From NCBI GenBank assembly GCA_009911065.1, contig QXWR01000005.1:1-64000 (forward strand): DNA of 64,000 nt, read 5' to 3'. Source of the DNA: Clostridiaceae bacterium. GTDB lineage: Bacteria > Bacillota > Clostridia > Lachnospirales > Lachnospiraceae. Below are positions 1 through 64,000 of this stretch, piece by piece. Numbering within the stretch: position 1 is the stretch's first letter; each line of letters opens with the position of its first letter. The notes under the pieces were generated by a model, which was not told where the DNA came from, did not search any database, and saw only the letters and a program-made list of their open reading frames with translations. The translations under genes were made by a program, and so were the position numbers.

Positions 1-10
1 TTCTGTCGCG

Positions 11-38
11 CACCCGCATAGCGGGTGGTTTTTTGTTT
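11..38 (+). terminator. Hairpin followed by T-run at window edge
   Basis: CACCCGC and GCGGGTG form a perfect 7-bp stem around a 3-base loop, followed by six T residues. It reads as an intrinsic terminator for a plus-strand gene left of the window. The bases just before it (3-14) resemble the inside of the dispersed repeat at 24263-24339, so it may belong to a repeat element. Confidence 0.5.
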
Positions 39-103
39 CGCATGTCTCCGTTTTTCGGATCAGCGAAAAACTCCTACATGCTCAACAGGCTAAAGCCTAC
101 AAT

Positions 104-162
104 AAATAAGAAGTCAAAAAAACCACCAGTTTATCGCTGGCGGTTTTTTTGACTTCTTATTT
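104..162. terminator. Long near-perfect hairpin, bidirectional terminator
   Basis: Two 26-base arms (104-129 and 137-162) pair with a single mismatch around a 7-base loop. A-runs on one side and T-runs on the other make it a terminator in both directions. It sits 11 bases past the stop of the minus-strand chemoreceptor gene, which it most likely terminates. Confidence 0.85.
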
Positions 163-172
163 GTGATTGTTG

Positions 173-1858
173 TTATCTTGTAAACTGGAATTGTCCTACC
201 AGGTTCTTCAAAATATTGGCCTGACCAGACAGCTCCTCGCTGGCAGCTGCGCTTTCCTGGGCTGTGGCAGAATTGGTCTGTACCACGCTGGAAATCTGAT
301 CAATTCCAGTCGTTACCTGAGAAACTGCATAAGACTGTTCTTCCGTAGCATCAGAAATAAGGGTAACTGCATCCAAAATTTTCTTTGCGCTTTCCACTAC
401 ATTCTGCAAAGCTCTCTCAGTCTCGTCAGACAATTTACTGCCTTCCTCCACAGCTTTGACGGTCTCTTCAATCAAAGTAGCGCTGCTCTTAGATGCCTCC
501 TGAGACTTAGTAGCCAGATTTCTTACTTCATCGGCAACAACTGCAAAGCCTTTGCCTGCACTGCCAGCCCGTGCTGCTTCCACAGCGGCATTCAAAGCCA
601 GGATGTTTGTCTGGAATGCAATGTCTTCAATGGTCTTGATTACTTTTCCAATTTCTTTTGACTTATTATTGATTGCTCCCATAGCGTTCATCAGATCATC
701 CATATGGCCAGAGCAGACCTGAATCAGCTCATTGGACTGGTAGTTCTCATTCTTTGCAGTTTTCGCATGATCAGCAGTAGCTTCAATCTTGGTTGAAATC
801 TCTTTAATGGTTGCAGCCAGCTCTTCAACCGAAGAAGCCTGTTCCGTAGCGCCCTGGGCAAGGGCCTGTGCGCCGCTGGAAACCTGTCCGCCACCGGAAT
901 TAACCTGGTCCGCCGCCAGATCAATCTGCTGGAGAGTCTCGCTTAAACGGTTTTTTAACCGACGCATGGAAGTCAAAATGCTGTTAAAGGAACCTACATA
1001 ATATTGTTCTGCTCTGGTATGTACGGTAAAATCACCTGCAGCCATTTGATCCAATAAATAATCTACATCTTTAATAATGTTTTTCAGAGCATCAACCAAT
1101 GTGCGGATACTGCCTGCCAACAGACCGATTTCATCATCAGAAACATAGTTGACTTTCGCATCTAAATCTCCCTGCGCAACCAAAGTGGCAGCTTGCTCCA
1201 ATTCCTGAACGGGAACAATAATCTGACGGGTCAGCACATTGATAAAAACAATAATTACCACGATTGAAAAAATAAAAATCGAGATAGTAATAACAATAGC
1301 AATGGCTTTGGCACGCTGTCCCTGGTTGTATTCCTCATCGATCTGGTCGTCTACATCTTGTGTCAAATCTACCAGGGAAAGTCTGACTTTCTCAAAGCTG
1401 TCATGATATTCATTCTTATAAATGTCAAAGGCACGGGCATTGCCTTCGGTGGTGAACTTGTATGCCTCCTCCAAAATTTGTTTCCGGTAAGCAGTTACAT
1501 TAGTCAGTTCCTGCAAAATGTTATCCACCTGCGGTTTGAACTGAGGGGCAACGGTCAGCAGATCCTGCAGTGCCTGGTCCAGGGAACCCCGTTCTTCCAA
1601 CATTGTGGCTTCTACGCTTTTTAACTCCGCATCTGTCATAACTACTGTGGCTTCCAGCGCCATCTTTTCCGTTGCCTGAATGGCACGTCTGGCAGTCCAC
1701 AGATAGTTGATGCTTGGAATTGACTCTGTGGCAAATTTGTTTGCAATGCCGTCCATTGTCTGAATGGATAGCAGCGCTGTAATGCCAAGTGCCAGCGTCA
1801 TAACTAGTATGGCGCCAAAGGCAATTAGAAGCTTGATGGAAATTTTCAGGTTCTTCAT
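173..1858 (-). CDS. Methyl-accepting chemotaxis protein
   Basis: A 561-residue transmembrane chemoreceptor that should pass ligand signals to CheA/CheW. Seen in order: a first membrane helix (about residues 9-31), an extracytoplasmic helical sensor region (about 32-185, four-helix-bundle type), a second membrane helix (about 186-210), a HAMP linker, and a long cytoplasmic coiled coil. The conserved hairpin tip contains [18 protein letters not shown], the CheA/CheW contact region. The start is set by GGGAGGAAG upstream of the ATG. It stands alone, with no che or flagellar genes nearby, and the ligand cannot be read from the sequence. It ends at a strong bidirectional terminator. Confidence 0.95.
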
Positions 1859-1932
1859 GATTCTTTCTTCCTCCCTTAGTCGTACATTTTAGTAATTGGA
1901 TTTTGGTGAATGCCAAAAAGCATTCCTGTTTT

Positions 1933-1977
1933 GAGCGGTAACTCATCTGACGGAATTAAATTTTTTCAGTTACGCTC
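1933..1977. repeat. Hairpin related to dispersed repeat
   Basis: GAGCGGTAACT and AGTTACGCTC pair with one bulge. The right half of this hairpin resembles the right half of the hairpin at 24220-24259: both run through a CGG-AAT-AAA-TTTT core into CAG-TACGCTC. It lies in the 5' leader of the chemoreceptor gene, so it would be transcribed with it. Confidence 0.4.
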
Positions 1978-1988
1978 ACTTATTAAAT

Positions 1989-2026
1989 ATGTTAGCACAA
2001 TTTTACTAAACAGTAAAGTTCTTTAC
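1989..2026 (-). promoter_or_regulatory. Candidate promoter with overlapping dyad for the chemoreceptor
   Basis: On the minus strand TTTACT (2012-2017) and TAACAT (1989-1994) are 17 bp apart. A perfect 14-bp dyad, GTAAAGTTCTTTAC (2013-2026), overlaps the -35 and could be an operator. The rest of the gene-free stretch 1859-2250 is very AT-rich and shows no reading frame I can support. Confidence 0.35.
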
Positions 2027-2250
2027 ACAATAATTCTGTTTGAATTTTTATATTAATTTACTTTTTATCTTACTAAAATATACAAAAAAATATAATATTT
2101 CACTTTTTTACCCAAAAAATACAAATATTCATACTAATTAAATTTTTCTTGAAAGGAAATTGTATTGGATATATAATGATATGGTGATACCCGAATCAAA
2201 AGGTCTTAAATCCGATTGATCCTTGAAATACTTAAAAGAGAGGTAAAACT

Positions 2251-2652
2251 GTGAAATGGTTTAAAAGAATCATCCTAATAATTTTGCTTTTGTCAATCCT
2301 GCTCATTTTGGCACTTATTTTATTTGAAATTTTTGGAATGTTTGCCAATCACTTGACCACAGACCGTCAGACAAAGAAACTTACATCCGATTTGGAACGG
2401 GAAATTTCAGACATTGAAATTATCCGCGTAGACGCAATAACCGGAAATACGTCCGGAACCGGAAATCATGTAGAATGTATGTCTGTCATTGCCTTTTCAA
2501 CAGAATTGACCAAAAGCGAGATAGAAGATTTTCTCTCGAAGTATTATACCTTTGATGACTGTGACTGTTTTGTGGAAATGCAGGAGAACGGTTCTTATAT
2601 ATTTCATCTGGTAAGATCTGCTCCTTTTCCCGATAACATAGAGGGACATTAA
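2251..2652 (+). CDS. Small membrane-anchored protein, unknown function
   Basis: I do not recognise this 133-residue protein. It starts at GTG behind GAGAGG, has one hydrophobic helix at about residues 5-30 (rich in Ile and Leu, no cysteine lipobox), then a soluble region of about 100 residues that would lie outside the membrane. The soluble part has an acidic stretch around 85-105 and the pair Cys-Asp-Cys. It is monocistronic between the chemoreceptor leader and the miaB promoter. The coding call rests on the ribosome-binding site and membrane-anchor architecture, not on family recognition. Confidence 0.65.
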   Translation: MKWFKRIILIILLLSILLILALILFEIFGMFANHLTTDRQTKKLTSDLEREISDIEIIRVDAITGNTSGTGNHVECMSVIAFSTELTKSEIEDFLSKYYTFDDCDCFVEMQENGSYIFHLVRSAPFPDNIEGH

Positions 2653-2701
2653 TAAGGATGGAGAAAGAAGGTTCATGGGTAGGCGCATGGTTCCTTAGGT
2701 A

Positions 2702-2730
2702 TTGTCGTTTTTGGCAATTTATGCTATAAT
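2702..2730 (+). promoter_or_regulatory. Promoter of the miaB-mutS-mutL operon
   Basis: TTGTCG (2702-2707) and TATAAT (2725-2730) are 17 bp apart, with an extended -10 TG at 2722-2723. It points to miaB. The expected transcript start falls near 2737, giving a leader of about 150 nt that contains the 2760-2775 palindrome. Confidence 0.7.
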
Positions 2731-2759
2731 AGTCGGGATTGAGAGAAGAAAAAAGAGAA

Positions 2760-2775
2760 TGTTTCATGTGAAACC
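2760..2775. promoter_or_regulatory. parS-like palindrome
   Basis: TGTTTCATGTGAAACC matches the ParB-binding consensus TGTTTCACGTGAAACA at 14 of 16 positions, including the whole GTTTCA/TGAAAC dyad. It could be a ParB site or a chance palindrome in the miaB leader. No parA or parB is in the window. Confidence 0.4.
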
Positions 2776-2889
2776 TGTCAGATAATAGAAGGGAAAATCA
2801 GAAAATGTCGAATCAAATTAAAACGATGTGAATAAAAATAAGATTATTTTTGTGCATTATATGATAGAAAGGGAGAAAAGTCAAGGAAA

Positions 2890-4338
2890 ATGTATCAGGA
2901 AATGGATTTCGATAAAATTGATATAAGTTCAGAACCTCCAGTTGTAGAACCGGCCAGACAGTACTACTTCATGGCAAAATGCCGGGAATGGGTAAAGGGA
3001 TTTGAACAAAGAAACCATCGTCTGCCCTGTGCCAGCGTGGTCAATATGGGATGTCAGATGAATGCCAGAGATTCCGAAAAGCTGCGGGGGATTCTTCTTG
3101 AGGCAGGATTTGAGATGGCCGAAGAGGAGAAGGGAGATTTTGTTCTGTACAATACCTGTACAGTCCGGGATAATGCCAATCAGAAAGTATATGGACATTT
3201 GGGAGCGCTTCATTCCCGAAAGAAGAAAAATCCCTCCTTAAAGATTGCTTTATGCGGTTGTATGATGCAGGAACCGAAGGTGGTGGAACGGATTCGCACC
3301 ACCTATTCCTTTGTAGATTTGATTTTTGGCACTCACAATATATTTAAGCTGGCAGAACTTTTGTACCGCGCTCTGACAGAAAAAAAGATGGTAATAGATG
3401 TATGGGAGTCCACAGACCAGATTGTGGAAGAACTTCCTTCCAATCGGAAATATCCCTTTAAATCCGGGGTAAATATTATGTATGGCTGCAACAATTTTTG
3501 TAGCTATTGTATTGTACCCTATGTGCGGGGAAGAGAGAGAAGCCGCAGCCCCCAGGAGATTCTCTCGGAGATTGAAAAACTTGCTGGAGACGGGGTCAAA
3601 GAAGTGATGCTTTTGGGACAAAATGTAAATTCTTACGGAAAGACTTTAAAAGAGCCGGTAAGCTTTGCATCTCTTTTGCGGCAGGTTAGCCAGATTGAGG
3701 GAATTGAGCGGATTCGCTTTATGACTTCTCACCCAAAAGATCTTTCCGATGAACTGATTGAAACCATGGGGGATTGTAACAAGATTTGCCGCCATTTGCA
3801 TCTGCCCCTTCAGTCGGGAAGCAGTCGGATTTTGCAGCAGATGAACCGGCATTATACCAAGGAACAGTATTTGGAATTAACCAGACGAATCCGGAATTGT
3901 ATGCCAGATATTTCCCTTACCACAGATATCATTGTTGGATTTCCCGGAGAGACCGAAGAAGACTTTCAGGAGACTTTGGATGTGGTCCGGCAAGTCCGAT
4001 TTGACAGTGCCTTTACGTTTCTTTATTCCAAACGAACCGGTACTCCTGCTGCATCCATGGAAGATCAGGTGCCGGAAGCGGTGATGAAAGAGCGGTTTGA
4101 CCGATTGCTTCAGGAAGTGCAGAAAATCGCTTTTCAAGTGTGCAGACGAGAAGCAGGAATGGTAAAAGACGTACTGGTAGAATGTGTCAATGATCACCAA
4201 AAAGGTTATGTGAGCGGGAGAATGGGAAACAATCTGATGGTACATTTTCCAGGAGACCCTTCCCTGATTGGCCAAATCGTCCCGGTGGAACTTGTGGAAG
4301 CCAGAGGATTTTATTATATGGGAAAAATGAAACATTAG
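2890..4338 (+). CDS. miaB: tRNA-2-methylthio-N6-dimethylallyladenosine synthase
   Basis: This radical-SAM methylthiotransferase adds the 2-methylthio group to i6A37 of tRNAs, acting after MiaA, which is encoded later in the same run. At 482 residues it is slightly longer than usual because of an N-terminal extension of about 45 residues. The auxiliary cluster cysteines are Cys55, Cys90 and Cys124. The radical-SAM CxxxCxxC is Cys200, Cys204 and Cys207 (YGCNNFCSYC). A TRAM RNA-binding domain occupies roughly the last 65 residues. mutS follows after 49 bp, so the two are probably cotranscribed. Confidence 0.97.
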   Translation: MYQEMDFDKIDISSEPPVVEPARQYYFMAKCREWVKGFEQRNHRLPCASVVNMGCQMNARDSEKLRGILLEAGFEMAEEEKGDFVLYNTCTVRDNANQKVYGHLGALHSRKKKNPSLKIALCGCMMQEPKVVERIRTTYSFVDLIFGTHNIFKLAELLYRALTEKKMVIDVWESTDQIVEELPSNRKYPFKSGVNIMYGCNNFCSYCIVPYVRGRERSRSPQEILSEIEKLAGDGVKEVMLLGQNVNSYGKTLKEPVSFASLLRQVSQIEGIERIRFMTSHPKDLSDELIETMGDCNKICRHLHLPLQSGSSRILQQMNRHYTKEQYLELTRRIRNCMPDISLTTDIIVGFPGETEEDFQETLDVVRQVRFDSAFTFLYSKRTGTPAASMEDQVPEAVMKERFDRLLQEVQKIAFQVCRREAGMVKDVLVECVNDHQKGYVSGRMGNNLMVHFPGDPSLIGQIVPVELVEARGFYYMGKMKH

Positions 4339-4387
4339 AGTGTGAAAACAGGAAACCTGAAAAAGGGCGAAAGGAACGAAAAGAAGA

Positions 4388-7063
4388 ATGAGCGGATTAT
4401 CGCCTATGATGACCCAGTACGTAGAGACAAAGAATCAATATAAAGATTGTATTCTTTTTTACCGTCTGGGCGATTTTTATGAAATGTTCTTTGAAGACGC
4501 CAAAACCGTATCCAAAGAACTGGAACTTACTTTGACTGGAAAAGAATGTGGATTAGAGGAACGCGCACCAATGTGTGGCGTTCCTTATCATGCTGTGGAT
4601 TCTTATTTGACCCGTCTGGTACAAAAAGGATATAAAGTGGCTATCGCTGAGCAGATGGAAGACCCAAAGCTTGCCAAAGGACTGGTGAAACGGGAAGTAA
4701 TCCGCGTAGTCACTCCAGGCACCATCACCAGCAGTCAGGCTTTAGACGAGACAAAAAATAATTATCTCATGGGAATTGTTTACCTGGGAGAAAAGCTGGG
4801 CGTTTCAGCAGCCGATATTACCACAGGAGATTTTCTGGTGACAGAGGTCACATCCGAACGGTCTCTTTTGGATGAAATCAACAAGTTTTCCCCCTCGGAA
4901 ATTATCTGCAATGACGCCTTTTCCATGTCAGGCATTCAACTGGAAGAAATTCGAAATCGCTATCATTTTACCATTTCTTCCCTGGATTCCCGTTTTTTTC
5001 AGGAAGAAGGGTGCCGCCGGGTGCTTCAGGAGCATTTTAAGGTAAAAACACTGGATGGGCTTGGTCTTGGAGACTATGATAGTGGGATGATTGCCGCTGG
5101 GGCAGTGCTGCAATATTTGTATGAAACTCAGAAAATCACCCTGGGACATATGACTTCTCTCATTCCTTATTCCACCGGCAATTATATGGTGCTGGATTCT
5201 TCTACCAGACGGAATCTGGAGCTTTTGGAGACCATGCGGGAAAAACAAAAACGGGGCAGTCTTTTGTGGGTGCTGGACAAGACCCACACAGCCATGGGAG
5301 CACGTCTTTTGCGCACCTGGCTGGAACAGCCCTTGATTGACCGGAATGAGATTTTAAACCGCCAGCAGGCAGTGGAAGAGTTAAATTTAAACTACATTGG
5401 AAGAGAAGAGCTGGGAGAGTACTTAAATCCCATTTACGATCTGGAAAGGCTCATTGGACGCATCAGTTACAAGACCGCCAATCCCAGAGACCTGCTGGCA
5501 TTTTCCAACTCAATCGCCATGATTCCCCACATCAAAAAGCTTCTTGGGGAGTTTACTTGCGAAAATTTGAAACATTTACAGGAAGAGCTGGACCCTTTGG
5601 AAGAACTGTGTGACGAAATTCGCAGAGGCATTGTGGAGGAGCCGCCAGTGTCCATCCGGGAAGGGGGAATCATTCGGGATGGTTATAACGAAGAGGCGGA
5701 CCGGCTGCGCCATGCCAAGACAGAAGGAAAAACCTGGCTGGCACAGTTGGAGACAAGGGAGCGGGAAAAAACCGGAATCAAAAATTTAAAGATCAAGTAT
5801 AATAAGGTTTTCGGGTATTATTTTGAAGTGACCAATTCGTTCAAAGATCTGGTGCCAGACTACTTTGTGCGGAAACAGACTTTGACCAACGCAGAACGGT
5901 ATATGACCGATGAATTAAAAGAGTTGGAAGATGTGATTCTTGGCGCAGAGGACAAACTGTTTTTGCTGGAATATGAACTGTTTTGTCAAGTGCGGGATCG
6001 GATTGGGGCAGAAGTAGTGCGGATTCAGAAGACGGCACGGGCTTTGGCAGCAGTCGATGTGTATGTGTCTCTCTCCACCGTTGCCACCCGGAATAACTAC
6101 GCAAAGCCTTCCATGAATGAAAAGGGAATCATTCAAATCAAAGGCGGACGCCACCCGGTTGTGGAAAAAATGATGGGCAACGATCTGTTTGTGTCCAACG
6201 ATACCTATTTGGATAATGGAAAAAATCGGATTTCCATTATAACGGGTCCCAACATGGCGGGAAAGTCCACCTACATGCGTCAGACGGCCCTGATTGTGCT
6301 GATGGCGCAGATTGGAAGCTTTGTGCCGGCAGACTCTGCCAATATTGGAATCTGTGACCGGATTTTTACCCGGGTGGGGGCGTCGGATGATCTTGCCTCA
6401 GGTCAGAGCACCTTTATGGTAGAAATGACAGAGGTGGCAAATATTCTTCGGAATGCAACCCGAAGCAGCCTCTTAATATTAGATGAGATTGGCAGGGGAA
6501 CCAGCACCTTTGACGGCCTTAGCATTGCCTGGGCAGTAGTAGAACATATCAGCAACACAAAACTTTTGGGGGCAAAGACCTTGTTTGCCACTCATTACCA
6601 TGAACTGACCGAGCTGGAAGGAATTATCAGCGGAGTCAATAATTACTGTATTGCAGTAAAAGAAAAAGGTGATGATATTGTATTTCTGCGGCGGATTGTA
6701 CGGGGCGGAGCTGACAAAAGCTATGGGATTCAGGTGGCAAAGCTTGCGGGAGTGCCGGATTCGGTGATTTCCCGTGCCAAAGAGCTGGTGGAAGAACTGG
6801 TGGCCTCTGATTTAACTTCCAGGACCAGGGAGATTGCCCAGGTCAGCGCTGCCACTGTAGGGCGAAAACCAGTGGCCAAACCAGATGATGTGGAGTTAAG
6901 CCAGCTGACTTTATTTGACACGGTTCGGGAAGATGATATTATCAAAGAGCTGAAAGAACTGGAGCTGGGGCAAATGACGCCCATTGATGCGCTGAATGTT
7001 CTGTATCGGTTTCAGACCAAATTGAATAACCGATGGGAAGCCGCGTCAGAAGAAAAACATTAA
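4388..7063 (+). CDS. mutS: DNA mismatch repair protein MutS
   Basis: An 891-residue MutS1, which recognises mismatches and works with MutL. The N-terminal mismatch-binding domain shows the Phe-x-Glu motif within GDFYEMF. Connector, lever and clamp domains follow. The ATPase has Walker A GPNMAGKST at about residues 619-627 and Walker B LLILDEIGRGTSTFDG near 696. The C-terminal tail (about 790-891) is of normal length. It lies between miaB and mutL, and both mismatch-repair genes are complete, so the system appears functional. Confidence 0.98.
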   Translation: MSGLSPMMTQYVETKNQYKDCILFYRLGDFYEMFFEDAKTVSKELELTLTGKECGLEERAPMCGVPYHAVDSYLTRLVQKGYKVAIAEQMEDPKLAKGLVKREVIRVVTPGTITSSQALDETKNNYLMGIVYLGEKLGVSAADITTGDFLVTEVTSERSLLDEINKFSPSEIICNDAFSMSGIQLEEIRNRYHFTISSLDSRFFQEEGCRRVLQEHFKVKTLDGLGLGDYDSGMIAAGAVLQYLYETQKITLGHMTSLIPYSTGNYMVLDSSTRRNLELLETMREKQKRGSLLWVLDKTHTAMGARLLRTWLEQPLIDRNEILNRQQAVEELNLNYIGREELGEYLNPIYDLERLIGRISYKTANPRDLLAFSNSIAMIPHIKKLLGEFTCENLKHLQEELDPLEELCDEIRRGIVEEPPVSIREGGIIRDGYNEEADRLRHAKTEGKTWLAQLETREREKTGIKNLKIKYNKVFGYYFEVTNSFKDLVPDYFVRKQTLTNAERYMTDELKELEDVILGAEDKLFLLEYELFCQVRDRIGAEVVRIQKTARALAAVDVYVSLSTVATRNNYAKPSMNEKGIIQIKGGRHPVVEKMMGNDLFVSNDTYLDNGKNRISIITGPNMAGKSTYMRQTALIVLMAQIGSFVPADSANIGICDRIFTRVGASDDLASGQSTFMVEMTEVANILRNATRSSLLILDEIGRGTSTFDGLSIAWAVVEHISNTKLLGAKTLFATHYHELTELEGIISGVNNYCIAVKEKGDDIVFLRRIVRGGADKSYGIQVAKLAGVPDSVISRAKELVEELVASDLTSRTREIAQVSAATVGRKPVAKPDDVELSQLTLFDTVREDDIIKELKELELGQMTPIDALNVLYRFQTKLNNRWEAASEEKH

Positions 7064-7066
7064 TTG

Positions 7067-7091
7067 GTTTACATAAAATTATTATGTAAAC
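7067..7091. repeat. Palindromic hairpin in the mutS-mutL gap
   Basis: GTTTACATAA and TTATGTAAAC form a perfect 10-bp stem around a 5-base loop, with no T-run. The same stem is the core of the longer hairpin at 39978-40018, so this appears to be a dispersed palindrome. It may moderate transcription between mutS and mutL. Confidence 0.6.
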
Positions 7092-7197
7092 TTAATCTGC
7101 TGGCGACTTGGATATTTTATATCCGTTGCAAGCCTTTGACTTTTCGGAAGATTCAAAAGATTTTGACAAAATTTGATTACAAGAAAAGAGGGGGAAT

Positions 7198-9075
7198 ATG
7201 CCGAGCATTCAGGTTTTAGATCCTGGTACCATTAATAAAATTGCAGCAGGAGAGGTGATTGAACGGCCAGCTTCCGTGGTGAAAGAGCTTTTGGAAAATG
7301 CCATTGACGCCAAAGCAACCGCAGTTACTGTGGAGATTCGTGACGGGGGCATTTCCTTTATTCGGGTTACGGACAATGGATGCGGAATTGTAAAGGAGGA
7401 GATTCCCCTTGCCTTTCTCCGCCATTCCACCAGCAAAATTCGTTCCGTGGAGGATTTACTGATGGTGTCCTCTTTGGGCTTTCGGGGAGAAGCCCTTTCT
7501 AGCATCGCGGCAGTGGCGCAGGTGGAGGTCATTACCCGGACAGCAAAAAGCCTTACAGGAACCCGTTATCAAATTGAAGGAGGAGCCGAAAAGGGAGCGG
7601 AAGAGATCGGCGCTCCGGAAGGAACCACCTTTCTTGTCCGCAATCTGTTTTATAATACGCCAGTGCGGAAGAAATTTTTAAAAACTGCCATGACCGAAGG
7701 CGCTCATGTGGGAGACTTGGTGGAAAAGATTGCTCTTTCCCATCCGGAAGTTTCCATCCGGTTGATTCAAAACAATCAGAATAAACTATATACCTCTGGA
7801 AACCACAGTCTGAAAGATATTATCTATACGGTTTTTGGGCGGGAAATTACGGCGAATCTTCTGGAAGTGAAGATTTGCCATGAAGCTGTAACCATAGAAG
7901 GATACATTGGAAAACCGGTGATTGCCCGAAATAATCGTAATTTTGAAAATTACTTTATAAATGGGCGCTATATTAAAAGTAATCTGATTTCCAGAGCCAT
8001 TGAAGAAGCCTATAAACCTTTTATGATGCAGCATCGGTATCCTTTTACGATGCTGCGGTTGACGATTGAACCAGAGCTTTTGGATGTAAATGTCCATCCC
8101 ACAAAAATGGAGCTGCGGTTTCAAAACGAAGAAACCATTTACCGGGTTGTGCGGGATACCATCGCTCATATTTTAAGAGAGAAAGAACTGATTCCCACGA
8201 TGGAGCTGGAAGAAAAAAAGACAGAAGCAAAGTCTTCTCCTGGAAAGGAAAAACAGGAAAAACGTTTTCTGGCGCCAGAGCCTTTTGAGCGGGAGCGAAT
8301 GGCCCAAATACAAAAGCAAGAAGAACAGCCAATAGAAACCTCGTTCAAAACCAATGAGCTGCCAAACCAAACCAAACGAAACGATGTGGTGGAGGAAGAG
8401 TCTGTTGTTTATGGAAACTTATCCAATCCTTCCTCATTATCCCAACAACCAAAACAGCTGGATTTGTTTGAAGAACGGTTGCTGTCACCCCAATCCCGCA
8501 GCCGCCATAAGCGAATCGGGCAGCTTTTTGACACTTACTGGCTGGTGGAATTTCAAGATCAGCTCTATATCATTGATCAACATGCTGCCCATGAAAAGGT
8601 TTTGTATGAACAGACAATGGAAGCGTTTAAGGTTCGCAGTCAAACCAGCCAAATGCTGGACCCTCCTGTAATTCTCACATTAAGCGTCAAAGAAGAGGCA
8701 GCGTTTGCACGTTATAAAGATGTTTTTTCCCAAATGGGATTTGGAATTGAACCTTTTGGCGGAAGAGAATATGCCGTCCGCCAGGTTCCGGACAATCTTT
8801 TTTCCATTGCCCAAAAAGATCTGTTGATGGAAATGTTGAGTGATCTTTCCGAGGAAACCCATCTGGAAGGTTCCAAGCTGATTTACGAGCGGGTGGCCTC
8901 TTTGTCCTGCAAGGCAGCAGTAAAGGGGAATCAGACTTTGAGCGATGAGGAGGCTGACCAACTGATTGACCAGCTGCTTCATCTGGACAACCCTTATGCC
9001 TGTCCTCATGGACGCCCCACCATTATCTCCATGAGCCGCCATGAACTGGAAAAAAAGTTTAAACGAATTGTGTAG
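7198..9075 (+). CDS. mutL: DNA mismatch repair protein MutL with nicking-endonuclease motif
   Basis: A 625-residue MutL. The N-terminal GHKL ATPase is clear (ELLENAIDAKAT, DNGCGI, GFRGEALSSI). A variable linker of about 100 residues rich in Lys, Glu and Gln follows, then the C-terminal dimerisation and endonuclease domain. That domain carries the DQHAxxExxxxE motif near residue 458 (DQHAAHEKVLYE) and CPHGRP near the C-terminus, the metal-binding signature of nicking MutL proteins in bacteria without MutH. The start is preceded by AAGAGGGGG. miaA follows after 24 bp. Confidence 0.98.
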   Translation: MPSIQVLDPGTINKIAAGEVIERPASVVKELLENAIDAKATAVTVEIRDGGISFIRVTDNGCGIVKEEIPLAFLRHSTSKIRSVEDLLMVSSLGFRGEALSSIAAVAQVEVITRTAKSLTGTRYQIEGGAEKGAEEIGAPEGTTFLVRNLFYNTPVRKKFLKTAMTEGAHVGDLVEKIALSHPEVSIRLIQNNQNKLYTSGNHSLKDIIYTVFGREITANLLEVKICHEAVTIEGYIGKPVIARNNRNFENYFINGRYIKSNLISRAIEEAYKPFMMQHRYPFTMLRLTIEPELLDVNVHPTKMELRFQNEETIYRVVRDTIAHILREKELIPTMELEEKKTEAKSSPGKEKQEKRFLAPEPFERERMAQIQKQEEQPIETSFKTNELPNQTKRNDVVEEESVVYGNLSNPSSLSQQPKQLDLFEERLLSPQSRSRHKRIGQLFDTYWLVEFQDQLYIIDQHAAHEKVLYEQTMEAFKVRSQTSQMLDPPVILTLSVKEEAAFARYKDVFSQMGFGIEPFGGREYAVRQVPDNLFSIAQKDLLMEMLSDLSEETHLEGSKLIYERVASLSCKAAVKGNQTLSDEEADQLIDQLLHLDNPYACPHGRPTIISMSRHELEKKFKRIV

Positions 9076-9099
9076 AAACAGAAAAGGAATCATTCATTT

Positions 9100-10062
9100 A
9101 TGAAGCAGCCATTGATTATTTTAACCGGTCCCACAGCAGTAGGAAAAACTTCCCTTTCCATCGGTTTGGCAAAAGCGGTTGGGGGAGAGATAATCAGTGC
9201 AGATTCCATGCAGGTATACCGACATATGGATATTGGATCTGCAAAGATTACATCCAGAGAAATGGATGGAATTTCCCATCATCTGATTGATGTACTGGAC
9301 CCCAGGGAAGAATTTAATGTGGTCCGGTTTCAGACGATGGCCAAAAAAGCCATGGAAGAAATTTATGACCGGGGGCATATTCCAATTGTTACCGGAGGAA
9401 CCGGATTTTACATTCAGGCCCTCCTATATGATGTGGATTTTAAAGAAAATGACGGAAGCAGTGAAATTCGCCAAAAATTAGAGCAGCTGTGTGAAGAGAA
9501 AGGAAAGGAATATCTTCACCATATTTTGCAGGAGATTGACCCGGAATCTGCCAGACAGATTCATGCAAACAATCGGAAGCGTGTAATACGGGCCATTGAG
9601 TACTATCAAATGACCGGACAGCCTATATCCCAACATAATCAGACTGAGCGGGAGAAGACTTCCCCTTATGGATTCTCTTATTTTGTCCTTAACTGTGACC
9701 GGGGATTGCTTTATCAGAAAATCGATCAGCGGGTGGATGAGATGATGGCCGCCGGACTTGTAGAAGAAGTGAAAAATCTGCAGAAAATGGGATGCCATCG
9801 GGGAATGGTATCCATGCAGGGACTGGGATATAAAGAGATTTTAGATTATCTGGACGGAAGATACGATTTGGAAGAAGCCGTCCGGGTGCTCAAACGGGAT
9901 ACCCGCCATTTTGCCAAAAGACAGATTACCTGGTTTAAAAGAGAGCGGGATGTCCGGTGGGTGAATCTGGAAGAATTTGCCTTTGACTCGTCAAAAATTT
10001 TAGCACATATTTTACAAGAATGGAAAGGAATTTTTGATAATGGAACTGGAACAAATGTATGA
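9100..10062 (+). CDS. miaA: tRNA dimethylallyltransferase
   Basis: A 320-residue enzyme that transfers the dimethylallyl group to A37 of tRNAs reading UNN codons, making the substrate for MiaB. The P-loop is GPTAVGKTS at the N-terminus, followed by the typical SADSMQVYRHMDIGSAK segment and the later MQGLGYKE and ITWFKRE motifs. Length is normal for the family. Its last 23 bases overlap the next gene, implying translational coupling. Confidence 0.97.
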   Translation: MKQPLIILTGPTAVGKTSLSIGLAKAVGGEIISADSMQVYRHMDIGSAKITSREMDGISHHLIDVLDPREEFNVVRFQTMAKKAMEEIYDRGHIPIVTGGTGFYIQALLYDVDFKENDGSSEIRQKLEQLCEEKGKEYLHHILQEIDPESARQIHANNRKRVIRAIEYYQMTGQPISQHNQTEREKTSPYGFSYFVLNCDRGLLYQKIDQRVDEMMAAGLVEEVKNLQKMGCHRGMVSMQGLGYKEILDYLDGRYDLEEAVRVLKRDTRHFAKRQITWFKRERDVRWVNLEEFAFDSSKILAHILQEWKGIFDNGTGTNV

Positions 10063-11320
10063 ACAACTTGGAATCAGCAAAAGGGTTCTTGAATTTGGAT
10101 GGGAAACCGAAAAAAAATTAAAAGAACGTTTTGAAAAAATTGACCAGACGGCAGAATATAACCAGATGAAGGTGATTCATGCCATGCAAAAGGCGCAGGT
10201 CAGTGAGATTCATTTTGCCGCTACAACGGGATATGGGTATAACGATTTGGGAAGAGATGTGTTGGAACAGGTGTATGCCAATACATTTTTTGGAGAGGAC
10301 GCCCTTGTGCGGCCACAGCTGATGAGCGGAACCCATGCCCTTTGCGTGGCCTTGTCGGGCAATTTAAGGCCAGGAGACGAGCTTTTATCCCCTGTTGGAA
10401 AGCCTTATGACACCCTGGAGGAGGTAATTGGAATCCGGGATTCTGTAGGCTCTTTAAAGGAATATGGAGTGACTTACCGGCAGGTGGATTTGTTACCGGA
10501 TGGTTCCTTTGATTACGAAGGAATCAAACATGCCATACATGAAAAAACAAAACTTGTGACCATCCAGCGGTCCAAAGGATACGATACCCGTCCCACTCTT
10601 TCAGTAGAAAAAATCGGAGAGCTGATTGCTTTTATCAAACAGCAAAAACCAGATGTAATCTGTATGGTAGATAATTGCTATGGAGAATTTGTGGAACGAA
10701 CGGAACCCACCCAGGTAGGAGCAGATCTGATGGTAGGCTCTCTCATCAAAAATCCAGGAGGCGGGCTTGCCCCCATTGGCGGCTATATTGTGGGACGAAA
10801 AGACTGTGTGGAGCGGGCTTCCTTCCGTCTTAGCGCTCCAGGGCTTGGAAAAGAAATAGGGGCAAGTCTTGGACTGAATCAGTCTCTTTTTCAGGGACTG
10901 TTTCTGGCGCCCACGGTGGTGGCCGGAGCCTTAAAAGGAGCTATTTTTGCCGCCAATATTTATGAACAGCTTGGTTTTCCAGTAGTGCCAAATGGGACGG
11001 AGTCCAGACATGATATTATTCAGGCAGTGACCTTAAAAACGCCAGAAGCAGTTATTGCTTTTTGTCAGGGGATTCAGGCAGCAGCGCCTGTGGACAGCTA
11101 TGTGGCTCCTGAGCCATGGGAGATGCCGGGATATGACGCGCCTGTGATTATGGCAGCAGGCGCATTTGTGCAGGGTTCGTCTATTGAATTAAGTGCTGAC
11201 GGCCCTATGAAAGAGCCTTATGCCGTGTATTTTCAGGGAGGGTTGACTTGGTATCATGCAAAGTTAGGCATTTTAATGTCCCTTCAAAAACTTGCCGACA
11301 AAGGAATTGTAAGGGTGTAA
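10040..11320 (+). CDS. PLP-dependent methionine gamma-lyase-like / aluminium resistance family protein
   Basis: A 426-residue fold-type I PLP enzyme of the family often annotated as methionine gamma-lyase-like or aluminium resistance protein. The substrate is not known from sequence. The likely PLP-binding lysine is in GSLIKNPGGG, and the cofactor-binding pattern is visible at MSGTHA and VDNCYGEF. I chose ATG 10040 because it lies 10 bases after GGAAAGGA; a TTG six bases upstream is too close. It overlaps the end of miaA by 23 bases and closes the operon. The following 171 bp hold no strong terminator. Confidence 0.85.
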   Translation: MELEQMYEQLGISKRVLEFGWETEKKLKERFEKIDQTAEYNQMKVIHAMQKAQVSEIHFAATTGYGYNDLGRDVLEQVYANTFFGEDALVRPQLMSGTHALCVALSGNLRPGDELLSPVGKPYDTLEEVIGIRDSVGSLKEYGVTYRQVDLLPDGSFDYEGIKHAIHEKTKLVTIQRSKGYDTRPTLSVEKIGELIAFIKQQKPDVICMVDNCYGEFVERTEPTQVGADLMVGSLIKNPGGGLAPIGGYIVGRKDCVERASFRLSAPGLGKEIGASLGLNQSLFQGLFLAPTVVAGALKGAIFAANIYEQLGFPVVPNGTESRHDIIQAVTLKTPEAVIAFCQGIQAAAPVDSYVAPEPWEMPGYDAPVIMAAGAFVQGSSIELSADGPMKEPYAVYFQGGLTWYHAKLGILMSLQKLADKGIVRV

Positions 11321-11491
11321 AAAAGATTCATTCTGGCAGATATTACCAAAATGTAAACTCTTTCTAAAACTTCCATATTTCTGTATACACGTCTCTGTTT
11401 TTGTGATAGAATAAGCAAAAGTGTCATCTTTTCCTTATTTTATCTGCGTACCTGGAGAGTCGCGAAGAGAGGAACAGGAAGAGAACGAACC

Positions 11492-12178
11492 ATGAAAATG
11501 AAAGAGATTCCCAATGAGAACAGGCCATATGAGCGGTGTGAGAAGGATGGTCCGGAGCATTTAAGCGACTCGGAGCTTTTATCGGTTTTAATCCGCACCG
11601 GCTCTCAAGAACAAAATTCTCTTGAGCTTGCCTCCAGTATTCTTGCCTTAAATTACCCAGACGACGGTATGCTGGGCCTTATGCATCTTACGTTTCCAAA
11701 GCTGACTTCCCTAAAAGGAATCGGCAGAGTGAAAGCCGTTCAGCTTCTGTGTGTGGGAGAGATATCAAAGCGAATCTGGAAGCGGAAGGCAAGGGAGAAT
11801 CAGACGGCATTTTGCAGTCCAAAAGCTGTGGCGGAATATTTTCAGGAAGATATGCGCCATCTGCGTCAGGAACAGTTCTATATTATGTTGTTTGACACAA
11901 AACAGAAGCTGATTCGGGATGTTCTCATTTCCAAAGGAACGGTGAATGCTTCCCTTGCTTCGCCCAGGGAGATTTTTATTCAAGCGCTGAAATATGAAGC
12001 GGTAAGCCTGATTTTGGTACACAACCATCCCAGCGGAGACCCCAGTCCCAGCAAACAGGATATTGTCCTCACTCAAAAAGTTTATGAGGCAGGAAGCTTG
12101 ATTGGGATTGGTCTCTTGGACCATGTTGTTATTGGAGAACATTCTTATGTAAGTATGAAAGAACGGGGATTGATTTAG
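11492..12178 (+). CDS. radC: RadC-family MPN/JAMM domain protein
   Basis: A 228-residue RadC homologue. The N-terminal helix-hairpin-helix region (about 1-100) contains LTSLKGIGRVKA. The C-terminal JAMM metalloprotease-like domain ends with HNHPSGDPSPSKQD, the metal-binding HxHxSGDxxPSxxD motif. The family's biochemical role is unsettled and the old link to recombinational repair is not supported. The mreC start codon follows the radC stop directly, so the two are cotranscribed. A weak candidate -10 (TAGAAT, 11407-11412) precedes it. Confidence 0.93.
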   Translation: MKMKEIPNENRPYERCEKDGPEHLSDSELLSVLIRTGSQEQNSLELASSILALNYPDDGMLGLMHLTFPKLTSLKGIGRVKAVQLLCVGEISKRIWKRKARENQTAFCSPKAVAEYFQEDMRHLRQEQFYIMLFDTKQKLIRDVLISKGTVNASLASPREIFIQALKYEAVSLILVHNHPSGDPSPSKQDIVLTQKVYEAGSLIGIGLLDHVVIGEHSYVSMKERGLI

Positions 12179-13039
12179 ATGGAATCAAAGCGCAGTAAAT
12201 ATATTCTGATTGGCATGTCGATGTTCTGCATCCTGTTGATTATGATCACGTCTTTTCGAGACAGCTTTCTGGACCCCTTGCGTACCGGTGTGGGATATTT
12301 CCTGATTCCGGTACAGTCCGGAGTCAATCGGGCAGGAACTCTGATTTATAATGAAATTACAGATTACAACCAGTTTAAAGGGGCTGTGGAAGAGAATAAA
12401 CAGCTGCACAACCGAATTGACGAGCTTGTGGAAGAGAACACAAGGCTGCAGTCAGAACAGTTTGAGCTGCAGCGGCTGCGGGAACTGTATCAGTTAGATC
12501 AGGATTATCAGCAATATAAAAAAATCGGCGCCCGTGTCATTGCCAAAGATTCCGGGGCCTGGTTTCAGGTTTTTCGAATTAACAAAGGGTCAGCAGACGG
12601 GGTGAGAGTCGATGCCAATGTGATAGCTGGCGGCGGTCTGGTGGGAATTGTGACGGATGTGGGCGCCAACTATGCTACGGTCCGGACGATTATTGACGAT
12701 GTAAGCCGGGTTCACGGCATGGCCCAGCAGTCTGGTGATTCCTGTTTTGTGGAAGGAGATCTGACTCTGTTTTCAGAAGGGCGTTTAAGGCTTACCAAAA
12801 TCACCAAAGACGGAGATGTAAAAGAAGGAGATCGGATTGTTACATCCAATATTAGTTCCAAATACCTTCCGGGAATCCTGATTGGATATGCAAAAGACAT
12901 TACCACAGACGACACACGCCTTACCAAATCCGGCTATTTGATTCCCACAGCAAAATTCAACAATCTTCAGGAAGTGCTGGTGATTTTGGAACTGAAAGAA
13001 GATTTTGCAGGAGAAGAACAACAGGGAGAGCAGGAATGA
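12179..13039 (+). CDS. mreC: Rod shape-determining protein MreC
   Basis: A 286-residue bitopic protein of the elongasome. A membrane helix lies at about residues 9-25, then a coiled coil (about 65-110, rich in Glu, Leu and Gln), then the two beta-barrel domains with GVRVDANVIAGGGLVG and a C-terminal LLVxLE-type strand (EVLVILEL). It abuts radC and overlaps mreD by 4 bp. No mreB lies between radC and mreC, where it is often found, so MreB must be encoded elsewhere or be absent. The acidic C-tail (EDFAGEEQQGEQE) is short. Confidence 0.95.
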   Translation: MESKRSKYILIGMSMFCILLIMITSFRDSFLDPLRTGVGYFLIPVQSGVNRAGTLIYNEITDYNQFKGAVEENKQLHNRIDELVEENTRLQSEQFELQRLRELYQLDQDYQQYKKIGARVIAKDSGAWFQVFRINKGSADGVRVDANVIAGGGLVGIVTDVGANYATVRTIIDDVSRVHGMAQQSGDSCFVEGDLTLFSEGRLRLTKITKDGDVKEGDRIVTSNISSKYLPGILIGYAKDITTDDTRLTKSGYLIPTAKFNNLQEVLVILELKEDFAGEEQQGEQE

Positions 13040-13542
13040 AGCGGATTATCTTAAATGTGTTGCTGATGCTTCTGGCCTTTACCGTCCAGAACGGCATTTT
13101 CCCTCTGCTGCCATTTCTGGCGGCATCTCCCAACCTGCTGTTGATTTTTACCTTTTCTTTTGGTTTTATTTATGGAAAAGAAGCAGGCATGTGGTATGGA
13201 CTTTTGGCAGGTATTTTGTTGGATCTGTTTTACAGCGGCCCGTTTGGATTTTACACCTTATTGTATATTTATATTGGCTACGCCAACGGAATCTGTACCC
13301 GGTATTATTATGAAGATTACATTACCCTGCCGTTGATTTTAAGTCTCGTCAATGAACTTGCCTATAACTGTTATATTTATATTTTCAGTTTTCTTATACG
13401 AAACCGGTTGGATTTTCTCTATTATTTTTGGGAGATCATTCTTCCGGAGACCATTTTTACAGTAGTAGCCACCTTATTGCTGTATCGGTCATTTTTGTTT
13501 ACCAACCGAAGGCTGGAGGAACTGGAAAAAAGGAGAGATTGA
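13036..13542 (+). CDS. mreD: Rod shape-determining protein MreD
   Basis: A 168-residue integral membrane protein with about five hydrophobic helices, the usual size and topology of MreD. It is expected to work with MreC, RodA and PBP2 in lateral wall synthesis. The ATG overlaps the mreC stop (ATGA), so translation is probably coupled. The C-terminus is charged (RRLEELEKRRD). Assignment rests on topology, size and position between mreC and PBP2. Confidence 0.9.
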   Translation: MKRIILNVLLMLLAFTVQNGIFPLLPFLAASPNLLLIFTFSFGFIYGKEAGMWYGLLAGILLDLFYSGPFGFYTLLYIYIGYANGICTRYYYEDYITLPLILSLVNELAYNCYIYIFSFLIRNRLDFLYYFWEIILPETIFTVVATLLLYRSFLFTNRRLEELEKRRD

Positions 13543-13548
13543 GAAAGG

Positions 13549-16428
13549 ATGTTTAAGGATTTACTGGAAATACTGAAGGAGTTAATCCACAGGATTGCCG
13601 GCTCCCGGCTGTTTGCTCTGGCTGCTACGTTTACCGCCATGTTCGTCATCTTGATTGTCAAGCTTTTTCGTCTTCAGATTGTAGATGGAGAGGACTATTT
13701 AAGCGATTATGAAAGGCTGACTCAGAAAGAGGTTTCCATTCCCGGCACCAGGGGAGATATCTATGATTGTAATGGTTATCTTCTTGCCTACAATGAACCT
13801 GCCTATTCAGTGACGATTCAGGATATTGGCGCTTATCCGGATTCCGCCTCCATGAATGCCATGCTCCTTCGGCTGGTTCGAATTTTGAAAAAACATGGCT
13901 GTTCCATTCAGGGAAAACTGGAAATCGGGCTGGATGAAAGCGGGCGAATGATCTATACCAGCAGTTCGGAATCAGCGCGGCTGCGTTTTTTAAGGGATTA
14001 TTATGGTCTTCGTTCTGTGGACAGCTTAAATTCTCCGGATGGAAAATATCCTACAGCAGTTAGCCCGCGGGAACTTTTACAGGACCGATGGCAGCGGTAT
14101 AAACTGGATGAGATGAAAGATGAACGGGATAATCCGTTGATTTTAACGGAAGAAGAGGCCCTGGATATTTTTAATATCCGCTACACCATGTCTCTTACCG
14201 CCTACAAAAAATACGAACCAATTTCCATAACTTCTCATGTGGATGAAGAGACCACAGTGGAAATTATGGAAAATATGGACCAGCTTCAGGGAGTGAATAT
14301 TGAAGAAACTACAGTGCGGGTATACAATGACAGCATTTATTTTGCCCCCATTATTGGATATACAGGCAAAATGCAGGAAGAACACCTGGAAGAACTGAAA
14401 AAGGAAAATCCACAGTATGAATTGAATGATATTGTAGGCCGCACAGGAATTGAATATAAGATGGAGACGAAGCTTCAGGGAGGAAAAGGATACCGGAATC
14501 TGATTGTCAATAATGTGGGGAGCATTATGGAGGTGGTATCCGAAACCAAGCCGACAACCGGCGATGATATTTATTTAACCATTGACCGGGATCTTCAGAT
14601 TGGCATTTATCATCTGATTGAACAGCAGTTAGCTGGTATTTTGGTGGACAAGCTGAAAAACTATGATGTGGAAGTAACCAGCGGCACAGATGCTTCCAAG
14701 ATTGAGCTTCCGATTAAAAGCGCTTATTTTCAGCTGATTAACAACAATGTGCTTTCTTTAAATGCCATGGCTGCCCAAGACGCCACTCCCATTGAACAGG
14801 AGATTTACAGCAATTTTCTCTCCAACAAGGAGCGTATCTTAGAACAGCTTCGGCAGGAGCTGATGAGTCCACATGCTACCATAATGAAAGATCTTCCAAG
14901 AGACATGGTGGCATATATGGTTTATATTTACACCTATCTCTCTGGTGAGACGGTTGGAATTGTAAAGCGGGACAGCATTGACACCAACAGCGATGCTTAT
15001 CTTGCATGGAAAAGCGATGAAATCAGCCTGAGGGATTATCTTTATGCTGGTATTGCCGATAACTGGATTGATACCACACAACTGGATATTGGAAATAAGT
15101 ATTCCAATGCAGATACCATCTATGAAGTTCTGGTAGATACAGTGCTCCAGGATCTTCGGGAGGACACAAAGTTTGACAAACAGATCTGCAGATATCTGGT
15201 GAATGATGAAATTATTACCGGAAGACAGCTTTGTCTGGCTCTTTATGCCCAGGGAGTTCTTCCTTACGACGAACAACAGGTACATCTTCTGAATACCAAC
15301 GGAGATAATTATGCCTATACCTTTTTAATAGATCGTATTTCCAACATTGACATTACTCCGGCACAGCTGGCCCTGGACCCCTGTACCGGCAGTGTGGTAA
15401 TCACAGATGTAAATACAGGAAAGGTGAAAGCTTTGGTCACATACCCAAGCTATGACAACAACCGGCTTTCCGGAACTGTAGATGCCACCTATTTCAATCA
15501 ATTGCAGGAAGATTTATCTCTTCCTATGTACAACAATGCGACACAGGCTCAGAAAGCTCCAGGTTCCACTTTTAAGCCAATCACAGCTATCGCCGGCATT
15601 GAGGAAGGTGTTGTCAGTTTAGAGGAAACCATTGACTGTACCGGAGTTTATGATGAAGTGACGCCAGATATTAAATGCTGGATTTACTGGGGCAAACATG
15701 GTCCTTTGAATCTGGTAGGCGGCATACAAAATTCCTGCAACTATTATTTTGCAGAGGTGGCCCACCGGCTGTCTACAGATGCAAACGGAGTGTACTCAAC
15801 CGAGCGCGGGCTGGAAGCCCTGCGGAAATACGCCTCTATGTTTGGTCTTGACCGGCCTTCCGGAATTGAGATTTCTGAGCTGGAACCAAAGATGTCCACA
15901 GAGGACCCTGAGCGTTCTGCCATGGGACAGGGAACCAACAAGTATTCCAATATTCAGCTGTCCCGCTATGTGGCTGCTCTGGCGAACCGGGGAACGGTAT
16001 TTGATTTAAGCTTGCTGGATAAGCGGACCAATTCAGAAGGCCAGCTGTTAGAAGACTATACGCCAAAAGTAAGCGGACGTATAGAGATTCAGCCGTCTAC
16101 CTGGGATGCAGTGCAGCAGGGAATGTACAATGTAATTTATGAAAGCAGCTCCAAGCGGATTTTCCGTGACCTGGAGGTGGAGATTGCCGGCAAGACCGGT
16201 ACGGCACAGGAGGATAAAACCCGTGGAAATCACGCATTCTTTATTTCCTATGGGCCTTATACAAACCCGGAAATCTGCGTGACAACCAATATCCCTTATG
16301 GATATTCTTCTGCCAATGCCGCTTCTCTGGCAAAGAATGTATACCAGTTTTATTATGGATATACAGAATTGGATTACATTCTGGATCATGGCGCATTGGG
16401 GGTTTCTAATGTTACGATTGGAGACTAA
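13549..16428 (+). CDS. mrdA: Penicillin-binding protein 2 (elongasome transpeptidase) with large insertion
   Basis: A class B PBP that crosslinks peptidoglycan with RodA during elongation. One membrane helix (about 18-40) precedes the pedestal domain (GTRGDIYDCNG). The transpeptidase has the catalytic Ser673 in STFK, the SxN motif SCN near 730, and KTGT at about 882-885. At 959 residues it is much longer than the usual 600-720. The extra length lies between the start of the transpeptidase (TIDRDLQ near 345) and DPCTGSVVITDVNTGK (near 608), about 250 residues with no feature I recognise. It follows mreD after 6 bp and precedes minC. Confidence 0.95.
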   Translation: MFKDLLEILKELIHRIAGSRLFALAATFTAMFVILIVKLFRLQIVDGEDYLSDYERLTQKEVSIPGTRGDIYDCNGYLLAYNEPAYSVTIQDIGAYPDSASMNAMLLRLVRILKKHGCSIQGKLEIGLDESGRMIYTSSSESARLRFLRDYYGLRSVDSLNSPDGKYPTAVSPRELLQDRWQRYKLDEMKDERDNPLILTEEEALDIFNIRYTMSLTAYKKYEPISITSHVDEETTVEIMENMDQLQGVNIEETTVRVYNDSIYFAPIIGYTGKMQEEHLEELKKENPQYELNDIVGRTGIEYKMETKLQGGKGYRNLIVNNVGSIMEVVSETKPTTGDDIYLTIDRDLQIGIYHLIEQQLAGILVDKLKNYDVEVTSGTDASKIELPIKSAYFQLINNNVLSLNAMAAQDATPIEQEIYSNFLSNKERILEQLRQELMSPHATIMKDLPRDMVAYMVYIYTYLSGETVGIVKRDSIDTNSDAYLAWKSDEISLRDYLYAGIADNWIDTTQLDIGNKYSNADTIYEVLVDTVLQDLREDTKFDKQICRYLVNDEIITGRQLCLALYAQGVLPYDEQQVHLLNTNGDNYAYTFLIDRISNIDITPAQLALDPCTGSVVITDVNTGKVKALVTYPSYDNNRLSGTVDATYFNQLQEDLSLPMYNNATQAQKAPGSTFKPITAIAGIEEGVVSLEETIDCTGVYDEVTPDIKCWIYWGKHGPLNLVGGIQNSCNYYFAEVAHRLSTDANGVYSTERGLEALRKYASMFGLDRPSGIEISELEPKMSTEDPERSAMGQGTNKYSNIQLSRYVAALANRGTVFDLSLLDKRTNSEGQLLEDYTPKVSGRIEIQPSTWDAVQQGMYNVIYESSSKRIFRDLEVEIAGKTGTAQEDKTRGNHAFFISYGPYTNPEICVTTNIPYGYSSANAASLAKNVYQFYYGYTELDYILDHGALGVSNVTIGD

Positions 16429-16500
16429 TGGTCTGATTGATTTTCTTTGATTTACAGAAGAAAGGCGCTTTTTATTGCCTTTCAGAAAGAGGGGAGTAAG

Positions 16501-17166
16501 TTGAAAAGCAGAGTAGTGATCAAAAGCAGCAAGTCCGGAATGAGTGTGATCCTGGACCCGGATTGTACTTTCGAGGAGCTTTTGTCCGATATTGCAGTCA
16601 AATTCAGAGAAAGCGCCCGTTTTTGGGGCAGCGTTCAGATGGCTCTAATGCTGGAAGGGAGGGAACTGACTGCAGGAGAAGAATTTCAGATTGTAAATAC
16701 AATTACAGAAAATTCCAGCATTGATATTCTCTGCCTGATTGACAATGATGCCAATCGAATTGAGCGGTGTGAGAAGGCGTTGAATCAAAAGCTAATGGAG
16801 TTATCTTACCGGACCGGACAATTTTACCGGGGAGATCTTCACCGGGGAGAGTCCATAGACTCTGAGGCAAGCATTGTGATTATTGGTGATGTACTTCATG
16901 GAGCACGGGTAACAGCCAGAGGCAACATTATCATACTGGGAGCTTTAAAGGGTTCGGTTCATGCAGGAATTTCAGGCAACGAGGAAGCTGTGGTGGTAGC
17001 CCTGGAGATGGCTCCGTTACAGATTAAAATCGGGGCATGTAGTCATCAATATGGGGACAAAGGCCGAAAACTGGGCAGAGGAGCTATGACTGCTTGTGTC
17101 GAAAATGGGGATATTTGTACGAAAGCAATAAAAAAAAGCTTTTTAAGTATGATAAATTTCAATTAA
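16501..17166 (+). CDS. minC: Septum site-determining protein MinC
   Basis: The FtsZ-inhibiting partner of MinD. I start it at TTG 16501, which follows AGAGGGGAG at good spacing, giving 221 residues; an in-frame start 54 bases upstream lacks a ribosome-binding site and overlaps the PBP2 trailer. The N-terminal domain (about 1-100) is followed by the C-terminal beta-helix that binds MinD, visible as the repeated IVIIGDVLHGARVTARGNIIILG type strands. It leads the minC-minD-minE order seen in many Clostridia. Confidence 0.9.
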   Translation: MKSRVVIKSSKSGMSVILDPDCTFEELLSDIAVKFRESARFWGSVQMALMLEGRELTAGEEFQIVNTITENSSIDILCLIDNDANRIERCEKALNQKLMELSYRTGQFYRGDLHRGESIDSEASIVIIGDVLHGARVTARGNIIILGALKGSVHAGISGNEEAVVVALEMAPLQIKIGACSHQYGDKGRKLGRGAMTACVENGDICTKAIKKSFLSMINFN

Positions 17167-17231
17167 CACTGGAAAAAGTTTAAAAAATAAGGTAAAATGT
17201 AGATGTGTAATTATTTTTCAGGAGGCGTTCT

Positions 17232-18023
17232 ATGAGTGAAGTCATTGTAATTACTTCTGGAAAAGGCGGGGTCGGCAAGACCACCACCACAGCCAACATT
17301 GGAACCGGACTGGCCCTTTTGGGCTTCCATACGGTATTGATTGACACAGATATCGGACTTCGGAACCTGGATGTGGTTATGGGATTGGAAAACCGGATTA
17401 TTTATAATCTGGTAGATGTGGTGGAAGGTAATTGCCGGATGAAACAAGCCCTGATAAAAGACAAAAGATATCCGAATCTTTATCTGCTTCCGTCTGCTCA
17501 GACGCGGGACAAGACAGCAGTAAATCCAGGTCAGATGCGTAAGCTGACTGAAGATTTAAGAGAAGATTTTGATTATATCTTGCTGGACTGCCCTGCTGGT
17601 ATTGAACAGGGATTTCAAAATGCCATTGCCGGCGCGGACCGTGCGTTGGTAGTAACCACTCCGGAAGTTTCAGCCATCCGGGATGCAGACCGGATTATCG
17701 GTCTTTTGGAGGCAGCAGATATGCGGGAAGTGGACCTGATTATCAACCGGATACGCATGGATATGGTGCGGAGGGGAGATATGATGTCCATAGAAGATGT
17801 GGCGGATATTCTTGCAGTGAATATTATCGGCGCAGTCCCGGATGATGAGGATATCGTAGTTTCAACCAACCAGGGAGAACCTTTGGTAGATACGGATTCC
17901 CTTGCCGGACAGGCTTTTTTGAATATCTGTAAACGGATTATGGGAGAACCAGTTCCTCTTTTGGACCTGAATCCTCAGCGCGGCCTGCTGGTTCGGCTTT
18001 CCGACTTCCTGAAACGGGCATAG
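17232..18023 (+). CDS. minD: Septum site-determining ATPase MinD
   Basis: A 263-residue deviant-Walker ATPase that carries MinC to the membrane and oscillates under MinE. The P-loop is GKGGVGKTT near the N-terminus, with the switch I and II signatures LIDTDIGLRNLD and DYILLDCPAGIEQGF. The C-terminal amphipathic membrane-targeting helix is present (LLVRLSDFLKRA). The ribosome-binding site is AGGAGG. minE follows after 11 bp. Confidence 0.98.
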   Translation: MSEVIVITSGKGGVGKTTTTANIGTGLALLGFHTVLIDTDIGLRNLDVVMGLENRIIYNLVDVVEGNCRMKQALIKDKRYPNLYLLPSAQTRDKTAVNPGQMRKLTEDLREDFDYILLDCPAGIEQGFQNAIAGADRALVVTTPEVSAIRDADRIIGLLEAADMREVDLIINRIRMDMVRRGDMMSIEDVADILAVNIIGAVPDDEDIVVSTNQGEPLVDTDSLAGQAFLNICKRIMGEPVPLLDLNPQRGLLVRLSDFLKRA

Positions 18024-18034
18024 GAGGGCAGTGA

Positions 18035-18313
18035 ATGAGACGGATGTTTCGTTTCCACAAAAGTAATTCTGGAGAAATTGCCAGAAGCCGTCTGAAACTA
18101 GTGCTGATGTCCGATCAATCCGGATGCAGCATGGGGCTTCTGGAGGGAATCCGGGAAGAATTGATTGGTGTCTTGTCACGCTATATGGAGTTTGATTCCG
18201 GGAAAGTAGATCTTTGTCTGACCCGAATGGAATGTGCAGGAACAAAGGAACCTGTGCCAGCCCTTTCGGCAAGAATACCAATCCGACGGTTTACCGACAT
18301 GAGGAAGGAATAA
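18035..18313 (+). CDS. minE: Cell division topological specificity factor MinE
   Basis: A 92-residue MinE. The N-terminal part (RRMFRFHKSNSGEIARSRLK) carries the membrane- and MinD-interacting helix, followed by the RLKLVLMSDQSG strand typical of the family and the dimerisation domain. MinE drives release of MinD from the membrane. Having MinE means a Min oscillator rather than the DivIVA/MinJ system of Bacillus. Its stop TAA shares one base with the rodA ATG. Confidence 0.93.
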   Translation: MRRMFRFHKSNSGEIARSRLKLVLMSDQSGCSMGLLEGIREELIGVLSRYMEFDSGKVDLCLTRMECAGTKEPVPALSARIPIRRFTDMRKE

Positions 18314-19431
18314 TGCTTTTTGATTATGAATTTAAGAATTACAATTATCGCCTGATTCTTTATATACTTAGTCTCAATATTTTGGGTGTGCTGGTGATCA
18401 ACAGCGCCACCGGTCAGGACAGCGCTCAAGTAAATAAGCAGATTATGGGGATTGTCGTGGGGCTTTTACTGGCGGTTAGTATCTCACTGTTTGATTATCA
18501 CCGGATTACTGCTCTGGCAACGTTTATTTATATTGGCTGTGTGGTTGGCCTTCTCGCTGTGCTCTTTTTTGGCGAAAATGTAAACAATGCCACCCGATGG
18601 CTGAAATTGCCTGGAATTGGCCAGATTCAGCCATCGGAATTTGTCAAGGTAGGTGTAATTGTGTTTTTTGCCTGGTTTTTTAACAAAAAGCAGGCAAAAC
18701 TCAATTATCTTACGACCCTGTTGCTGGCAGGCATACTGCTGTTAGTGATTTTTGGGTTGATATATGAAGAACCAGATCTCTCTACTGGTCTGGTTATTAT
18801 CTTTGTTTTTACCTGTATGTTATTTGCCGCCGGGTTAAGTTATCGTTGGATTTTTGGAGCAATGGCGGTGTTGATTCCCATAGGGGGATTGTTTATTTAT
18901 CTGCTTCAGTATGATAAGGTTCCTTTTCTAAAAGGATATCAAGCCCGACGGATTTTAGCATTTTTCTTCAAAGAGGAGTATGCGGAGGCAAATCTTCAGC
19001 AGGATAATTCCATTATGGCCATCGGTTCCGGCATGCTTCACGGCAAAGGACTTAACTATACAGCCAATTCGGTAAAAAATGGAAATTTCCTGTCAGAGGA
19101 GCAGACGGATTTTATCTTTGCCGTTATCGGTGAGGAGCTTGGTTTTGTGGGGTGTACCGCAGTGATTATCCTGATTGCCCTGATTGTCTATGAATGCCTG
19201 ATTATGGCAGCACGGACAAAAGATATGGCAGGACGGCTGTTATGCGTGGGAATGGCGGCTTTGCTGGCATTTCAGAGTTTTGCTAATATTGCTGTGGCCA
19301 CAGGGGTATTTCCCAATACCGGTCTACCGCTTCCCTTTATCAGCTATGGGGTCAGTTCTCTGATCAGTATGTATAGCGGGATTGGATTAGCCCTTAATGT
19401 TGGACTTCAAAGAAAAATCAGTAACTATTAA
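18313..19431 (+). CDS. rodA: SEDS-family glycosyltransferase RodA/FtsW
   Basis: A 372-residue polytopic membrane protein with about ten helices, the peptidoglycan glycosyltransferase partner of a class B PBP. Diagnostic SEDS segments are RWLKLPGIGQIQPSEFVKV, QQDNSIMAIGSG and the C-terminal NTGLPLPFISYGVSSL. I start at ATG 18313, which overlaps the minE stop and follows GAGGAAGGA; the longer in-frame extension lies inside minE. Its place after the PBP2 and min genes argues for the elongation paralogue RodA. Confidence 0.93.
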   Translation: MLFDYEFKNYNYRLILYILSLNILGVLVINSATGQDSAQVNKQIMGIVVGLLLAVSISLFDYHRITALATFIYIGCVVGLLAVLFFGENVNNATRWLKLPGIGQIQPSEFVKVGVIVFFAWFFNKKQAKLNYLTTLLLAGILLLVIFGLIYEEPDLSTGLVIIFVFTCMLFAAGLSYRWIFGAMAVLIPIGGLFIYLLQYDKVPFLKGYQARRILAFFFKEEYAEANLQQDNSIMAIGSGMLHGKGLNYTANSVKNGNFLSEEQTDFIFAVIGEELGFVGCTAVIILIALIVYECLIMAARTKDMAGRLLCVGMAALLAFQSFANIAVATGVFPNTGLPLPFISYGVSSLISMYSGIGLALNVGLQRKISNY

Positions 19432-19446
19432 AGGAGGGGTTTACTT

Positions 19447-19842
19447 ATGAATATCGGTTTGATTGCGCATGATGCCAAGAAAAAACTGATGCAGAATTTT
19501 TGTATTGCCTACCGGGGAATTTTGAACAAACACGAGCTTTTCGCAACAGGCACTACAGGAAGGCTGGTGGAAGAAGTAACGAATTTGAATATTCATAAAT
19601 ATCTGGCAGGACATTTAGGCGGACAGCAGCAGATTGCTGCTCAGATTGAACACAATGAGATGGATTTGGTGATTTTTCTTCGAGATCCTCTTACATCCAA
19701 ATCCCATGAGCCGGATGTGAATAATGTGGTGAAGTTGTGTGACACTTACAATATTCCCCTTGCCACCAATCTGGCCACGGCAGAACTGTTAATTAAAGCT
19801 TTAGATCGAGGCGATTTGGAGTGGCGTGAAATCTATCGATAG
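19447..19842 (+). CDS. mgsA: Methylglyoxal synthase
   Basis: A 131-residue enzyme converting dihydroxyacetone phosphate to methylglyoxal and phosphate, a bypass used under phosphate limitation or sugar excess. Family signatures include the N-terminal IAHDAKKKLM, the phosphate-binding TGTTGRLV, and GGQQQIAAQI. AAAGGAGGGG precedes the ATG. Its place inside a cell-wall run, between rodA and a carboxypeptidase, looks like a conserved gene-order habit rather than a functional link. Confidence 0.95.
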   Translation: MNIGLIAHDAKKKLMQNFCIAYRGILNKHELFATGTTGRLVEEVTNLNIHKYLAGHLGGQQQIAAQIEHNEMDLVIFLRDPLTSKSHEPDVNNVVKLCDTYNIPLATNLATAELLIKALDRGDLEWREIYR

Positions 19843-19853
19843 GAGAATTGGGT

Positions 19854-20831
19854 TTGAATCGATATTCTAGTTTTTTTGTGGTTGGAACTCTGGTTTTTAG
19901 CTTGGTTCTGACTGGATGTGGGCAGCAGGAAAATCAGCCGGATTTATCCTATTCGGTTGAGGAAAGGCTGGAAGCGCTGGCAAATTTGGACCCGTCGGAT
20001 ATTCGGAGAGCAGATACATTTGCTTCCGGCCTTTGTGTTATTACAAATGATGTGTCTTTGCCAGACAGCAATTTAAGCGCAGAGGCAGCGGGAGTTTTCT
20101 CTTTAAATGATCATTCCGTGATTTTGGCGAAAAATGCCTATGAAACGTTGTATCCGGCCAGTACCACCAAGATTATGACCGCATTGTTGGCAATCCGCCA
20201 TGGAGATTTGCAGGAGAAAGTGACAGTAGGACAAGAAGTAATTATTACTGAGTCAGGAGCCACCCTCTGTAATATCCATCCAGGGGATACTTTAACATTA
20301 GAACAGCTTTTGTATGGTTTAATGATGCCTTCTGGCAATGACGCCGGGGCTGCTATTGCCGTACATATCGCAGGCAGTATTGAAGATTTTGCAGATATGA
20401 TGAACCGGGAAGCCTGGGCTATCGGAGCTACCAATACCCATTTTGTGAATCCTCACGGACTGCACAGTGAAGATCACTATACAACTGCCTACGATCTGTA
20501 TCTGATTTTTCAGGAAGCTATGAAAGAACCTGCATTTCGCAAGATTGTAGGTACTGGAACTTACACAGCAAACTATACGGATGCCAGCAATCAGCCAAAG
20601 ACTCAGACCTGGAACAACAGCAATCGTTTTATTACAGGAAAGCAGCCCATGCCGGACGGACTTACCATGCTGGGAGGAAAAACCGGGACAACCATGGCTG
20701 CGGGAAGCTGTCTTGTGGTGGGAAGTCAGGATGAAGAGGGACACGAATATGTGTCCGTGGTATTGAAGGCAGCTGGACGTACAGAGGTTTATGAGGACAT
20801 GACAAATATAATTCAGAAAATTGTCAATTAG
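19854..20831 (+). CDS. Lipoprotein D-alanyl-D-alanine carboxypeptidase (PBP5-like, S11)
   Basis: Trims the terminal D-Ala of peptidoglycan stem peptides. I place the start at TTG 19854, eight bases after AGGAG; the TTG at 19848 is only two bases from it. The protein opens with a lipoprotein signal ending in LVLTGC (lipobox Cys), so it should be membrane-anchored and matured by LspA, encoded downstream. The active-site motifs are STTK, SGN and KTGT (GGKTGTTMAAG). It is about 325 residues long and seems to lack most of the C-terminal domain of classic PBP5. It ends the shape and division run. Confidence 0.92.
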   Translation: MNRYSSFFVVGTLVFSLVLTGCGQQENQPDLSYSVEERLEALANLDPSDIRRADTFASGLCVITNDVSLPDSNLSAEAAGVFSLNDHSVILAKNAYETLYPASTTKIMTALLAIRHGDLQEKVTVGQEVIITESGATLCNIHPGDTLTLEQLLYGLMMPSGNDAGAAIAVHIAGSIEDFADMMNREAWAIGATNTHFVNPHGLHSEDHYTTAYDLYLIFQEAMKEPAFRKIVGTGTYTANYTDASNQPKTQTWNNSNRFITGKQPMPDGLTMLGGKTGTTMAAGSCLVVGSQDEEGHEYVSVVLKAAGRTEVYEDMTNIIQKIVN

Positions 20832-20834
20832 TGA

Positions 20835-20863
20835 TTGCTTAATTTGCGAAATTATACTATAAT
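20835..20863 (+). promoter_or_regulatory. Promoter for the P-loop gene
   Basis: TTGCTT (20835-20840) and TATAAT (20858-20863) are 17 bp apart, just past the carboxypeptidase stop. They point to the gene starting at 20922. Confidence 0.7.
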
Positions 20864-20921
20864 TATTTTAGGATAATTAGACTTTTTATACAAATCTTAT
20901 AAGCCCAAGGAGGAGATTAAT

Positions 20922-21341
20922 ATGGTTCAGATTATCGCAGGCAACAAGGGAAAAGGAAAGACAAAACATCTCTTAGACATGGCAAATGGCTCCGTCAAAA
21001 CTGCCGCTGGTTCTATAGTCTATCTGGATAAAAGTTCCAAGCACATGTATGAATTGAATAACCGGATTCGCCTGATTAATGTCAACGAATTTCCCATTGG
21101 CAACAGCCAGGGATTTATCGGCTTTATCAGTGGGATTCTCTCTCAGGACCGGGACATTGAAGTCATGTTCTTAGATAGTTTTCTGAAGCTGGCATGTCTG
21201 GAAGGGGAAGATATCAGCGAAACCATCACCGTACTGGAGAAGCTCAGCACAAAATACAGTTTAAACTTTGTACTCAGCATTTCCATGGATTCCCATGAAC
21301 TGCCAGAAGCGATACAGAAAGACGTAATTATTTCTCTGTAA
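20922..21341 (+). CDS. Small P-loop NTPase-like protein
   Basis: A 139-residue protein with an N-terminal Walker A (AGNKGKGKTKHLL) and a hydrophobic strand ending in Asp (IEVMFLDSFLK) that could act as Walker B. Proteins like this are sometimes labelled PilT-like in clostridial genomes, but no pilus genes are here and the length fits only a minimal P-loop core. AAGGAGG precedes the ATG. An intrinsic terminator follows directly, and the gene has its own promoter, so it is probably monocistronic. Confidence 0.75.
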   Translation: MVQIIAGNKGKGKTKHLLDMANGSVKTAAGSIVYLDKSSKHMYELNNRIRLINVNEFPIGNSQGFIGFISGILSQDRDIEVMFLDSFLKLACLEGEDISETITVLEKLSTKYSLNFVLSISMDSHELPEAIQKDVIISL

Positions 21342-21353
21342 GGATAGATACAA

Positions 21354-21386
21354 AAGGGGGACTTGAAAAGGCAGGTCCTCTTTTTT
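21354..21386 (+). terminator. Intrinsic terminator after the P-loop gene
   Basis: AAGGGGGAC and GTCCTCTT pair (one G-U) around a 12-base loop and are followed by a T-run. This placement argues against starting the next gene at TTG 21363. Confidence 0.65.
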
Positions 21387-21416
21387 GCGTTGGCCTGCTG
21401 GGGAGGGAGTGAAATT

Positions 21417-22823
21417 TTGCCCAGAAAAAAAAGAGGGTCTAAAAGCAGATCCCAATACCGTCATCCCATGAACATCAATGTAGGGATGTTTATCTTTGCC
21501 ATTATTTTCTTCTACATGTCCTTTTGTGTTTATACTTATGTTAAAAAAGAAAAAATACAGTTTTATGAGGTAGTGGAAGGAGACATTGTCACAGAGCACG
21601 GATACACAGGAATCATTTTAAGACAGGAATCCGTACAGTATGCAGAACGTTCTGGTTATATCCATTATTATGTGAGAGAGGGAAAAAGGGCGGCGGTTGG
21701 TTCTCCGATTTATTCTATTGATGAGACTGGAAATCTTTCCTCTTATTTGGAGAAAAAAAACGAAGACAATGCCATACTTACCGATGATAATCTGACCGAA
21801 ATCAAACGGCTTTTATCTTCCTATGCTTTAAGTTATTCGGATCTAAGTTTTGAAGGAGTTTATTCGCTAAAGTCCACTCTGGATGCTTCTGTGTCAGAGT
21901 ATGTTAATTTTAACACACTGGAAAATCTGGACAGTGTGATAGGGCAGAATGAAATTGTTTTCTGGCAGGTGACTGCGCCGATTTCAGGAGTTGTGTCCTA
22001 TGCCATTGACCAATATGAAGAACTGGAGGCTTCCGAAATTACATCGTCTACCTTTGACCGCACAGGTTATTCAAAAGAAATAACCAAAGCAGGCCAGATG
22101 ATTGCAGCTTCCGAACCAGTATACAAACTGGTCACTTCCGATGACTGGAGTATCATATTTCCTCTGACAAAGGAACAGGCAGAAGAATATACAGGCAAAA
22201 CCCAGCTTCATGTGATTTTCCATTCCAGAAATCTGGAAGCGGAAGGCGGATTTTCTATTTTAACCGGCACAGACGGAAATCTTTATGGCAAGCTGGATTT
22301 TAATCAATACATGGTTCAGTTTATCAGCGACCGTTTTGTGTCTTTTGAGGTAAAATCCGTTCAGGCAGACGGATTGAAAATTCCGGTGACAGCGGTGACT
22401 ACCAAGAACTTTTACCTGATTCCTGTGGATTATATAACTCAGGGAGGAGACAGCAGCGATATGGGATTTATGAAGGAAGTTTCACGGGAAAGCGGGGTGT
22501 CTGCGGAATTTGTGCCAGCAGAAATTTATAATTCCACGGAAGAGTACTATTATGTGGACATGGGAGAGAAAAGTCCGTTTCAGGCCGGAATGGTTCTGAT
22601 TAAACCAGATTCCGATGACCGTTACCAAATTGGTCCCACAGATTCTCTTGAGGGTGTTTACAATATAAATAAAGGCTATGCTGTTTTTAAGCAGATCGAA
22701 ATTCTCAATTCAAATGAGGAGTATTGTACCATAAAAAAAGGAATGAGTTATGGACTTTCTGTATACGATCACATTGTGCTAAATGCAGAAACCGTCCAGG
22801 AAGGTGATTTGATCTATCAGTAA
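21417..22823 (+). CDS. HlyD-like membrane protein of the yggS-sepF neighbourhood
   Basis: About 468 residues when started at TTG 21417 behind GGGAGGGAG. A basic N-terminus (PRKKRGSKSRSQYR) is followed by one membrane helix (about 22-42) and a large extracytoplasmic region. The first part after the helix resembles a lipoyl/barrel-sandwich half of HlyD-type adaptors (VVEGDIVTEHGYTGIILRQE), with a predicted helical insert at about 110-170. There is no ABC exporter or outer-membrane partner nearby, so an export role is doubtful. Its position just upstream of yggS and sepF suggests a role at the cell envelope or septum (inference). Confidence 0.7.
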   Translation: MPRKKRGSKSRSQYRHPMNINVGMFIFAIIFFYMSFCVYTYVKKEKIQFYEVVEGDIVTEHGYTGIILRQESVQYAERSGYIHYYVREGKRAAVGSPIYSIDETGNLSSYLEKKNEDNAILTDDNLTEIKRLLSSYALSYSDLSFEGVYSLKSTLDASVSEYVNFNTLENLDSVIGQNEIVFWQVTAPISGVVSYAIDQYEELEASEITSSTFDRTGYSKEITKAGQMIAASEPVYKLVTSDDWSIIFPLTKEQAEEYTGKTQLHVIFHSRNLEAEGGFSILTGTDGNLYGKLDFNQYMVQFISDRFVSFEVKSVQADGLKIPVTAVTTKNFYLIPVDYITQGGDSSDMGFMKEVSRESGVSAEFVPAEIYNSTEEYYYVDMGEKSPFQAGMVLIKPDSDDRYQIGPTDSLEGVYNINKGYAVFKQIEILNSNEEYCTIKKGMSYGLSVYDHIVLNAETVQEGDLIYQ

Positions 22824-22865
22824 CGGATAAAATTAGGTACATAACTACAAACAGGAGTGAAAATT

Positions 22866-23555
22866 ATGGAAAAAACAATCCGAGACAATCTGGAACAGGT
22901 ATATAAGAATTTAGAATCTGCCTGTACCCGCAGCGGCCGTGACCGCAATCAGGTAACGTTGATTGCGGTCAGCAAGACAAAACCTTTGGAAGATTTACAG
23001 ATGGCCTATCAATTGGGTGTACGGGATTTTGGAGAAAACAAAGTGCAGGAGATTCTGCAGAAAGCGCCTCAGATGCCGGAAGATGTCCGTTTTCATATGA
23101 TCGGTCATCTCCAGCGAAATAAAGTACGGCAGGTACTTCCTTATATATCCATGATTCATTCTGTTGATTCGGTTCGGCTGGCTTTGGAAATTCAACAAGA
23201 AGCGAAACGGATGGATCGGATTGTGGATGTTTTGCTGGAAGTCAATGTAGCTGGAGAGGAGAGCAAGTTTGGTTTTGCCCCGGAAGAAGTGATGGAAGCA
23301 CTGTCAATGATCAGCAGTTTTTCTCATATTCGAGTATGCGGATTGATGACAATTGCACCTTTTGTCGAAATTTCCGAACAAAATAGACCTGTTTTTCAAA
23401 AATTATTTCAATTATATGTTGACATCAAACGGAAAAACATTGATAATGTTAGTATGAGTGTTCTCTCCATGGGAATGACCGGAGACTATGAGGTAGCTGT
23501 GGAGGAGGGCGCAACCATGATTAGAGTTGGCACCGGTATCTTTGGAGCCAGATAA
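22866..23555 (+). CDS. yggS: YggS/PLPBP-family PLP-binding protein
   Basis: A 229-residue single-domain PLP carrier and homeostasis protein (YlmE in Bacillus). The cofactor lysine is in LIAVSKTKP near residue 38, and the C-terminal MGMTGDYEVAVEEGATMIRVG segment is diagnostic. ATG 22866 lies eight bases after AGGAG; the GTG nine bases upstream overlaps that site. It precedes sepF by 20 bp, the ylmE-ylmF order common in Firmicutes. Confidence 0.95.
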   Translation: MEKTIRDNLEQVYKNLESACTRSGRDRNQVTLIAVSKTKPLEDLQMAYQLGVRDFGENKVQEILQKAPQMPEDVRFHMIGHLQRNKVRQVLPYISMIHSVDSVRLALEIQQEAKRMDRIVDVLLEVNVAGEESKFGFAPEEVMEALSMISSFSHIRVCGLMTIAPFVEISEQNRPVFQKLFQLYVDIKRKNIDNVSMSVLSMGMTGDYEVAVEEGATMIRVGTGIFGAR

Positions 23556-23575
23556 GAAATGGAGAGTAGATAAGT

Positions 23576-24082
23576 ATGAGCCTGATTAGCAGACTGATGG
23601 AAATGACACGGTTAAACGATGACGAAGAGGATGACGACTACTTTGGACCGGAAGACGACTATGAGTCGGACAGGCCAGTCAGAAGAAATACATTTAGTAA
23701 TTCCCGCGATGACCTAGATGAGGATGAAGAAGAGCCGCGTCCGCGTTTTTTCTCCCGGTCGTCTGCGAAAGTGGTGCCAATGAGAAGATCCATGGAGGTT
23801 TCTATGATCAAACCAACCTCTATTGAAGATGCTCGTGAGATTTGTGATTACCTGTTAGCGGGAAAAGCTGTGGTACTGAATATGGAAGGAATCCATACAG
23901 AGGTTGCCCAGCGAATCATTGATTTTACTTCCGGCGCCACCTATTCCATGAATGGAAATCTTCAAAAGATTTCCAGCTATATATTTATTGCAACTCCGGA
24001 ATCAGTAGAGTTGTCCGGTGATTTTCAGGATTTATTGAATAACGGAAATCTGGATGTTTCAGGGATGAATATTCGATTATAG
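23576..24082 (+). CDS. sepF: Cell division protein SepF
   Basis: A 168-residue FtsZ-membrane tether. The N-terminal amphipathic membrane helix (LISRLMEMTRL) is followed by an acidic disordered linker (EDDDYFGPEDDY) and the globular SepF domain (about 80-168), with MIKPTSIEDAREICDYLLAG and FTSGATYSMNG. Gram-positive bacteria use it together with FtsA or in its place. It ends at a long terminator hairpin. Confidence 0.95.
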   Translation: MSLISRLMEMTRLNDDEEDDDYFGPEDDYESDRPVRRNTFSNSRDDLDEDEEEPRPRFFSRSSAKVVPMRRSMEVSMIKPTSIEDAREICDYLLAGKAVVLNMEGIHTEVAQRIIDFTSGATYSMNGNLQKISSYIFIATPESVELSGDFQDLLNNGNLDVSGMNIRL

Positions 24083-24141
24083 GATGTGAGATACAATATG
24101 GATGTAGACCAGGAGCAAGGAGATTGCAGATTTGGTTACGG

Positions 24142-24211
24142 GAAAAGACAGACAGTTTTCCGGTGAATTTGCGGGAAATTGTCTGTTTTCCTGTAAGTGA
24201 CTTTTTATTTT
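24142..24211 (+). terminator. Terminator after sepF
   Basis: Arms 24142-24161 and 24173-24190 pair imperfectly over about 18 bp, and a T-rich stretch follows at 24202-24211. Nothing coding is evident between the sepF stop and the aroB start. Confidence 0.65.
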
Positions 24212-24219
24212 ACCAGGGT

Positions 24220-24339
24220 GTGTCTGAAAAGCAGATGGCGGGAATAAATTTTCAGATACGCTCTAGTGTTTCATCCAGACAGAAATCGAAGCCGTGAGCG
24301 GTCTGTCACGCACCATTTCCTGTCTGGATGGAACACTAG
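24220..24339. repeat. Composite dispersed repeat of two hairpins upstream of aroB
   Basis: Hairpin A pairs GTGTCTGAAAA (24220-24230) with TTTTCAGATAC (24249-24259). Hairpin B has 24-25-base inverted arms at 24263-24286 and 24315-24339 that begin CTAGTGTT and differ at about two positions. A reverse-oriented relative of hairpin B lies at 55655-55707, and a relative of hairpin A at 1933-1977. The layout resembles a MITE or REP-type element. It ends 23 bp before the aroB start and would be in its transcript. Confidence 0.7.
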
Positions 24340-24362
24340 GATTTAGGGAAAGAGGTGATTGT

Positions 24363-25469
24363 ATGAATGACAGAATTACCGTTCATAGAGATGGTAAGAA
24401 TATTTATGACATTGTTCTCAAGTCTTCTTTTGACCAGTTGGCAGAGGAAGTCTCCCATTTGGAGGCGGGAGGACAAAAGTTTTGTGTTGTTACAGACAGC
24501 CATGTAGCACCGCTTTATTTAGATGAGGTAATGGATTGCCTATCCTCCCAGGGAAAGGTAGATTCTTTTGTATTTCCTGCAGGAGAAGCACAAAAAAATT
24601 TGAATACGGTCCGGGAGTTGTACCGCTTTTTAATTCAGAAACGATATGACCGCAATGATATTTTAGTGGCTTTAGGAGGCGGTGTAGTAGGGGATCTGTG
24701 TGGTTTTGGAGCAGCCACGTTTCTTAGAGGAATCCGTTTTATTCAGGTTCCTACCACATTGCTGTCCCAGGTGGACAGCAGTATTGGCGGCAAAACAGGA
24801 GTGGACTTTGATTCTTACAAAAATATGGTTGGAGCTTTTCACATGCCTTCTCTTGTTTATACCAGCACAAAAACGCTGCTGACGTTATCTGAGGAACAGT
24901 ATATTTCCGGCATGGGGGAGATTATTAAACATGGATTGATCAAAAGCCGAGACTATTATCAGTGGATTCAGAAACATGTAGAACCAATTAAAAAACGAGA
25001 CAGCCAAACCTGTCTTGAAATGATTTTAGAAAGCGATAAGATCAAACGGGATGTTGTGGAAAAAGATCCCATGGAAAAAGGAGAGCGGGCGCTTTTAAAT
25101 TTCGGTCATACATTGGGACATGCAGTGGAGAAACTTATGGATTTTCAGATGCTCCATGGACAGTGTGTGGCCCTTGGATGTGCTGGAGCTGCTTGGCTGT
25201 CAGCAAAGAGGGATCTTCTTCCCCAACAAGAGGCAGAAGACATCTGTAAAACCTTTCATACTTTTGGTTTGCCTGTCAGCCTGAAACATTCCGGATTGGA
25301 GGAACAGGCAATCTTAGAGGCAACAAAGAGCGATAAGAAGATGGACGCTGGCATGATTAAATTTATCCTTCTTCACAAGATCGGGGACGCTTTCGTTGAT
25401 CGCACTGTAACCGATAAAGAAATTCTGGATACGGTAAAATTTCTTTCCGGAGGGATTTATGGAGAATAA
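24363..25469 (+). CDS. aroB: 3-dehydroquinate synthase
   Basis: Second step of the shikimate pathway: DAHP to 3-dehydroquinate, NAD- and metal-dependent. I start at ATG 24363 behind AAAGAGGTG; an in-frame extension to 24294 lies inside the repeat and lacks a ribosome-binding site. The 368-residue product shows the glycine-rich NAD site (ALGGGVVGDLCGF), the SSIGGKTGVD segment, and the metal-ligand motifs GEIIKHG and FGHTLGHAVE. It overlaps lspA by 11 bp. No other aro genes are adjacent. Confidence 0.96.
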   Translation: MNDRITVHRDGKNIYDIVLKSSFDQLAEEVSHLEAGGQKFCVVTDSHVAPLYLDEVMDCLSSQGKVDSFVFPAGEAQKNLNTVRELYRFLIQKRYDRNDILVALGGGVVGDLCGFGAATFLRGIRFIQVPTTLLSQVDSSIGGKTGVDFDSYKNMVGAFHMPSLVYTSTKTLLTLSEEQYISGMGEIIKHGLIKSRDYYQWIQKHVEPIKKRDSQTCLEMILESDKIKRDVVEKDPMEKGERALLNFGHTLGHAVEKLMDFQMLHGQCVALGCAGAAWLSAKRDLLPQQEAEDICKTFHTFGLPVSLKHSGLEEQAILEATKSDKKMDAGMIKFILLHKIGDAFVDRTVTDKEILDTVKFLSGGIYGE

Positions 25470-26019
25470 AGATACGAACAATGAAGTCCGAGAAAAATGG
25501 GCAAACCTTGTTGCCTGGGCTGTTCTTTCTGTCTTTTTTGTCATGGTGGATCAATATACAAAACATTTGGCAGTGATTCATTTGAAACATCAAGAACCCC
25601 TCGTAATCTGGCAGGGGGTTTTTGAATTGCTTTATTCAGAAAACCGTGGAGCTGCTTTTGGGATTCTTCAAGGACAGCAGGGGTTCTTCTTTATAATCGG
25701 AATTTTTGTTCTGGTAGTGGCCGCATATGTAATGGTCCGCCTTCCCTCCTGGAAGGATTCCCATTACCGATGGCTGGGATTGTGCGTAATTTTGATTACA
25801 GCTGGGGCTGTCGGCAATATGGTTGACCGAATTTTACAGGGATATGTGGTAGATTTTCTATATTTCCGCCTGATTAATTTTCCCATTTTTAATGTAGCGG
25901 ATATCTATGTCACTACAGCAACTGGTGTTTTAGCAGTTCTTCTCTTGTTTTTTTATACAGAGGAAGATCTGGATATTCTTCGTTTACGGAAAAAGTCAAC
26001 CACCGTTGACAACGACTGA
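25459..26019 (+). CDS. lspA: Lipoprotein signal peptidase (signal peptidase II)
   Basis: A 186-residue membrane aspartyl protease that removes signal peptides from prolipoproteins. Four membrane helices are visible. The catalytic aspartates lie in GNMVDRI and FNVADIYV, and the NRGAAFG segment (SENRGAAFGIL) is the third family signature. The start overlaps aroB by 11 bp and the end is 21 bp from the pseudouridine synthase, the lspA-rluD order common in Firmicutes. Confidence 0.97.
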   Translation: MENKDTNNEVREKWANLVAWAVLSVFFVMVDQYTKHLAVIHLKHQEPLVIWQGVFELLYSENRGAAFGILQGQQGFFFIIGIFVLVVAAYVMVRLPSWKDSHYRWLGLCVILITAGAVGNMVDRILQGYVVDFLYFRLINFPIFNVADIYVTTATGVLAVLLLFFYTEEDLDILRLRKKSTTVDND

Positions 26020-26040
26020 CTCAAGGAGGAGGATAATACA

Positions 26041-26943
26041 GTGGTTCGGGAATTGCTGGTAGAGACCGGGAAAGGGATTCGTCTGGATCGTTATTTAAGC
26101 AGCCAATGGGAGGACTTGTCTCGTTCTTACCTGCAGAAGCTTTTGACAGACGGTCGTGTGTTGGTCAATGGCAGACAAGTGAAAAGCAGTTATAAAATTT
26201 CATCAGGAGAAAGAATCACTCTTAAACTGCCGGAAGCTTCCCAGGTGGAAATTCGGCCAGAACCGATTCCACTGGAGATTCTTTATGAAGACAAGGACCT
26301 GATCATGGTCAACAAGCCGAAAGGAATGGTCGTGCATCCTGGGGCAGGACATGATTCTGGAACATTGGTAAACGGCCTTTTAGCCCATTGTAAAGATTTA
26401 TCCGGTATTAATGGTATACTTCGCCCTGGAATTGTTCACCGAATTGATATGGATACCACTGGGGTTCTGGTCGCGTGCAAAAATGATTTTACCCATAAGG
26501 ATATTGCAGAGCAATTAAAGCTTCATTCCATTACGCGGATATATTATGCCATTGTACATGGGGTCATAAAAGAAGATAATGGAACGATAAATGCGCCCAT
26601 TGGACGTCATCCGGTGGAGCGAAAAAAGATGAGTATTAATGAGAAAAATGGAAAGCCTGCCATTACTCATTATCAGGTGCTGGAACGGTATGAACGGTTT
26701 ACTTATGTATCTTGTAAACTGGAGACAGGACGCACCCATCAAATTCGGGTTCACATGGCATCTATTGGTCATCCCCTATTGGGAGATGTTGTCTATGGAC
26801 CTGCAAAATGTCCTTATCCAGGACTTCAGGGACAGACGCTCCATGCAGGAGTTTTGGGGATTCGTCACCCTTACACAGGAGAATATTTGGAAGTAACCGC
26901 TCCACTGCCGGAATATTTCTTAGAATTGTTGAAAAAACTTTGA
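26041..26943 (+). CDS. RluA/RluD-family 23S rRNA pseudouridine synthase
   Basis: A 300-residue enzyme with an N-terminal S4 RNA-binding domain (about 12-75) and the RluA-type catalytic domain. The active-site Asp is in HRIDMDTTGVLV, a slight variant of the usual HRLDKxTSG, with TGRTHQIRVHM further on. The start is GTG 26041 behind AGGAGGAGG. RluD is the likeliest identity because of the S4 domain and lspA linkage, but the exact target uridines cannot be read from sequence. Confidence 0.92.
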   Translation: MVRELLVETGKGIRLDRYLSSQWEDLSRSYLQKLLTDGRVLVNGRQVKSSYKISSGERITLKLPEASQVEIRPEPIPLEILYEDKDLIMVNKPKGMVVHPGAGHDSGTLVNGLLAHCKDLSGINGILRPGIVHRIDMDTTGVLVACKNDFTHKDIAEQLKLHSITRIYYAIVHGVIKEDNGTINAPIGRHPVERKKMSINEKNGKPAITHYQVLERYERFTYVSCKLETGRTHQIRVHMASIGHPLLGDVVYGPAKCPYPGLQGQTLHAGVLGIRHPYTGEYLEVTAPLPEYFLELLKKL

Positions 26944-27104
26944 TAAACCTATCCAATGCTCTATCCAGATGTGCCAAACCATTTGCAAAATCGTTTAAAA
27001 ATAATCCGAAAGTTTATATACTTTTCAGAAATTTTGGTGTATAATAAGAGTAACAAAACCTGGTTTGTAACAGTTTAAAAAAGTAGTTCGCATTATCAGA
27101 ACTG

Positions 27105-27134
27105 TTGCGACAGTTTTGGATTCTTGCATATAAT
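27105..27134 (+). promoter_or_regulatory. Candidate promoter of the cytidylate-kinase-like gene
   Basis: TTGCGA (27105-27110) and TATAAT (27129-27134) are 18 bp apart, directly upstream of the ribosome-binding site at 27141-27150. If used, the leader would be only about 20 nt. Confidence 0.5.
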
Positions 27135-27160
27135 ACTTGCTGAAAGGAGAAGGGTCATCT

Positions 27161-27811
27161 ATGAAGGGGAATTTAGTTGTTACAATCGGAAGGCAATGTG
27201 GAAGCGGCGGTAAGCGAATCGGAGAGGCAGTTGCAGAACGGTTGGGAATCAAGTGCTATGATAAAGAGTTGCTGACTTTAGCAGCAAAAAACAGCGGTCT
27301 TTGTGAAGAATTGTTTGAAACTCATGACGAAAAGCCCACCAGCAGTTTTTTGTATTCGCTGGTGATGGATACGTATTCTATGGGATATTCCAATTCCGCT
27401 TATTTGGATATGCCTTTAAACCATAAGGTTTTTCTGGCCCAGTTTGATTCGATCAAAAAGTTGGCCGATGAAGAGTCCTGTGTAATCGTAGGCCGATGCG
27501 CGGATTATGCGCTGGCAGAGTATCCCAATGTGGCAAGTGTTTTTATCACTGGAAACGATGCAGACCGAATTGAGTATTTAACACAGCTTTACAAGGTGGA
27601 GCCAGCAAAAGCGAAAGATATTATGGTAAAGACAGACAAAAAGCGTGCCAGCTATTATAACTATTATTCCAGCAAAAAATGGGGAGATTCCCGCAGCTAT
27701 GATTTGTGTATTAACAGCAGTTCTGTGGGCATTGACGGAGCAGTGGAGATGATTTTGGAACTGGCACGGGTAAAGCGTGAGTGGTTAGAGAAAAAATTGC
27801 AAAAAGGATGA
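27161..27811 (+). CDS. Cytidylate kinase-like family protein
   Basis: A 216-residue protein of the cytidylate-kinase-like P-loop family (AAA_26 type) common in Clostridia. The nucleotide-binding loop is GRQCGSGGKRIGEAVAERLG. SCVIVGRCADYAL is the second family signature. The substrate is unproven; real Cmk proteins are distinct. ATG 27161 follows AAAGGAGAAGGG; an in-frame start 24 bases upstream overlaps that site. Ends before a bidirectional terminator shared with lexA. Confidence 0.8.
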   Translation: MKGNLVVTIGRQCGSGGKRIGEAVAERLGIKCYDKELLTLAAKNSGLCEELFETHDEKPTSSFLYSLVMDTYSMGYSNSAYLDMPLNHKVFLAQFDSIKKLADEESCVIVGRCADYALAEYPNVASVFITGNDADRIEYLTQLYKVEPAKAKDIMVKTDKKRASYYNYYSSKKWGDSRSYDLCINSSSVGIDGAVEMILELARVKREWLEKKLQKG

Positions 27812-27891
27812 TGGATGAAGGGTGATTTCCAGAAAATATTCTATCAAATAGATCATAAAGATTTTCCATCCAATTAATTAAAAAGAAATCC

Positions 27892-27945
27892 AAAACACAG
27901 GCGTTATAAATGAGGCAAATACCCGAAACGCCTGTGTTTTTATAT
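27892..27945. terminator. Bidirectional terminator between the kinase gene and lexA
   Basis: AAAACACAGGCGTT and AACGCCTGTGTTTT form a perfect 14-bp stem with a 21-base loop, flanked by A and T runs on either side. It serves two convergent genes. Confidence 0.85.
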
Positions 27946-27994
27946 TTTCTCTTCCAAAATTTCATTCCAAATCAAACCATCGAAGTTCATCTCT

Positions 27995-28609
27995 TTACAT
28001 AATTCGAAAGAGTCCAATCACCTTTCCCAATACATTCATATTGGTTACAATAATTGGTTCCATAGCATCATTCTCTGGTTGTAAGCGGTAATATCCATCT
28101 TCTTTATAAAATCGTTTTACTGTGGCTGAATCATCAATTAAGGCCACCACAATATCCCCATTCTCCGCAGTGGGAGTCCGCTCAACGATCACCCGGTCGC
28201 CATCAAAAATGCCTGCATTAATCATGCTGTTGCCTTTTATACGAAGCATGAACGTCTGTGTGTTGGGAAGTAAATCTGCTGGCACAGGAAAATAGTCTTC
28301 AATATTTTCTTCCGCAAGAATGGGCTGCCCGGCAGTTACTGTACCAATCATAGGAATCTGAACCATCTCCCGACGGGTAAAGCCAAACATATCATCTAAA
28401 ATCTCCATAGCTCTGGGCTTGGTAGGATCTCGCCGGATATATCCATTGCGTTCCAATGTTTCCAAATGTGAGTGAACTGATGAGGTGGACTTTAACCGTA
28501 CTGCTTCGCAGATTTCCCGCACGGTCGGCGGATATCCCTTCTTCAAAATCGTCTCTTTAATATATTCCAGTATTTCCTTTTGTTTGGATGTGATCTTTCC
28601 CTGGCTCAT
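27995..28609 (-). CDS. lexA: LexA repressor of the SOS response
   Basis: A 204-residue LexA. The N-terminal winged helix (TSKQKEILEYI to GYIRR) binds SOS boxes. The self-cleavage site is Ala93-Gly94 (VTAGQPI), with catalytic Ser128 (GNSMI) and Lys165 (SATVKRF). I start at ATG 28609 behind GGAGGAC; 28 further in-frame codons upstream lack a ribosome-binding site and cover the promoter region. Two LexA boxes lie just upstream, indicating autorepression, and it is divergent from the LysM gene, as lexA is from yneA in Bacillus. Confidence 0.97.
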   Translation of the reverse strand: MSQGKITSKQKEILEYIKETILKKGYPPTVREICEAVRLKSTSSVHSHLETLERNGYIRRDPTKPRAMEILDDMFGFTRREMVQIPMIGTVTAGQPILAEENIEDYFPVPADLLPNTQTFMLRIKGNSMINAGIFDGDRVIVERTPTAENGDIVVALIDDSATVKRFYKEDGYYRLQPENDAMEPIIVTNMNVLGKVIGLFRIM

Positions 28610-28668
28610 CTTTGTCCTCCTGATTCTCTGTAATAAAAACGTTCCATTCAATTCCCCTAATACTATAC

Positions 28669-28780
28669 TAACATATGTTCGATAAAAAAGCAAACTTTTG
28701 TTCGGAAATTTTCAAAAAAATTATTGACAAACAAATGTTCGGGTATTATAATGGGGATACGCTTACAGAACACATGTTTG
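28669..28780. promoter_or_regulatory. SOS control region with four LexA boxes
   Basis: Four sites fit the Gram-positive LexA pattern CGAAC-N4-GTTYG or its reverse: 28669-28681 (perfect except the last base), 28692-28704, 28729-28741 and 28767-28780. The first two are nearest lexA. The third lies between the -35 and -10 of the LysM gene promoter and the fourth just past its start point. This spacing should repress both divergent transcripts until RecA triggers LexA cleavage. Confidence 0.9.
28724..28752 (+). promoter_or_regulatory. Consensus promoter of the SOS LysM gene
   Basis: TTGACA (28724-28729) and TATAAT (28747-28752) are exactly 17 bp apart, a full consensus match. A LexA box fills the spacer and another lies at about +8, so the promoter should be strong but tightly held by LexA. 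Confidence 0.92.
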
Positions 28781-28827
28781 TATTCGGATGATACCTGTGG
28801 ATTATATTATACAAGGGGGAATATGTG

Positions 28828-30087
28828 ATGGACAGAAGCTTAAGAAAATACCGGCGGGCAGACTGGAACGGAAAGCGGCAGAAGTGGAGTCAGAGACAAC
28901 CATGTTTTGTGGAGCGTGGACAGAGATATGGAGGACGTTTTCAATATCAGGAGTATGAAGGGGAGTATTGGGGATATGATGATGAATCGGTTGACGAATA
29001 TGGAAGTCAGGAATATGGGAGAGAAGAGTTTGGCAATGAGAGACAAGCATACAAGAATACTGTAACGTATGACAGCTCCAAATCGTTAGGTTCTTTTGAG
29101 GAATCCGTCCCATATACGGATCAGAATTACGACAGCACCAGTTTGCACAATGATAATTTAAGATATTCCGGATATAATGGAGAGACATCCAGATATGAAG
29201 GTATGACCTATGACGAAACCAGTCCAAATTATGAGAATCCAGATTATTTAAGATATAATGAAGAAACATCTGCATATGGAGGGATGGATTACAACAGAAC
29301 CAGTTTAAACTTAAACTATGACCGCCAGAGCTATATCGTCAATGAAGAAGGGGCGTCTGCATATAAAAGTACAAACTATGGGGAAACCAGCACAAATTAT
29401 GGCAATCCAAGATATTTTGAATATGATGAAAAAACGTCTAAATATGAAAGTACAAAGTATGACGAAAATGGCAGTCAAGGTTATTTGAGATATGAAAGAG
29501 AATTATCTGGATATGAAGGTACAAGTCATGACGGAATGAGCAGTCAAGGTTATTCCGGATATGACAGGGAAACATCCAAATATAAAGGTACCAGCTATGA
29601 CAGAGCCAGTTCAAACCATGGGAGTCATTCTGTTTTTGATTTCCATGAAAAAGAACAAAACAAAAAAAGCGCATCACAGAAAAAGAAAGCGAAAAAAGTG
29701 GCTGGTAAAGCAGCCGGTAAACAACCAACAGACCAAAAAAAGAACAGCAAAATAATGGCTCTTGCAATGAAACGCCGTACACGCCGTAAAAGAATCCATA
29801 AGTTTATGGTTGCCATGTTGGTTGTATTTGCTTTTTGTTCTGGCTTCTTTGGACGTACACTTTTTGACGCATACGCCAAAGAGCAGAACGGGAATGCACC
29901 TATCCCTTATTATACCAGCATTCAGCTGGCTCCCGGAGATAATCTCTGGAAGATTGCCAACCGTTATGCTGAACAAAACGGATATACCGTTACAGAATAT
30001 GTGGAAGAGTTAAAACAGATGAACGGGCTGACAGACGGACATGTTCATTCTGGTGAATATTTGACCATTGTTTACTTTCCAGAGTGA
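28828..30087 (+). CDS. SOS-controlled LysM membrane protein, YneA-like, with Tyr-rich repeat domain
   Basis: A 419-residue protein. The last 58 residues are a LysM domain (QLAPGDNLWKIANRYAEQNG) preceded by a membrane helix (about 324-344), the layout of the SOS division inhibitor YneA, which in Bacillus is about 105 residues and also divergent from lexA. Unlike YneA it has about 320 residues on the cytoplasmic side: a basic start, an acidic Tyr/Gly region, six or seven degenerate repeats of 23-29 residues (about 101-270, pattern YDxTSxNYxNxRYxxYxxETSxYxGT), and a Lys-rich stretch before the membrane. ATG 28828 follows AAGGGGGA. Its 3' end overlaps the convergent recombinase gene by 16 bp. Division inhibition is inferred, not shown. 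Confidence 0.85.
   Translation: MDRSLRKYRRADWNGKRQKWSQRQPCFVERGQRYGGRFQYQEYEGEYWGYDDESVDEYGSQEYGREEFGNERQAYKNTVTYDSSKSLGSFEESVPYTDQNYDSTSLHNDNLRYSGYNGETSRYEGMTYDETSPNYENPDYLRYNEETSAYGGMDYNRTSLNLNYDRQSYIVNEEGASAYKSTNYGETSTNYGNPRYFEYDEKTSKYESTKYDENGSQGYLRYERELSGYEGTSHDGMSSQGYSGYDRETSKYKGTSYDRASSNHGSHSVFDFHEKEQNKKSASQKKKAKKVAGKAAGKQPTDQKKNSKIMALAMKRRTRRKRIHKFMVAMLVVFAFCSGFFGRTLFDAYAKEQNGNAPIPYYTSIQLAPGDNLWKIANRYAEQNGYTVTEYVEELKQMNGLTDGHVHSGEYLTIVYFPE
29128..29635 (+). repeat. Tyr-rich coding repeats inside the LysM gene
   Basis: Six to seven tandem units of 69-87 bases encode the motif with a leading YD/YN-x-TS, a central RY or GY, and a closing ETSxY-x-G/S-T. The units have diverged in both sequence and length, so they are old or under diversifying pressure. 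Unit 3 is the least regular. Confidence 0.75.
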
Positions 30088-31151
30088 TGATTATTTACTG
30101 TTTTTTCCCGCAGCTGAACCGCATTACGTGCGCTTCGGCGGCGTTCATCCTCCAGTGCTGCATAATGTTTTTTTGTAGTATTAACATCCGAATGCCCCAA
30201 AACATCCGCAACCAAATAAATATCCCCCGTTTCCCGATAAAGATTGGTTCCATACGTACTTCGCAACTTATGAGGAGTAATTCTCTTTAGGGGAGTGACC
30301 AATCTTGCATATTTTTTGACCAGATTTTCCACACTGCGTACAGTAATACGTTTTTTCTGAAGAGAGAGGAAGAGTGCTTTTTCATTTCCTGGCATAGCGT
30401 CAATACCAAAACGTTCATCCAAATAATCCTGCAAAGCATCCTCTACTTCCATGCCAAAATAGACCGTTACCTCTTTCCCGCCTTTTCGATGAATGTGGAT
30501 TCCCCCATTTTTAAAGTCCACATCATTGATGTCCAGTCCAACACATTCAGAGACTCGGATACCTGTTCCGAGAAGCAAAGTTAAGAGTGCCAAATCTCGA
30601 ATTTTGGTTTTATTATGAAACGCCTTTTGCTTGTCTGTAAGATTTTCCCCTTGTTCTACTTCGTCCAGAAGCAGAGCAACCTCATCTACATCCAAGCGAA
30701 TAATTTCTTTCTCATGCAATTTGGGAAGTTGTACAAGAGAAGCTGGGTTGTTTTGGAGTTTTTCATTTCGGTAAAAATAGTTATAAAAACTTTTCAGGGA
30801 AGAAATTTTTCGCATAATTCCCCGTTCTTTGTTGACGATTCCCTGATTATTATCATTAAACCGGTATTTTAGATATTCCATATATTCTTCCAGATCGCTG
30901 ACGGTAAGTTGCTCTAAATAATCCAGCCGTATCTCCATGCGGTCCAGCTTTTGGAAGAAAGGATTTTCTTTTGCAAGAAAATCAAAAAACACATGGAGAT
31001 CATAAGCATAAGCAATTCGGGTTCTGGAAGAAGTTCTCGGTTCGATTCCTCTGAAAAAATCAACACAAAAAGGAGGAAGTTCTTTTATAAGCGTTCTTAA
31101 TTTTTGGATGTTTTCAATGTCTTTTTGTTGATAATAAGGCAGTTGTTTCAA
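30072..31151 (-). CDS. Xer-like tyrosine recombinase
   Basis: A 359-residue tyrosine recombinase with an N-terminal SAM-like core-binding domain (about 20-140) and a catalytic domain. The catalytic residues are visible: Arg in LLGTGIRVSECVGL, HKLR, and LGHSDVNTTKKHY with the tyrosine nucleophile. It is larger than XerC/XerD (about 300). The start TTG 31151 overlaps the ttcA stop, so the two are translationally coupled. It is chromosomal in context, so a dimer-resolution or other domesticated role is more likely than phage integration. Its end overlaps the LysM gene. Confidence 0.88.
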   Translation of the reverse strand: MKQLPYYQQKDIENIQKLRTLIKELPPFCVDFFRGIEPRTSSRTRIAYAYDLHVFFDFLAKENPFFQKLDRMEIRLDYLEQLTVSDLEEYMEYLKYRFNDNNQGIVNKERGIMRKISSLKSFYNYFYRNEKLQNNPASLVQLPKLHEKEIIRLDVDEVALLLDEVEQGENLTDKQKAFHNKTKIRDLALLTLLLGTGIRVSECVGLDINDVDFKNGGIHIHRKGGKEVTVYFGMEVEDALQDYLDERFGIDAMPGNEKALFLSLQKKRITVRSVENLVKKYARLVTPLKRITPHKLRSTYGTNLYRETGDIYLVADVLGHSDVNTTKKHYAALEDERRRSARNAVQLREKTVNNHHSGK

Positions 31152-31918
31152 TTACGTTCCTTCTTTCCATTATTTTTTTCTGTCAAAGATACAGTGGGAG
31201 AGGAGAGAGGCCATCCAGGAATATTTCCTGTTAGAATTGCATGAAAAAGGCGGGATTTTACACCAGGATTTTCATACTCCCACTGTTTTGTCAGTTTTTT
31301 AACATATTCACGTTTGGTATGACCATCTACGGGACAGGGATTTTTGCATACCGGCAATTTATATTTATTTTGAAATCCTTTAATATCTGCTTCCGGAATC
31401 AGCATCAATGGACGAATTACAGTTAAATCCATACGATCTAAATAGGTATAGGGAGAAAACGCATAGAAACGTCCCTCATAAAACAAAGATAACAACATTG
31501 TTTCAATCAGATCTTCTCTGTGATGGGCATAAGCTACTTTGTTGCATCCCAATTCCTTAGCAGCTTTATTCAGTGCGCCTTTTCGAAGTTTGGCACATAG
31601 AGAACATGGATTCGATTCTTTGCGTTCTTCAAACAAAATTTCTCCTATATTTGTAGGGAGAATCGTATAGGGAACCGAAAGCTGTTCACAAAGCTGTTTT
31701 ATTGAAGATAAATCAAAGTCTTGAAATCCAAGATCAACGGTAATCGCCTTTAACGTATATTTTTTAGGATAAAACCGCATTAAACCATGTAAAGCATATA
31801 ATAAGGTAAGGCTGTCTTTACCGCCAGAAATTCCAACAGCAATTTGATCATTGTCATCAATCATTTGATAAGTGTCAACCGCTTTTCTGGTCAAGCTATA
31901 TAAATTTTGTAAGTTCAT
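31148..31918 (-). CDS. ttcA: TtcA-family tRNA thiolation ATPase
   Basis: A 256-residue PP-loop protein that would thiolate cytidine 32 of tRNA, using an iron-sulphur cluster. The ATP pyrophosphatase motif is SGGKDSLTLL. The cluster cysteines are likely in NPCSLCAKLRKG, with a further pair in CKNPCPVDG. TtcA and its archaeal/clostridial relatives are hard to separate, so the exact modified base is an inference. It is cotranscribed with the recombinase gene downstream. Confidence 0.85.
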   Translation of the reverse strand: MNLQNLYSLTRKAVDTYQMIDDNDQIAVGISGGKDSLTLLYALHGLMRFYPKKYTLKAITVDLGFQDFDLSSIKQLCEQLSVPYTILPTNIGEILFEERKESNPCSLCAKLRKGALNKAAKELGCNKVAYAHHREDLIETMLLSLFYEGRFYAFSPYTYLDRMDLTVIRPLMLIPEADIKGFQNKYKLPVCKNPCPVDGHTKREYVKKLTKQWEYENPGVKSRLFHAILTGNIPGWPLSSPTVSLTEKNNGKKERN

Positions 31919-32057
31919 GTTTTTATGTCCTGTCTGAAAGTTATTGTTTAAATGGTATCATGTGATTAAGAGATCGCATTAAAAAGTTATTTTAAAATAA
32001 GTTTTTGTAAAATAGAGGATATATAACAAAGAATGAAGAAGTAGAGGGGTAATCCAA

Positions 32058-32189
32058 CTATTCGCGAAACAACACTTTAACGAATAGTTTGGCTTCTTTA
32101 ATGTCGTCTATCACAAATCTTACAAAACCGTTAAACGGTTTATCTGTCATTCCATGTCCGTTATTCCCTCCATCCGATTTACTTGCCAT
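32058..32189 (-). CDS. Candidate 43-residue small protein
   Basis: A short frame in an otherwise empty 395-bp gap. It opens with a hydrophilic Gly/Asn-rich half (MASKSDGGNNGHGMTDKPF) and ends with an amphipathic, basic half (EAKLFVKVLFRE). The composition looks like a real peptide rather than chance translation, and a 7-bp stem (CTATTCG/CGAATAG) overlaps its stop. No good Shine-Dalgarno site is visible, which weakens the call. I do not recognise a family. The rest of 31919-32314 holds short palindromes and a 16-bp tandem repeat. Confidence 0.4.
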   Translation of the reverse strand: MASKSDGGNNGHGMTDKPFNGFVRFVIDDIKEAKLFVKVLFRE

Positions 32190-32271
32190 ATCGGATAATA
32201 CGATCACAATATATCTTATTTTTACGTAATTATTATATCATTCCAATAAAAATATGTCCACTATATCAATA

Positions 32272-32303
32272 CAATGATTATCGGTTGCAATAATTATCGG
32301 TTC
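32272..32303. repeat. Tandem 16-bp direct repeat
   Basis: Two adjacent copies of CAAT-R-ATTATCGGTT-S differ at two positions. They lie 12 bp past the stop of the SGNH hydrolase gene, in a non-coding gap. No function can be assigned. Confidence 0.5.
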
Positions 32304-32314
32304 AGCTTCTGGAT

Positions 32315-33580
32315 TCAATTAACAGAGAATCCAACCGTATGTATGGGCATATCTGGATCATCCTTCCGATATACGCAGCAATAGATATCATACTTCTGGC
32401 TCGTTCCTCCCTCTTCCGGGATTTCTATGTAGGTCTCAGTTACACAGATTTCACAGCCTGACCTTCTGAGCCGTTCTACTAATTTCCCGATTTGTTTGTC
32501 CTCCATAACAGCCTGCCGAATCTGCACCTGGGCGATAAGATCCGGATCACAAATGCCCATAAGATATCCCTTCACGTCCCCAATCCCCCAAAGCTGTTGA
32601 ATCCGATATTGTATGAACGCTTGGTTTTCTTCTTCCCACACTTGCTCCTCTGGCTGTCCTCTGTGATCTTCCATTCCGGCTTCTATCAAAAGCCTCCCCA
32701 TCTCTCTCGTTAAAATCCGCATCCCCGAAGCATTCAAATGCCCTTGGTCATAAAAGTCAATATCAAAATCAAGCCCAATGTTTTGGTTCATATAATTTAC
32801 ACAAAAAATCCCCTGTTCCTGTGCATATCGGCAAACGGCATTGGCTTCTCTCTGCTGCTCTGGATGATAAGAATATGGAATATGAATCAGGATCAGCTTG
32901 ATTCCAAGGCTTTTGCACAGCTGATTCATCTGGTTAATATAAAACAGCTTTTCCTCATCCGCCTCCACCATATCTTCAGAATCCGTGACAATCTCATCTG
33001 CAGGATAACATACCTCATAGCGGGGCTGCACTCCGTACCTTCTGCTTGGATACATTCGGAAATCGTCATATTTCAGTTCATTCCACCGATTATGATATAG
33101 AAAGAACGGCACCAGCATAGCCGCCTGATCCTCCTTTGGAACCAGATTTGCCACCATTTCAGCTTTTGTACGGGAAAGGGGAAAACTGTCCCAGGCATTA
33201 TGGAGGTCAAAAACGATCTCTTTTCCCCCATAAATGTCTAAAACAACCGCTTTAGGAAACGGTCTTCCTTTTTTATTCAGTATCTCCAGGCTTTCCTTAA
33301 AGAGGTAATAACTACTGGCAACATAATTGCCATGCATTGACAGGTTATAGCTGGTGATTCCATACTCACGAAATAAATCCAGCGGCGACACCCCATTGAT
33401 CACGTGGGAGGATCCAAGAAACAGCACGTCAAAATCCTGTTCTGCCTTAAAAAACTGATCATACTGTTCCCCGCTTGCTTTATTCATCATAAGTTTGTTG
33501 CTGAACCATACACCTCCCCCGATCATTGCCAGCACACACAATACGGATAAGAGTCTTTTTATTTTGCTTTTTGACATCAT
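32315..33580 (-). CDS. SGNH-fold membrane-anchored hydrolase/acyltransferase-like protein
   Basis: About 420 residues with one N-terminal membrane helix (about 9-28) and an extracytoplasmic SGNH-type domain. The nucleophile is in LFLGSSHVINGVSP, and the closing Asp-His pair is in FYDQGHLNASGM. The layout resembles DltD/AlgJ-like partners of MBOAT O-acyltransferases, but no MBOAT gene is adjacent. A likely role is esterification or de-esterification of a surface polymer (inference). The last 100 residues form an extra domain of unknown fold. Confidence 0.75.
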   Translation of the reverse strand: MMSKSKIKRLLSVLCVLAMIGGGVWFSNKLMMNKASGEQYDQFFKAEQDFDVLFLGSSHVINGVSPLDLFREYGITSYNLSMHGNYVASSYYLFKESLEILNKKGRPFPKAVVLDIYGGKEIVFDLHNAWDSFPLSRTKAEMVANLVPKEDQAAMLVPFFLYHNRWNELKYDDFRMYPSRRYGVQPRYEVCYPADEIVTDSEDMVEADEEKLFYINQMNQLCKSLGIKLILIHIPYSYHPEQQREANAVCRYAQEQGIFCVNYMNQNIGLDFDIDFYDQGHLNASGMRILTREMGRLLIEAGMEDHRGQPEEQVWEEENQAFIQYRIQQLWGIGDVKGYLMGICDPDLIAQVQIRQAVMEDKQIGKLVERLRRSGCEICVTETYIEIPEEGGTSQKYDIYCCVYRKDDPDMPIHTVGFSVN

Positions 33581-33731
33581 TGGTTTTGCCCACTTCCCGA
33601 AAAATATTTAAAACTGAAACAAGAAATCCTAATTCAAAATTTTTTAATGTATGCAGATTCCCCGATATTTTCCATAATCAGCAACCAAAAGTCCCCCTAT
33701 TGACAGTAGGAGTAGCTGAAAATTCCTGTGG

Positions 33732-35327
33732 TCAAACACCAGGACCCCTATTCTCATCCGATTCTCCAGGACTGTTTAGGGAGGAGCCAGGACCAATTGG
33801 CGCAGTTTCCTGACTGGTTGGCGCCGAACCAGGACCAACTGGCGCAACACCAGGGCCAACTGGCGCAGGATTTGTGTTGTCAGTTGGTTGCTCTGGAGCT
33901 TGGGATTCCGATGAGCCTGGTCCATCTGGTTTGGTAACTTCCTGGCTAGCGGATGATTGGTTGGTCGATTCAACCGCTTGGGTAGAATCAGCAACATTAT
34001 CTGTCTGGCTTTCTTCTTCTAAACTGGAGGATTCTGTTAAATCTCCTTCTGAAGTGGACGCTGTCTCCTCTTCTGCTTTGTTTGTTTCTTCCGAACTGGT
34101 AGTCGAAGCTTCTGTTTGCGGAGGTGGTTCAGGGTTATTTCCTTGTATCTCAGCTCCCACATTTTTCCCGGATTCGGTATCTTTTCCAGGCGTATCCAAA
34201 CCGCTGACTTCTGCAATATGAGAACTGATTTTTTTTACTGTGGCAGAAGGATTGTATGGAACATCATCATACAAAAAACTGTGAAGCTGTACTACATTAC
34301 TTTCCAATGTGGTAGGAATCACACAATCCCTTTTTCCTATTTTCATTTCGGTATGAGAAAACGGAAAGCCGGTTGTCTGTCCAATGTAATATTTTTTTGC
34401 ATTTTTGGCCAATTCCATCAAATCATCCAAACCAATGCTGGTGGAAATTTGAGGAAATACGGTACCTACTAAAATGCGAAGGGTTTTAAAATCAGCTTTT
34501 TTTGCTTTTTCCATTGCCAGTCCCAAAACTTTTCTTTGACGCTCCGTTCGGTTAAAATCTGTATCCATCAGACGCAATCGGGCATAGGCAACTGACTGCA
34601 CGCCATCTAAATGAACCATACCACTGTGTTCCAGCTGAACAGAGCCAATTCCAGTAGATTGAACCGTTTCTGAAATAAATGCGTTGATATAGGCAAATTC
34701 CTTATCGGTAATTTCCAGATCAATACCTCCTAAAATGTTAATGGCATCTGCAACTGCATTCCAGTTAAATGTGGCATAATCATCAATTTTTAGATCTAAA
34801 TTGGCTTCCAAAGCTTCATTGGCTTGATCATTTCCTCCGCGAGAAAAAGCTTCATTGATTTTGTGATAATTGTCCTCTGAATCAATTTTTAAATATGTGT
34901 CACGAAAAACAGAGGCAAGACGAATCTCCCCTGTTTTTCGATTGATGCTGCAGACAATTTGCACATCTGCCAAAGTTCCTTTTCCAACATGACCGTCACG
35001 GGAATCGACTCCGTAAACAGCAATGGTCCAGTACCCACTTCCCATTGGACGTTTTAAGTAAAGAAAACATGCAAAAACAGCTGCAAAAAGAAAAATCCAC
35101 CTATAAATTCTTCTTTTTTTAGGCTTTTTATGTTTTTTTGAAGAACCTTTTTTGGATGATTTACGATTATTCGGAAAATCATCCAGATTTACCATTTCAA
35201 AATCATCCTGTATTCTTCTATTGGTTCTTGCATTTCTTGGATGAGATGATGAAGTTCGTCTTGTTTGATGTTTTCTTGCCCGCATTCGGTCAATCTCATC
35301 TTCATAATTATTATTTTGGTATTTCAT
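33732..35327 (-). CDS. LytR-CpsA-Psr (LCP) family glycopolymer ligase
   Basis: A 531-residue membrane protein that attaches secondary wall polymers to peptidoglycan. The N-terminus is basic and cytoplasmic (about 1-70), then a membrane helix (about 74-92), then the LCP domain with VYGVDSRDG, RTYLKI-type FRDTYLKI and MDTDFNRTERQRK. The last 140 residues are a Ser/Thr/Glu/Pro-rich tail with repeated Pro-Val-Gly-Pro-Gly units, probably wall-spanning. I start at ATG 35327 behind AAAGGAT. It is 31 bp downstream of the NlpC/P60 gene. Confidence 0.92.
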   Translation of the reverse strand: MKYQNNNYEDEIDRMRARKHQTRRTSSSHPRNARTNRRIQDDFEMVNLDDFPNNRKSSKKGSSKKHKKPKKRRIYRWIFLFAAVFACFLYLKRPMGSGYWTIAVYGVDSRDGHVGKGTLADVQIVCSINRKTGEIRLASVFRDTYLKIDSEDNYHKINEAFSRGGNDQANEALEANLDLKIDDYATFNWNAVADAINILGGIDLEITDKEFAYINAFISETVQSTGIGSVQLEHSGMVHLDGVQSVAYARLRLMDTDFNRTERQRKVLGLAMEKAKKADFKTLRILVGTVFPQISTSIGLDDLMELAKNAKKYYIGQTTGFPFSHTEMKIGKRDCVIPTTLESNVVQLHSFLYDDVPYNPSATVKKISSHIAEVSGLDTPGKDTESGKNVGAEIQGNNPEPPPQTEASTTSSEETNKAEEETASTSEGDLTESSSLEEESQTDNVADSTQAVESTNQSSASQEVTKPDGPGSSESQAPEQPTDNTNPAPVGPGVAPVGPGSAPTSQETAPIGPGSSLNSPGESDENRGPGV

Positions 35328-35358
35328 GGTGATTTTGTAATCCTTTCTGTAACAACTT

Positions 35359-37860
35359 TTAATCAACCAATTTCCGATAGTAGGGCCAGTTGGCATCACG
35401 GACAGCAACCGTCACATTGTTGACGCCAGCACTGCTTTCATGGATACAGCGGATTCTCCCATCTTCTGTCCATTCCAGGAACATAATGACATGAGCATCT
35501 TCTCCGGTTCGGATAATAATATCTCCTGGTTGTAACTGTTCCCTACGGATGGATTGTCCACACAGGGCAAGACCTGAAGTGCTTTCATAGGGAAGCCTTT
35601 TTCCTGTTACAGACCAATAGACCCAGCTAATCCATCCCGAACAATCCAATCCTTTCAAAATTCTTCCTTTACGATCTGGATTAATGAAGGCACCAAAGGA
35701 ATTTCTGGAATAATTGGGAGCAGATGGTTTTCCTCCCCAGTAATATGGCACTTTCCCTACAGATGACAATGCAAAACGAATCAAATCTTTCCGAATTTGA
35801 GATACATCCTCTGGAATCCGATCCATATATTCTTCTATTTCAAATTGTGTCAACGGATTTCTAGCAGGAATCAAAGAAACAGACAAGCCATATTTCTGAT
35901 TCCAGTCCTGACTGGCTAAACGAATTGCGGCTTCCCGGTCTTCTGCTGTCCATCCCTGCCATCCATTTTCTTCAAATCCTTCCTTGTTATTTCCATTTGG
36001 ATCTACTTTAAAAAGTCCATTTTTTTCTTTGATACCTCGAATTTCCATTTGAACAATCAAATCAATATGTCCTGGACATTTGATTGCTTCTGGTTCTGTT
36101 TCAAGACTGTTTTCTTCCAAAGTAGAAGAAATATCTTCGGATTGTGTGCCATCTGTCTGTTTTTCATTGATCTGTGTTTCATTTGTCGGCTTCTCATTTG
36201 GTAAAGAGTTGTCTTCGTCTAATTCCAAATCAGATGAATTTTGATGATGATTGGTCTGTATTTGATTGAATCCTTCTTCATTTGTTTTAGTATCTGCTTT
36301 GGTATTTTCCTGGTTGAATGTCGGATTCATTGATTCCGCTTCTGTCTCGGTCTGATGGCTTGCTTCCATTTTTTCCGTTTTTGTCTCTGTATCACGCTCA
36401 TAAGCCTGAGAATCTGGATTAATTCCCGTTTCCTGCGGTGGAATTTGAAAATTTGCGTCTTTTTCTGCCTGTGTTTCGGATGGAAACGATTCAGAATTTG
36501 TTTTCTTCTCTGTTTGTACTTCAGATGGAACGGTTTCATATTGAACAGATTGAGAAGTTCTGGTTTGTGTTTCTGCCTGAAGGATTTGGGAAGTCACTGA
36601 CTGATCTGCTGGTAAAGTCACCTGCTGGCTTGTTTTGGAAAACCCATAAGGATTCGTCTGCAAAGTGAGCTGCTGATTTTCTTGAACCGTCACCGCTGAA
36701 TCTGTTGGCGAAATTGTTGATTGATCTATGTACGAACTTGCTGATTGACTCATTTGGGAAGTCGTTTGCTGATCTACTTGTGAACTTGTTTGCTGTCCCT
36801 TATGCAGATCCATCGATTGACTTGTCTGTGAAATTGTCGATGGATTTACTTGCGAGCTTGTCTGCTGGTTCGTCTGTGAATCTATTTGTTGGCTGATCTG
36901 CTGGCTGCTGAAAGATATTTGTTGATTCGTTTGTGAATCCTCCCTTTCATAGGCAGTCGTTATCCCATTTCTGTCTGCTTCCAGTCTCTTGCTTTCCTCC
37001 AAAGATTCATTCGGACCATATTGTAAGGAGGTTTCCAATAGAGTATCCGTGGTTGTTTCTGTAGTGTTTTCAACCGTTTCTACTGTTGAAGGTTGAGACG
37101 GATAAGCAGCTGTTTCCGTTTCCGCTTCTGCTTCTCTTTTTAGCCGCTCCTCCTCATCTTCCTCGTTCAGACATCCATCGCAATAATAAATATCGCTCAT
37201 ACGAATGGAATAAGAATGGGATGTTTCCCACAAGTCTTTAGCATAGGAAAGAAAAAGATCATAATCTTCTACCCCCTTATAATAAGTGTATACATTAGCC
37301 AAAGACATAATCTCAGCCACATTGGAATACACATCAATCTTTTCCTTATCTCCATTGACAGCATGAAGACGAACATTGCGAAAAGAATGAATGATCCAGG
37401 TATCTGGATTGGACGGGTCATGCCGATCTTCTTTCGGATTGTACTGGCCAAGAACCTTGCTTCGTGGCTGTCCCATCCGGGAAGCAAGCTGCTCTGGCGC
37501 CAAATCTGCATAATCATAAATATGGCTCATCCACATTTCATCCTGACTCATTAGTTCCATATAAGCTTTTCCAGCATAGCTTTTCATAATATTGTCCTGG
37601 TCTTCTCCTTCCGGAAAATAGTAGGCAAAATTCAGTTCTTCCCGAACCGGTTTATAAGAAAGGTCTTCTTTGGTGGTCTCAACGATTTGAATTTCTGTTG
37701 TTTCCTCAATGGTATCTGAGGTTATCATTCGGTTTTCACAAGAAGTCTCTGTGAGAGAAGGCTGTGCTATGGTTGGAAGTGGTTTATAGTAATCGGATAA
37801 TGCAAAAATACACCATCCAGAAAATGTCATAATCAAAGCAGATATTCCTTGTTTGTTCAT
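35359..37860 (-). CDS. Secreted NlpC/P60 hydrolase with long low-complexity linker
   Basis: About 833 residues from ATG 37860 (GGAGATT upstream). A signal-anchor helix (about 6-24) leads to an extracytoplasmic domain of about 200 residues I cannot name. A stretch of about 350 residues is dominated by Gln, Ser, Thr and Glu. The C-terminus is an NlpC/P60 peptidase domain (about 690-833) with catalytic Cys740 in GLDCSGW and His in DAHVIMF. It would cut peptidoglycan stem peptides. Cotranscribed with the LCP gene, which suggests linked wall remodelling. Confidence 0.88.
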   Translation of the reverse strand: MNKQGISALIMTFSGWCIFALSDYYKPLPTIAQPSLTETSCENRMITSDTIEETTEIQIVETTKEDLSYKPVREELNFAYYFPEGEDQDNIMKSYAGKAYMELMSQDEMWMSHIYDYADLAPEQLASRMGQPRSKVLGQYNPKEDRHDPSNPDTWIIHSFRNVRLHAVNGDKEKIDVYSNVAEIMSLANVYTYYKGVEDYDLFLSYAKDLWETSHSYSIRMSDIYYCDGCLNEEDEEERLKREAEAETETAAYPSQPSTVETVENTTETTTDTLLETSLQYGPNESLEESKRLEADRNGITTAYEREDSQTNQQISFSSQQISQQIDSQTNQQTSSQVNPSTISQTSQSMDLHKGQQTSSQVDQQTTSQMSQSASSYIDQSTISPTDSAVTVQENQQLTLQTNPYGFSKTSQQVTLPADQSVTSQILQAETQTRTSQSVQYETVPSEVQTEKKTNSESFPSETQAEKDANFQIPPQETGINPDSQAYERDTETKTEKMEASHQTETEAESMNPTFNQENTKADTKTNEEGFNQIQTNHHQNSSDLELDEDNSLPNEKPTNETQINEKQTDGTQSEDISSTLEENSLETEPEAIKCPGHIDLIVQMEIRGIKEKNGLFKVDPNGNNKEGFEENGWQGWTAEDREAAIRLASQDWNQKYGLSVSLIPARNPLTQFEIEEYMDRIPEDVSQIRKDLIRFALSSVGKVPYYWGGKPSAPNYSRNSFGAFINPDRKGRILKGLDCSGWISWVYWSVTGKRLPYESTSGLALCGQSIRREQLQPGDIIIRTGEDAHVIMFLEWTEDGRIRCIHESSAGVNNVTVAVRDANWPYYRKLVD

Positions 37861-38016
37861 TGTAATCTCCATTGCTTTTTTCGACAAACAATTATAGTTT
37901 GAATCCATCTATAAAATATAACAATAAATGTTCATTTCCTACTATAACACAATTCTTTCCGGAATAACAGAAACAAGTTTTAAAATTTCATTAAGAAACA
38001 AAGAAAAAAGCGGGAA

Positions 38017-38045
38017 TTGACGAATGAAGACGCATAAGCTATAAT
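38017..38045 (+). promoter_or_regulatory. Promoter of glmS
   Basis: TTGACG (38017-38022) and TATAAT (38040-38045) are 17 bp apart. The start point near 38052 leaves a leader of about 75 nt, too short for the glmS ribozyme and without its conserved features. Confidence 0.85.
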
Positions 38046-38126
38046 AAATGCAATTTGCTGTAACCATTTATTTGAGCATTTAAATAGTTTTAATTTGCTT
38101 GAAACATTTCAAAGGAGAGAAAATCT

Positions 38127-39953
38127 ATGTGTGGAATTATTGGATATACCGGACCTTTAGAAGCATCGAAAATTTTGTTGGAAGGATTGGCTGGACTGGA
38201 ATATCGTGGATATGACAGTGCCGGAATTGCTCTTTGTATGGAAGATTCCAAGATTTGCCTTGCAAAAAAAACTGGAAAGGTTAAGAACCTGAAAGATTAT
38301 TGCAATCAACAAATCACAGACTCTTCCCACTGTGGAATCGGACATACCCGTTGGGCTACTCATGGAGGTGTGACGGATACCAACGCTCATCCTCATCAGG
38401 CCGGAAAAGTAATCTTGATTCACAATGGAATTATTGAAAATTATCATGCCCTGACAGAGGAATTTCATCTGGAAAACGAATTGATTTCCCAAACAGACAG
38501 TGAGGTTGCCGCAAGAGTTCTCAATCGCCTCTATGAGGGAGATCCTCTTGCTGCCATCCGTAAACTTATTGAACTTTTAGATGGTTCCTTTAGCTTTTGT
38601 ATTATGTTTGAAGATCAACCAGGGGCCATTTATGCCATACGAAATGTGAGTCCTCTGGTGGCTGCATCCACTCCCTCCGGATCTCTGATTGCCTCAGATT
38701 TGACGGCTTTAATTCCTTATACCCGAAATTATTTTGTCGTTCCAGAACAACATATTGTAAAACTAACTCCCTATAAAGTTCATCTTTATCAGCTGGATGA
38801 TACTTTCACCAAAACTTATCCGGAAATGATGACCGTCAACTGGAACATGGATGCTGCCATGAAAAATGGTTTTCCCCATTTTATGTTAAAAGAGATTCAT
38901 GAACAGCCTGATGCCATGGGCAATACGATTTTGCCTCGCATCAATAAAGGACTCCCGGACTTTTCAGAGGATAAAATTCCAGACTCTATTTTTGAAACCT
39001 GCAGTCAAGTACAGATTATTGCCTGCGGCACTGCCATGCATGCTGGTATGGTGGCACGGGCCATTATGCAGCCTGTATTGCGCATTCCCATCACAGTTTC
39101 TGTAGCTTCTGAGTTTCGGTATGAAGAGCCTTTGATTGATGAGAAATCCTTAGTAATCATCATTTCCCAATCTGGCGAAACTATAGATACACTGGCTGCT
39201 TTACGTCTGGCTCACCAATGTAAATCAACCACTCTGGCAGTTGTCAATGTAAAAGGGTCTACCATTGCCCGTGAAAGTGATTATGTATTTTACACCCATG
39301 CAGGTCCTGAGATTGCCGTTGCCAGTACCAAAGCTTACTCTGTGCAACTGGCCGCTCTCTATATGATTGGATGTCGTATGGCTCTGGTAAAGGGAAAATA
39401 TACAAAAGAACAGGCGGTTTCTTTCCTGGGAGATCTGCTGGATGCCATACCAGCCATGGAAACGATGATTGCTCAGAAAGAATCCATTGGAAATGCTGCT
39501 TCCCACATCATACACAGTCCGGACGCCTTCTTTATTGGACGGGGACTTGATTATGCCTTCTCTCTGGAAGGAGCATTGAAGCTTAAAGAGATTTCCTATA
39601 TTCACTCAGAAGCTTATGCGGCTGGCGAATTAAAACATGGAACCATTGCTTTGATCTCTGACCAAGTGCCAGTGATTGCCATTGCCACCCAGCAGCATGT
39701 ATATTCCAAAACGATTTCCAATATTCGGGAAGTAAAAGCACGAGGCGCCTTTATTATTCTTCTGGCAAAAGAAAGCGCGGTTGTCGATGACCATCTGGCA
39801 GATATCTGCATTCGGATTCCAGATGTAGACGATCTTTTTACCGTATTTCCCATTGCAGTCGTGTTGCAGCTTATCGCCTACTATGCTTCTTTGAAAAAGC
39901 ATTTGGATGTAGACCAGCCAAGGAATCTTGCAAAATCCGTTACCGTAGAATAA
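38127..39953 (+). CDS. glmS: Glutamine--fructose-6-phosphate aminotransferase (isomerizing)
   Basis: Makes glucosamine-6-phosphate, the entry step to UDP-GlcNAc and hence wall synthesis. The 608-residue protein has the N-terminal glutaminase domain with catalytic Cys2 (MCGIIGYTG), then two SIS sugar-isomerase domains (SQSGETIDT, AYAAGELKHG). The C-terminus ends NLAKSVTVE as expected. AAAGGAGAG precedes the ATG. It is monocistronic, with its own promoter and a bidirectional terminator. Confidence 0.98.
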   Translation: MCGIIGYTGPLEASKILLEGLAGLEYRGYDSAGIALCMEDSKICLAKKTGKVKNLKDYCNQQITDSSHCGIGHTRWATHGGVTDTNAHPHQAGKVILIHNGIIENYHALTEEFHLENELISQTDSEVAARVLNRLYEGDPLAAIRKLIELLDGSFSFCIMFEDQPGAIYAIRNVSPLVAASTPSGSLIASDLTALIPYTRNYFVVPEQHIVKLTPYKVHLYQLDDTFTKTYPEMMTVNWNMDAAMKNGFPHFMLKEIHEQPDAMGNTILPRINKGLPDFSEDKIPDSIFETCSQVQIIACGTAMHAGMVARAIMQPVLRIPITVSVASEFRYEEPLIDEKSLVIIISQSGETIDTLAALRLAHQCKSTTLAVVNVKGSTIARESDYVFYTHAGPEIAVASTKAYSVQLAALYMIGCRMALVKGKYTKEQAVSFLGDLLDAIPAMETMIAQKESIGNAASHIIHSPDAFFIGRGLDYAFSLEGALKLKEISYIHSEAYAAGELKHGTIALISDQVPVIAIATQQHVYSKTISNIREVKARGAFIILLAKESAVVDDHLADICIRIPDVDDLFTVFPIAVVLQLIAYYASLKKHLDVDQPRNLAKSVTVE

Positions 39954-39977
39954 ATCAGTGGATATCATATGCGAAGA

Positions 39978-40018
39978 CGGATCTAGTTTACATAATTTAA
40001 TTATGTAAACTAGATCCG
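39978..40018. terminator. Bidirectional terminator between glmS and rsfS
   Basis: An 18-bp perfect stem (39978-39995 with 40001-40018) around a 5-base loop. Its inner 10 bp are the same GTTTACATAA/TTATGTAAAC palindrome as at 7067-7091. It separates two convergent genes. Confidence 0.8.
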
Positions 40019-40053
40019 CTTTAAATGAAACATCAGACTATAATCAGGCTATA

Positions 40054-40410
40054 TTAGTTCTGAAACTCTCCTGCCTCCATAATTTTCCCGTCTCTCCAAA
40101 TCCGCTCCAGGTCATAGAACAAACGGTCTTCTCTACAAAACACATGAACAATAATATCCCCATAATCCATCAAAATCCAATTTGCATTTCGGTATCCTTC
40201 AATCTGCCGTGGTTCATATCCGGATTTTCCAAGAATTTCTTCCACATTGTCAGTCATAGCCTGTACCTGATTTGCGTTAGAGCCGCTGGCAATAATAAAA
40301 TAATCGGCCAAAACTGACACCTGACGAATATCAATGATTCGGATGTCTTCTCCCTTTTTATCTTCCAAAGCATGAATCGCCAGTTTTACCATCTCTTTTG
40401 CCTGTTCCAC
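40054..40410 (-). CDS. rsfS: Ribosomal silencing factor RsfS
   Basis: A 118-residue protein that binds L14 and blocks subunit joining during starvation. The core is KKGEDIRIIDIRQVSVLADYF-like sequence followed by MDYGDIIVHVF, typical of the family. It closes a minus-strand run (nadD, yqeK, rsfS), a gene order widespread in Firmicutes. Confidence 0.95.
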   Translation of the reverse strand: MEQAKEMVKLAIHALEDKKGEDIRIIDIRQVSVLADYFIIASGSNANQVQAMTDNVEEILGKSGYEPRQIEGYRNANWILMDYGDIIVHVFCREDRLFYDLERIWRDGKIMEAGEFQN

Positions 40411-40454
40411 ACTCTCTCACTCCTTTCTCAAAAACGAAAAATTTTTCCATCTAT

Positions 40455-41051
40455 TTAAAAAACTTCATTCGCTCTTTTATTTTCAAAATATTCATACGCC
40501 TGACGTGTCATAGGATCTATATTTGCATTTTTCTTTTTCAGATAAGCCAAAGTTCCAGCAAGAATCTCGTACATTGTTTGATCTAAATCTTGAAATGCCA
40601 GATAACGCATTTTTTCCAAGTTTGATGCTTTATTGCGCCTCGGCTCAATATAATCTGCAATATACAGAATTTTGTCCAATATTCCCATATGCGGTTTTCC
40701 GGCTGTATGACAACGAATGGCAGAAAGAATTTCTTCATCGCAAACACCAAACTTATGTTCGGCCATCCATGCACCATACTTGGCATGAATCACTGCCGGC
40801 GCTTTCAGCTCTCCTTCTGTCAACTCAATTTTGTGTTTTTGACACTTTACAATCAATTCATTGTCACCATAACGCTTGGCACAGTCATGGAGCAGTCCTG
40901 CCAGTTCTGCCTGGTGGAGATCATATCCATATCGCATGGCCAAAGCCATACAGGTATAGGAAACGCTCAGACAATGTTCATAACGCATGGGATCAAGCTT
41001 AGACTTTAATTGTTTTCGATATGTGAAAATTTGTTCATCTATGGTAATCAT
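40455..41051 (-). CDS. yqeK: YqeK HD-domain diadenosine tetraphosphatase
   Basis: A 198-residue HD-superfamily hydrolase expected to cut Ap4A symmetrically. Metal ligands are in RYEHCLSVSYTC, LLHDCAKRY, and the later IRCHTAGKP and IADYIEPRR segments. Located between nadD and rsfS. Confidence 0.93.
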   Translation of the reverse strand: MITIDEQIFTYRKQLKSKLDPMRYEHCLSVSYTCMALAMRYGYDLHQAELAGLLHDCAKRYGDNELIVKCQKHKIELTEGELKAPAVIHAKYGAWMAEHKFGVCDEEILSAIRCHTAGKPHMGILDKILYIADYIEPRRNKASNLEKMRYLAFQDLDQTMYEILAGTLAYLKKKNANIDPMTRQAYEYFENKRANEVF

Positions 41052-41094
41052 TGATTCCTCCGTTTGATTTTTGCGCTCCTTTTTTCATTTCCAT

Positions 41095-41697
41095 CTAATA
41101 CAATTGTTTTGACTCAATATATTGAGCTACACGGGAGGGAACAAAGGAACGAATCTCTTTTCCCAAAGATTTCATCTCCCGAAGCTCTCCAGAAGAAATG
41201 TCCATCTCCTGGCAATGTAAAAGATGGATCTCTGCCCCATAGCGTTCCTGCAGGTAAGCAATCTGTTCTTTCATCGGAATGTGAACGGGTTCATATTCCC
41301 GGCCTGCCACCAGAAGAATCGCCTGTTCCATCACTTCCTTTGGATGATACCATTGTTCAATCTGATACAGAGAATCCGCACCAATAATAAAATAAAAACA
41401 ATGGGTTGGGTATTCCTCATGAAGCAACTTTAAGGTTTCAGCTGTGTAAGTATTTCCCTGGCGGTGAATCTCAAAGTCGGAACAGGAAAAATAAGAATAT
41501 TCTTCCACAGCCAGACGAACCATTTCCAATCGGTCCTCAACTGGCGTTACCCTATGGTCTCTTTTATGAGGCGGAGTTTTTGACGGCATAAACCAGACCT
41601 GCTCCAACCCATATTCCACATAAGCCTGTCTGCCAAGCATCAGATGGCCGTTGTGGATTGGGTCAAAAGTTCCGCCCATAATTCCGATTTTTGCCAT
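41095..41697 (-). CDS. nadD: Nicotinate-nucleotide adenylyltransferase
   Basis: A 200-residue enzyme forming deamido-NAD from nicotinate mononucleotide and ATP. The N-terminal MGGTFDPIHNGHL motif and the ISSGELREM segment near the C-terminus are diagnostic. I start at ATG 41697 because GGGAGG lies about 11 bases upstream; an in-frame GTG at 41709 is too close to that site. Confidence 0.96.
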   Translation of the reverse strand: MAKIGIMGGTFDPIHNGHLMLGRQAYVEYGLEQVWFMPSKTPPHKRDHRVTPVEDRLEMVRLAVEEYSYFSCSDFEIHRQGNTYTAETLKLLHEEYPTHCFYFIIGADSLYQIEQWYHPKEVMEQAILLVAGREYEPVHIPMKEQIAYLQERYGAEIHLLHCQEMDISSGELREMKSLGKEIRSFVPSRVAQYIESKQLY

Positions 41698-41749
41698 GAT
41701 TTCCCACACCTCCCTGCCCTCTGCCAGGTTTGTAACACCATATCGGATT

Positions 41750-42049
41750 TTACCCGGACGGAAGCTCTATCTTTCTTTTCTTTTCCTCTTTCGCCTGCCG
41801 ATATAAGACAATTTTCTTACCGATTACCTGCACAACTTCTGAGTGAGTCCGTTCTGCCAATACTTCTGCTATAGATTTTCCGTCATCCAGACAGTTTTTT
41901 AACACGGTAATCTTAATCAATTCCCGTCCGTTTAAAGCCTCATCTACTGCCGCTGTCAGTTCTGGTGTCACGCTTGCCTTTCCGATCTGGAGAATCGGTT
42001 CGGTTTTCATGGCGATTCCCTTCAAATAGGCTCTCTGTTTGCTTGTCAT
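41750..42049 (-). CDS. yhbY: YhbY-family CRM-domain RNA-binding protein
   Basis: A 99-residue single CRM domain associated with 50S precursors. It shows KQRAYLKGIA at the N-terminus and the GKASVTPEL loop. It sits between obg and nadD in the usual Firmicutes order. Confidence 0.93.
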   Translation of the reverse strand: MTSKQRAYLKGIAMKTEPILQIGKASVTPELTAAVDEALNGRELIKITVLKNCLDDGKSIAEVLAERTHSEVVQVIGKKIVLYRQAKEEKKRKIELPSG

Positions 42050-42085
42050 GTTCCTCTCCTTTGACTATGAAGGTCCTTTTTCAAA

Positions 42086-43366
42086 CTATTTATAATAATC
42101 AAATGCCAATCCATACATGCGAACCGTATCGCCTTCCTGAATCCCCGCTGCTTCCAGATCTTCCAAAATTCCGTTTTCTTTCAAAAAATTCTGGAAAAAC
42201 TGGAATCCCTTCTCCGACTCCAAATTCGTATAGCCCAGCATTTTTTCAATTCTTGGTCCCTCTACCACAAATGCTCCATCTTCCCCTTTTTCAACGGTGT
42301 AAGGCAGATTTTGGTCGCTGGCATAGGAAATCTCAAATTCTTTTTCAAAGATCACCGGCTTGCGGCTTACCTTTTTCAACTGTTCCTGAATCCCGTAAAG
42401 CAGTTGTTTGATTCCCTGCCCACTGACAGCAGAAATGGGATATACTGGAATACCCGCAGGCTCAAATTCCCGTCGAAGGACTTCCGACGGATCTTCATCC
42501 TCTGTATAGACTGCATCCATTTTATTGGCAGCAATCAAAATCGGGCGTTTCAACAAATCTGGATTGTACTTCTCCAATTCGGCATGAATGGTACGGACAT
42601 CTTCCACTGGATCTCTTCCCTCGGTTCCGGCAGCATCCACCACATGAACCAGCACTCTTGTCCGCTCAATATGCCGCAAAAAATCATGGCCCAGTCCGAT
42701 ACCTTGGGAAGCCCCCTCAATCAGCCCCGGAATGTCTGCCATGATAAAACCATCTCCATCTAAATCAACTACACCAAGATGGGGGTTCAAGGTGGTAAAT
42801 GGGTAGTTGGCAATCTTTGGTCGGGCATTGCTGACACGAGAAAGTAAGGTAGATTTGCCTGCATTGGGAAACCCTACCAGTCCGACATCTGCTATCACCT
42901 TGAGTTCCAACAAAACCCACAATTCATGTCCTGGCTGACCGGGCTGGGCATATTTTGGCGCCTGCATGGTTGCTGTGGCAAAATTCATATTGCCAAGTCC
43001 GCCTTTTCCGCCTTTTAAAATCACCTCGCTCCGGTTGTCTCCGGACATATCTGCAATTACTTTTCCTGTTTCAAAATCTTTGATTACCGTTCCTTCCGGA
43101 ACTTTGATAACCAGGTTGTCTGCATTTGCTCCATGGCAGCGTTTCTTCTTTCCAGATTCCCCATCTTTTGCCACATATTTTCTTACATGCCGGAAATCCG
43201 TCAAGGTGTTCAGTCCGGGATCTACCTCAAATACAATATTTCCGCCACAGCCGCCGTCACCGCCATCAGGACCGCCTGCAGGTACATAAAGTTCCCGACG
43301 GAAACTGACATGGCCATCGCCTCCCTTACCGGATTTAATAAAAATCTTTGCCCTGTCTGCAAACAT
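42086..43366 (-). CDS. obg: Obg-family GTPase
   Basis: A 426-residue ribosome-assembly GTPase. Three parts are visible: the glycine-rich Obg fold (about 1-158, GGKGGLGN), the G domain with GFPNAGKSTLLS, and a C-terminal OCT domain. I start at ATG 43366 (MFADRAKIFIKSGKGGDG); the longer frame runs into a terminator-like hairpin. It follows rpmA with a 134-bp gap that contains an attenuator-like hairpin. Confidence 0.96.
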   Translation of the reverse strand: MFADRAKIFIKSGKGGDGHVSFRRELYVPAGGPDGGDGGCGGNIVFEVDPGLNTLTDFRHVRKYVAKDGESGKKKRCHGANADNLVIKVPEGTVIKDFETGKVIADMSGDNRSEVILKGGKGGLGNMNFATATMQAPKYAQPGQPGHELWVLLELKVIADVGLVGFPNAGKSTLLSRVSNARPKIANYPFTTLNPHLGVVDLDGDGFIMADIPGLIEGASQGIGLGHDFLRHIERTRVLVHVVDAAGTEGRDPVEDVRTIHAELEKYNPDLLKRPILIAANKMDAVYTEDEDPSEVLRREFEPAGIPVYPISAVSGQGIKQLLYGIQEQLKKVSRKPVIFEKEFEISYASDQNLPYTVEKGEDGAFVVEGPRIEKMLGYTNLESEKGFQFFQNFLKENGILEDLEAAGIQEGDTVRMYGLAFDYYK

Positions 43367-43449
43367 ATCATCACCTGTCCTTTCCGTCACAGAAGTCAAA
43401 TACTCCGCTACGGGCAACGGGGTATCGAATTTGCAACGCGGAAATAAAA

Positions 43450-43480
43450 GGCTTCATACCTGTCTTAGCAGTATGAAGCC
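43450..43480 (-). terminator. Terminator or attenuator between rpmA and obg
   Basis: GGCTTCATAC and GTATGAAGCC form a perfect 10-bp stem, followed on the minus strand by TTTTATTT. It should reduce transcription from the ribosomal protein genes into obg. Confidence 0.75.
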
Positions 43481-43500
43481 CCCATAAGTTCCATTGTAAA

Positions 43501-43791
43501 TTATTCGTTGACTGTCTTTGGATATACAGAAACCTGTTTTTTGTCTCTGCCCTTCCTTTCAAATCTTACAATACCATCCGTCATGGCAAACAGAGTGTCA
43601 TCTCCACCGCGGCCTACATTCAGACCTGGATGAATTTTGGTTCCCCGTTGCCGATACAGAATATTCCCTGCCAGCACAAACTGACCATCCGCTCTCTTGG
43701 CTCCCAGTCTTTTCGCCTCGGAATCTCTGCCGTTCTTTGTGGAACCGACTCCCTTTTTATGAGCAAATAACTGAAGGTTCATCTGAAACAT
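43501..43791 (-). CDS. rpmA: 50S ribosomal protein L27 with cleavable leader
   Basis: A 96-residue L27. The N-terminal leader MFQMNLQLF ends at a Phe before [12 protein letters not shown], the Firmicutes form that must be cut by Prp so that the mature N-terminus reaches the peptidyl transferase centre. ATG 43791 lies eight bases after GGAGG, which is inside the prp gene. Confidence 0.97.
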
Positions 43792-43794
43792 CAC

Positions 43795-44139
43795 TTACAC
43801 CTCCTTATAGCTTATTTTAATATATGGTTCTCCGTATTCTTCTTCTATATCCAGCAAGCCAAATATAAGAGAATTGATAAGGAGCGTCGCTTCGGAACCT
43901 GCCTTTTCGGTAAAACGGAAACAAAACAGACCACTGTCTTCTTCCATCTCCGCCTCAAATGGCGTATCTGTAAAATGTTCTACGCTGTTAGCCATGTTGA
44001 GTGTAAGGGCAGATACAGCAGCACATACCAGCTCCTGCCCTTGTTGATGTCGGTCTTTTTCTCCATAGCCTGCATGTCCACACATCAAAATTCCGCAATT
44101 TGACTGTTCCGAATCGACCAATACAGTTACCTGAATCAT
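43795..44139 (-). CDS. prp: Ribosomal-processing cysteine protease Prp
   Basis: A 114-residue protease (YsxB family) that removes the L27 leader. The catalytic His is in CGHAGYG and the Cys in LVCAAVSAL. It lies between rplU and rpmA with 2-3-bp gaps, so enzyme and substrate are made from one transcript. Confidence 0.96.
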   Translation of the reverse strand: MIQVTVLVDSEQSNCGILMCGHAGYGEKDRHQQGQELVCAAVSALTLNMANSVEHFTDTPFEAEMEEDSGLFCFRFTEKAGSEATLLINSLIFGLLDIEEEYGEPYIKISYKEV

Positions 44140-44141
44140 GG

Positions 44142-44450
44142 TTATGCGTTGATCTTGTCGATCTTAACCTGAGTATAGAGCTGTCTGTGACCGTTCTTCT
44201 TATGATATCCGGTCTTTCTCTTATACTTGTAAACAATGATTTTCTTTCCTTTGCCTTCTTTTACAACGGTTCCGGAAACAGTTGCTCCTGCTACTGTAGG
44301 ACATCCCACAGACAGTTCTCCATTGTTTACTGCAAGTACCTGGTCAAACGTAACGGCATCCCCGGCGTTTACACCAAGTTTCTCTACCATAATGATATCG
44401 CCTTCCGCTACCTTATACTGCTTACCACCTGTTGCAATAATCGCGTACAT
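44142..44450 (-). CDS. rplU: 50S ribosomal protein L21
   Basis: A 102-residue L21 ([14 protein letters not shown] at the N-terminus, [14 protein letters not shown] near the C-terminus). It opens the L21-Prp-L27 operon behind an L21 leader and a strong promoter. Confidence 0.98.
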
Positions 44451-44545
44451 ACGGCACCTCCTATTATCATTACTCGCCAGTTTCGGCGCCGGAAAATCTT
44501 CTTTTCATTTTCCGGAACTTTCCAACCTCACTGTGCGGCATACTT
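44451..44545 (-). ncRNA. L21 leader, autoregulatory 5' UTR element
   Basis: Between the promoter and the rplU start the minus strand carries two stems: TTCCGGAAAA with TTTTCCGG, and CGCCGAAACTGGCG. The order, with GAGGTTGGAAA before and AGGAGG after, matches the ribosomal protein L21 leader known upstream of rplU in Firmicutes. L21 probably binds it to limit its own expression. Confidence 0.7.
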
Positions 44546-44549
44546 TGTT

Positions 44550-44578
44550 ATTCTAACATAGCGTTTTTTGAATGTCAA
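44550..44578 (-). promoter_or_regulatory. Promoter of the rplU-prp-rpmA operon
   Basis: On the minus strand TTGACA (44573-44578) and TAGAAT (44550-44555) are 17 bp apart, a near-consensus promoter fitting a highly expressed ribosomal operon. Confidence 0.88.
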
Positions 44579-44606
44579 CCGCTTTTTCTTAGTATAGGTA
44601 TCTAAT

Positions 44607-45839
44607 TTATTGTTCCTGGCCTCCACAAATACGGCGGCATTCAGCCAACTGCTCTAAAAGAGGTTTTTTGCCCTTTTTCCGGGTCAATTCCACCAGATTC
44701 AGCTGAGTCATATCTACGACAGTCGTTTTTACAGGGTCCAGGGCAGCAAACATCCGTAACTGTTCCATCAGCAAAACTTTATCTTCTTCTTTTTTCATAT
44801 CAATAAAATCCACCATAATAATTCCAGACAAGTTTCGCAACCGCAGCTGCCTGCAGATTTCTCTGGCAGCTTCCAGATTGATCATACGAATGGTATCTTC
44901 CTGATTCTTTTTTCCAGAGTATTTTCCTGTATTGACATCAATCACCACCATAGCCTCAGTAGGTTCGATGACCAGATATCCACCAGATTTTAGCCATACC
45001 CGTTTCTGACATGCCTGTTCCAAAGCCTGTTTTAGCGAATAAAGACTGGCCAGGGAAACCATTTTATCCTGATACAGGCGTAGTTTTTCCTTATCTTCTG
45101 GCTGAGCCTCATCCAGATAGTTTCCAATTCTCTCATAAATATCTGCCTGATCTGTGAGAATTTCCTCCAGAATTTTTCCCTGACTCCCTTTCAGACTTTT
45201 TAAATATTCAGGTTCAGCCTGGTAAAGGAGGCTTTTACAAGTCCGGTAAGCAGCTGATTTCAATATTTTCCTGTAAATATCCAGCAGGCGGCGAATCTCT
45301 GCCAAAAGGAAATCATCCATTTTGTACCCATTCGTCCGCACAATTATACCGGTTTCCTGACCGATTTCTGCGGCAAGTCTGGGCCGGATTTCCTCCTTCC
45401 ATGGCCGGTCATGAATTTTGGATGAAAAACTGATGGTCTTTTTTCCTATTGTCAACACTACATATTTTCCTGCAAAATTCAAATCCGACGTCAAAACCGG
45501 ATCTTTTGTTTTGATCGCTTCCTTTGCCACCTGCACAATAATCTCATCTCCACCTTTCAGCTTTTGAGAAGAAATACCACCTGAAAATGGAGACGAATCA
45601 CAGGAGGAAACAGCCAAAAGAGACATGGGATTGTCATCCAAACTGTAATATCCAGTCAATCCTTCCCCAAATTCCACAAATGCCGAATTAAGATTTTTGA
45701 CAATCCGGTTCACCTTTCCTATATAAATATTTCCCAAAATAGAAGAAGTTTCTTCCAATCCCAATTCTAAAACTTCTTTTTCCGAAAACAGCGCTGTTAA
45801 AATCCGGCCGTTCCATCTGGTAATAATCAGCTTATTCAA
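44607..45839 (-). CDS. rng: Ribonuclease E/G family endoribonuclease
   Basis: A 410-residue RNase G-type enzyme with an N-terminal S1-like region (GNIYIGKVNRI, GLTGYYSLD) and a catalytic metal site in VIDVNTGKYSG and MVDFIDMK. It lacks the long C-terminal scaffold of RNase E. The start is TTG 45839, six bases after GGGAG and overlapping the end of the upstream gene; a longer frame lies within that gene. The usual zinc-link CPxC is not seen. Confidence 0.9.
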   Translation of the reverse strand: MNKLIITRWNGRILTALFSEKEVLELGLEETSSILGNIYIGKVNRIVKNLNSAFVEFGEGLTGYYSLDDNPMSLLAVSSCDSSPFSGGISSQKLKGGDEIIVQVAKEAIKTKDPVLTSDLNFAGKYVVLTIGKKTISFSSKIHDRPWKEEIRPRLAAEIGQETGIIVRTNGYKMDDFLLAEIRRLLDIYRKILKSAAYRTCKSLLYQAEPEYLKSLKGSQGKILEEILTDQADIYERIGNYLDEAQPEDKEKLRLYQDKMVSLASLYSLKQALEQACQKRVWLKSGGYLVIEPTEAMVVIDVNTGKYSGKKNQEDTIRMINLEAAREICRQLRLRNLSGIIMVDFIDMKKEEDKVLLMEQLRMFAALDPVKTTVVDMTQLNLVELTRKKGKKPLLEQLAECRRICGGQEQ

Positions 45840-46557
45840 TGTCTGCTCCCAACTGGTCCAGGGGACAGAAATCGGGTTCTTCCCCACTGGCCTGATTTGC
45901 ATAAACCTCTTCCCGATGAATCTGCAAGGCAAATTCACCCAGCTTCTTTTTACGGCTTTCCATATAAGTCTGAATCACCAGTTCTGGTTTTAAATTGACA
46001 GCGCTGCCTGCAGCTACCCGCATGAAAACTGCAGGTCCCACACCATCCTTAACCCCTGCCTTCATCCAGTAAATCCATGGCCGGATATTCGTTTCCTTCT
46101 CTCCTTTTTTCGTTTTTTTCAGGACCAAAATCTGTTCCTGTTTCAAAAAATCGTTGATGCCTGCTGCAAAATCTTCCCAGTCCTCCGGCTCATAGCCTTC
46201 CCGAAATTTTACCGTATAATCGGCAGCTGCCACTTGAGACATGGCAGCTTTAGCAGAATCCGGAAGCTGTTTATAGCTTAAAATCTCCACTCCTTCTGTC
46301 AAAACATTTCCAATCCGCTTCATCATCTCGCTGGAGGAATCTGTTGATAACACTTCAATATCCATGTACTCTCCCCGGCTGGTAACACCCACTCCCAAAG
46401 GAGCGGCAAAAGACATTATCTGATGAGGGCTGAATCCTTCACTGTATCGAATATCCACTCCGGCCCGACGCATTACCTTTTGAAAATACCGCATCATGTC
46501 CAAATGGCCAATAAATTTCATATTTCCCTCTTTAGCAAATTTAATTCGTATTTTCAA
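45832..46557 (-). CDS. Radical-SAM-associated protein, DUF2344 family
   Basis: A 241-residue protein of the TIGR03936/DUF2344 family that is encoded next to or fused with a B12-binding-type radical SAM enzyme. Its KIRIKFAKEGNMKFIGHLD N-terminus and EGFSPHQIMSFA segment are diagnostic. Its function is unknown, though linkage to RNase G suggests RNA maturation. The start TTG 46557 follows GGGGGAGG by eight bases and lies inside the upstream gene by 17 bp. Confidence 0.88.
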   Translation of the reverse strand: MKIRIKFAKEGNMKFIGHLDMMRYFQKVMRRAGVDIRYSEGFSPHQIMSFAAPLGVGVTSRGEYMDIEVLSTDSSSEMMKRIGNVLTEGVEILSYKQLPDSAKAAMSQVAAADYTVKFREGYEPEDWEDFAAGINDFLKQEQILVLKKTKKGEKETNIRPWIYWMKAGVKDGVGPAVFMRVAAGSAVNLKPELVIQTYMESRKKKLGEFALQIHREEVYANQASGEEPDFCPLDQLGADIE

Positions 46558-48409
46558 TACATACACCTCCCCCATAGCTTTTTGCCCCACAGCCAGAACA
46601 TTGTTGCCGACAGTTAGGCGTTACCTTACCTTCCACAGCATTTTTCCATTCCCGCTGTAAAAATTCCTTTGTAACTCCTGCGTCAATAAAATCCCATGGA
46701 AAGACCTCATCTGGCTCCCGTTCCCGCGTGGTGTAAAAATGAAAATCCACACCACATTCTGCAAAAGCTTCCATCCAGATTTCATTTTTAAAATGCTCTG
46801 TCCAGGAATCGTAAAGAGCGCCTTTTTCATAAGCCTTTTCAATTACCGCCGCCACTTTCCGGTCGCCTCTTGCTAATACCCCTTCTAATACGGTCACATC
46901 AGCATCGTGGTAGCTGTATTTCAGGCTCTTTTTATTTTTCATCTCTTTAAATTTGTCTTTCACTGTGTAAGCCCGCTGTAAAAATTCCTCTTTTGTACAC
47001 ATCCTGGCCCACTGAAAAGGGGTAAATGGTTTTGGCACAAAAAAGGATGAACTTGCCAACACCTGTACTTTGCCATGGCGTTCTTCTTTTGGAATCTGAT
47101 CGTAATAGGTTTCAGCCACTTTTTCGGCCAGCAGGGCGATTCCTTCCATATCCTCAGTTGTCTCTGTTGGAAGCCCCAGCATAAAATACAGTTTTACCCG
47201 GTTCCATCCCCCATGAAACGCTTCTGCTGCGCCATTTAAAATCACCTCTTCGGTAAGTCCCTTATTGATCACATCCCGCAGTCTTTGGGTACCGGCTTCC
47301 GGCGCAAAAGTAAGGCTGCTTTTTTTCACATCCTGCACTTTACTCATTACATCCAGAGAAAATGCATCAATTCGAAGAGACGGAAGGGAGATATTGATGC
47401 CTTTTCCCTGAAATTCCTCTATGAGAAAAGTCACCAGTTCTTTTAAACTGCTGTAATCGCTGGAACTTAAAGAGCTTAGGGAAATCTCTTCATGGCCAGT
47501 GCTGTTTAACATTTTTCGGGCATAATTTTTCAAATATTCCAGGCTGTGTTCCCGCAAAGGACGATAAATATTGCCTGCCTGACAAAAGCGGCATCCCCGA
47601 ATACACCCTCTCTGAATCTCCAGAACCACCCGATCCTGGGTCACTTTAATAAAGGGAACAATCGGATTTGCAATATAAGGGGCATCATCCAAATGGAGTA
47701 CCAGCTCCTTGGAAATCTTTGTCGGAATTTCCGGACGGTTGGGCCGAAACGTATCAATGGTTTTGTCAGCCTTGTAGGTCACATCATAAAAAGCAGGCAC
47801 ATAAATTCCCGGCAATGCAGCTGCCTCTTTTAAGAAATCCCATTTATCTCCTCCCTTTTTGCGAACCTCTTTATACAGATCAAACAATGGGTCATATTGG
47901 GTTTCCCCTTCTCCAATATAAAACAGATCAAAAAAATCCGCCAGCGGTTCTGGATTGTAAGCACAGGGTCCGCCTCCGATTACAATCGGATCAGAATCCG
48001 TCCGGTCTTTACTGTGCAGAGGAATACCGCTTAAATCCAGCACCTGCAAAATATTGGTATAACACATCTCATATTGAATCGTAATTCCCAGAAAGTCAAA
48101 TTCCTTGACCAAATCCTGCGATTCTAATGCAAACAGAGGAATGCGGCGTTGCCGCATGATTTGGTCCAAATCGGTCCAGGGGGAGAACACCCGTTCACAA
48201 TACACATCGTCCCGGCGGTTGAACATGTCGTAGAGAATCTGCATTCCTAAGTGGGACATGCCAATCTCATACACGTCCGGGAAACACATGGCAAAACGAA
48301 TGTCCACATCTTTCGGGTTCTTGACGCACATGTTCACCTCGCCGCCGATGTAGCGGGCGGGTTGTTGGATAGATAAAAGTATTTCATCACTTAATGCTAA
48401 TTTTCTCAT
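46541..48409 (-). CDS. Radical SAM protein, TIGR03960 family
   Basis: A 622-residue radical SAM enzyme whose N-terminal part resembles a B12-binding fold. The cluster motif is CIRGCRFC within IQRGCIRGCRFCQAG. A C-terminal cysteine-rich tail (CRQQCSGCGAKSYGGGVC) may bind a second cluster. It partners the DUF2344 protein encoded immediately downstream. ATG 48409 follows GAGG; the longer frame upstream has no ribosome-binding site. It is the last gene of the conserved block before the island. Confidence 0.88.
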   Translation of the reverse strand: MRKLALSDEILLSIQQPARYIGGEVNMCVKNPKDVDIRFAMCFPDVYEIGMSHLGMQILYDMFNRRDDVYCERVFSPWTDLDQIMRQRRIPLFALESQDLVKEFDFLGITIQYEMCYTNILQVLDLSGIPLHSKDRTDSDPIVIGGGPCAYNPEPLADFFDLFYIGEGETQYDPLFDLYKEVRKKGGDKWDFLKEAAALPGIYVPAFYDVTYKADKTIDTFRPNRPEIPTKISKELVLHLDDAPYIANPIVPFIKVTQDRVVLEIQRGCIRGCRFCQAGNIYRPLREHSLEYLKNYARKMLNSTGHEEISLSSLSSSDYSSLKELVTFLIEEFQGKGINISLPSLRIDAFSLDVMSKVQDVKKSSLTFAPEAGTQRLRDVINKGLTEEVILNGAAEAFHGGWNRVKLYFMLGLPTETTEDMEGIALLAEKVAETYYDQIPKEERHGKVQVLASSSFFVPKPFTPFQWARMCTKEEFLQRAYTVKDKFKEMKNKKSLKYSYHDADVTVLEGVLARGDRKVAAVIEKAYEKGALYDSWTEHFKNEIWMEAFAECGVDFHFYTTREREPDEVFPWDFIDAGVTKEFLQREWKNAVEGKVTPNCRQQCSGCGAKSYGGGVCIENTN

Positions 48410-48648
48410 AAATACCTCATTTTCCTTAATTTTACGGGGTTTTTCCAGAATGTCAGTTTCGTCTTTTGGGCTGTCCGGTACTCCACTTCTTATACGCATG
48501 GCACTTTCAGAAGATGCGCGCATCTTGGCCTCTCGGATTGTTGCTTTTTTTGCGTATGTCCGTGATATGAGGACACACATTTTCATGCTACAACAATTTT
48601 ATTTTCGCAATGAAATGCGGAAAGGACTGTTCTATCCCCCTGTTTTCC

Positions 48649-48696
48649 GTACAAAACGATACAAAACATCATTTTTTACCCGATCCCGTACAAAAT
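48649..48696. repeat. Three TACAAAA repeats at the island edge
   Basis: GTACAAAAC (48649-48657), ATACAAAAC (48659-48667) and GTACAAAAT (48688-48696) lie just past the integrase stop. Such clusters can be integrase arm or core sites, so this may be an attachment-site end of a mobile element. Apart from these, 48410-48697 shows nothing coding. Confidence 0.35.
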
Positions 48697-48697
48697 A

Positions 48698-49617
48698 TCA
48701 ATCTGAATAATTATACGGCATTTCTCCATGGGTGGCAAGGTTTTTTTCTGTTTCCGCAGCTGTCTGTCCGTCGTACCCTTCGGATACTCCCATCTGTTCA
48801 ATGAGACGGGTAAACCTTAAGAGATCCCCGGGATATTCAATGATGTGCGGCTTGGCAGGGGATGCCCGGGAAGCCTCTTCCCCTTTTACGGCGCATTCAA
48901 GGATAGCGAGATATTCCTTCGTCCCCTCGAAAATCGGCTGTTTTTTCTCCACATAGATATTCATTGTGAAATCACTGGAATGATGCCCCATGATCTCGGC
49001 AAGTTCCTTTAAGTTGACGCTGCTGCCTTCCATTATGGTCGCAAAGGCGTGCCTTAGGTCATGCCAGTGGAAATCTTTTGGCATTCCCATCTGTTCTTTA
49101 AGGGTCTTGAAGTGCTTTTGGTACATAGAGCGGTTGCTGGCCCCGCCAGTCCTGTTCGGGCAGAGGTAGCCCTGGAAACAGTCATCATAATGTTCCCCGA
49201 ACTGCTTCAGATACCTCTCCCTTGTTACGGCGATCTCGTCCAAGACAAAATCAGATATAGGGATCGTCCGGATTCCTGCGTGGGTTTTAGGCTTAATCCT
49301 GCAGTAAACCCTGCTGTTTTCCGGGATGGACGAACTGTCAACGGGCCTCCCGATCTGTCCGGTGATGAAAATCTGCTTCTTTTGGTAATCAACGTCACAA
49401 AAACGGAGGGCGATCAATTCACTAATTCTGCAACCTGTGGTACAAGCAAGCAGAAGCGGTAGATAAAAGTCCGGGAACTGCGTTTTAGCCAGATAAAGAA
49501 GGCGGCATATTTCCCCTGCTTCTAGGGAATACCTTCTGCCAGGGATCCTTCCCTCTACCGGAGGTTCATTGGTTACGGCCTGGTCTGCGGCTTCTTTTAA
49601 CTTCAGTTTCCGTTTTG
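48698..49617 (-). pseudogene. Tyrosine integrase truncated at the 5' end by an IS3 remnant
   Basis: The catalytic half of a phage/ICE-type integrase: Arg in TTGCRISELIALRF, HDLRHAFATIM, and MGHHSSDFTMNIY with the tyrosine. The core-binding half is absent. Reading upstream, integrase-like sequence stops near 49617, where the opposite strand begins the C-terminus of an IS3 transposase. The 34 residues before that junction in this frame are antisense of the IS3 fragment. The open frame to 49720 is therefore a chimera, and the integrase is almost certainly inactive. Confidence 0.8.
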
Positions 49618-49738
49618 AACCGAAAAAGAATACACAGTGCGATTGGTTACATAACACCCCAGCAAAAGGAGGATGAGGAACTGGGGAAAGCAGCATAATC
49701 TTTCGACTTTTTTTGTCCAAAGTATTGACATAAGTCCA
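49618..49738 (+). mobile_element. Remnant of an IS3-family element (transposase C-terminus and right end)
   Basis: 27 codons (49618-49698) encode NRKRIHSAIGYITPQQ then a stop, the RIHSALGY-type C-terminus of IS3-family DDE transposases. The sequence after the stop ends GACATAAGTCCA, consistent with the right terminal repeat near 49738. The remainder of the element is lost. It borders the truncated integrase. Confidence 0.75.
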
Positions 49739-49824
49739 AGATAGATTACAAACAAGCCTGCGCAGAACGAATGGGTTCCGCTTACGAGCGCACTACGAAT
49801 TCATCTGTTAATAAATGAGTACAT

Positions 49825-51057
49825 CTATAGAGTTCTCTCATTAAATGTTCCTTTTATGTCTATTCCAAAATTATCTCTTATTATTTCATCTTTATGTCCA
49901 GTATTATTTTGACTTATATATTCTTCTAAATACTTTTTATTTATATTGATTTCTTTATTTTCTATATCATATTTTAATCCTTTTATTTCTACCACTTCAT
50001 GAGTTCCATCAATATATTTGGCACAACTTGGACTAAATAATACAATATTGTATGTATCATATGATACGGAGCTTTTAAATTTAACTCCATCATATCCAAG
50101 TAAAATAAAAGCATCAGAAAATCCTTGTGTTAATCTATACTCCTTATCTGGATTTGGGATACAAAGAATTTCTTCTATACTCTTTAACCTGACATATTCA
50201 TCAATCTTATCATCACTTGTTGCATAATCATAAAAATCAAGGTTAGAGAAATCTACTATATTCACTTTTTTTTCTATTCTAAATTTTCCTATTGAAACAC
50301 AATGACCCACACTTGGTCTTATTTCATTTATTGCAGTCTCTAGATTTGATGCTAAGTATAAATATGATGTTCCTGCTCTATTAAATCTACCCTCAGTAGC
50401 AATCTTAGGCCACGGTGCTCCTATTTCATTTTTTTTGTATGGTATATAGGTTTTCTGTGTTTCTTCACCTAGTTCACTATAAATCAAGATGTCTTTTATT
50501 CCAATTCTAGCCCTATACAAGTCAATTTTTTCTATTTCTTTTGCTAATGGAGTGATTATATCCTTTATTTTGTTACTAATTTCTTTGGAAATAATATTTG
50601 GATTATCATAGCCTATTTTTTCTGATAAAGCCTCAATCCAACTCCATCTATCTCTCATAATTGGGTCAAAAAATGCGTCCAATCTTTCACCACCAAAATA
50701 TAAAGACACATCTGTACTATAATCTTCTATATGTCCTGGAATAGCATTAATCTCCCAATATAAATCATCCTCATCTTCTTCGTTCGGTTCTTCTATTGGT
50801 AATTTAAAAATTAGATTTTCTTCCTTTAATAAGCTTATCCAATTACTCACTCCACCCCAATGAGAATTGTATAATATTTCTGAATAATTGTACCTAATTG
50901 CTGCTTTCATTCTATTTTGAAATTCTCTTGTAGCAATCTTGAGAACCTGTTCTCTGTGCTCTCCACACATATTACATACTCCATTACTTCCATGCTTCAC
51001 AACATATCTCTTTAAATTACTATCCTTAATACATTCTGAACAAATACAATTACCCAT
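49825..51057 (-). CDS. RES-domain protein with N-terminal zinc-ribbon/HEPN-associated region
   Basis: A 410-residue protein. The N-terminus has two CxxC pairs (Cys6/Cys9 region and Cys28/Cys31), then a helical region of about 130 residues resembling the HEPN/RES N-terminal domain. The RES domain (about 178-370) shows Arg182 in YRARIG, GRFNRAGTSYLYLA and Glu245/Arg247 in INEIRP, residues typical of RES toxins that degrade NAD. No Xre-type antitoxin gene is beside it, and the long N-terminal sensor-like part suggests a standalone effector, possibly anti-phage. The gene is AT-rich compared with its neighbours, consistent with transfer. AAAGGA precedes the ATG. Confidence 0.8.
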   Translation of the reverse strand: MGNCICSECIKDSNLKRYVVKHGSNGVCNMCGEHREQVLKIATREFQNRMKAAIRYNYSEILYNSHWGGVSNWISLLKEENLIFKLPIEEPNEEDEDDLYWEINAIPGHIEDYSTDVSLYFGGERLDAFFDPIMRDRWSWIEALSEKIGYDNPNIISKEISNKIKDIITPLAKEIEKIDLYRARIGIKDILIYSELGEETQKTYIPYKKNEIGAPWPKIATEGRFNRAGTSYLYLASNLETAINEIRPSVGHCVSIGKFRIEKKVNIVDFSNLDFYDYATSDDKIDEYVRLKSIEEILCIPNPDKEYRLTQGFSDAFILLGYDGVKFKSSVSYDTYNIVLFSPSCAKYIDGTHEVVEIKGLKYDIENKEININKKYLEEYISQNNTGHKDEIIRDNFGIDIKGTFNERTL

Positions 51058-51207
51058 AATTTATTAGTCCTTTCTCATAAGTTGATATAGATAATCATAA
51101 CATATTCTTCAAGTGAAAAACACAATATTTTCTGAATACTTGTTTAGTGCAAAATTCAGATTCGTGTGTAATTTTAACTCTAAGAAAAGCTAGAATTTAT
51201 AGCCGCC

Positions 51208-51756
51208 CTATTTTTCTGCATATATATATAGCAAGTGCGTCTGAGTTCCCAGCAACTCACGCTTTTCACAGATTTTCAAATGGTATTTGGAAAACAGCCG
51301 GAAATCTTCATCGAACAAATGCATGACATGTGCTTTCTCAGCCAACTCTAAAACACTGTCTGTTCCCACAAGTGCAATTTTCTGAACAGGCTTTTTCGAA
51401 AACAGTTCGTCAAACTCTTTTATATCGAAGCCGGTGTTATCCACAAAAATGCTCAAGTTCTCAGCGTCACCCTGATAAGAAGTGATATTCTCCAAGCTGG
51501 CAGCATTTCGCCTTAATATTTTCAGGTTATTTTCCACAAGCTCCACGACCGTCACATCATATCCTTCCATGACCAGCACAACGTAATATCGACCTGTGCC
51601 CACGCCCACTTCCAGGGTTTTTGACTCAGATGACACGAACTTATGGATATAGTTCATCGTGGTCAAGTATTTTAGTTAACCATAGCGGCTATGTGTAAAG
51701 CGGCTACCTTCATTTTTATCGCTGTACAGGATGTTCATTATTTCTGCCCGCTCCAT
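51208..51756 (-). pseudogene. Class I SAM-dependent methyltransferase, disrupted
   Basis: From ATG 51756 behind GGAGGA the frame reads 26 codons, hits an in-frame TAA where a Gln codon would fit, and continues in the same frame through TLEVGVGTGRYYVVL (the SAM-binding loop) to 51208. After the acidic NTGFD the middle of the Rossmann domain is missing and the C-terminal third follows at once. A nonsense mutation plus an internal deletion make it non-functional. Confidence 0.75.
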
Positions 51757-51873
51757 ATTGTCCTCCTCATAAATCCCGCTTGTCTATATCTTTCATGTTT
51801 TGATTATATCACTATTCCCCTCTATTTTCCATCATAAAATATGGGACATAGTAACCACCAAGCCCTATATTTC

Positions 51874-52086
51874 TTATCGTTCCAATAATTTTTCAATCTT
51901 CTGTTTCTGTGCTTTCAAATCATTTTGCTTCTCGTACAGATTATTTCGCTCTTCGCACAGTTCGTTCATTCGCTCCAACTGTGCCCACACTCCCTCCCGG
52001 CAATCCGGCTCTATTTTCTTATATTCTCCAGTCAAATTGCGGATTACATTATTGTTTTCTTTTATCTGTTCTGTATACACACCCAA
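51874..52086 (-). pseudogene. Coiled-coil gene fragment
   Basis: About 70 codons of Glu, Lys, Gln and Asn-rich coiled coil (ERMNELCEERNNLYEKQND) with no ribosome-binding site at the apparent start. The frame breaks near 52086, where codons for a similar helix lie in another frame. It looks like the C-terminal tail of a broken gene. I do not recognise the parent. Confidence 0.4.
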
Positions 52087-52118
52087 TCTATCAGATTTTG
52101 CACTTCCTTATCTGTTTC

Positions 52119-52559
52119 GTAGATGTCTGTTTCTACCACGGAGGTTGCACTTAATGATGAAATGGAATCCACGCTCCAAGAAGATCCCGATGTTCCTAGT
52201 GGAATCATTTCCGGAATCAAGCCAGAAGAGCAAGTGTTCATCCGTCAGCTGGTGGCAGAGGCAGATTGTTTTCTCCAGAAACTATGGCGTATTCTTCTGG
52301 CAGTACTGTTTCCCTTCGCATAGTTTCTCCGGTTGGCAAGTTATCCTTCGCTGCCGATATACACAAACATGGGCGCATAGTCGTCACAGCTTTTGTAGGT
52401 CTGGGACACTCCTTCCTTGCGGATTTTGGAATTGCCAAAAGGGGAGACGTCCATGTCTACAGGAACATATCCGCAAGGTAGCTTCAACGGGTCGACGCCG
52501 TTGGATCTTAGCATTTTAATTTTTTCGTTCAGGATCTGCCTGAGGATGTGCCGATCTAT
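52119..52559 (-). pseudogene. IS1380-family transposase remnant
   Basis: Read across frames, the minus strand gives LPCGYVPVDMDVSPFGNS, then KEGVSQTYKSCDDYAPMF, then LLFWLDSGNDSTRNIG and HFIIKCNLR, all matching the catalytic region of IS1380-type DDE transposases. A TAA at 52341-52343, a frameshift just after it and a further stop break the frame, and both ends are missing. Confidence 0.75.
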
Positions 52560-52756
52560 TCAGGCAGAAAGGACTTTCGGAATCATAAAATATGATTGAT
52601 GGTATAAGAGAATCGTAAGAAGAGGTATGAATTCGGTTCGATTATAACTTTTTCTAGTATCCATAGGGCATAATCTATATAAATTTCATAAGAAACAGAT
52701 AAGGCTCGCTGAAGCTGCATGATCTTGAAAAGAGTACATTTTTATCATTTTACTCA

Positions 52757-52785
52757 CAGAAAACCCCAACCGACGGAGTCGGCCG
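52757..52785. repeat. Hairpin near the tnpA element end
   Basis: CCGAC and GTCGG pair around GGA just downstream of the tnpA gene, as expected for the subterminal hairpins recognised by IS200/IS605 transposases. The rest of 52560-52840 shows nothing coding. Confidence 0.4.
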
Positions 52786-52840
52786 GAGATGAATGCGCTG
52801 TGACAGAAATATAAATGGATATTACAAATGTTAGGATGAG

Positions 52841-53289
52841 TCATTTTACCTCACGTTTTTTTGTATATTTGCGTTTAGGACGTTCGATCCCCTGGTCCTG
52901 TACATATTTTCCAGTACTTCCGGGTTTGCCCCACCAGTTGTAGCTAAAAAATAACTGTCCAACCAGAAGCTATCTTTCCAGAGCTTATCCCGGATCCGTT
53001 CCATGTAACGCTTCTGTATTTCCTTGGAAAGCTGGGTCTTTAAATTGCAGACAGCGACAGATGGTGTCATGCTGGCAGGGAACTCAAACAGGACATGTAT
53101 ATGGTCTTCTTCCCCGTTCAAATCCAGGAATCTGCCATGGTAACATTCATTGATCAGGTATCCTGCATGTTCCCGGATAAACACCATGATCTCCTGGTCA
53201 ATGACCTTCCTCCGATATTTCGTCATAAACACCGCATGATAAACCAGCATGTAAACAGCGTGCTGCCGCCTTGTAAAACCGTCTTCCAT
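52841..53289 (-). pseudogene. tnpA: IS200/IS605-family TnpA (HUH transposase), frameshifted near its C-terminus
   Basis: About 130 codons of a Y1 single-strand transposase from ATG 53289 behind GGTGGAGG. The HUH motif DHIHVLFEF is intact. After EVLE the original frame gives NMYRTRGS, whereas the next frame gives KYVQDQGIERPKRKYTKK, the normal C-terminus with the catalytic tyrosine. One A missing from an A-run explains the shift. No tnpB is present, so this is an IS200-like or REP-associated tnpA. Confidence 0.75.
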
Positions 53290-53344
53290 AAAAACCTCCA
53301 CCTTCATTCTAACCGATATTTGATTATCCTTATATATATGGTAT

Positions 53345-54952
53345 CTGGAGAGAATAAGTTTTCTGTAAAAAAATAACTCTTCCGTATGGATTTATGGTAT
53401 CCTTAAATTTCCACACTTAAGAAAGATACAAACCACCCAGAAGAGTTATTCTATGTATGAGTGTACCATACTTTTCGGTGGTTTACCATACGATTATGCT
53501 AAATTTTATTGATAAAATCCTCTGCCAGTTTGAATCCTGTTTCTCACGGAAAGCCTCTTTCCGCTGGTTTGTTACCATTATTATAGGCTTTATACTCCGC
53601 TCTGATAAGCTTGGTGTTACCTCTGTCATCCGTGACCTGGCCCTCTCCCCTGACTACTACCCGTCCCTGATCCACTTTTTCAGGGCCTCCTCCTGGTCTC
53701 TGGATGCCATCCGTCTTTTCTGGTTCTCCATTGTGAAAAATGATTTCCTCATCTATAAGGAAGTATCCTTACATGTACTGGTCGGAGATGGCGTCAAACA
53801 GCCTAAAGAGGGACGCCGTATGCCCGGGGTAAAGAAACTTTTTCAGGAGTCTGAAAATTCCTCCAAGCCCGAGTACATCCATGGCCATATGTTCGGTGGC
53901 CTTGGCATCCTGACCGGTAATCCGGGGGACTGGGCCTGCGTTCCGTTAAGTATCCGCCTCCATGACGGTCTCCAGGCCGCCCACACATGGAAAGGCGCAT
54001 CGGTTTTCCTCGCCTCCCATGTGCTGAAAATGGTCGGAGATGCTTACTGCGCCGCCCAGGTTTTTGGGGACTGCCTCCTTCTGCTGGACCGGTATTTCCT
54101 TACCTTGCCCCTCCTTGAAGCGCTGAGCGCCCTTAACCGCAGCGGCCCCGTTCGCCTGGAGATTGTCACCAAAGCGAAAAAGAACTGTATCGCTTATGAA
54201 AAGCCCGTCCCGAAAAAACCGGGGAGAGGCCGTCCCCCGAAAAAAGGGGACGCCATCCGCCTAAAAGAATGGTTCGCCTCCCACAAAGAACAGTTTCTGG
54301 AAACGCAAATGGAACTCTATGGAAAACAGGAAACCATACGTTATTACAGCATCGACCTTCTCTGGGGGCAGAAACTGTACCAGGAATTACGTTTTGTCCT
54401 GGTAGAAAGAAACGGGGTACCAAGCATCCTGGCAAGCACCGGCCTGGAACTGGAACCGCTGTCTATCATCCGCCTGTACAGCTATCGTATGCGAATCGAA
54501 TGTACATTCCGGGAGCTGAATCAGCAAATAGGGGCGTTTTGTTATCATTTCTGGTCAAAACATATGCCAAAGCTAAGCTATTATCAGAAAGCTGGGGAGC
54601 CCGGCCCTCTGGAGCGGGTGAAAGACGAAAGGAGCCAGAGGCTTATCCTGAAAGCGATCCGGGCAACAGAAATGCACATGGTCCAGTCCTGTATCGCTAT
54701 GGGAATACTCCAGGGAATTTTCGTTTATTCGGTTGGAAAACTGACCTCGGATCAGCTGCGTTACCAAAGAACTCCTTCCCGTGGAAGGGTATCCGAGGGT
54801 GCGTTAATGGCCCACTTGCGGAAATATTTTTCCTGTTTATGGAAAAACAGCCGGAATTGTATATAACACAAATAATTCGGGAGCAACAGGACACGTCAGG
54901 AATCTACTGGGATTCCCTGGCTTCTTAGTGGTGCAAACTTATTACTCTCCAG
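53345..54952 (+). mobile_element. Complete DDE insertion sequence (IS4-like)
   Basis: Ends are defined by inverted repeats: CTGGAGAGAATAAGTTT at the left and the complement of CTGGAGAGTAATAAGTTT at the right, one base different in length. Inside is one transposase gene. A further pair, AATAACTCTTCC and AGAAGAGTTATT, lies near the left end upstream of the gene. The right end cuts a membrane-protein gene. Any target-site duplication is short (TAT flanks both ends) and uncertain. Confidence 0.75.
53457..54866 (+). CDS. IS4-like DDE transposase
   Basis: An apparently intact transposase of 469 residues. Candidate acidic triad residues are in VLVGDGVKQ, in LLLLDRYFLT, and Glu in SYRMRIECTFRELN, the YREK-like helix of IS4-superfamily transposases. 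GC is clearly higher than in the neighbouring AT-rich genes. The start could also be ATG 53496 (MLNFIDKIL). Because it has no stops and good inverted repeats, this is the most recent insertion in the island. Confidence 0.85.
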   Translation: MSVPYFSVVYHTIMLNFIDKILCQFESCFSRKASFRWFVTIIIGFILRSDKLGVTSVIRDLALSPDYYPSLIHFFRASSWSLDAIRLFWFSIVKNDFLIYKEVSLHVLVGDGVKQPKEGRRMPGVKKLFQESENSSKPEYIHGHMFGGLGILTGNPGDWACVPLSIRLHDGLQAAHTWKGASVFLASHVLKMVGDAYCAAQVFGDCLLLLDRYFLTLPLLEALSALNRSGPVRLEIVTKAKKNCIAYEKPVPKKPGRGRPPKKGDAIRLKEWFASHKEQFLETQMELYGKQETIRYYSIDLLWGQKLYQELRFVLVERNGVPSILASTGLELEPLSIIRLYSYRMRIECTFRELNQQIGAFCYHFWSKHMPKLSYYQKAGEPGPLERVKDERSQRLILKAIRATEMHMVQSCIAMGILQGIFVYSVGKLTSDQLRYQRTPSRGRVSEGALMAHLRKYFSCLWKNSRNCI

Positions 54953-55277
54953 TATTTATATACATAGCAGCTTTATTCATAACCGAATTAACGGATCTTT
55001 CACTTTGTTGCTCAATCTCTTGTAATATGCTTTGATATTCATCTTTGTATACTTGATTACTATTTATCTTTGCTTCATCTAATTCCATAACTCGTTCTAG
55101 TATGCTAATTCTTTTTTCTATTCTTGAAAAATAAAAAAAATTTGAATCAATATATGGAAATAAAAGAACAATACAAAAAGTAGTTATCATTAACCCTATC
55201 CACAATCTAGGTCTGTTATAATTTTTCTTAAATAACGTTAATAACTCTTCTATAAGTTTTCCAATAGTGTCTTTCAT
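54942..55277 (-). pseudogene. Small membrane protein truncated by the insertion sequence
   Basis: About 111 codons from ATG 55277 behind GAGGGAT. One membrane helix (about 27-44) follows a basic N-terminus, then an acidic coiled-coil-like region (RIEKRISILERVMELDEAK). The last codons (NTGE and stop) come from the end of the insertion sequence, so the native C-terminus is lost. It overlaps the end of a possible 35-codon frame (55289-55396). Parent family not recognised. Confidence 0.55.
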
Positions 55278-55427
55278 TAATTTATCCCTCAAGCACCATC
55301 ATTGACCACAATATCGACAATAGAATTACTGCTTAACCAATCTATATATAGCAGGCAATCTCTAAGACTATCTACCACATAAAATAATCCATGCATTCCC
55401 TTTACTATTCGAACTCGGCGTGTTTTT

Positions 55428-55573
55428 TGTTGCCATTAACTTTATTCGTTTAAGTTTCATGTGAATACACGCCCTTTTTTACCTCAATTACATCATTTAT
55501 TATGGCTTGCTGATTTTCTGTTGCCAAAATGTTGCCACGCATTTATTATAGCAAATCCCAGCAATTTGGCAAC
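55428..55573. repeat. GTTGCCA repeats, possible attachment or arm sites
   Basis: TGTTGCCA occurs at 55428-55435, 55519-55526 and 55530-55537, and GTTGCCA in reverse at 55567-55573. Clusters of this kind flank tyrosine-integrase genes in clostridial elements. No intact integrase is nearby. The 480-bp gap 55278-55759 otherwise holds only the 35-codon frame and the dispersed repeat. Confidence 0.35.
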
Positions 55574-55654
55574 CCGTTTTTTAAATGTTACGCAATAAAA
55601 GCTATATTCCGACGGCGATGTGGGCGTCATCGACTAGAAATTTTAACGACGCAG

Positions 55655-55707
55655 TGGTGCGTGACAGGCAGTTCACAACTTTAATTTCTGTCCGGATGGA
55701 ACACTAG
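55655..55707 (-). repeat. Second copy of the CTAGTGTT repeat, reverse orientation
   Basis: On the minus strand this reads CTAGTGTTCCATCCGGACAG and ends CTGTCACGCACCA, matching the left arm and interior of hairpin B at 24263-24339 with a divergent middle. The partner arm is degenerate here. Confidence 0.65.
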
Positions 55708-55759
55708 CACCATGTCTATACCATCAACAAGGAAAAGCGTTTATACGATAACAAAAATG

Positions 55760-56221
55760 CTAGTCCCACCAGCAATAATAAACAAACTGCTCCTCATGGG
55801 ATAACTCTGTAATTGAAATCAACTCCCCATTATCCCCGACAAGAAAAGTTGGTTGCGACAAGTCTGTTTCCTCTCCAATATCATCTGGAAATATATCTTT
55901 TGGTTCGTTAAAAACCTGCTTTATTTCCGCAAGCGATAATTTGCTGAAAACAATCAAAGTATCAGCGGTTATAACCTTATCTTTATCTTCCAATCCATAG
56001 ACCTGTACAAAAACTTTTGCCATTTTGTCTTTATTGATTAAATTTTCAATTAGGGCAATATATTCAAGCTTTCCCTCAAGGCATTCACAACAAAAATCCG
56101 TAAAATCATCTATCGGATTTAGATAGTCTTTATATGAAAACCAATAATTATTTGTATAATTGCCGTTCATTTTATCCGTTTTCAGCAATGTTAAAATAGT
56201 ATCTTTTTGTAGATTATTCAT
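55760..56221 (-). CDS. Immunity-like small acidic protein
   Basis: About 153 residues from ATG 56221. No signal or membrane helix. It is acidic and aromatic-rich (NYWFSYKDYL, DDFTDFCCECLEG, EEQFVYYCWWD), a composition common among immunity proteins of polymorphic toxin systems, but I do not recognise a named family. It follows the neighbouring immunity-like gene by about 60 bp on the same strand. No toxin gene is present. Confidence 0.6.
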   Translation of the reverse strand: MNNLQKDTILTLLKTDKMNGNYTNNYWFSYKDYLNPIDDFTDFCCECLEGKLEYIALIENLINKDKMAKVFVQVYGLEDKDKVITADTLIVFSKLSLAEIKQVFNEPKDIFPDDIGEETDLSQPTFLVGDNGELISITELSHEEQFVYYCWWD

Positions 56222-56283
56222 ATTGCCACGCTCTCTTAAAGATAATAATTTCTCGACCTGCCACTTCTTTGAAAACAAAATTA

Positions 56284-56823
56284 TTAATTTTGGAAGCAGT
56301 CAAGATTTAATCCCTCTCCAATACATGAAATTATATCGTGGTGATTGAAACCAATAAGCCATTGATATTTTTTTGAAACAATATAATAATCTAACCAACC
56401 GTTATCTAAGAAATCCGTATGACTTAGTAAATCAAGGGCTTTTACTAACTCAGGTACATAACTTTCAAATATCCAAAATTCTTCTCCAAAATACCAGTCA
56501 CTGCCCCTGTCAATCAAAAAGTAAACCATCTTATTTTTTTCTTTTATAATTTGGGGCAAAAAATAAAACCATATTGAATATTCAACTGTAAAGCATCCGA
56601 GAAGTTTTTTCATGCTTTTAGGACTATATCCATTCGTATTAGCCCAATGCAGACCGTTTTTCCACGTTTTTGTTTTATCCGCATATTTTTCTACAATCTT
56701 CTGGTATATATTTTCCCACTGGCGTCCACTCACTTTACGAAAGCGTTCTTCTGATATGCCACATTGCGTGACCACTTCATGTTCTAATCTAAATATATCA
56801 CTTGCAGACCTATTCACATTCAT
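56284..56823 (-). CDS. Immunity-like protein
   Basis: A 179-residue soluble protein, aromatic- and acid-rich in the second half (VYFLIDRGSDWYFGEEFW, NGWLDYYIV). Such small cytosolic proteins in AT-rich islands are often immunity factors of contact-dependent or secreted toxins. AGAGAG lies just before the ATG. It heads a two-gene run with the preceding entry. Assignment is by character and context only. Confidence 0.6.
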   Translation of the reverse strand: MNVNRSASDIFRLEHEVVTQCGISEERFRKVSGRQWENIYQKIVEKYADKTKTWKNGLHWANTNGYSPKSMKKLLGCFTVEYSIWFYFLPQIIKEKNKMVYFLIDRGSDWYFGEEFWIFESYVPELVKALDLLSHTDFLDNGWLDYYIVSKKYQWLIGFNHHDIISCIGEGLNLDCFQN

Positions 56824-56916
56824 ATTTTGCTCTCTCTTTTAATCCATAAGTTCATTTTTATTGGATCATTGTCTATGTCTTTATTTGATTATACCAAATC
56901 GAAGGAGGATTATCAA

Positions 56917-57328
56917 ATGGTTCAGGAAAAAGGAAAATATTGTATGGATAACAAAATACCGAAAGCCAGTGCTGATGGGAAAGATCGCGATAATGACAAG
57001 AGAACTGATACGGAAGATATGCCAGACAAACGATGTGGAGATCCTGGCAGGGTATGTAGGAAAGGATCACATACATCTGCTGGTATCTGTGCCCCCACAT
57101 CTATCAGCAAGCAAGCTGGTACAGTATATGAAGGGGAACACGTCCCGAAAACTACAGATGAAATATAAAGAGTTGAATAAGGAGTTTTGGGGACGTCATC
57201 TATGGGCAAGAGGATATTTTGTAGCCAGTAGTGGGAACGTAACGGATGAGATCATAAAAGAATATATCAAAAATCAGGATATAGAAGAACGAAAGAAGAG
57301 TGATAACTTCGAGGTCGGACAACTTTAG
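56917..57328 (+). pseudogene. tnpA: IS200/IS605-family TnpA, broken near its start
   Basis: ATG 56917 has a strong AAGGAGG site, but its frame departs within about 10 codons. The transposase frame (from about 56920) reads VWITKYRKPVL, DHIHLLVSVPP (HUH) and IIKEYIKNQD (catalytic Tyr), ending at 57328. The N-terminal strand before WITKYRKP is missing. A small deletion with a frameshift is the simplest cause. It is a different lineage from the tnpA at 52841. Confidence 0.8.
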
Positions 57329-57372
57329 GCTGCTTCAGCAGCCAGCCCAAACCCACCGGCTTCAGCCGGTGG
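57328..57372. repeat. Two adjacent TTCA-loop hairpins at the IS200/IS605 end
   Basis: GGCTGC-TTCA-GCAGCC (57328-57343) and CCACCGGC-TTCA-GCCGGTGG (57353-57372) follow the tnpA stop. Such hairpins are the substrate of TnpA at the right end and also work as terminators. Confidence 0.7.
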
Positions 57373-57418
57373 TGGTTTAGTTTTCAAAAAATTAAAAAGT
57401 TGTATACTGGTGAATCCA

Positions 57419-57449
57419 ACCATACAATGTAGAGTGAACTCTATGTCAA
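57419..57449 (-). promoter_or_regulatory. MerR-type promoter with 19-bp spacer and operator
   Basis: On the minus strand TTGACA (57444-57449) and TATGGT (57419-57424) are 19 bp apart. The spacer holds a perfect dyad, TAGAGTTCACTCTA (57430-57443). This overlong spacer with a central dyad is the hallmark of promoters activated by MerR-family proteins. It points left, into the IS200/IS605 hairpins, so its target gene is gone. On the plus strand TTGTAT (57400) and TACAAT (57423) may serve the merR gene. Confidence 0.75.
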
Positions 57450-57469
57450 GAGGATTGGAGTGATTTGTT

Positions 57470-57847
57470 ATGGAATATTCCATCGGGGAATTTTCAAAGC
57501 TGACAGGGCTGGGCATCCATACCCTGTGCTACTATGAACAGGAAGGGCTGATTGCCCCGGAGCGCAATTCCGGCAACCATCGCTGTTATTTCGATAAAGA
57601 CCTCACATGAATTGCATTTATCAAACGCCTGAAAGATACGGGGATGCCTATCAAGGAAATGAAACACTATGCCGAACTCCGCGCTGCAGGTGAACCCACC
57701 CTTTCTGACAGGATGGAAATGCTGGTACAGCACCGGCAGGTGCTCAATGATCAGATTGCACGACTACAGGAGCATAAGATAAAACTGGATGAAAAAATAG
57801 AGTTTTACAGAAATGAGATTAAGCGTGTGCAACAAAATATGTCTTAG
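57470..57847 (+). pseudogene. MerR-family regulator with an in-frame TGA
   Basis: From ATG 57470 the frame encodes a MerR helix-turn-helix (YSIGEFSKLTGLGIHTLCYY, then EGLIAPERNSGNHRCYF), meets TGA at codon 47, and continues in frame through RLKDTGMPIKEMKHYAELR and a coiled coil to 57847. Relatives usually have Trp at the TGA position, so a single TGG-to-TGA change explains it. Total length would be 125 residues, normal for the family. Confidence 0.8.
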
Positions 57848-58060
57848 AAAATAGGGTAGAGGGAGAATAAATTTCTCGCCCCTGGGTTTGTCAAGTTAAA
57901 TGTGTAAGTTTTTCAAAAAAAATTTCAGAGAGATGATCTGAGGGGATGGGGGAGAATCCATGATCCGGTTATCAGAAGATTTTTCCCGGCTTCCTCCTTT
58001 TTGGGTTTGAGGGTGACTTTAACCAGGGCGTCCCATTTTTAATTTTGGGACACCAGCCCA

Positions 58061-58387
58061 TCAGATATCCTTTTTTAGCCGATGCACGGTACTTTTGGGT
58101 ATTCCGGTTTCAGCCGATATCTCCCTTATGGTCTTTCCCTGTCCAGATAAAACTCTGATCTGTTTCTGGGCCTCTGGCCCGTTTTTTCTTCTCCTTCCTG
58201 CTTTCCTAGGGTTCCTCATAGACTGCGGGGCGCCGCTATATTCCCGGTCAAAGACCTCCTCTATCCCATGCTCCAATATCAGCCGTTCCCTCTCACAGTC
58301 CGTATATACCTGCCCAAACAGCTTCAGATCGGTATAAAGCTCCCCCAGTTCCACGGCTCTCATCTCCACCTCCGGATGTTTTCTCAT
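58061..58387 (-). CDS. Helix-turn-helix passenger protein of the IS256-family element
   Basis: A 108-residue basic protein whose C-terminus is a resolvase/Hin-like helix-turn-helix (GKTIREISAETGIPKSTVHRL). It begins 10 bases after the transposase stop. The middle is Arg/Lys-rich (RKAGRRRKNG). Most IS256-family elements carry only the transposase, so an accessory DNA-binding protein is unusual. Its role is unknown and it may regulate transposition. Confidence 0.6.
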   Translation of the reverse strand: MRKHPEVEMRAVELGELYTDLKLFGQVYTDCERERLILEHGIEEVFDREYSGAPQSMRNPRKAGRRRKNGPEAQKQIRVLSGQGKTIREISAETGIPKSTVHRLKKDI

Positions 58388-58396
58388 GGACCCGAA

Positions 58397-59652
58397 CTAC
58401 TCATTCTCATATTTCAGGATACGTCCCTGCAGCTTGTCATCCATAGACAGCTGGTTCCTGACCAGGGCCCAATTCGCCACAGGCCGTCCGTTCCACTTCT
58501 TATACAGTTCCCTTACCCGCAAGTACAAGGCTTTCATTACTGCCTCTTCCCCGGGAACGACCCCTTCTTCGTTACCTTCCGGAAACTGGAGTTTACCGCT
58601 TCAATACTGTTCGTGGTATATAGGACTTTATGTACTGCGCTCCCATAGTTGAAAAGTTGCTCCACATGCTGCCAGTTACGTACCCACACATCCACGGCCC
58701 CAGGGTATTGGCTCCATGTCTGCTGAAACCGTTCAAACTCTGCCTGGGCTGCCTTCAGGCTGGATGACCCATATACCTTTTTCAACTGGGCGGTAAATGC
58801 CTTGTAATCTTTGGAAGGGATATATTTTACAGAGTTCCGGATCAGATGTACGATACAGCGCTGGACAACCACATCTTTGCAGATGCTCCTTGCCCCTTCC
58901 TCTAAGCCGGAAACCCCGTCCATGCTGATGAACAGCACATCTTCCACTCCACGGCCCTTGATCTCGTCAAAGATCTGCATCCAGTAGTGTTTTCCTTCTG
59001 CCTCCCCGATCCACAGCCCCAGGATGTCCTTGACCCCATTTACGTCATATCCCAGGATGACATATACGGCACAGCTTTTTGTTTCCATCTCCTTACGGAC
59101 GGATACGTACAGACAATCCACAAACAAAAACGTATAGAACTTTTTGAGTGGCCGGTTCTGCCATTCCAGAGCCGTTTCGATCACCCTGTCCGTAAGGGTG
59201 GAGACGGTTTCACGGGAGATTTCAAATCCGTAAATATCCTCAATCGTTCGGGCAATGTCGCGTTGGCTCATCCCTCTTGCGTACATGGATAATACCTTAT
59301 CTTCGATTCCACTCACGCCCTTTGTGCGTTTTGGAATGGACTGAGGCTCAAAAGAGGCTTCTCTGTCCCTGGGAACATCGACTGGTATGTCGCCGTAAGT
59401 GGATTTGAGCGTCTTGCTGCCATAGCCGTTGCGGCGGTTCTGTGTGTTTTTAGGGCCATGGTCATTGGGGGCCTAGCCAAGGTGGGAATCCATCTCCCCC
59501 TGAAGCATCGCTTCAAACATGGGGCCGAAGATATCCTTGATTGCGTCCTGCATATCTTCTACATTTTTGCAGTCATACTGCTCCAGAATCGCCTTAGCGA
59601 TTGCCACTGTTTTCGGGTCTCTTTTTCTTCTTGCCATAAGCGCTGTACTCAT
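58397..59652 (-). pseudogene. IS256-family (mutator-type) transposase with a stop and a frameshift
   Basis: From ATG 59652 the frame meets TAG at codon 60 (59473-59475), where relatives have Tyr (HLGY-APNDHG), then continues through the DDE domain: VDCLYVSVR, SMDGVSGLEEG, RCIVHLIRNSVKYI and TTNSIEAVNSSFRK. Near 58550 a missing G in a G-run shifts the frame. The shifted frame gives EEAVMKALYLRVRELYKKW and ends at 58397. Two lesions make it inactive. Confidence 0.85.
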
Positions 59653-59915
59653 AATCCTTTCATTCCTTTCGTTTTAGAATACCGCACTTTACATAAAAAA
59701 TAAAGTGCATAAGTTTTTTGTTTCTGGTAACTTACACACTTTATTTTACACTCCCCAATAGCACGTAAAATATTGAAAGAATCAATTTGTTTCTTTGAAG
59801 AATCCTTTTCTTTTCCTTTCATCCAATTTCCACTATGGTGATTCAAATGCCTTTTTATATGATATTTAATCCATTGTTTATAGAAATAGATTGTTATTTA
59901 TTTTGTTTGTTCTTT

Positions 59916-60002
59916 TCAAAAATGTTTTAATACTGTATGTCCAAAAGACCCTGTTCCGCCTGTTATCAATAAAGTGGCTCCCGTAAATGCTGATATATTA
60001 TG
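59916..60002 (-). pseudogene. 5' fragment of a PseB/CapD-like nucleotide-sugar dehydratase gene
   Basis: 29 codons read ISAFTGATLLITGGTGSFGH then TVLKHF and stop, the Rossmann NAD-binding start of UDP-GlcNAc 4,6-dehydratase-type enzymes (TGGTGSFG). AAGGAGGAG precedes it, but the ATG seems lost by a one-base deletion. The rest of the gene is missing, and the IS256-family element begins 164 bp further on. It was the next gene of the glycan operon. 59753-59915 holds nothing I can identify. Confidence 0.7.
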
Positions 60003-60014
60003 CCTTTCTCCTCC

Positions 60015-60406
60015 TTAACATTCCATTACTTCTATTATTCCAAGAACAAGGGAATACAAAAATACAACTCTGTTACCGCCAAAAGCAGCTGCCGGAGCTG
60101 GTGGTATAATCACGCGATACCCCCCCCACACGTCAGATGCTCTATATCCTTTTCAAAACAATCCGTTTCATAACAAATATGATAAGGCACAGGACCTGTA
60201 TCTGCCAATATTTTATCTATTGGAGATCCTTTTTCCATTGGCCTTACCAGCTCAATCCGATACCCGTCCTTCTCCCCAAATGAAATCTGAATTTTTCTTT
60301 CCCGATCCTCAATCAGACTACCAAATTCATATCCAACCTCTTCCATCTGCTTCCTGGCCTCGTTAAGACGTTTTACTGCATATCCGATGTGATGTACTTT
60401 CAACAC
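60015..60406 (-). pseudogene. VOC-fold (glyoxalase/epimerase-like) protein, out of frame at a G8 tract
   Basis: The frame from ATG 60406 gives 98 residues of a VOC domain (LKVHHIGYAVKRLNEA, YRIELVRP, PYHICYE) and then stops just after a run of eight G (60120-60127 on the plus strand). In the frame reached with six or nine G it continues YRVIIPPAPAAAFGGNRVVF to a Glu near the end and stops at 60015, the normal VOC C-terminus with its last metal ligand. So the gene is off in this sequence and could be restored by slippage. It overlaps the FkbH-like gene by 7 bp. Relatives include methylmalonyl-CoA epimerases; the substrate here is unknown. Confidence 0.8.
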
Positions 60407-62079
60407 TTCTGCTCCTCTCTCTCAAATGCTGACACCTGTTTATAACTATGGACAAAAGCTGGAACCTTCTCTAATTCCACTTCATATTTTTTCCGAAACC
60501 CCGGCTCCTCTTTCTTCCCCAAGATCTCTTTTACCTGAAATCCCAACTGCTCATAAAGCTGCTCCACTGGCTGATTCTTTCTTGTCTTCTGATACTCTGC
60601 CTCCAGTTTAGTAATTTCCGGATGCGCCAGCTGAATCCATCTTACAAGCTCATGAAAAATCACATTTTCCAACTGTCTCCCCATAACGCGGCAGCTCATA
60701 AAAAAGGATTCCATTCTTCCAATCTCCCCTTCAAAAAGCACAACTGCCACTGCAATCAGCCCTTCATCTCCAAACCGATCCTCCATCCGCGCCACCACAA
60801 TTTCCCCACTTCTGCCTTTCCAAAGTTGGTCCAACTGTCTCTCATCATACCGGATGGTTGTCGCATTAAACTGATTTGTTTTTCCAGCCAACTGAATTAC
60901 GCGGTTTTTCTCCTCCTCTTTCATCAAATGAATATCTACCACAATCTCTAGTTTTCTCAAATAATCTTCAACGGAAGAAGCTTCCCTCTCCACCGCCTTC
61001 CGTTTGAACTGAAGCCGGTATTGTTCCGTTTTGTCCTCATCCTCTCTCGTGACAAATAAAGACCGAAAATATTGGTCATAAATCTCTATCACAGTATGAG
61101 GAAGAAGACAGGTATCTTTAGGAAATTCCACAACCTCCACCTCTGGACACTGCTCCCTCATTTGCTCCCTTTCCGCCGGATTATCATCCAAAAACACAAA
61201 AGCATCCAATCCAATATTCAATTCCCTGGCAAGTTCCCGGATATTTTCCGGCTTTGATCTCCAATCTATCTTCTGCCCCACAAAATCTTCTTCCCTTAAA
61301 ACCATAGAAGGATGACAAAAAACTGGCTGCACATCTTCCAGATTGTTCTTGGAAATAATAGCAAGCATCACTCCCTTTTCCCTCATCTGCTTCAAACATT
61401 TTTGAGTGTCATAATATCTGCTGCCCTCCTTGTGACTGTCCAGAATAATTCCGTCCACCCCATCTTCCCCAATGACACCACCCCAAAGGGTATTGTCCAA
61501 ATCTACTGCTAAACACTTTTTTTGTCTGCCTTTGACATAATAGTAGCTGCGGCAAATCTGTTTTGCCACAGCTTCTGAACCTTTCAAACTAAAAGGAGCA
61601 TTTCCCATGTACCACATTTTAGGAGAATAGAACTCTGTTCTTCCTATCTCTGCAATCATCTCTTTCAGAGGAAACACAAAAGCCTGCTTTAACTTTTCCA
61701 GTTCTCTTATCCAGTCTGCTTCCAGCCTTGGTGCAGAACTCTTCTCCGAAACAGCTCTGCAACAATCTTCCCGAATATCCAGGGAAGACACAAAAACTGG
61801 TATACCTGTGATCTTTCTGCACAAAAATTCCAAGGCATCCAGCCAGCTTTTCATATGCTCCCGCCCTTTTTCCAGATCCATCCAACCCCCTTCATAGGGA
61901 TCTGCATATAAAATCACAAATATCAAATCCGGAGAAAATTCATACAAACCAGAATCCTCGTAAAATACTTCCTGCTGCCAGGTATCAAATCCAGCCGGGA
62001 TATAAACCTCAAAATTCCTCTTCAGCTTTGCCGCCACAAGATCCATAGTTACATTAGAAAGGATTGCTATTTTATTCAT
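60400..62079 (-). CDS. FkbH-like HAD-IIIC family acyl-loading protein
   Basis: A 559-residue protein. An N-terminal SGNH-like region (about 1-180) is followed by a HAD phosphatase domain with the nucleophile motif VDLDNTLWGGVIG (near 192) and VFLDDNPAEREQ, then a GNAT-like C-terminal domain (FMSCRVMGRQLENV). FkbH enzymes take a three-carbon phosphate such as 1,3-bisphosphoglycerate, dephosphorylate it and load the acyl group on a carrier protein. The ACP gene immediately upstream makes that role likely. It overlaps the VOC gene by 7 bp. Confidence 0.9.
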   Translation of the reverse strand: MNKIAILSNVTMDLVAAKLKRNFEVYIPAGFDTWQQEVFYEDSGLYEFSPDLIFVILYADPYEGGWMDLEKGREHMKSWLDALEFLCRKITGIPVFVSSLDIREDCCRAVSEKSSAPRLEADWIRELEKLKQAFVFPLKEMIAEIGRTEFYSPKMWYMGNAPFSLKGSEAVAKQICRSYYYVKGRQKKCLAVDLDNTLWGGVIGEDGVDGIILDSHKEGSRYYDTQKCLKQMREKGVMLAIISKNNLEDVQPVFCHPSMVLREEDFVGQKIDWRSKPENIRELARELNIGLDAFVFLDDNPAEREQMREQCPEVEVVEFPKDTCLLPHTVIEIYDQYFRSLFVTREDEDKTEQYRLQFKRKAVEREASSVEDYLRKLEIVVDIHLMKEEEKNRVIQLAGKTNQFNATTIRYDERQLDQLWKGRSGEIVVARMEDRFGDEGLIAVAVVLFEGEIGRMESFFMSCRVMGRQLENVIFHELVRWIQLAHPEITKLEAEYQKTRKNQPVEQLYEQLGFQVKEILGKKEEPGFRKKYEVELEKVPAFVHSYKQVSAFEREEQKC

Positions 62080-62139
62080 ATTTTACTTATTCCTCAATTT
62101 TGCACTCATTTTTAATTCTTATCGTGGATCGATTATCAT

Positions 62140-62358
62140 TCAAAGCACCTTCACATACTCATAAAGATCCGCCAATCTCTTTATTCTCCCGGTTTCCTCA
62201 ATTGGAATCGTTACCCCATACTCCTCCTCTGTTTCCATAATCAGCCGTAACATCATCATGGAATCCCATTTTTCATGCTCTCCATAAGCAGTCTCTAAAG
62301 TAAGTCCGGATGGGTCACATTCAAATAAATCTGCAACAAATTTCATAAATTTTTCCAT
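62140..62358 (-). CDS. Acyl carrier protein
   Basis: A 72-residue carrier domain from ATG 62358 behind AGAGGTG. The phosphopantetheine attachment site is Ser33 in EKWDSMMMLRL, with the following helix (ETEEEYGVTIP) as in typical ACPs. It is separate from fatty-acid genes and lies between the FkbH-like and acyltransferase genes, so it is a dedicated carrier for this pathway. Confidence 0.92.
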   Translation of the reverse strand: MEKFMKFVADLFECDPSGLTLETAYGEHEKWDSMMMLRLIMETEEEYGVTIPIEETGRIKRLADLYEYVKVL

Positions 62359-62418
62359 AATAAATTCACCTCTTTTTCTTTGCTGGATTATCACCAGAGA
62401 ACAATCAGCTGCCCACTT

Positions 62419-63351
62419 TTACAATCTTCTTGCCGGATTTCCAAAAACCGTAGTTCCTTCTTTTACATCGGATATTACCACACTGCCAATCCCAATCTTC
62501 CCATAATCTCCGATTTTCACTTTATTCATAATTGTGCTGTTTGGTCCAACCCATACATTTTTCCCAACCTGACATCCACCGCAAAAAAATGCTCCAGAGA
62601 CAATCACCGTTCCATCACCAATAGAAAGATTATGTGATATACTTACCAGATTATCAATCTTTACGTTCCTGCCAATATAGGTAAACCCATCAAACAAAGA
62701 CCGGCATACAGTAACATAATTGGATATACTTGTCCCCTCACAGATTCTTACCCTTCCTGTATGTTGAATTAATCGATTTTCTTCATGGGATTTAATCAGT
62801 TGGAACCCGTCACATCCTATGATACAATTACAGCCCACTTCACAGTAATCTTCAATCACCACCCCTGGCAAAATCGTCGTGAAATCTCCAATAGACACAT
62901 GATTTCCAATCACAACTCCCTGACTGATATCTGCTTTTGGAGAAATCCGACACTTTTCTCCTATTCTGGCATCAAATAAAAACTTATCATAAAATTGTGT
63001 ATTGGCATATAAAAACTCATGTATCTTATAAAATATGGTCTCAGGGCAATCTGTAATAATATATGTAATCTCTTTTGTCTCATTTCTTCTTGCAATCTCA
63101 AACAGCTCTCTGGTGAGAACAACACATCTGATCTTATCGTTCCTGTTTATATGTTTTATATATTTTTCTGAAGTAATAAATGTCAAAATATGATCATATT
63201 CACTTTTTCTGTCACAAAAATTCAATCCATAAATCTCTGTATCTTTCCCTTCATAAGAAAGCCCCATCTGTTTGCATATAGATGAAATGTGAATTCTTCG
63301 TTTGCTGATTTGTGCAAATTCCTTATCATTTAAAACATTGTTTAAAGCCAT
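62419..63351 (-). CDS. LpxD-like left-handed beta-helix N-acyltransferase
   Basis: A 310-residue hexapeptide-repeat transferase. An N-terminal mixed domain (about 1-125) precedes regular hexapeptides (ISPKADISQGVVIGNHVSIG) and a later segment LVSISHNLSIGDG containing a His in the position of the LpxD catalytic base. LpxD uses acyl-ACP to N-acylate a UDP-amino sugar. With an ACP gene next door, this enzyme probably moves an acyl group from it to an amino sugar. AAGGAG precedes the ATG. Confidence 0.85.
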   Translation of the reverse strand: MALNNVLNDKEFAQISKRRIHISSICKQMGLSYEGKDTEIYGLNFCDRKSEYDHILTFITSEKYIKHINRNDKIRCVVLTRELFEIARRNETKEITYIITDCPETIFYKIHEFLYANTQFYDKFLFDARIGEKCRISPKADISQGVVIGNHVSIGDFTTILPGVVIEDYCEVGCNCIIGCDGFQLIKSHEENRLIQHTGRVRICEGTSISNYVTVCRSLFDGFTYIGRNVKIDNLVSISHNLSIGDGTVIVSGAFFCGGCQVGKNVWVGPNSTIMNKVKIGDYGKIGIGSVVISDVKEGTTVFGNPARRL

Positions 63352-63400
63352 AATAACTCCTTCTAAAACATTTCATATAAATGTTCTTTTACTAGTTTTT

Positions 63401-64000
63401 CTATCCGTTTTCTGGCTTTTCCTCCATCCACCATCCACATGGTATTGCAACAAACGAATGAAAAAACTCGTTCACTCCTGGCAGAGTATCTTGTTTTCCA
63501 AATATGCTGTAAATGTTGTTATTCACATGAACTCCAGACGCATAATATCCCATCTCCCGGAATTTTTTGATACATGCTTTCTTATCTGGAACAAGCATTC
63601 CATATACCCAATAATTTGGTTCTCCATTGCCAGACTTTAATGGCTTATAAGGACCAATTTCCTTTATTTTCTCATCCCATATTCGGGCAATTCTTCTCTG
63701 TTTGGCAATTCTTTTATCTACTGTTTTCATCTGCTGAATTCCAATATACGCATTGACATTACTGAGAGTTGCACTATACCCAAAAAACTGGATATCACAA
63801 TTTGGATTGATTTCACCCAGTTCATCCCGAAAATTGCTTCGGTCAATTCCACAATCACGAATTAAAACACCTTTATCATACAACTCCTTCTTTTTTAAAA
63901 AAACAGCTCCGCCATCAATCGTCGTAACTGTCCTGACCGGATTAAATGAAAAAATCGTCATATCCGTACCACAGTTTCCAATTCTTTTCCCTTTATAAGT
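63401..64000 (-). CDS. DegT/DnrJ/EryC1 aminotransferase, 3' part, with Arg at the PLP-lysine position
   Basis: At least 199 codons run to the window edge, so the N-terminal half is unseen. The family C-terminus is clear (FGYSATLSNVNAYIG, PNYWVYGM, NNNIYSIFG). Where sugar aminotransferases have F-x-P-x-K before the DGGA motif, this protein reads FNPVRTVTTIDGGAV, Arg in place of the PLP-binding Lys. Either it is not an ordinary aminotransferase or it carries an inactivating AAG-to-AGG change. It is the first seen gene of the glycan run. Confidence 0.85.
   Translation of the reverse strand, partial: TYKGKRIGNCGTDMTIFSFNPVRTVTTIDGGAVFLKKKELYDKGVLIRDCGIDRSNFRDELGEINPNCDIQFFGYSATLSNVNAYIGIQQMKTVDKRIAKQRRIARIWDEKIKEIGPYKPLKSGNGEPNYWVYGMLVPDKKACIKKFREMGYYASGVHVNNNIYSIFGKQDTLPGVNEFFHSFVAIPCGWWMEEKPENG

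Follow-up and report, generated by a model that had tools for sequence, protein, structure and literature searches.

The YneA-like gene that lies divergent from lexA in this Lachnospiraceae DNA very probably encodes the SOS-induced division inhibitor of its lineage, since its core, its divergence from lexA and its promoter recur in 19 of 24 genomes of the genus and in one outgroup. Judged from its sequence, the protein encoded in the window (the whole 64-kb stretch of DNA that was analysed) belongs to a known kind, a predicted SOS-controlled division inhibitor with a transmembrane helix (TM) and a LysM domain. What is new is a lineage-specific cytoplasmic extension that is extreme in one species. 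The preferred account, which is probable, is that of an SOS-induced YneA-type inhibitor modulated by its N-terminal arm, with the tyrosine-rich repeats of the arm as a recent, weakly constrained enlargement.

The lexA locus and its promoter

The sequence-only reading had described a gene divergent from lexA with the layout of YneA at its C-terminus and a perfect promoter containing a LexA box. Both descriptions held up: the open reading frame (ORF) carries one membrane helix and a LysM match, and a LexA box starts at 28728 in the spacer of a full-consensus promoter. The features of the locus are as follows.

27995-28609, minus strand: lexA, SOS repressor of 204 aa, divergent from the YneA-like gene (Pfam)
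28668-28681, no strand assigned: LexA-type box CTAACATATGTTCG on the lexA side (pattern scan, one mismatch)
28691-28704, no strand assigned: LexA-type box CGAACAAAAGTTTG, as read on the minus strand (no mismatches)
28724-28752, plus strand: sigma-A type promoter TTGACA-17-TATAAT (12 of 12 consensus matches)
28728-28741, no strand assigned: LexA-type box within the promoter spacer (no mismatches, minus strand)
28767-28780, plus strand: LexA-type box AGAACACATGTTTG 3' of the -10 (one mismatch)
28813-28819, plus strand: ribosome-binding-like AAGGGGG (by reading of the sequence)
28828-30087, plus strand: YneA-like ORF of 419 aa with a long N-terminal extension (ATG start)
30072-31151, minus strand: tyrosine recombinase, convergent with the YneA-like gene (Phage_integrase 2e-36)

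An in-frame GTG lies at 28825, one codon 5' of the ATG of the YneA-like ORF. The lexA product matches Peptidase_S24 (2e-37) and LexA_DNA_bind (5.1e-26). Twenty loci were compared, from 19 genomes of the genus (window counted) and one named outgroup; lexA is divergent from the YneA-like gene in all of them, and with starts chosen by the analyst the two gene starts are 165-368 bases apart. In Bacillus subtilis, yneA is divergent from lexA. On the other side, the ends of the recombinase and the YneA-like gene overlap by 16 bases. The recombinase looks like a stable chromosomal neighbour, because relatives were found within the fetched stretch at 15 of 20 loci (window counted) and the 14 others are 77-91% identical to it (codirectional in L019). 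The five loci without one are contig ends or have short fetched flanks.

The promoter-spacer box is present in 20 of 20 loci (one substitution allowed), and TTGACAAACNNNNGTTC followed by TATAAT (TATGAT in L011) is likewise found in all 20. Orthologues also carry a box at the place matching 28691-28704, and a box-like site 3' of the -10 occurs in 18 of 20 loci, the exceptions being L017 and L019. Across the 64-kb window, the LexA-box pattern with at most one mismatch gave nine matches against 4.7 expected from shuffles, a count that is not significant (at least nine in 11 of 100 shuffles). The boxes are convincing because seven of the nine strand-hits (four sites) cluster within 113 bases between the genes and because they are conserved across loci. 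The window's other LexA-like box (CGAACATAAGTTTG, 40748-40761) lies within a 198-aa minus-strand ORF and is probably a chance match. The sole perfect CGAACNNNNGTTCG palindrome of the window's genome is at 1501-1514 of L001, 5' of a 113-aa ORF that is presumably ylxM-like and is followed by a presumably ffh-like gene; these are not obvious SOS genes. No recognised SOS gene was seen at the two examined loci with LexA-box patterns elsewhere in the genome.

Membrane helix and LysM core

The C-terminal core of the protein consists of three predicted elements.

29806-29865, plus strand: single transmembrane helix, about residues 327-346 (hydropathy; AlphaFold helix)
29869-29877, plus strand: AYA (residues 348-350), possible signal-peptidase I site (motif just outside the membrane)
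29932-30069, plus strand: predicted extracellular LysM, residues 369-414 (Pfam LysM 24.2 bits, cut-off 20.9)

The NCBIfam YneA model NF010723 matched the last 110 residues at 9.6e-14 (51.1 bits; 47 bits for the whole protein), with an alignment spanning positions 8-84 of its 87. Both scores are short of the curated cut-off of 60 bits, which marks the protein as a relative, below the YneA equivalog. It is very unlikely that the gene encodes another kind of LysM membrane protein (of the spore-coat or spore-cortex type, like SafA or SpoIIIM) that sits by lexA by chance and is not a division inhibitor. A weak NCBIfam SafA match (E 0.0047, 16.8 bits) and the tyrosine-rich composition, which resembles that of some spore-coat proteins, point that way, but the YneA model fits far better, and the LexA-box promoter and divergent lexA recur at every locus. 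The SOS-controlled YneA-like gene proposed by the sequence-only reading is thus well supported by the YneA model, the divergent lexA and the promoter box.

Core identity to the window protein is 47-71% in the 18 other genus orthologues and 33% in L021. The LysM motif GDxLWxIA is invariant in all 20 rows of the core alignment, including the Asp after Gly; the residue following this Asp is N, S or T. In YneA, D46, T47 and I81 are required for glycan binding, according to the available text of the source (PMC13396833).

The hydropathy peak (19-residue segment) covers residues 323-341, and the positively charged KRRTRRKRIHK lies before the helix. The predicted topology is N-in with LysM outside, and by the positive-inside rule the repeats would lie on the cytoplasmic side. 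By raw count, 19 of 19 genus proteins, but not L021, carry a motif of the form [ASV]xA no more than 16 residues from the GFFG-like motif of the helix; signal peptidase may cleave at this [ASV]xA motif after the helix. A search of one open-licence literature collection for YneA together with signal peptidase returned nothing relevant. The single-sequence AlphaFold model has a mean pLDDT of 46, with one long helix at 302-353 (block pLDDT 70-93 over 301-350); neither residues 1-300 nor the LysM received a confident structure.

Anatomy of the N-terminal arm

The membrane helix comes after about 326 residues in the window protein, versus after 13 in the shortest of the aligned genus orthologues. 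The sequence-only reading had put the extra residues at about 320 and had described degenerate repeats of 23-29 residues and a lysine-rich stretch, all of which agrees with the present count and with the segments below.

28828-28881, plus strand: N-cap, residues 1-18, MDRSLRKYRRADWNGKRQ (alignment; recognisable in four sister species)
28966-29631, plus strand: repeats rich in Tyr, Ser, Gly and acidic residues, residues 47-268 (from 29164 on, six clear units of 23-29 aa)
29638-29805, plus strand: Lys/Arg-rich juxtamembrane stretch, residues 271-326, net +17 (composition)

The six units start at residues 113, 140, 169, 196, 219 and 242 (spacings 27, 29, 27, 23 and 23), and a degenerate unit starts at residue 47. 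Unit positions Tyr 1, Tyr 11 and Ser 9 are invariant across the six. The self-match at lag 27 amounts to 39 residues, a value reached by none of 1000 shuffles of residues 41-270 at lags 1-119, with a narrow margin (largest 38). At the DNA level, TRF reported a 69-nt period with 2.5 copies in the repeat-coding sequence. The charge of the arm is arranged in blocks. Residues 1-40 are basic (net +9), residues 41-270 have a net charge of -24 (15% Tyr, 14% Ser, 10% Gly, 19% Asp+Glu; Arg 5% in this middle region), and the juxtamembrane stretch is 29% Lys. Composition suggests that the arm is disordered, as does, weakly, the low pLDDT of a model built from the single sequence without an alignment. The sole Pfam match in the arm was insignificant (Cdh1, E 0.38), and a search of PDB sequences with residues 1-271 was empty up to E 1.

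The sequence-only reading had proposed binding to division proteins or nucleic acid, or condensates, as candidate roles of the repeats, and avidity would be a further candidate. Two functional readings of such an arm can be set against this anatomy. In the first, the arm is a membrane-tethered sticker-and-spacer segment whose tyrosines (with arginines) cluster the inhibitor or co-cluster divisome proteins at the inner membrane face during the SOS response. The tyrosine content over 230 residues, the alternating charge blocks, the invariant Tyr and Ser positions and the low model confidence, which suggests disorder, are in line with it. This reading is nevertheless unlikely, given how little Arg the middle region holds, the restriction of the repeats to one species and the post hoc reading of composition. 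Its fullest form, in which the membrane-anchored inhibitor clusters through a multivalent Tyr-rich sticker arm and grips the divisome inside as it blocks septum synthesis outside, is to be doubted still more. In the second, the disordered N-terminus is a degradation handle by which an AAA+ protease (FtsH or ClpXP type) extracts the inhibitor and shortens the arrest. Probable disorder of the arm would suit such a handle, and related inhibitors are cleared by proteolysis, through CtpA and DdcP for YneA and CtpA for SosA (PMC13396833, PMC6851548). The proteases reported in the available parts of these papers are membrane-bound, though, and for SosA the proposed target of CtpA is the outer C-terminus; the handle is improbable.

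Distribution among relatives

The YneA-like gene was found in 19 of the 24 genus genomes searched (window counted). The other five gave neither a YneA-like match nor a core-profile match, and two of them are 80-82% complete. G001 keeps lexA, and in the remaining four (G006, G014, G018 and G022) lexA was not found at 1e-40; these may possibly reflect joint loss of lexA and the inhibitor, or assembly gaps. Outside the genus, one named relative (Hominifimenecus microfluidus, 34% core identity) came from a contig scan by exact peptide patterns, which may miss near genomes.

In the wider family, the core matched at 1e-8 in 227 of 299 genomes, and 72 gave no match. Among the best 150 of the 227 matches, open frames ran to 102-264 aa, compared with 431 for the window, and 22 (window excluded) had frames of at least 170 aa; 20 of these were fetched (G145 and G193 were not). 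In 18 of the 20, taking an ATG or TTG preceded by a Shine-Dalgarno-like sequence as the start reduces the protein to 98-145 aa, and L035 also has such a TTG giving 190 aa. No start could be placed in L032 and L045. The idea of long orthologues elsewhere in the family was rejected on this count of 18 of 20, and the additional frame resembles non-coding DNA that lies upstream and includes LexA-box stretches, sometimes read against lexA.

Within the genus, longer N-termini on the predicted cytoplasmic side are confined largely to one group. In a tree of LexA plus core (20 rows; good support for 4 of 17 inner branches), the eight species with proteins of 149-419 aa form one clade (support 100/98), of which the window's species is the extreme. 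Orthologues outside this clade have about 98-145 aa where a start can be placed, all lengths depending on starts chosen by the analyst from Shine-Dalgarno-like sequence. L017 and L019 (145 aa) form a second, separate group among proteins of at least 140 aa, and that label requires 2 changes on the tree versus a shuffled mean of 6.9.

Parts of the arm can be followed through the clade. The N-cap (SLRxYRRxDWN in the window) is matched closely in L003 and L005 and more loosely in L006 and L007; in L004, L008 and L009 it could not be recognised in the alignment. Its pN/pS over 13 codons (2-14) is 0.28 in five species, against 0.31 for the core of the same species; this value is biased low, as the five of eight species were chosen for a visible motif and pS approaches saturation. 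For the 18 codons that precede the helix, pN/pS is 0.48 over all eight clade species versus 0.27 for the core. Conservation is also seen in the basic stretch that leads into the membrane, whose end (AMKRRxRRKRIHKF in the window) is similar across the clade. Between sister species, the middle of the arm gives no useful alignment. Among the closest relatives are the orthologues of G003 and G021 (L005, L006) and G011 (L003). These share 68-71% core identity, the same promoter, lexA and recombinase neighbours and a related N-cap with the window; they differ in having 190-201 aa (chosen start) and no Tyr repeats.

The sequence-only reading had described the repeats as a domain and had named in advance, as one observation that would tell against its reading, their absence in close relatives with the rest of the protein kept. 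At species level, this is what the genomes show. By reading, the repeats are absent from the 18 other genus orthologues, and a search with residues 47-268 at E 1e-4 drew a blank in the 396 other genomes of the family sample. The sample for this search was 397 genomes over 334 genera, so that unsampled sister species could carry them. The repeats occupy one locus in the window's own genome, with no second copy. A plasmid search with the whole protein gave no match, and a scan of viral contigs gave no relative of the YneA-like protein. A mobile or shared domain was rejected as an explanation, with no further copy in the own genome, family, plasmids and PDB sequences searched. As far as these genomes go, the Tyr repeats are a species-level elaboration and not a conserved domain. 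Two unverified phage-collection records from human faeces (L063, MT835478.1; L064, MT835555.1) contain lexA, a YneA-like core and a recombinase; they are probably mislabelled bacterial scaffolds, because lexA and the recombinase are also on both records.

Constraint on the repeats

A near-neutral origin has to be weighed against function for the repeats. Under this alternative, slippage expanded a permissive disordered linker whose frame is kept only for the essential downstream TM-LysM, with no added function. It is quite possible, though not the reading preferred here. Confinement to one species among the genomes searched and the unalignable middle of the arm agree with it, as does the comparison between units: pooled over the six, pN is 0.32 and pS 0.48 (ratio 0.65), and for U4-U5 pN (0.38) exceeds pS (0.08). 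Nucleotide differences between units are spread nearly evenly over the codon positions (106/95/112). GC3 is 0.29 in residues 108-268 and 0.31 in 269-326 versus 0.41-0.45 in 1-107 and 327-419, and the low value of the repeats also fits slippage. In B. subtilis, GFP-YneA (an N-terminal fusion by its name) still localises according to the available part of PMC13396833, so the core tolerates N-terminal cargo.

Simulated neutral decay, which assumes a star tree from the majority consensus of the six units, speaks against pure slippage. The units keep their reading frame and their tyrosines: total Tyr is 22, where neutral decay gives 15.8 on average (P 0.007; 0.014 stop-free). Invariant columns number 3 versus 0.74 (P 0.028; 0.033 stop-free), and the five best columns also exceed the simulation (P 0.021; 0.028 stop-free). 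Mean pairwise unit identity is 8.8/20 versus 7.5 (P 0.030; 0.047 stop-free). Columns conserved in at least five of six units were not significant against the same simulation (P 0.15; 0.18 stop-free). A first neutral count (0 of 5000 simulations) was discarded as post hoc, its positions having been picked after the repeats were seen. The long acidic and basic blocks of the arm are a further point against slippage. The repeats appear to be under weak to moderate constraint, which is compatible with a function requiring tyrosine or with a young expansion.

Proposed mechanism and known inhibitors

The preferred reading, a YneA-type inhibitor with a modulatory arm, can be put as a sequence of events. 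From the positions of the sites, LexA would repress the YneA-like gene at the boxes in and around its strong promoter, and probably lexA as well, until DNA damage lifts repression. The protein would then insert N-in/C-out. By analogy with B. subtilis YneA, its helix would dock on the septal peptidoglycan synthase FtsW and its outer LysM would bind new glycan, blocking septum synthesis. Cleavage at the AxA-type motif may uncouple LysM from the membrane and so end the arrest. In one clade the cytoplasmic N-terminus would have become a longer, probably disordered arm whose membrane-proximal segment is basic and which carries a recurring N-cap in several species. In the window's species, the middle of the arm would have grown by tandem duplication of a unit of about 69 nt into the Tyr-rich repeats. 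The arm most likely modulates the inhibitor, through contact with the membrane or the divisome, through dwell time or through turnover, a role that the disordered arm of ChiZ may play as well. The repeats would have enlarged the arm recently and under weak constraint, without forming a new domain for catalysis or binding.

That the arm modulates the inhibitor is plausible because of the literature on TM, LysM and arm in YneA and ChiZ. YneA of B. subtilis is SOS-induced with a single TM and an extracellular LysM, as predicted for the window protein; its model, with 87 positions, could not accommodate a long N-terminal extension such as the one before the helix of the window protein. YneA is encoded beside lexA (PMC6851548), its TM binds FtsW TM7 and its LysM binds glycan, and both are needed (PMC13396833). 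ChiZ (Rv2719c) of Mycobacterium tuberculosis combines a disordered cytoplasmic N-terminus, a TM and a LysM, and its gene lies near lexA and is induced by DNA damage (PMC7355643, PMC3989709, PMC6851548). The claim that such an architecture had never been described was therefore too strong (PMC7355643). The 64-residue disordered arm of ChiZ together with the TM is sufficient for filamentation (PMC7355643), and its LysM appears dispensable (PMC3989709), so that the two precedents, in the parts of these papers available, conflict on the need for LysM (PMC13396833, PMC3989709). The ChiZ arm differs from that of the window protein in composition (13 Arg, 12 Pro, and a single Trp and a single Tyr as the aromatic residues) and, compared by its published description rather than its sequence, has no Tyr repeats. 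SosA of Staphylococcus aureus and DivS of Corynebacterium glutamicum are also single-TM SOS division inhibitors beside lexA, but are without a LysM domain in the available account (PMC6851548).

Implications

Division arrest after DNA damage in gut Clostridia seems little described. A search of one open-licence literature collection found no papers joining YneA with disorder and none on a Lachnospiraceae LexA/SOS division inhibitor. The LexA of Clostridioides difficile is reportedly the subject of a published study. The exact role of ChiZ is termed an open question in the part of PMC7355643 available. If the sticker reading of the arm were true, DNA damage would induce clusters of inhibitor that act on the divisome from both sides. 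The family series of proteins (about 100-145, 149-201 and 419 aa), whose promoter and core are conserved throughout, forms a natural set, suited to asking what effect a disordered cytoplasmic arm has on a TM-LysM inhibitor.
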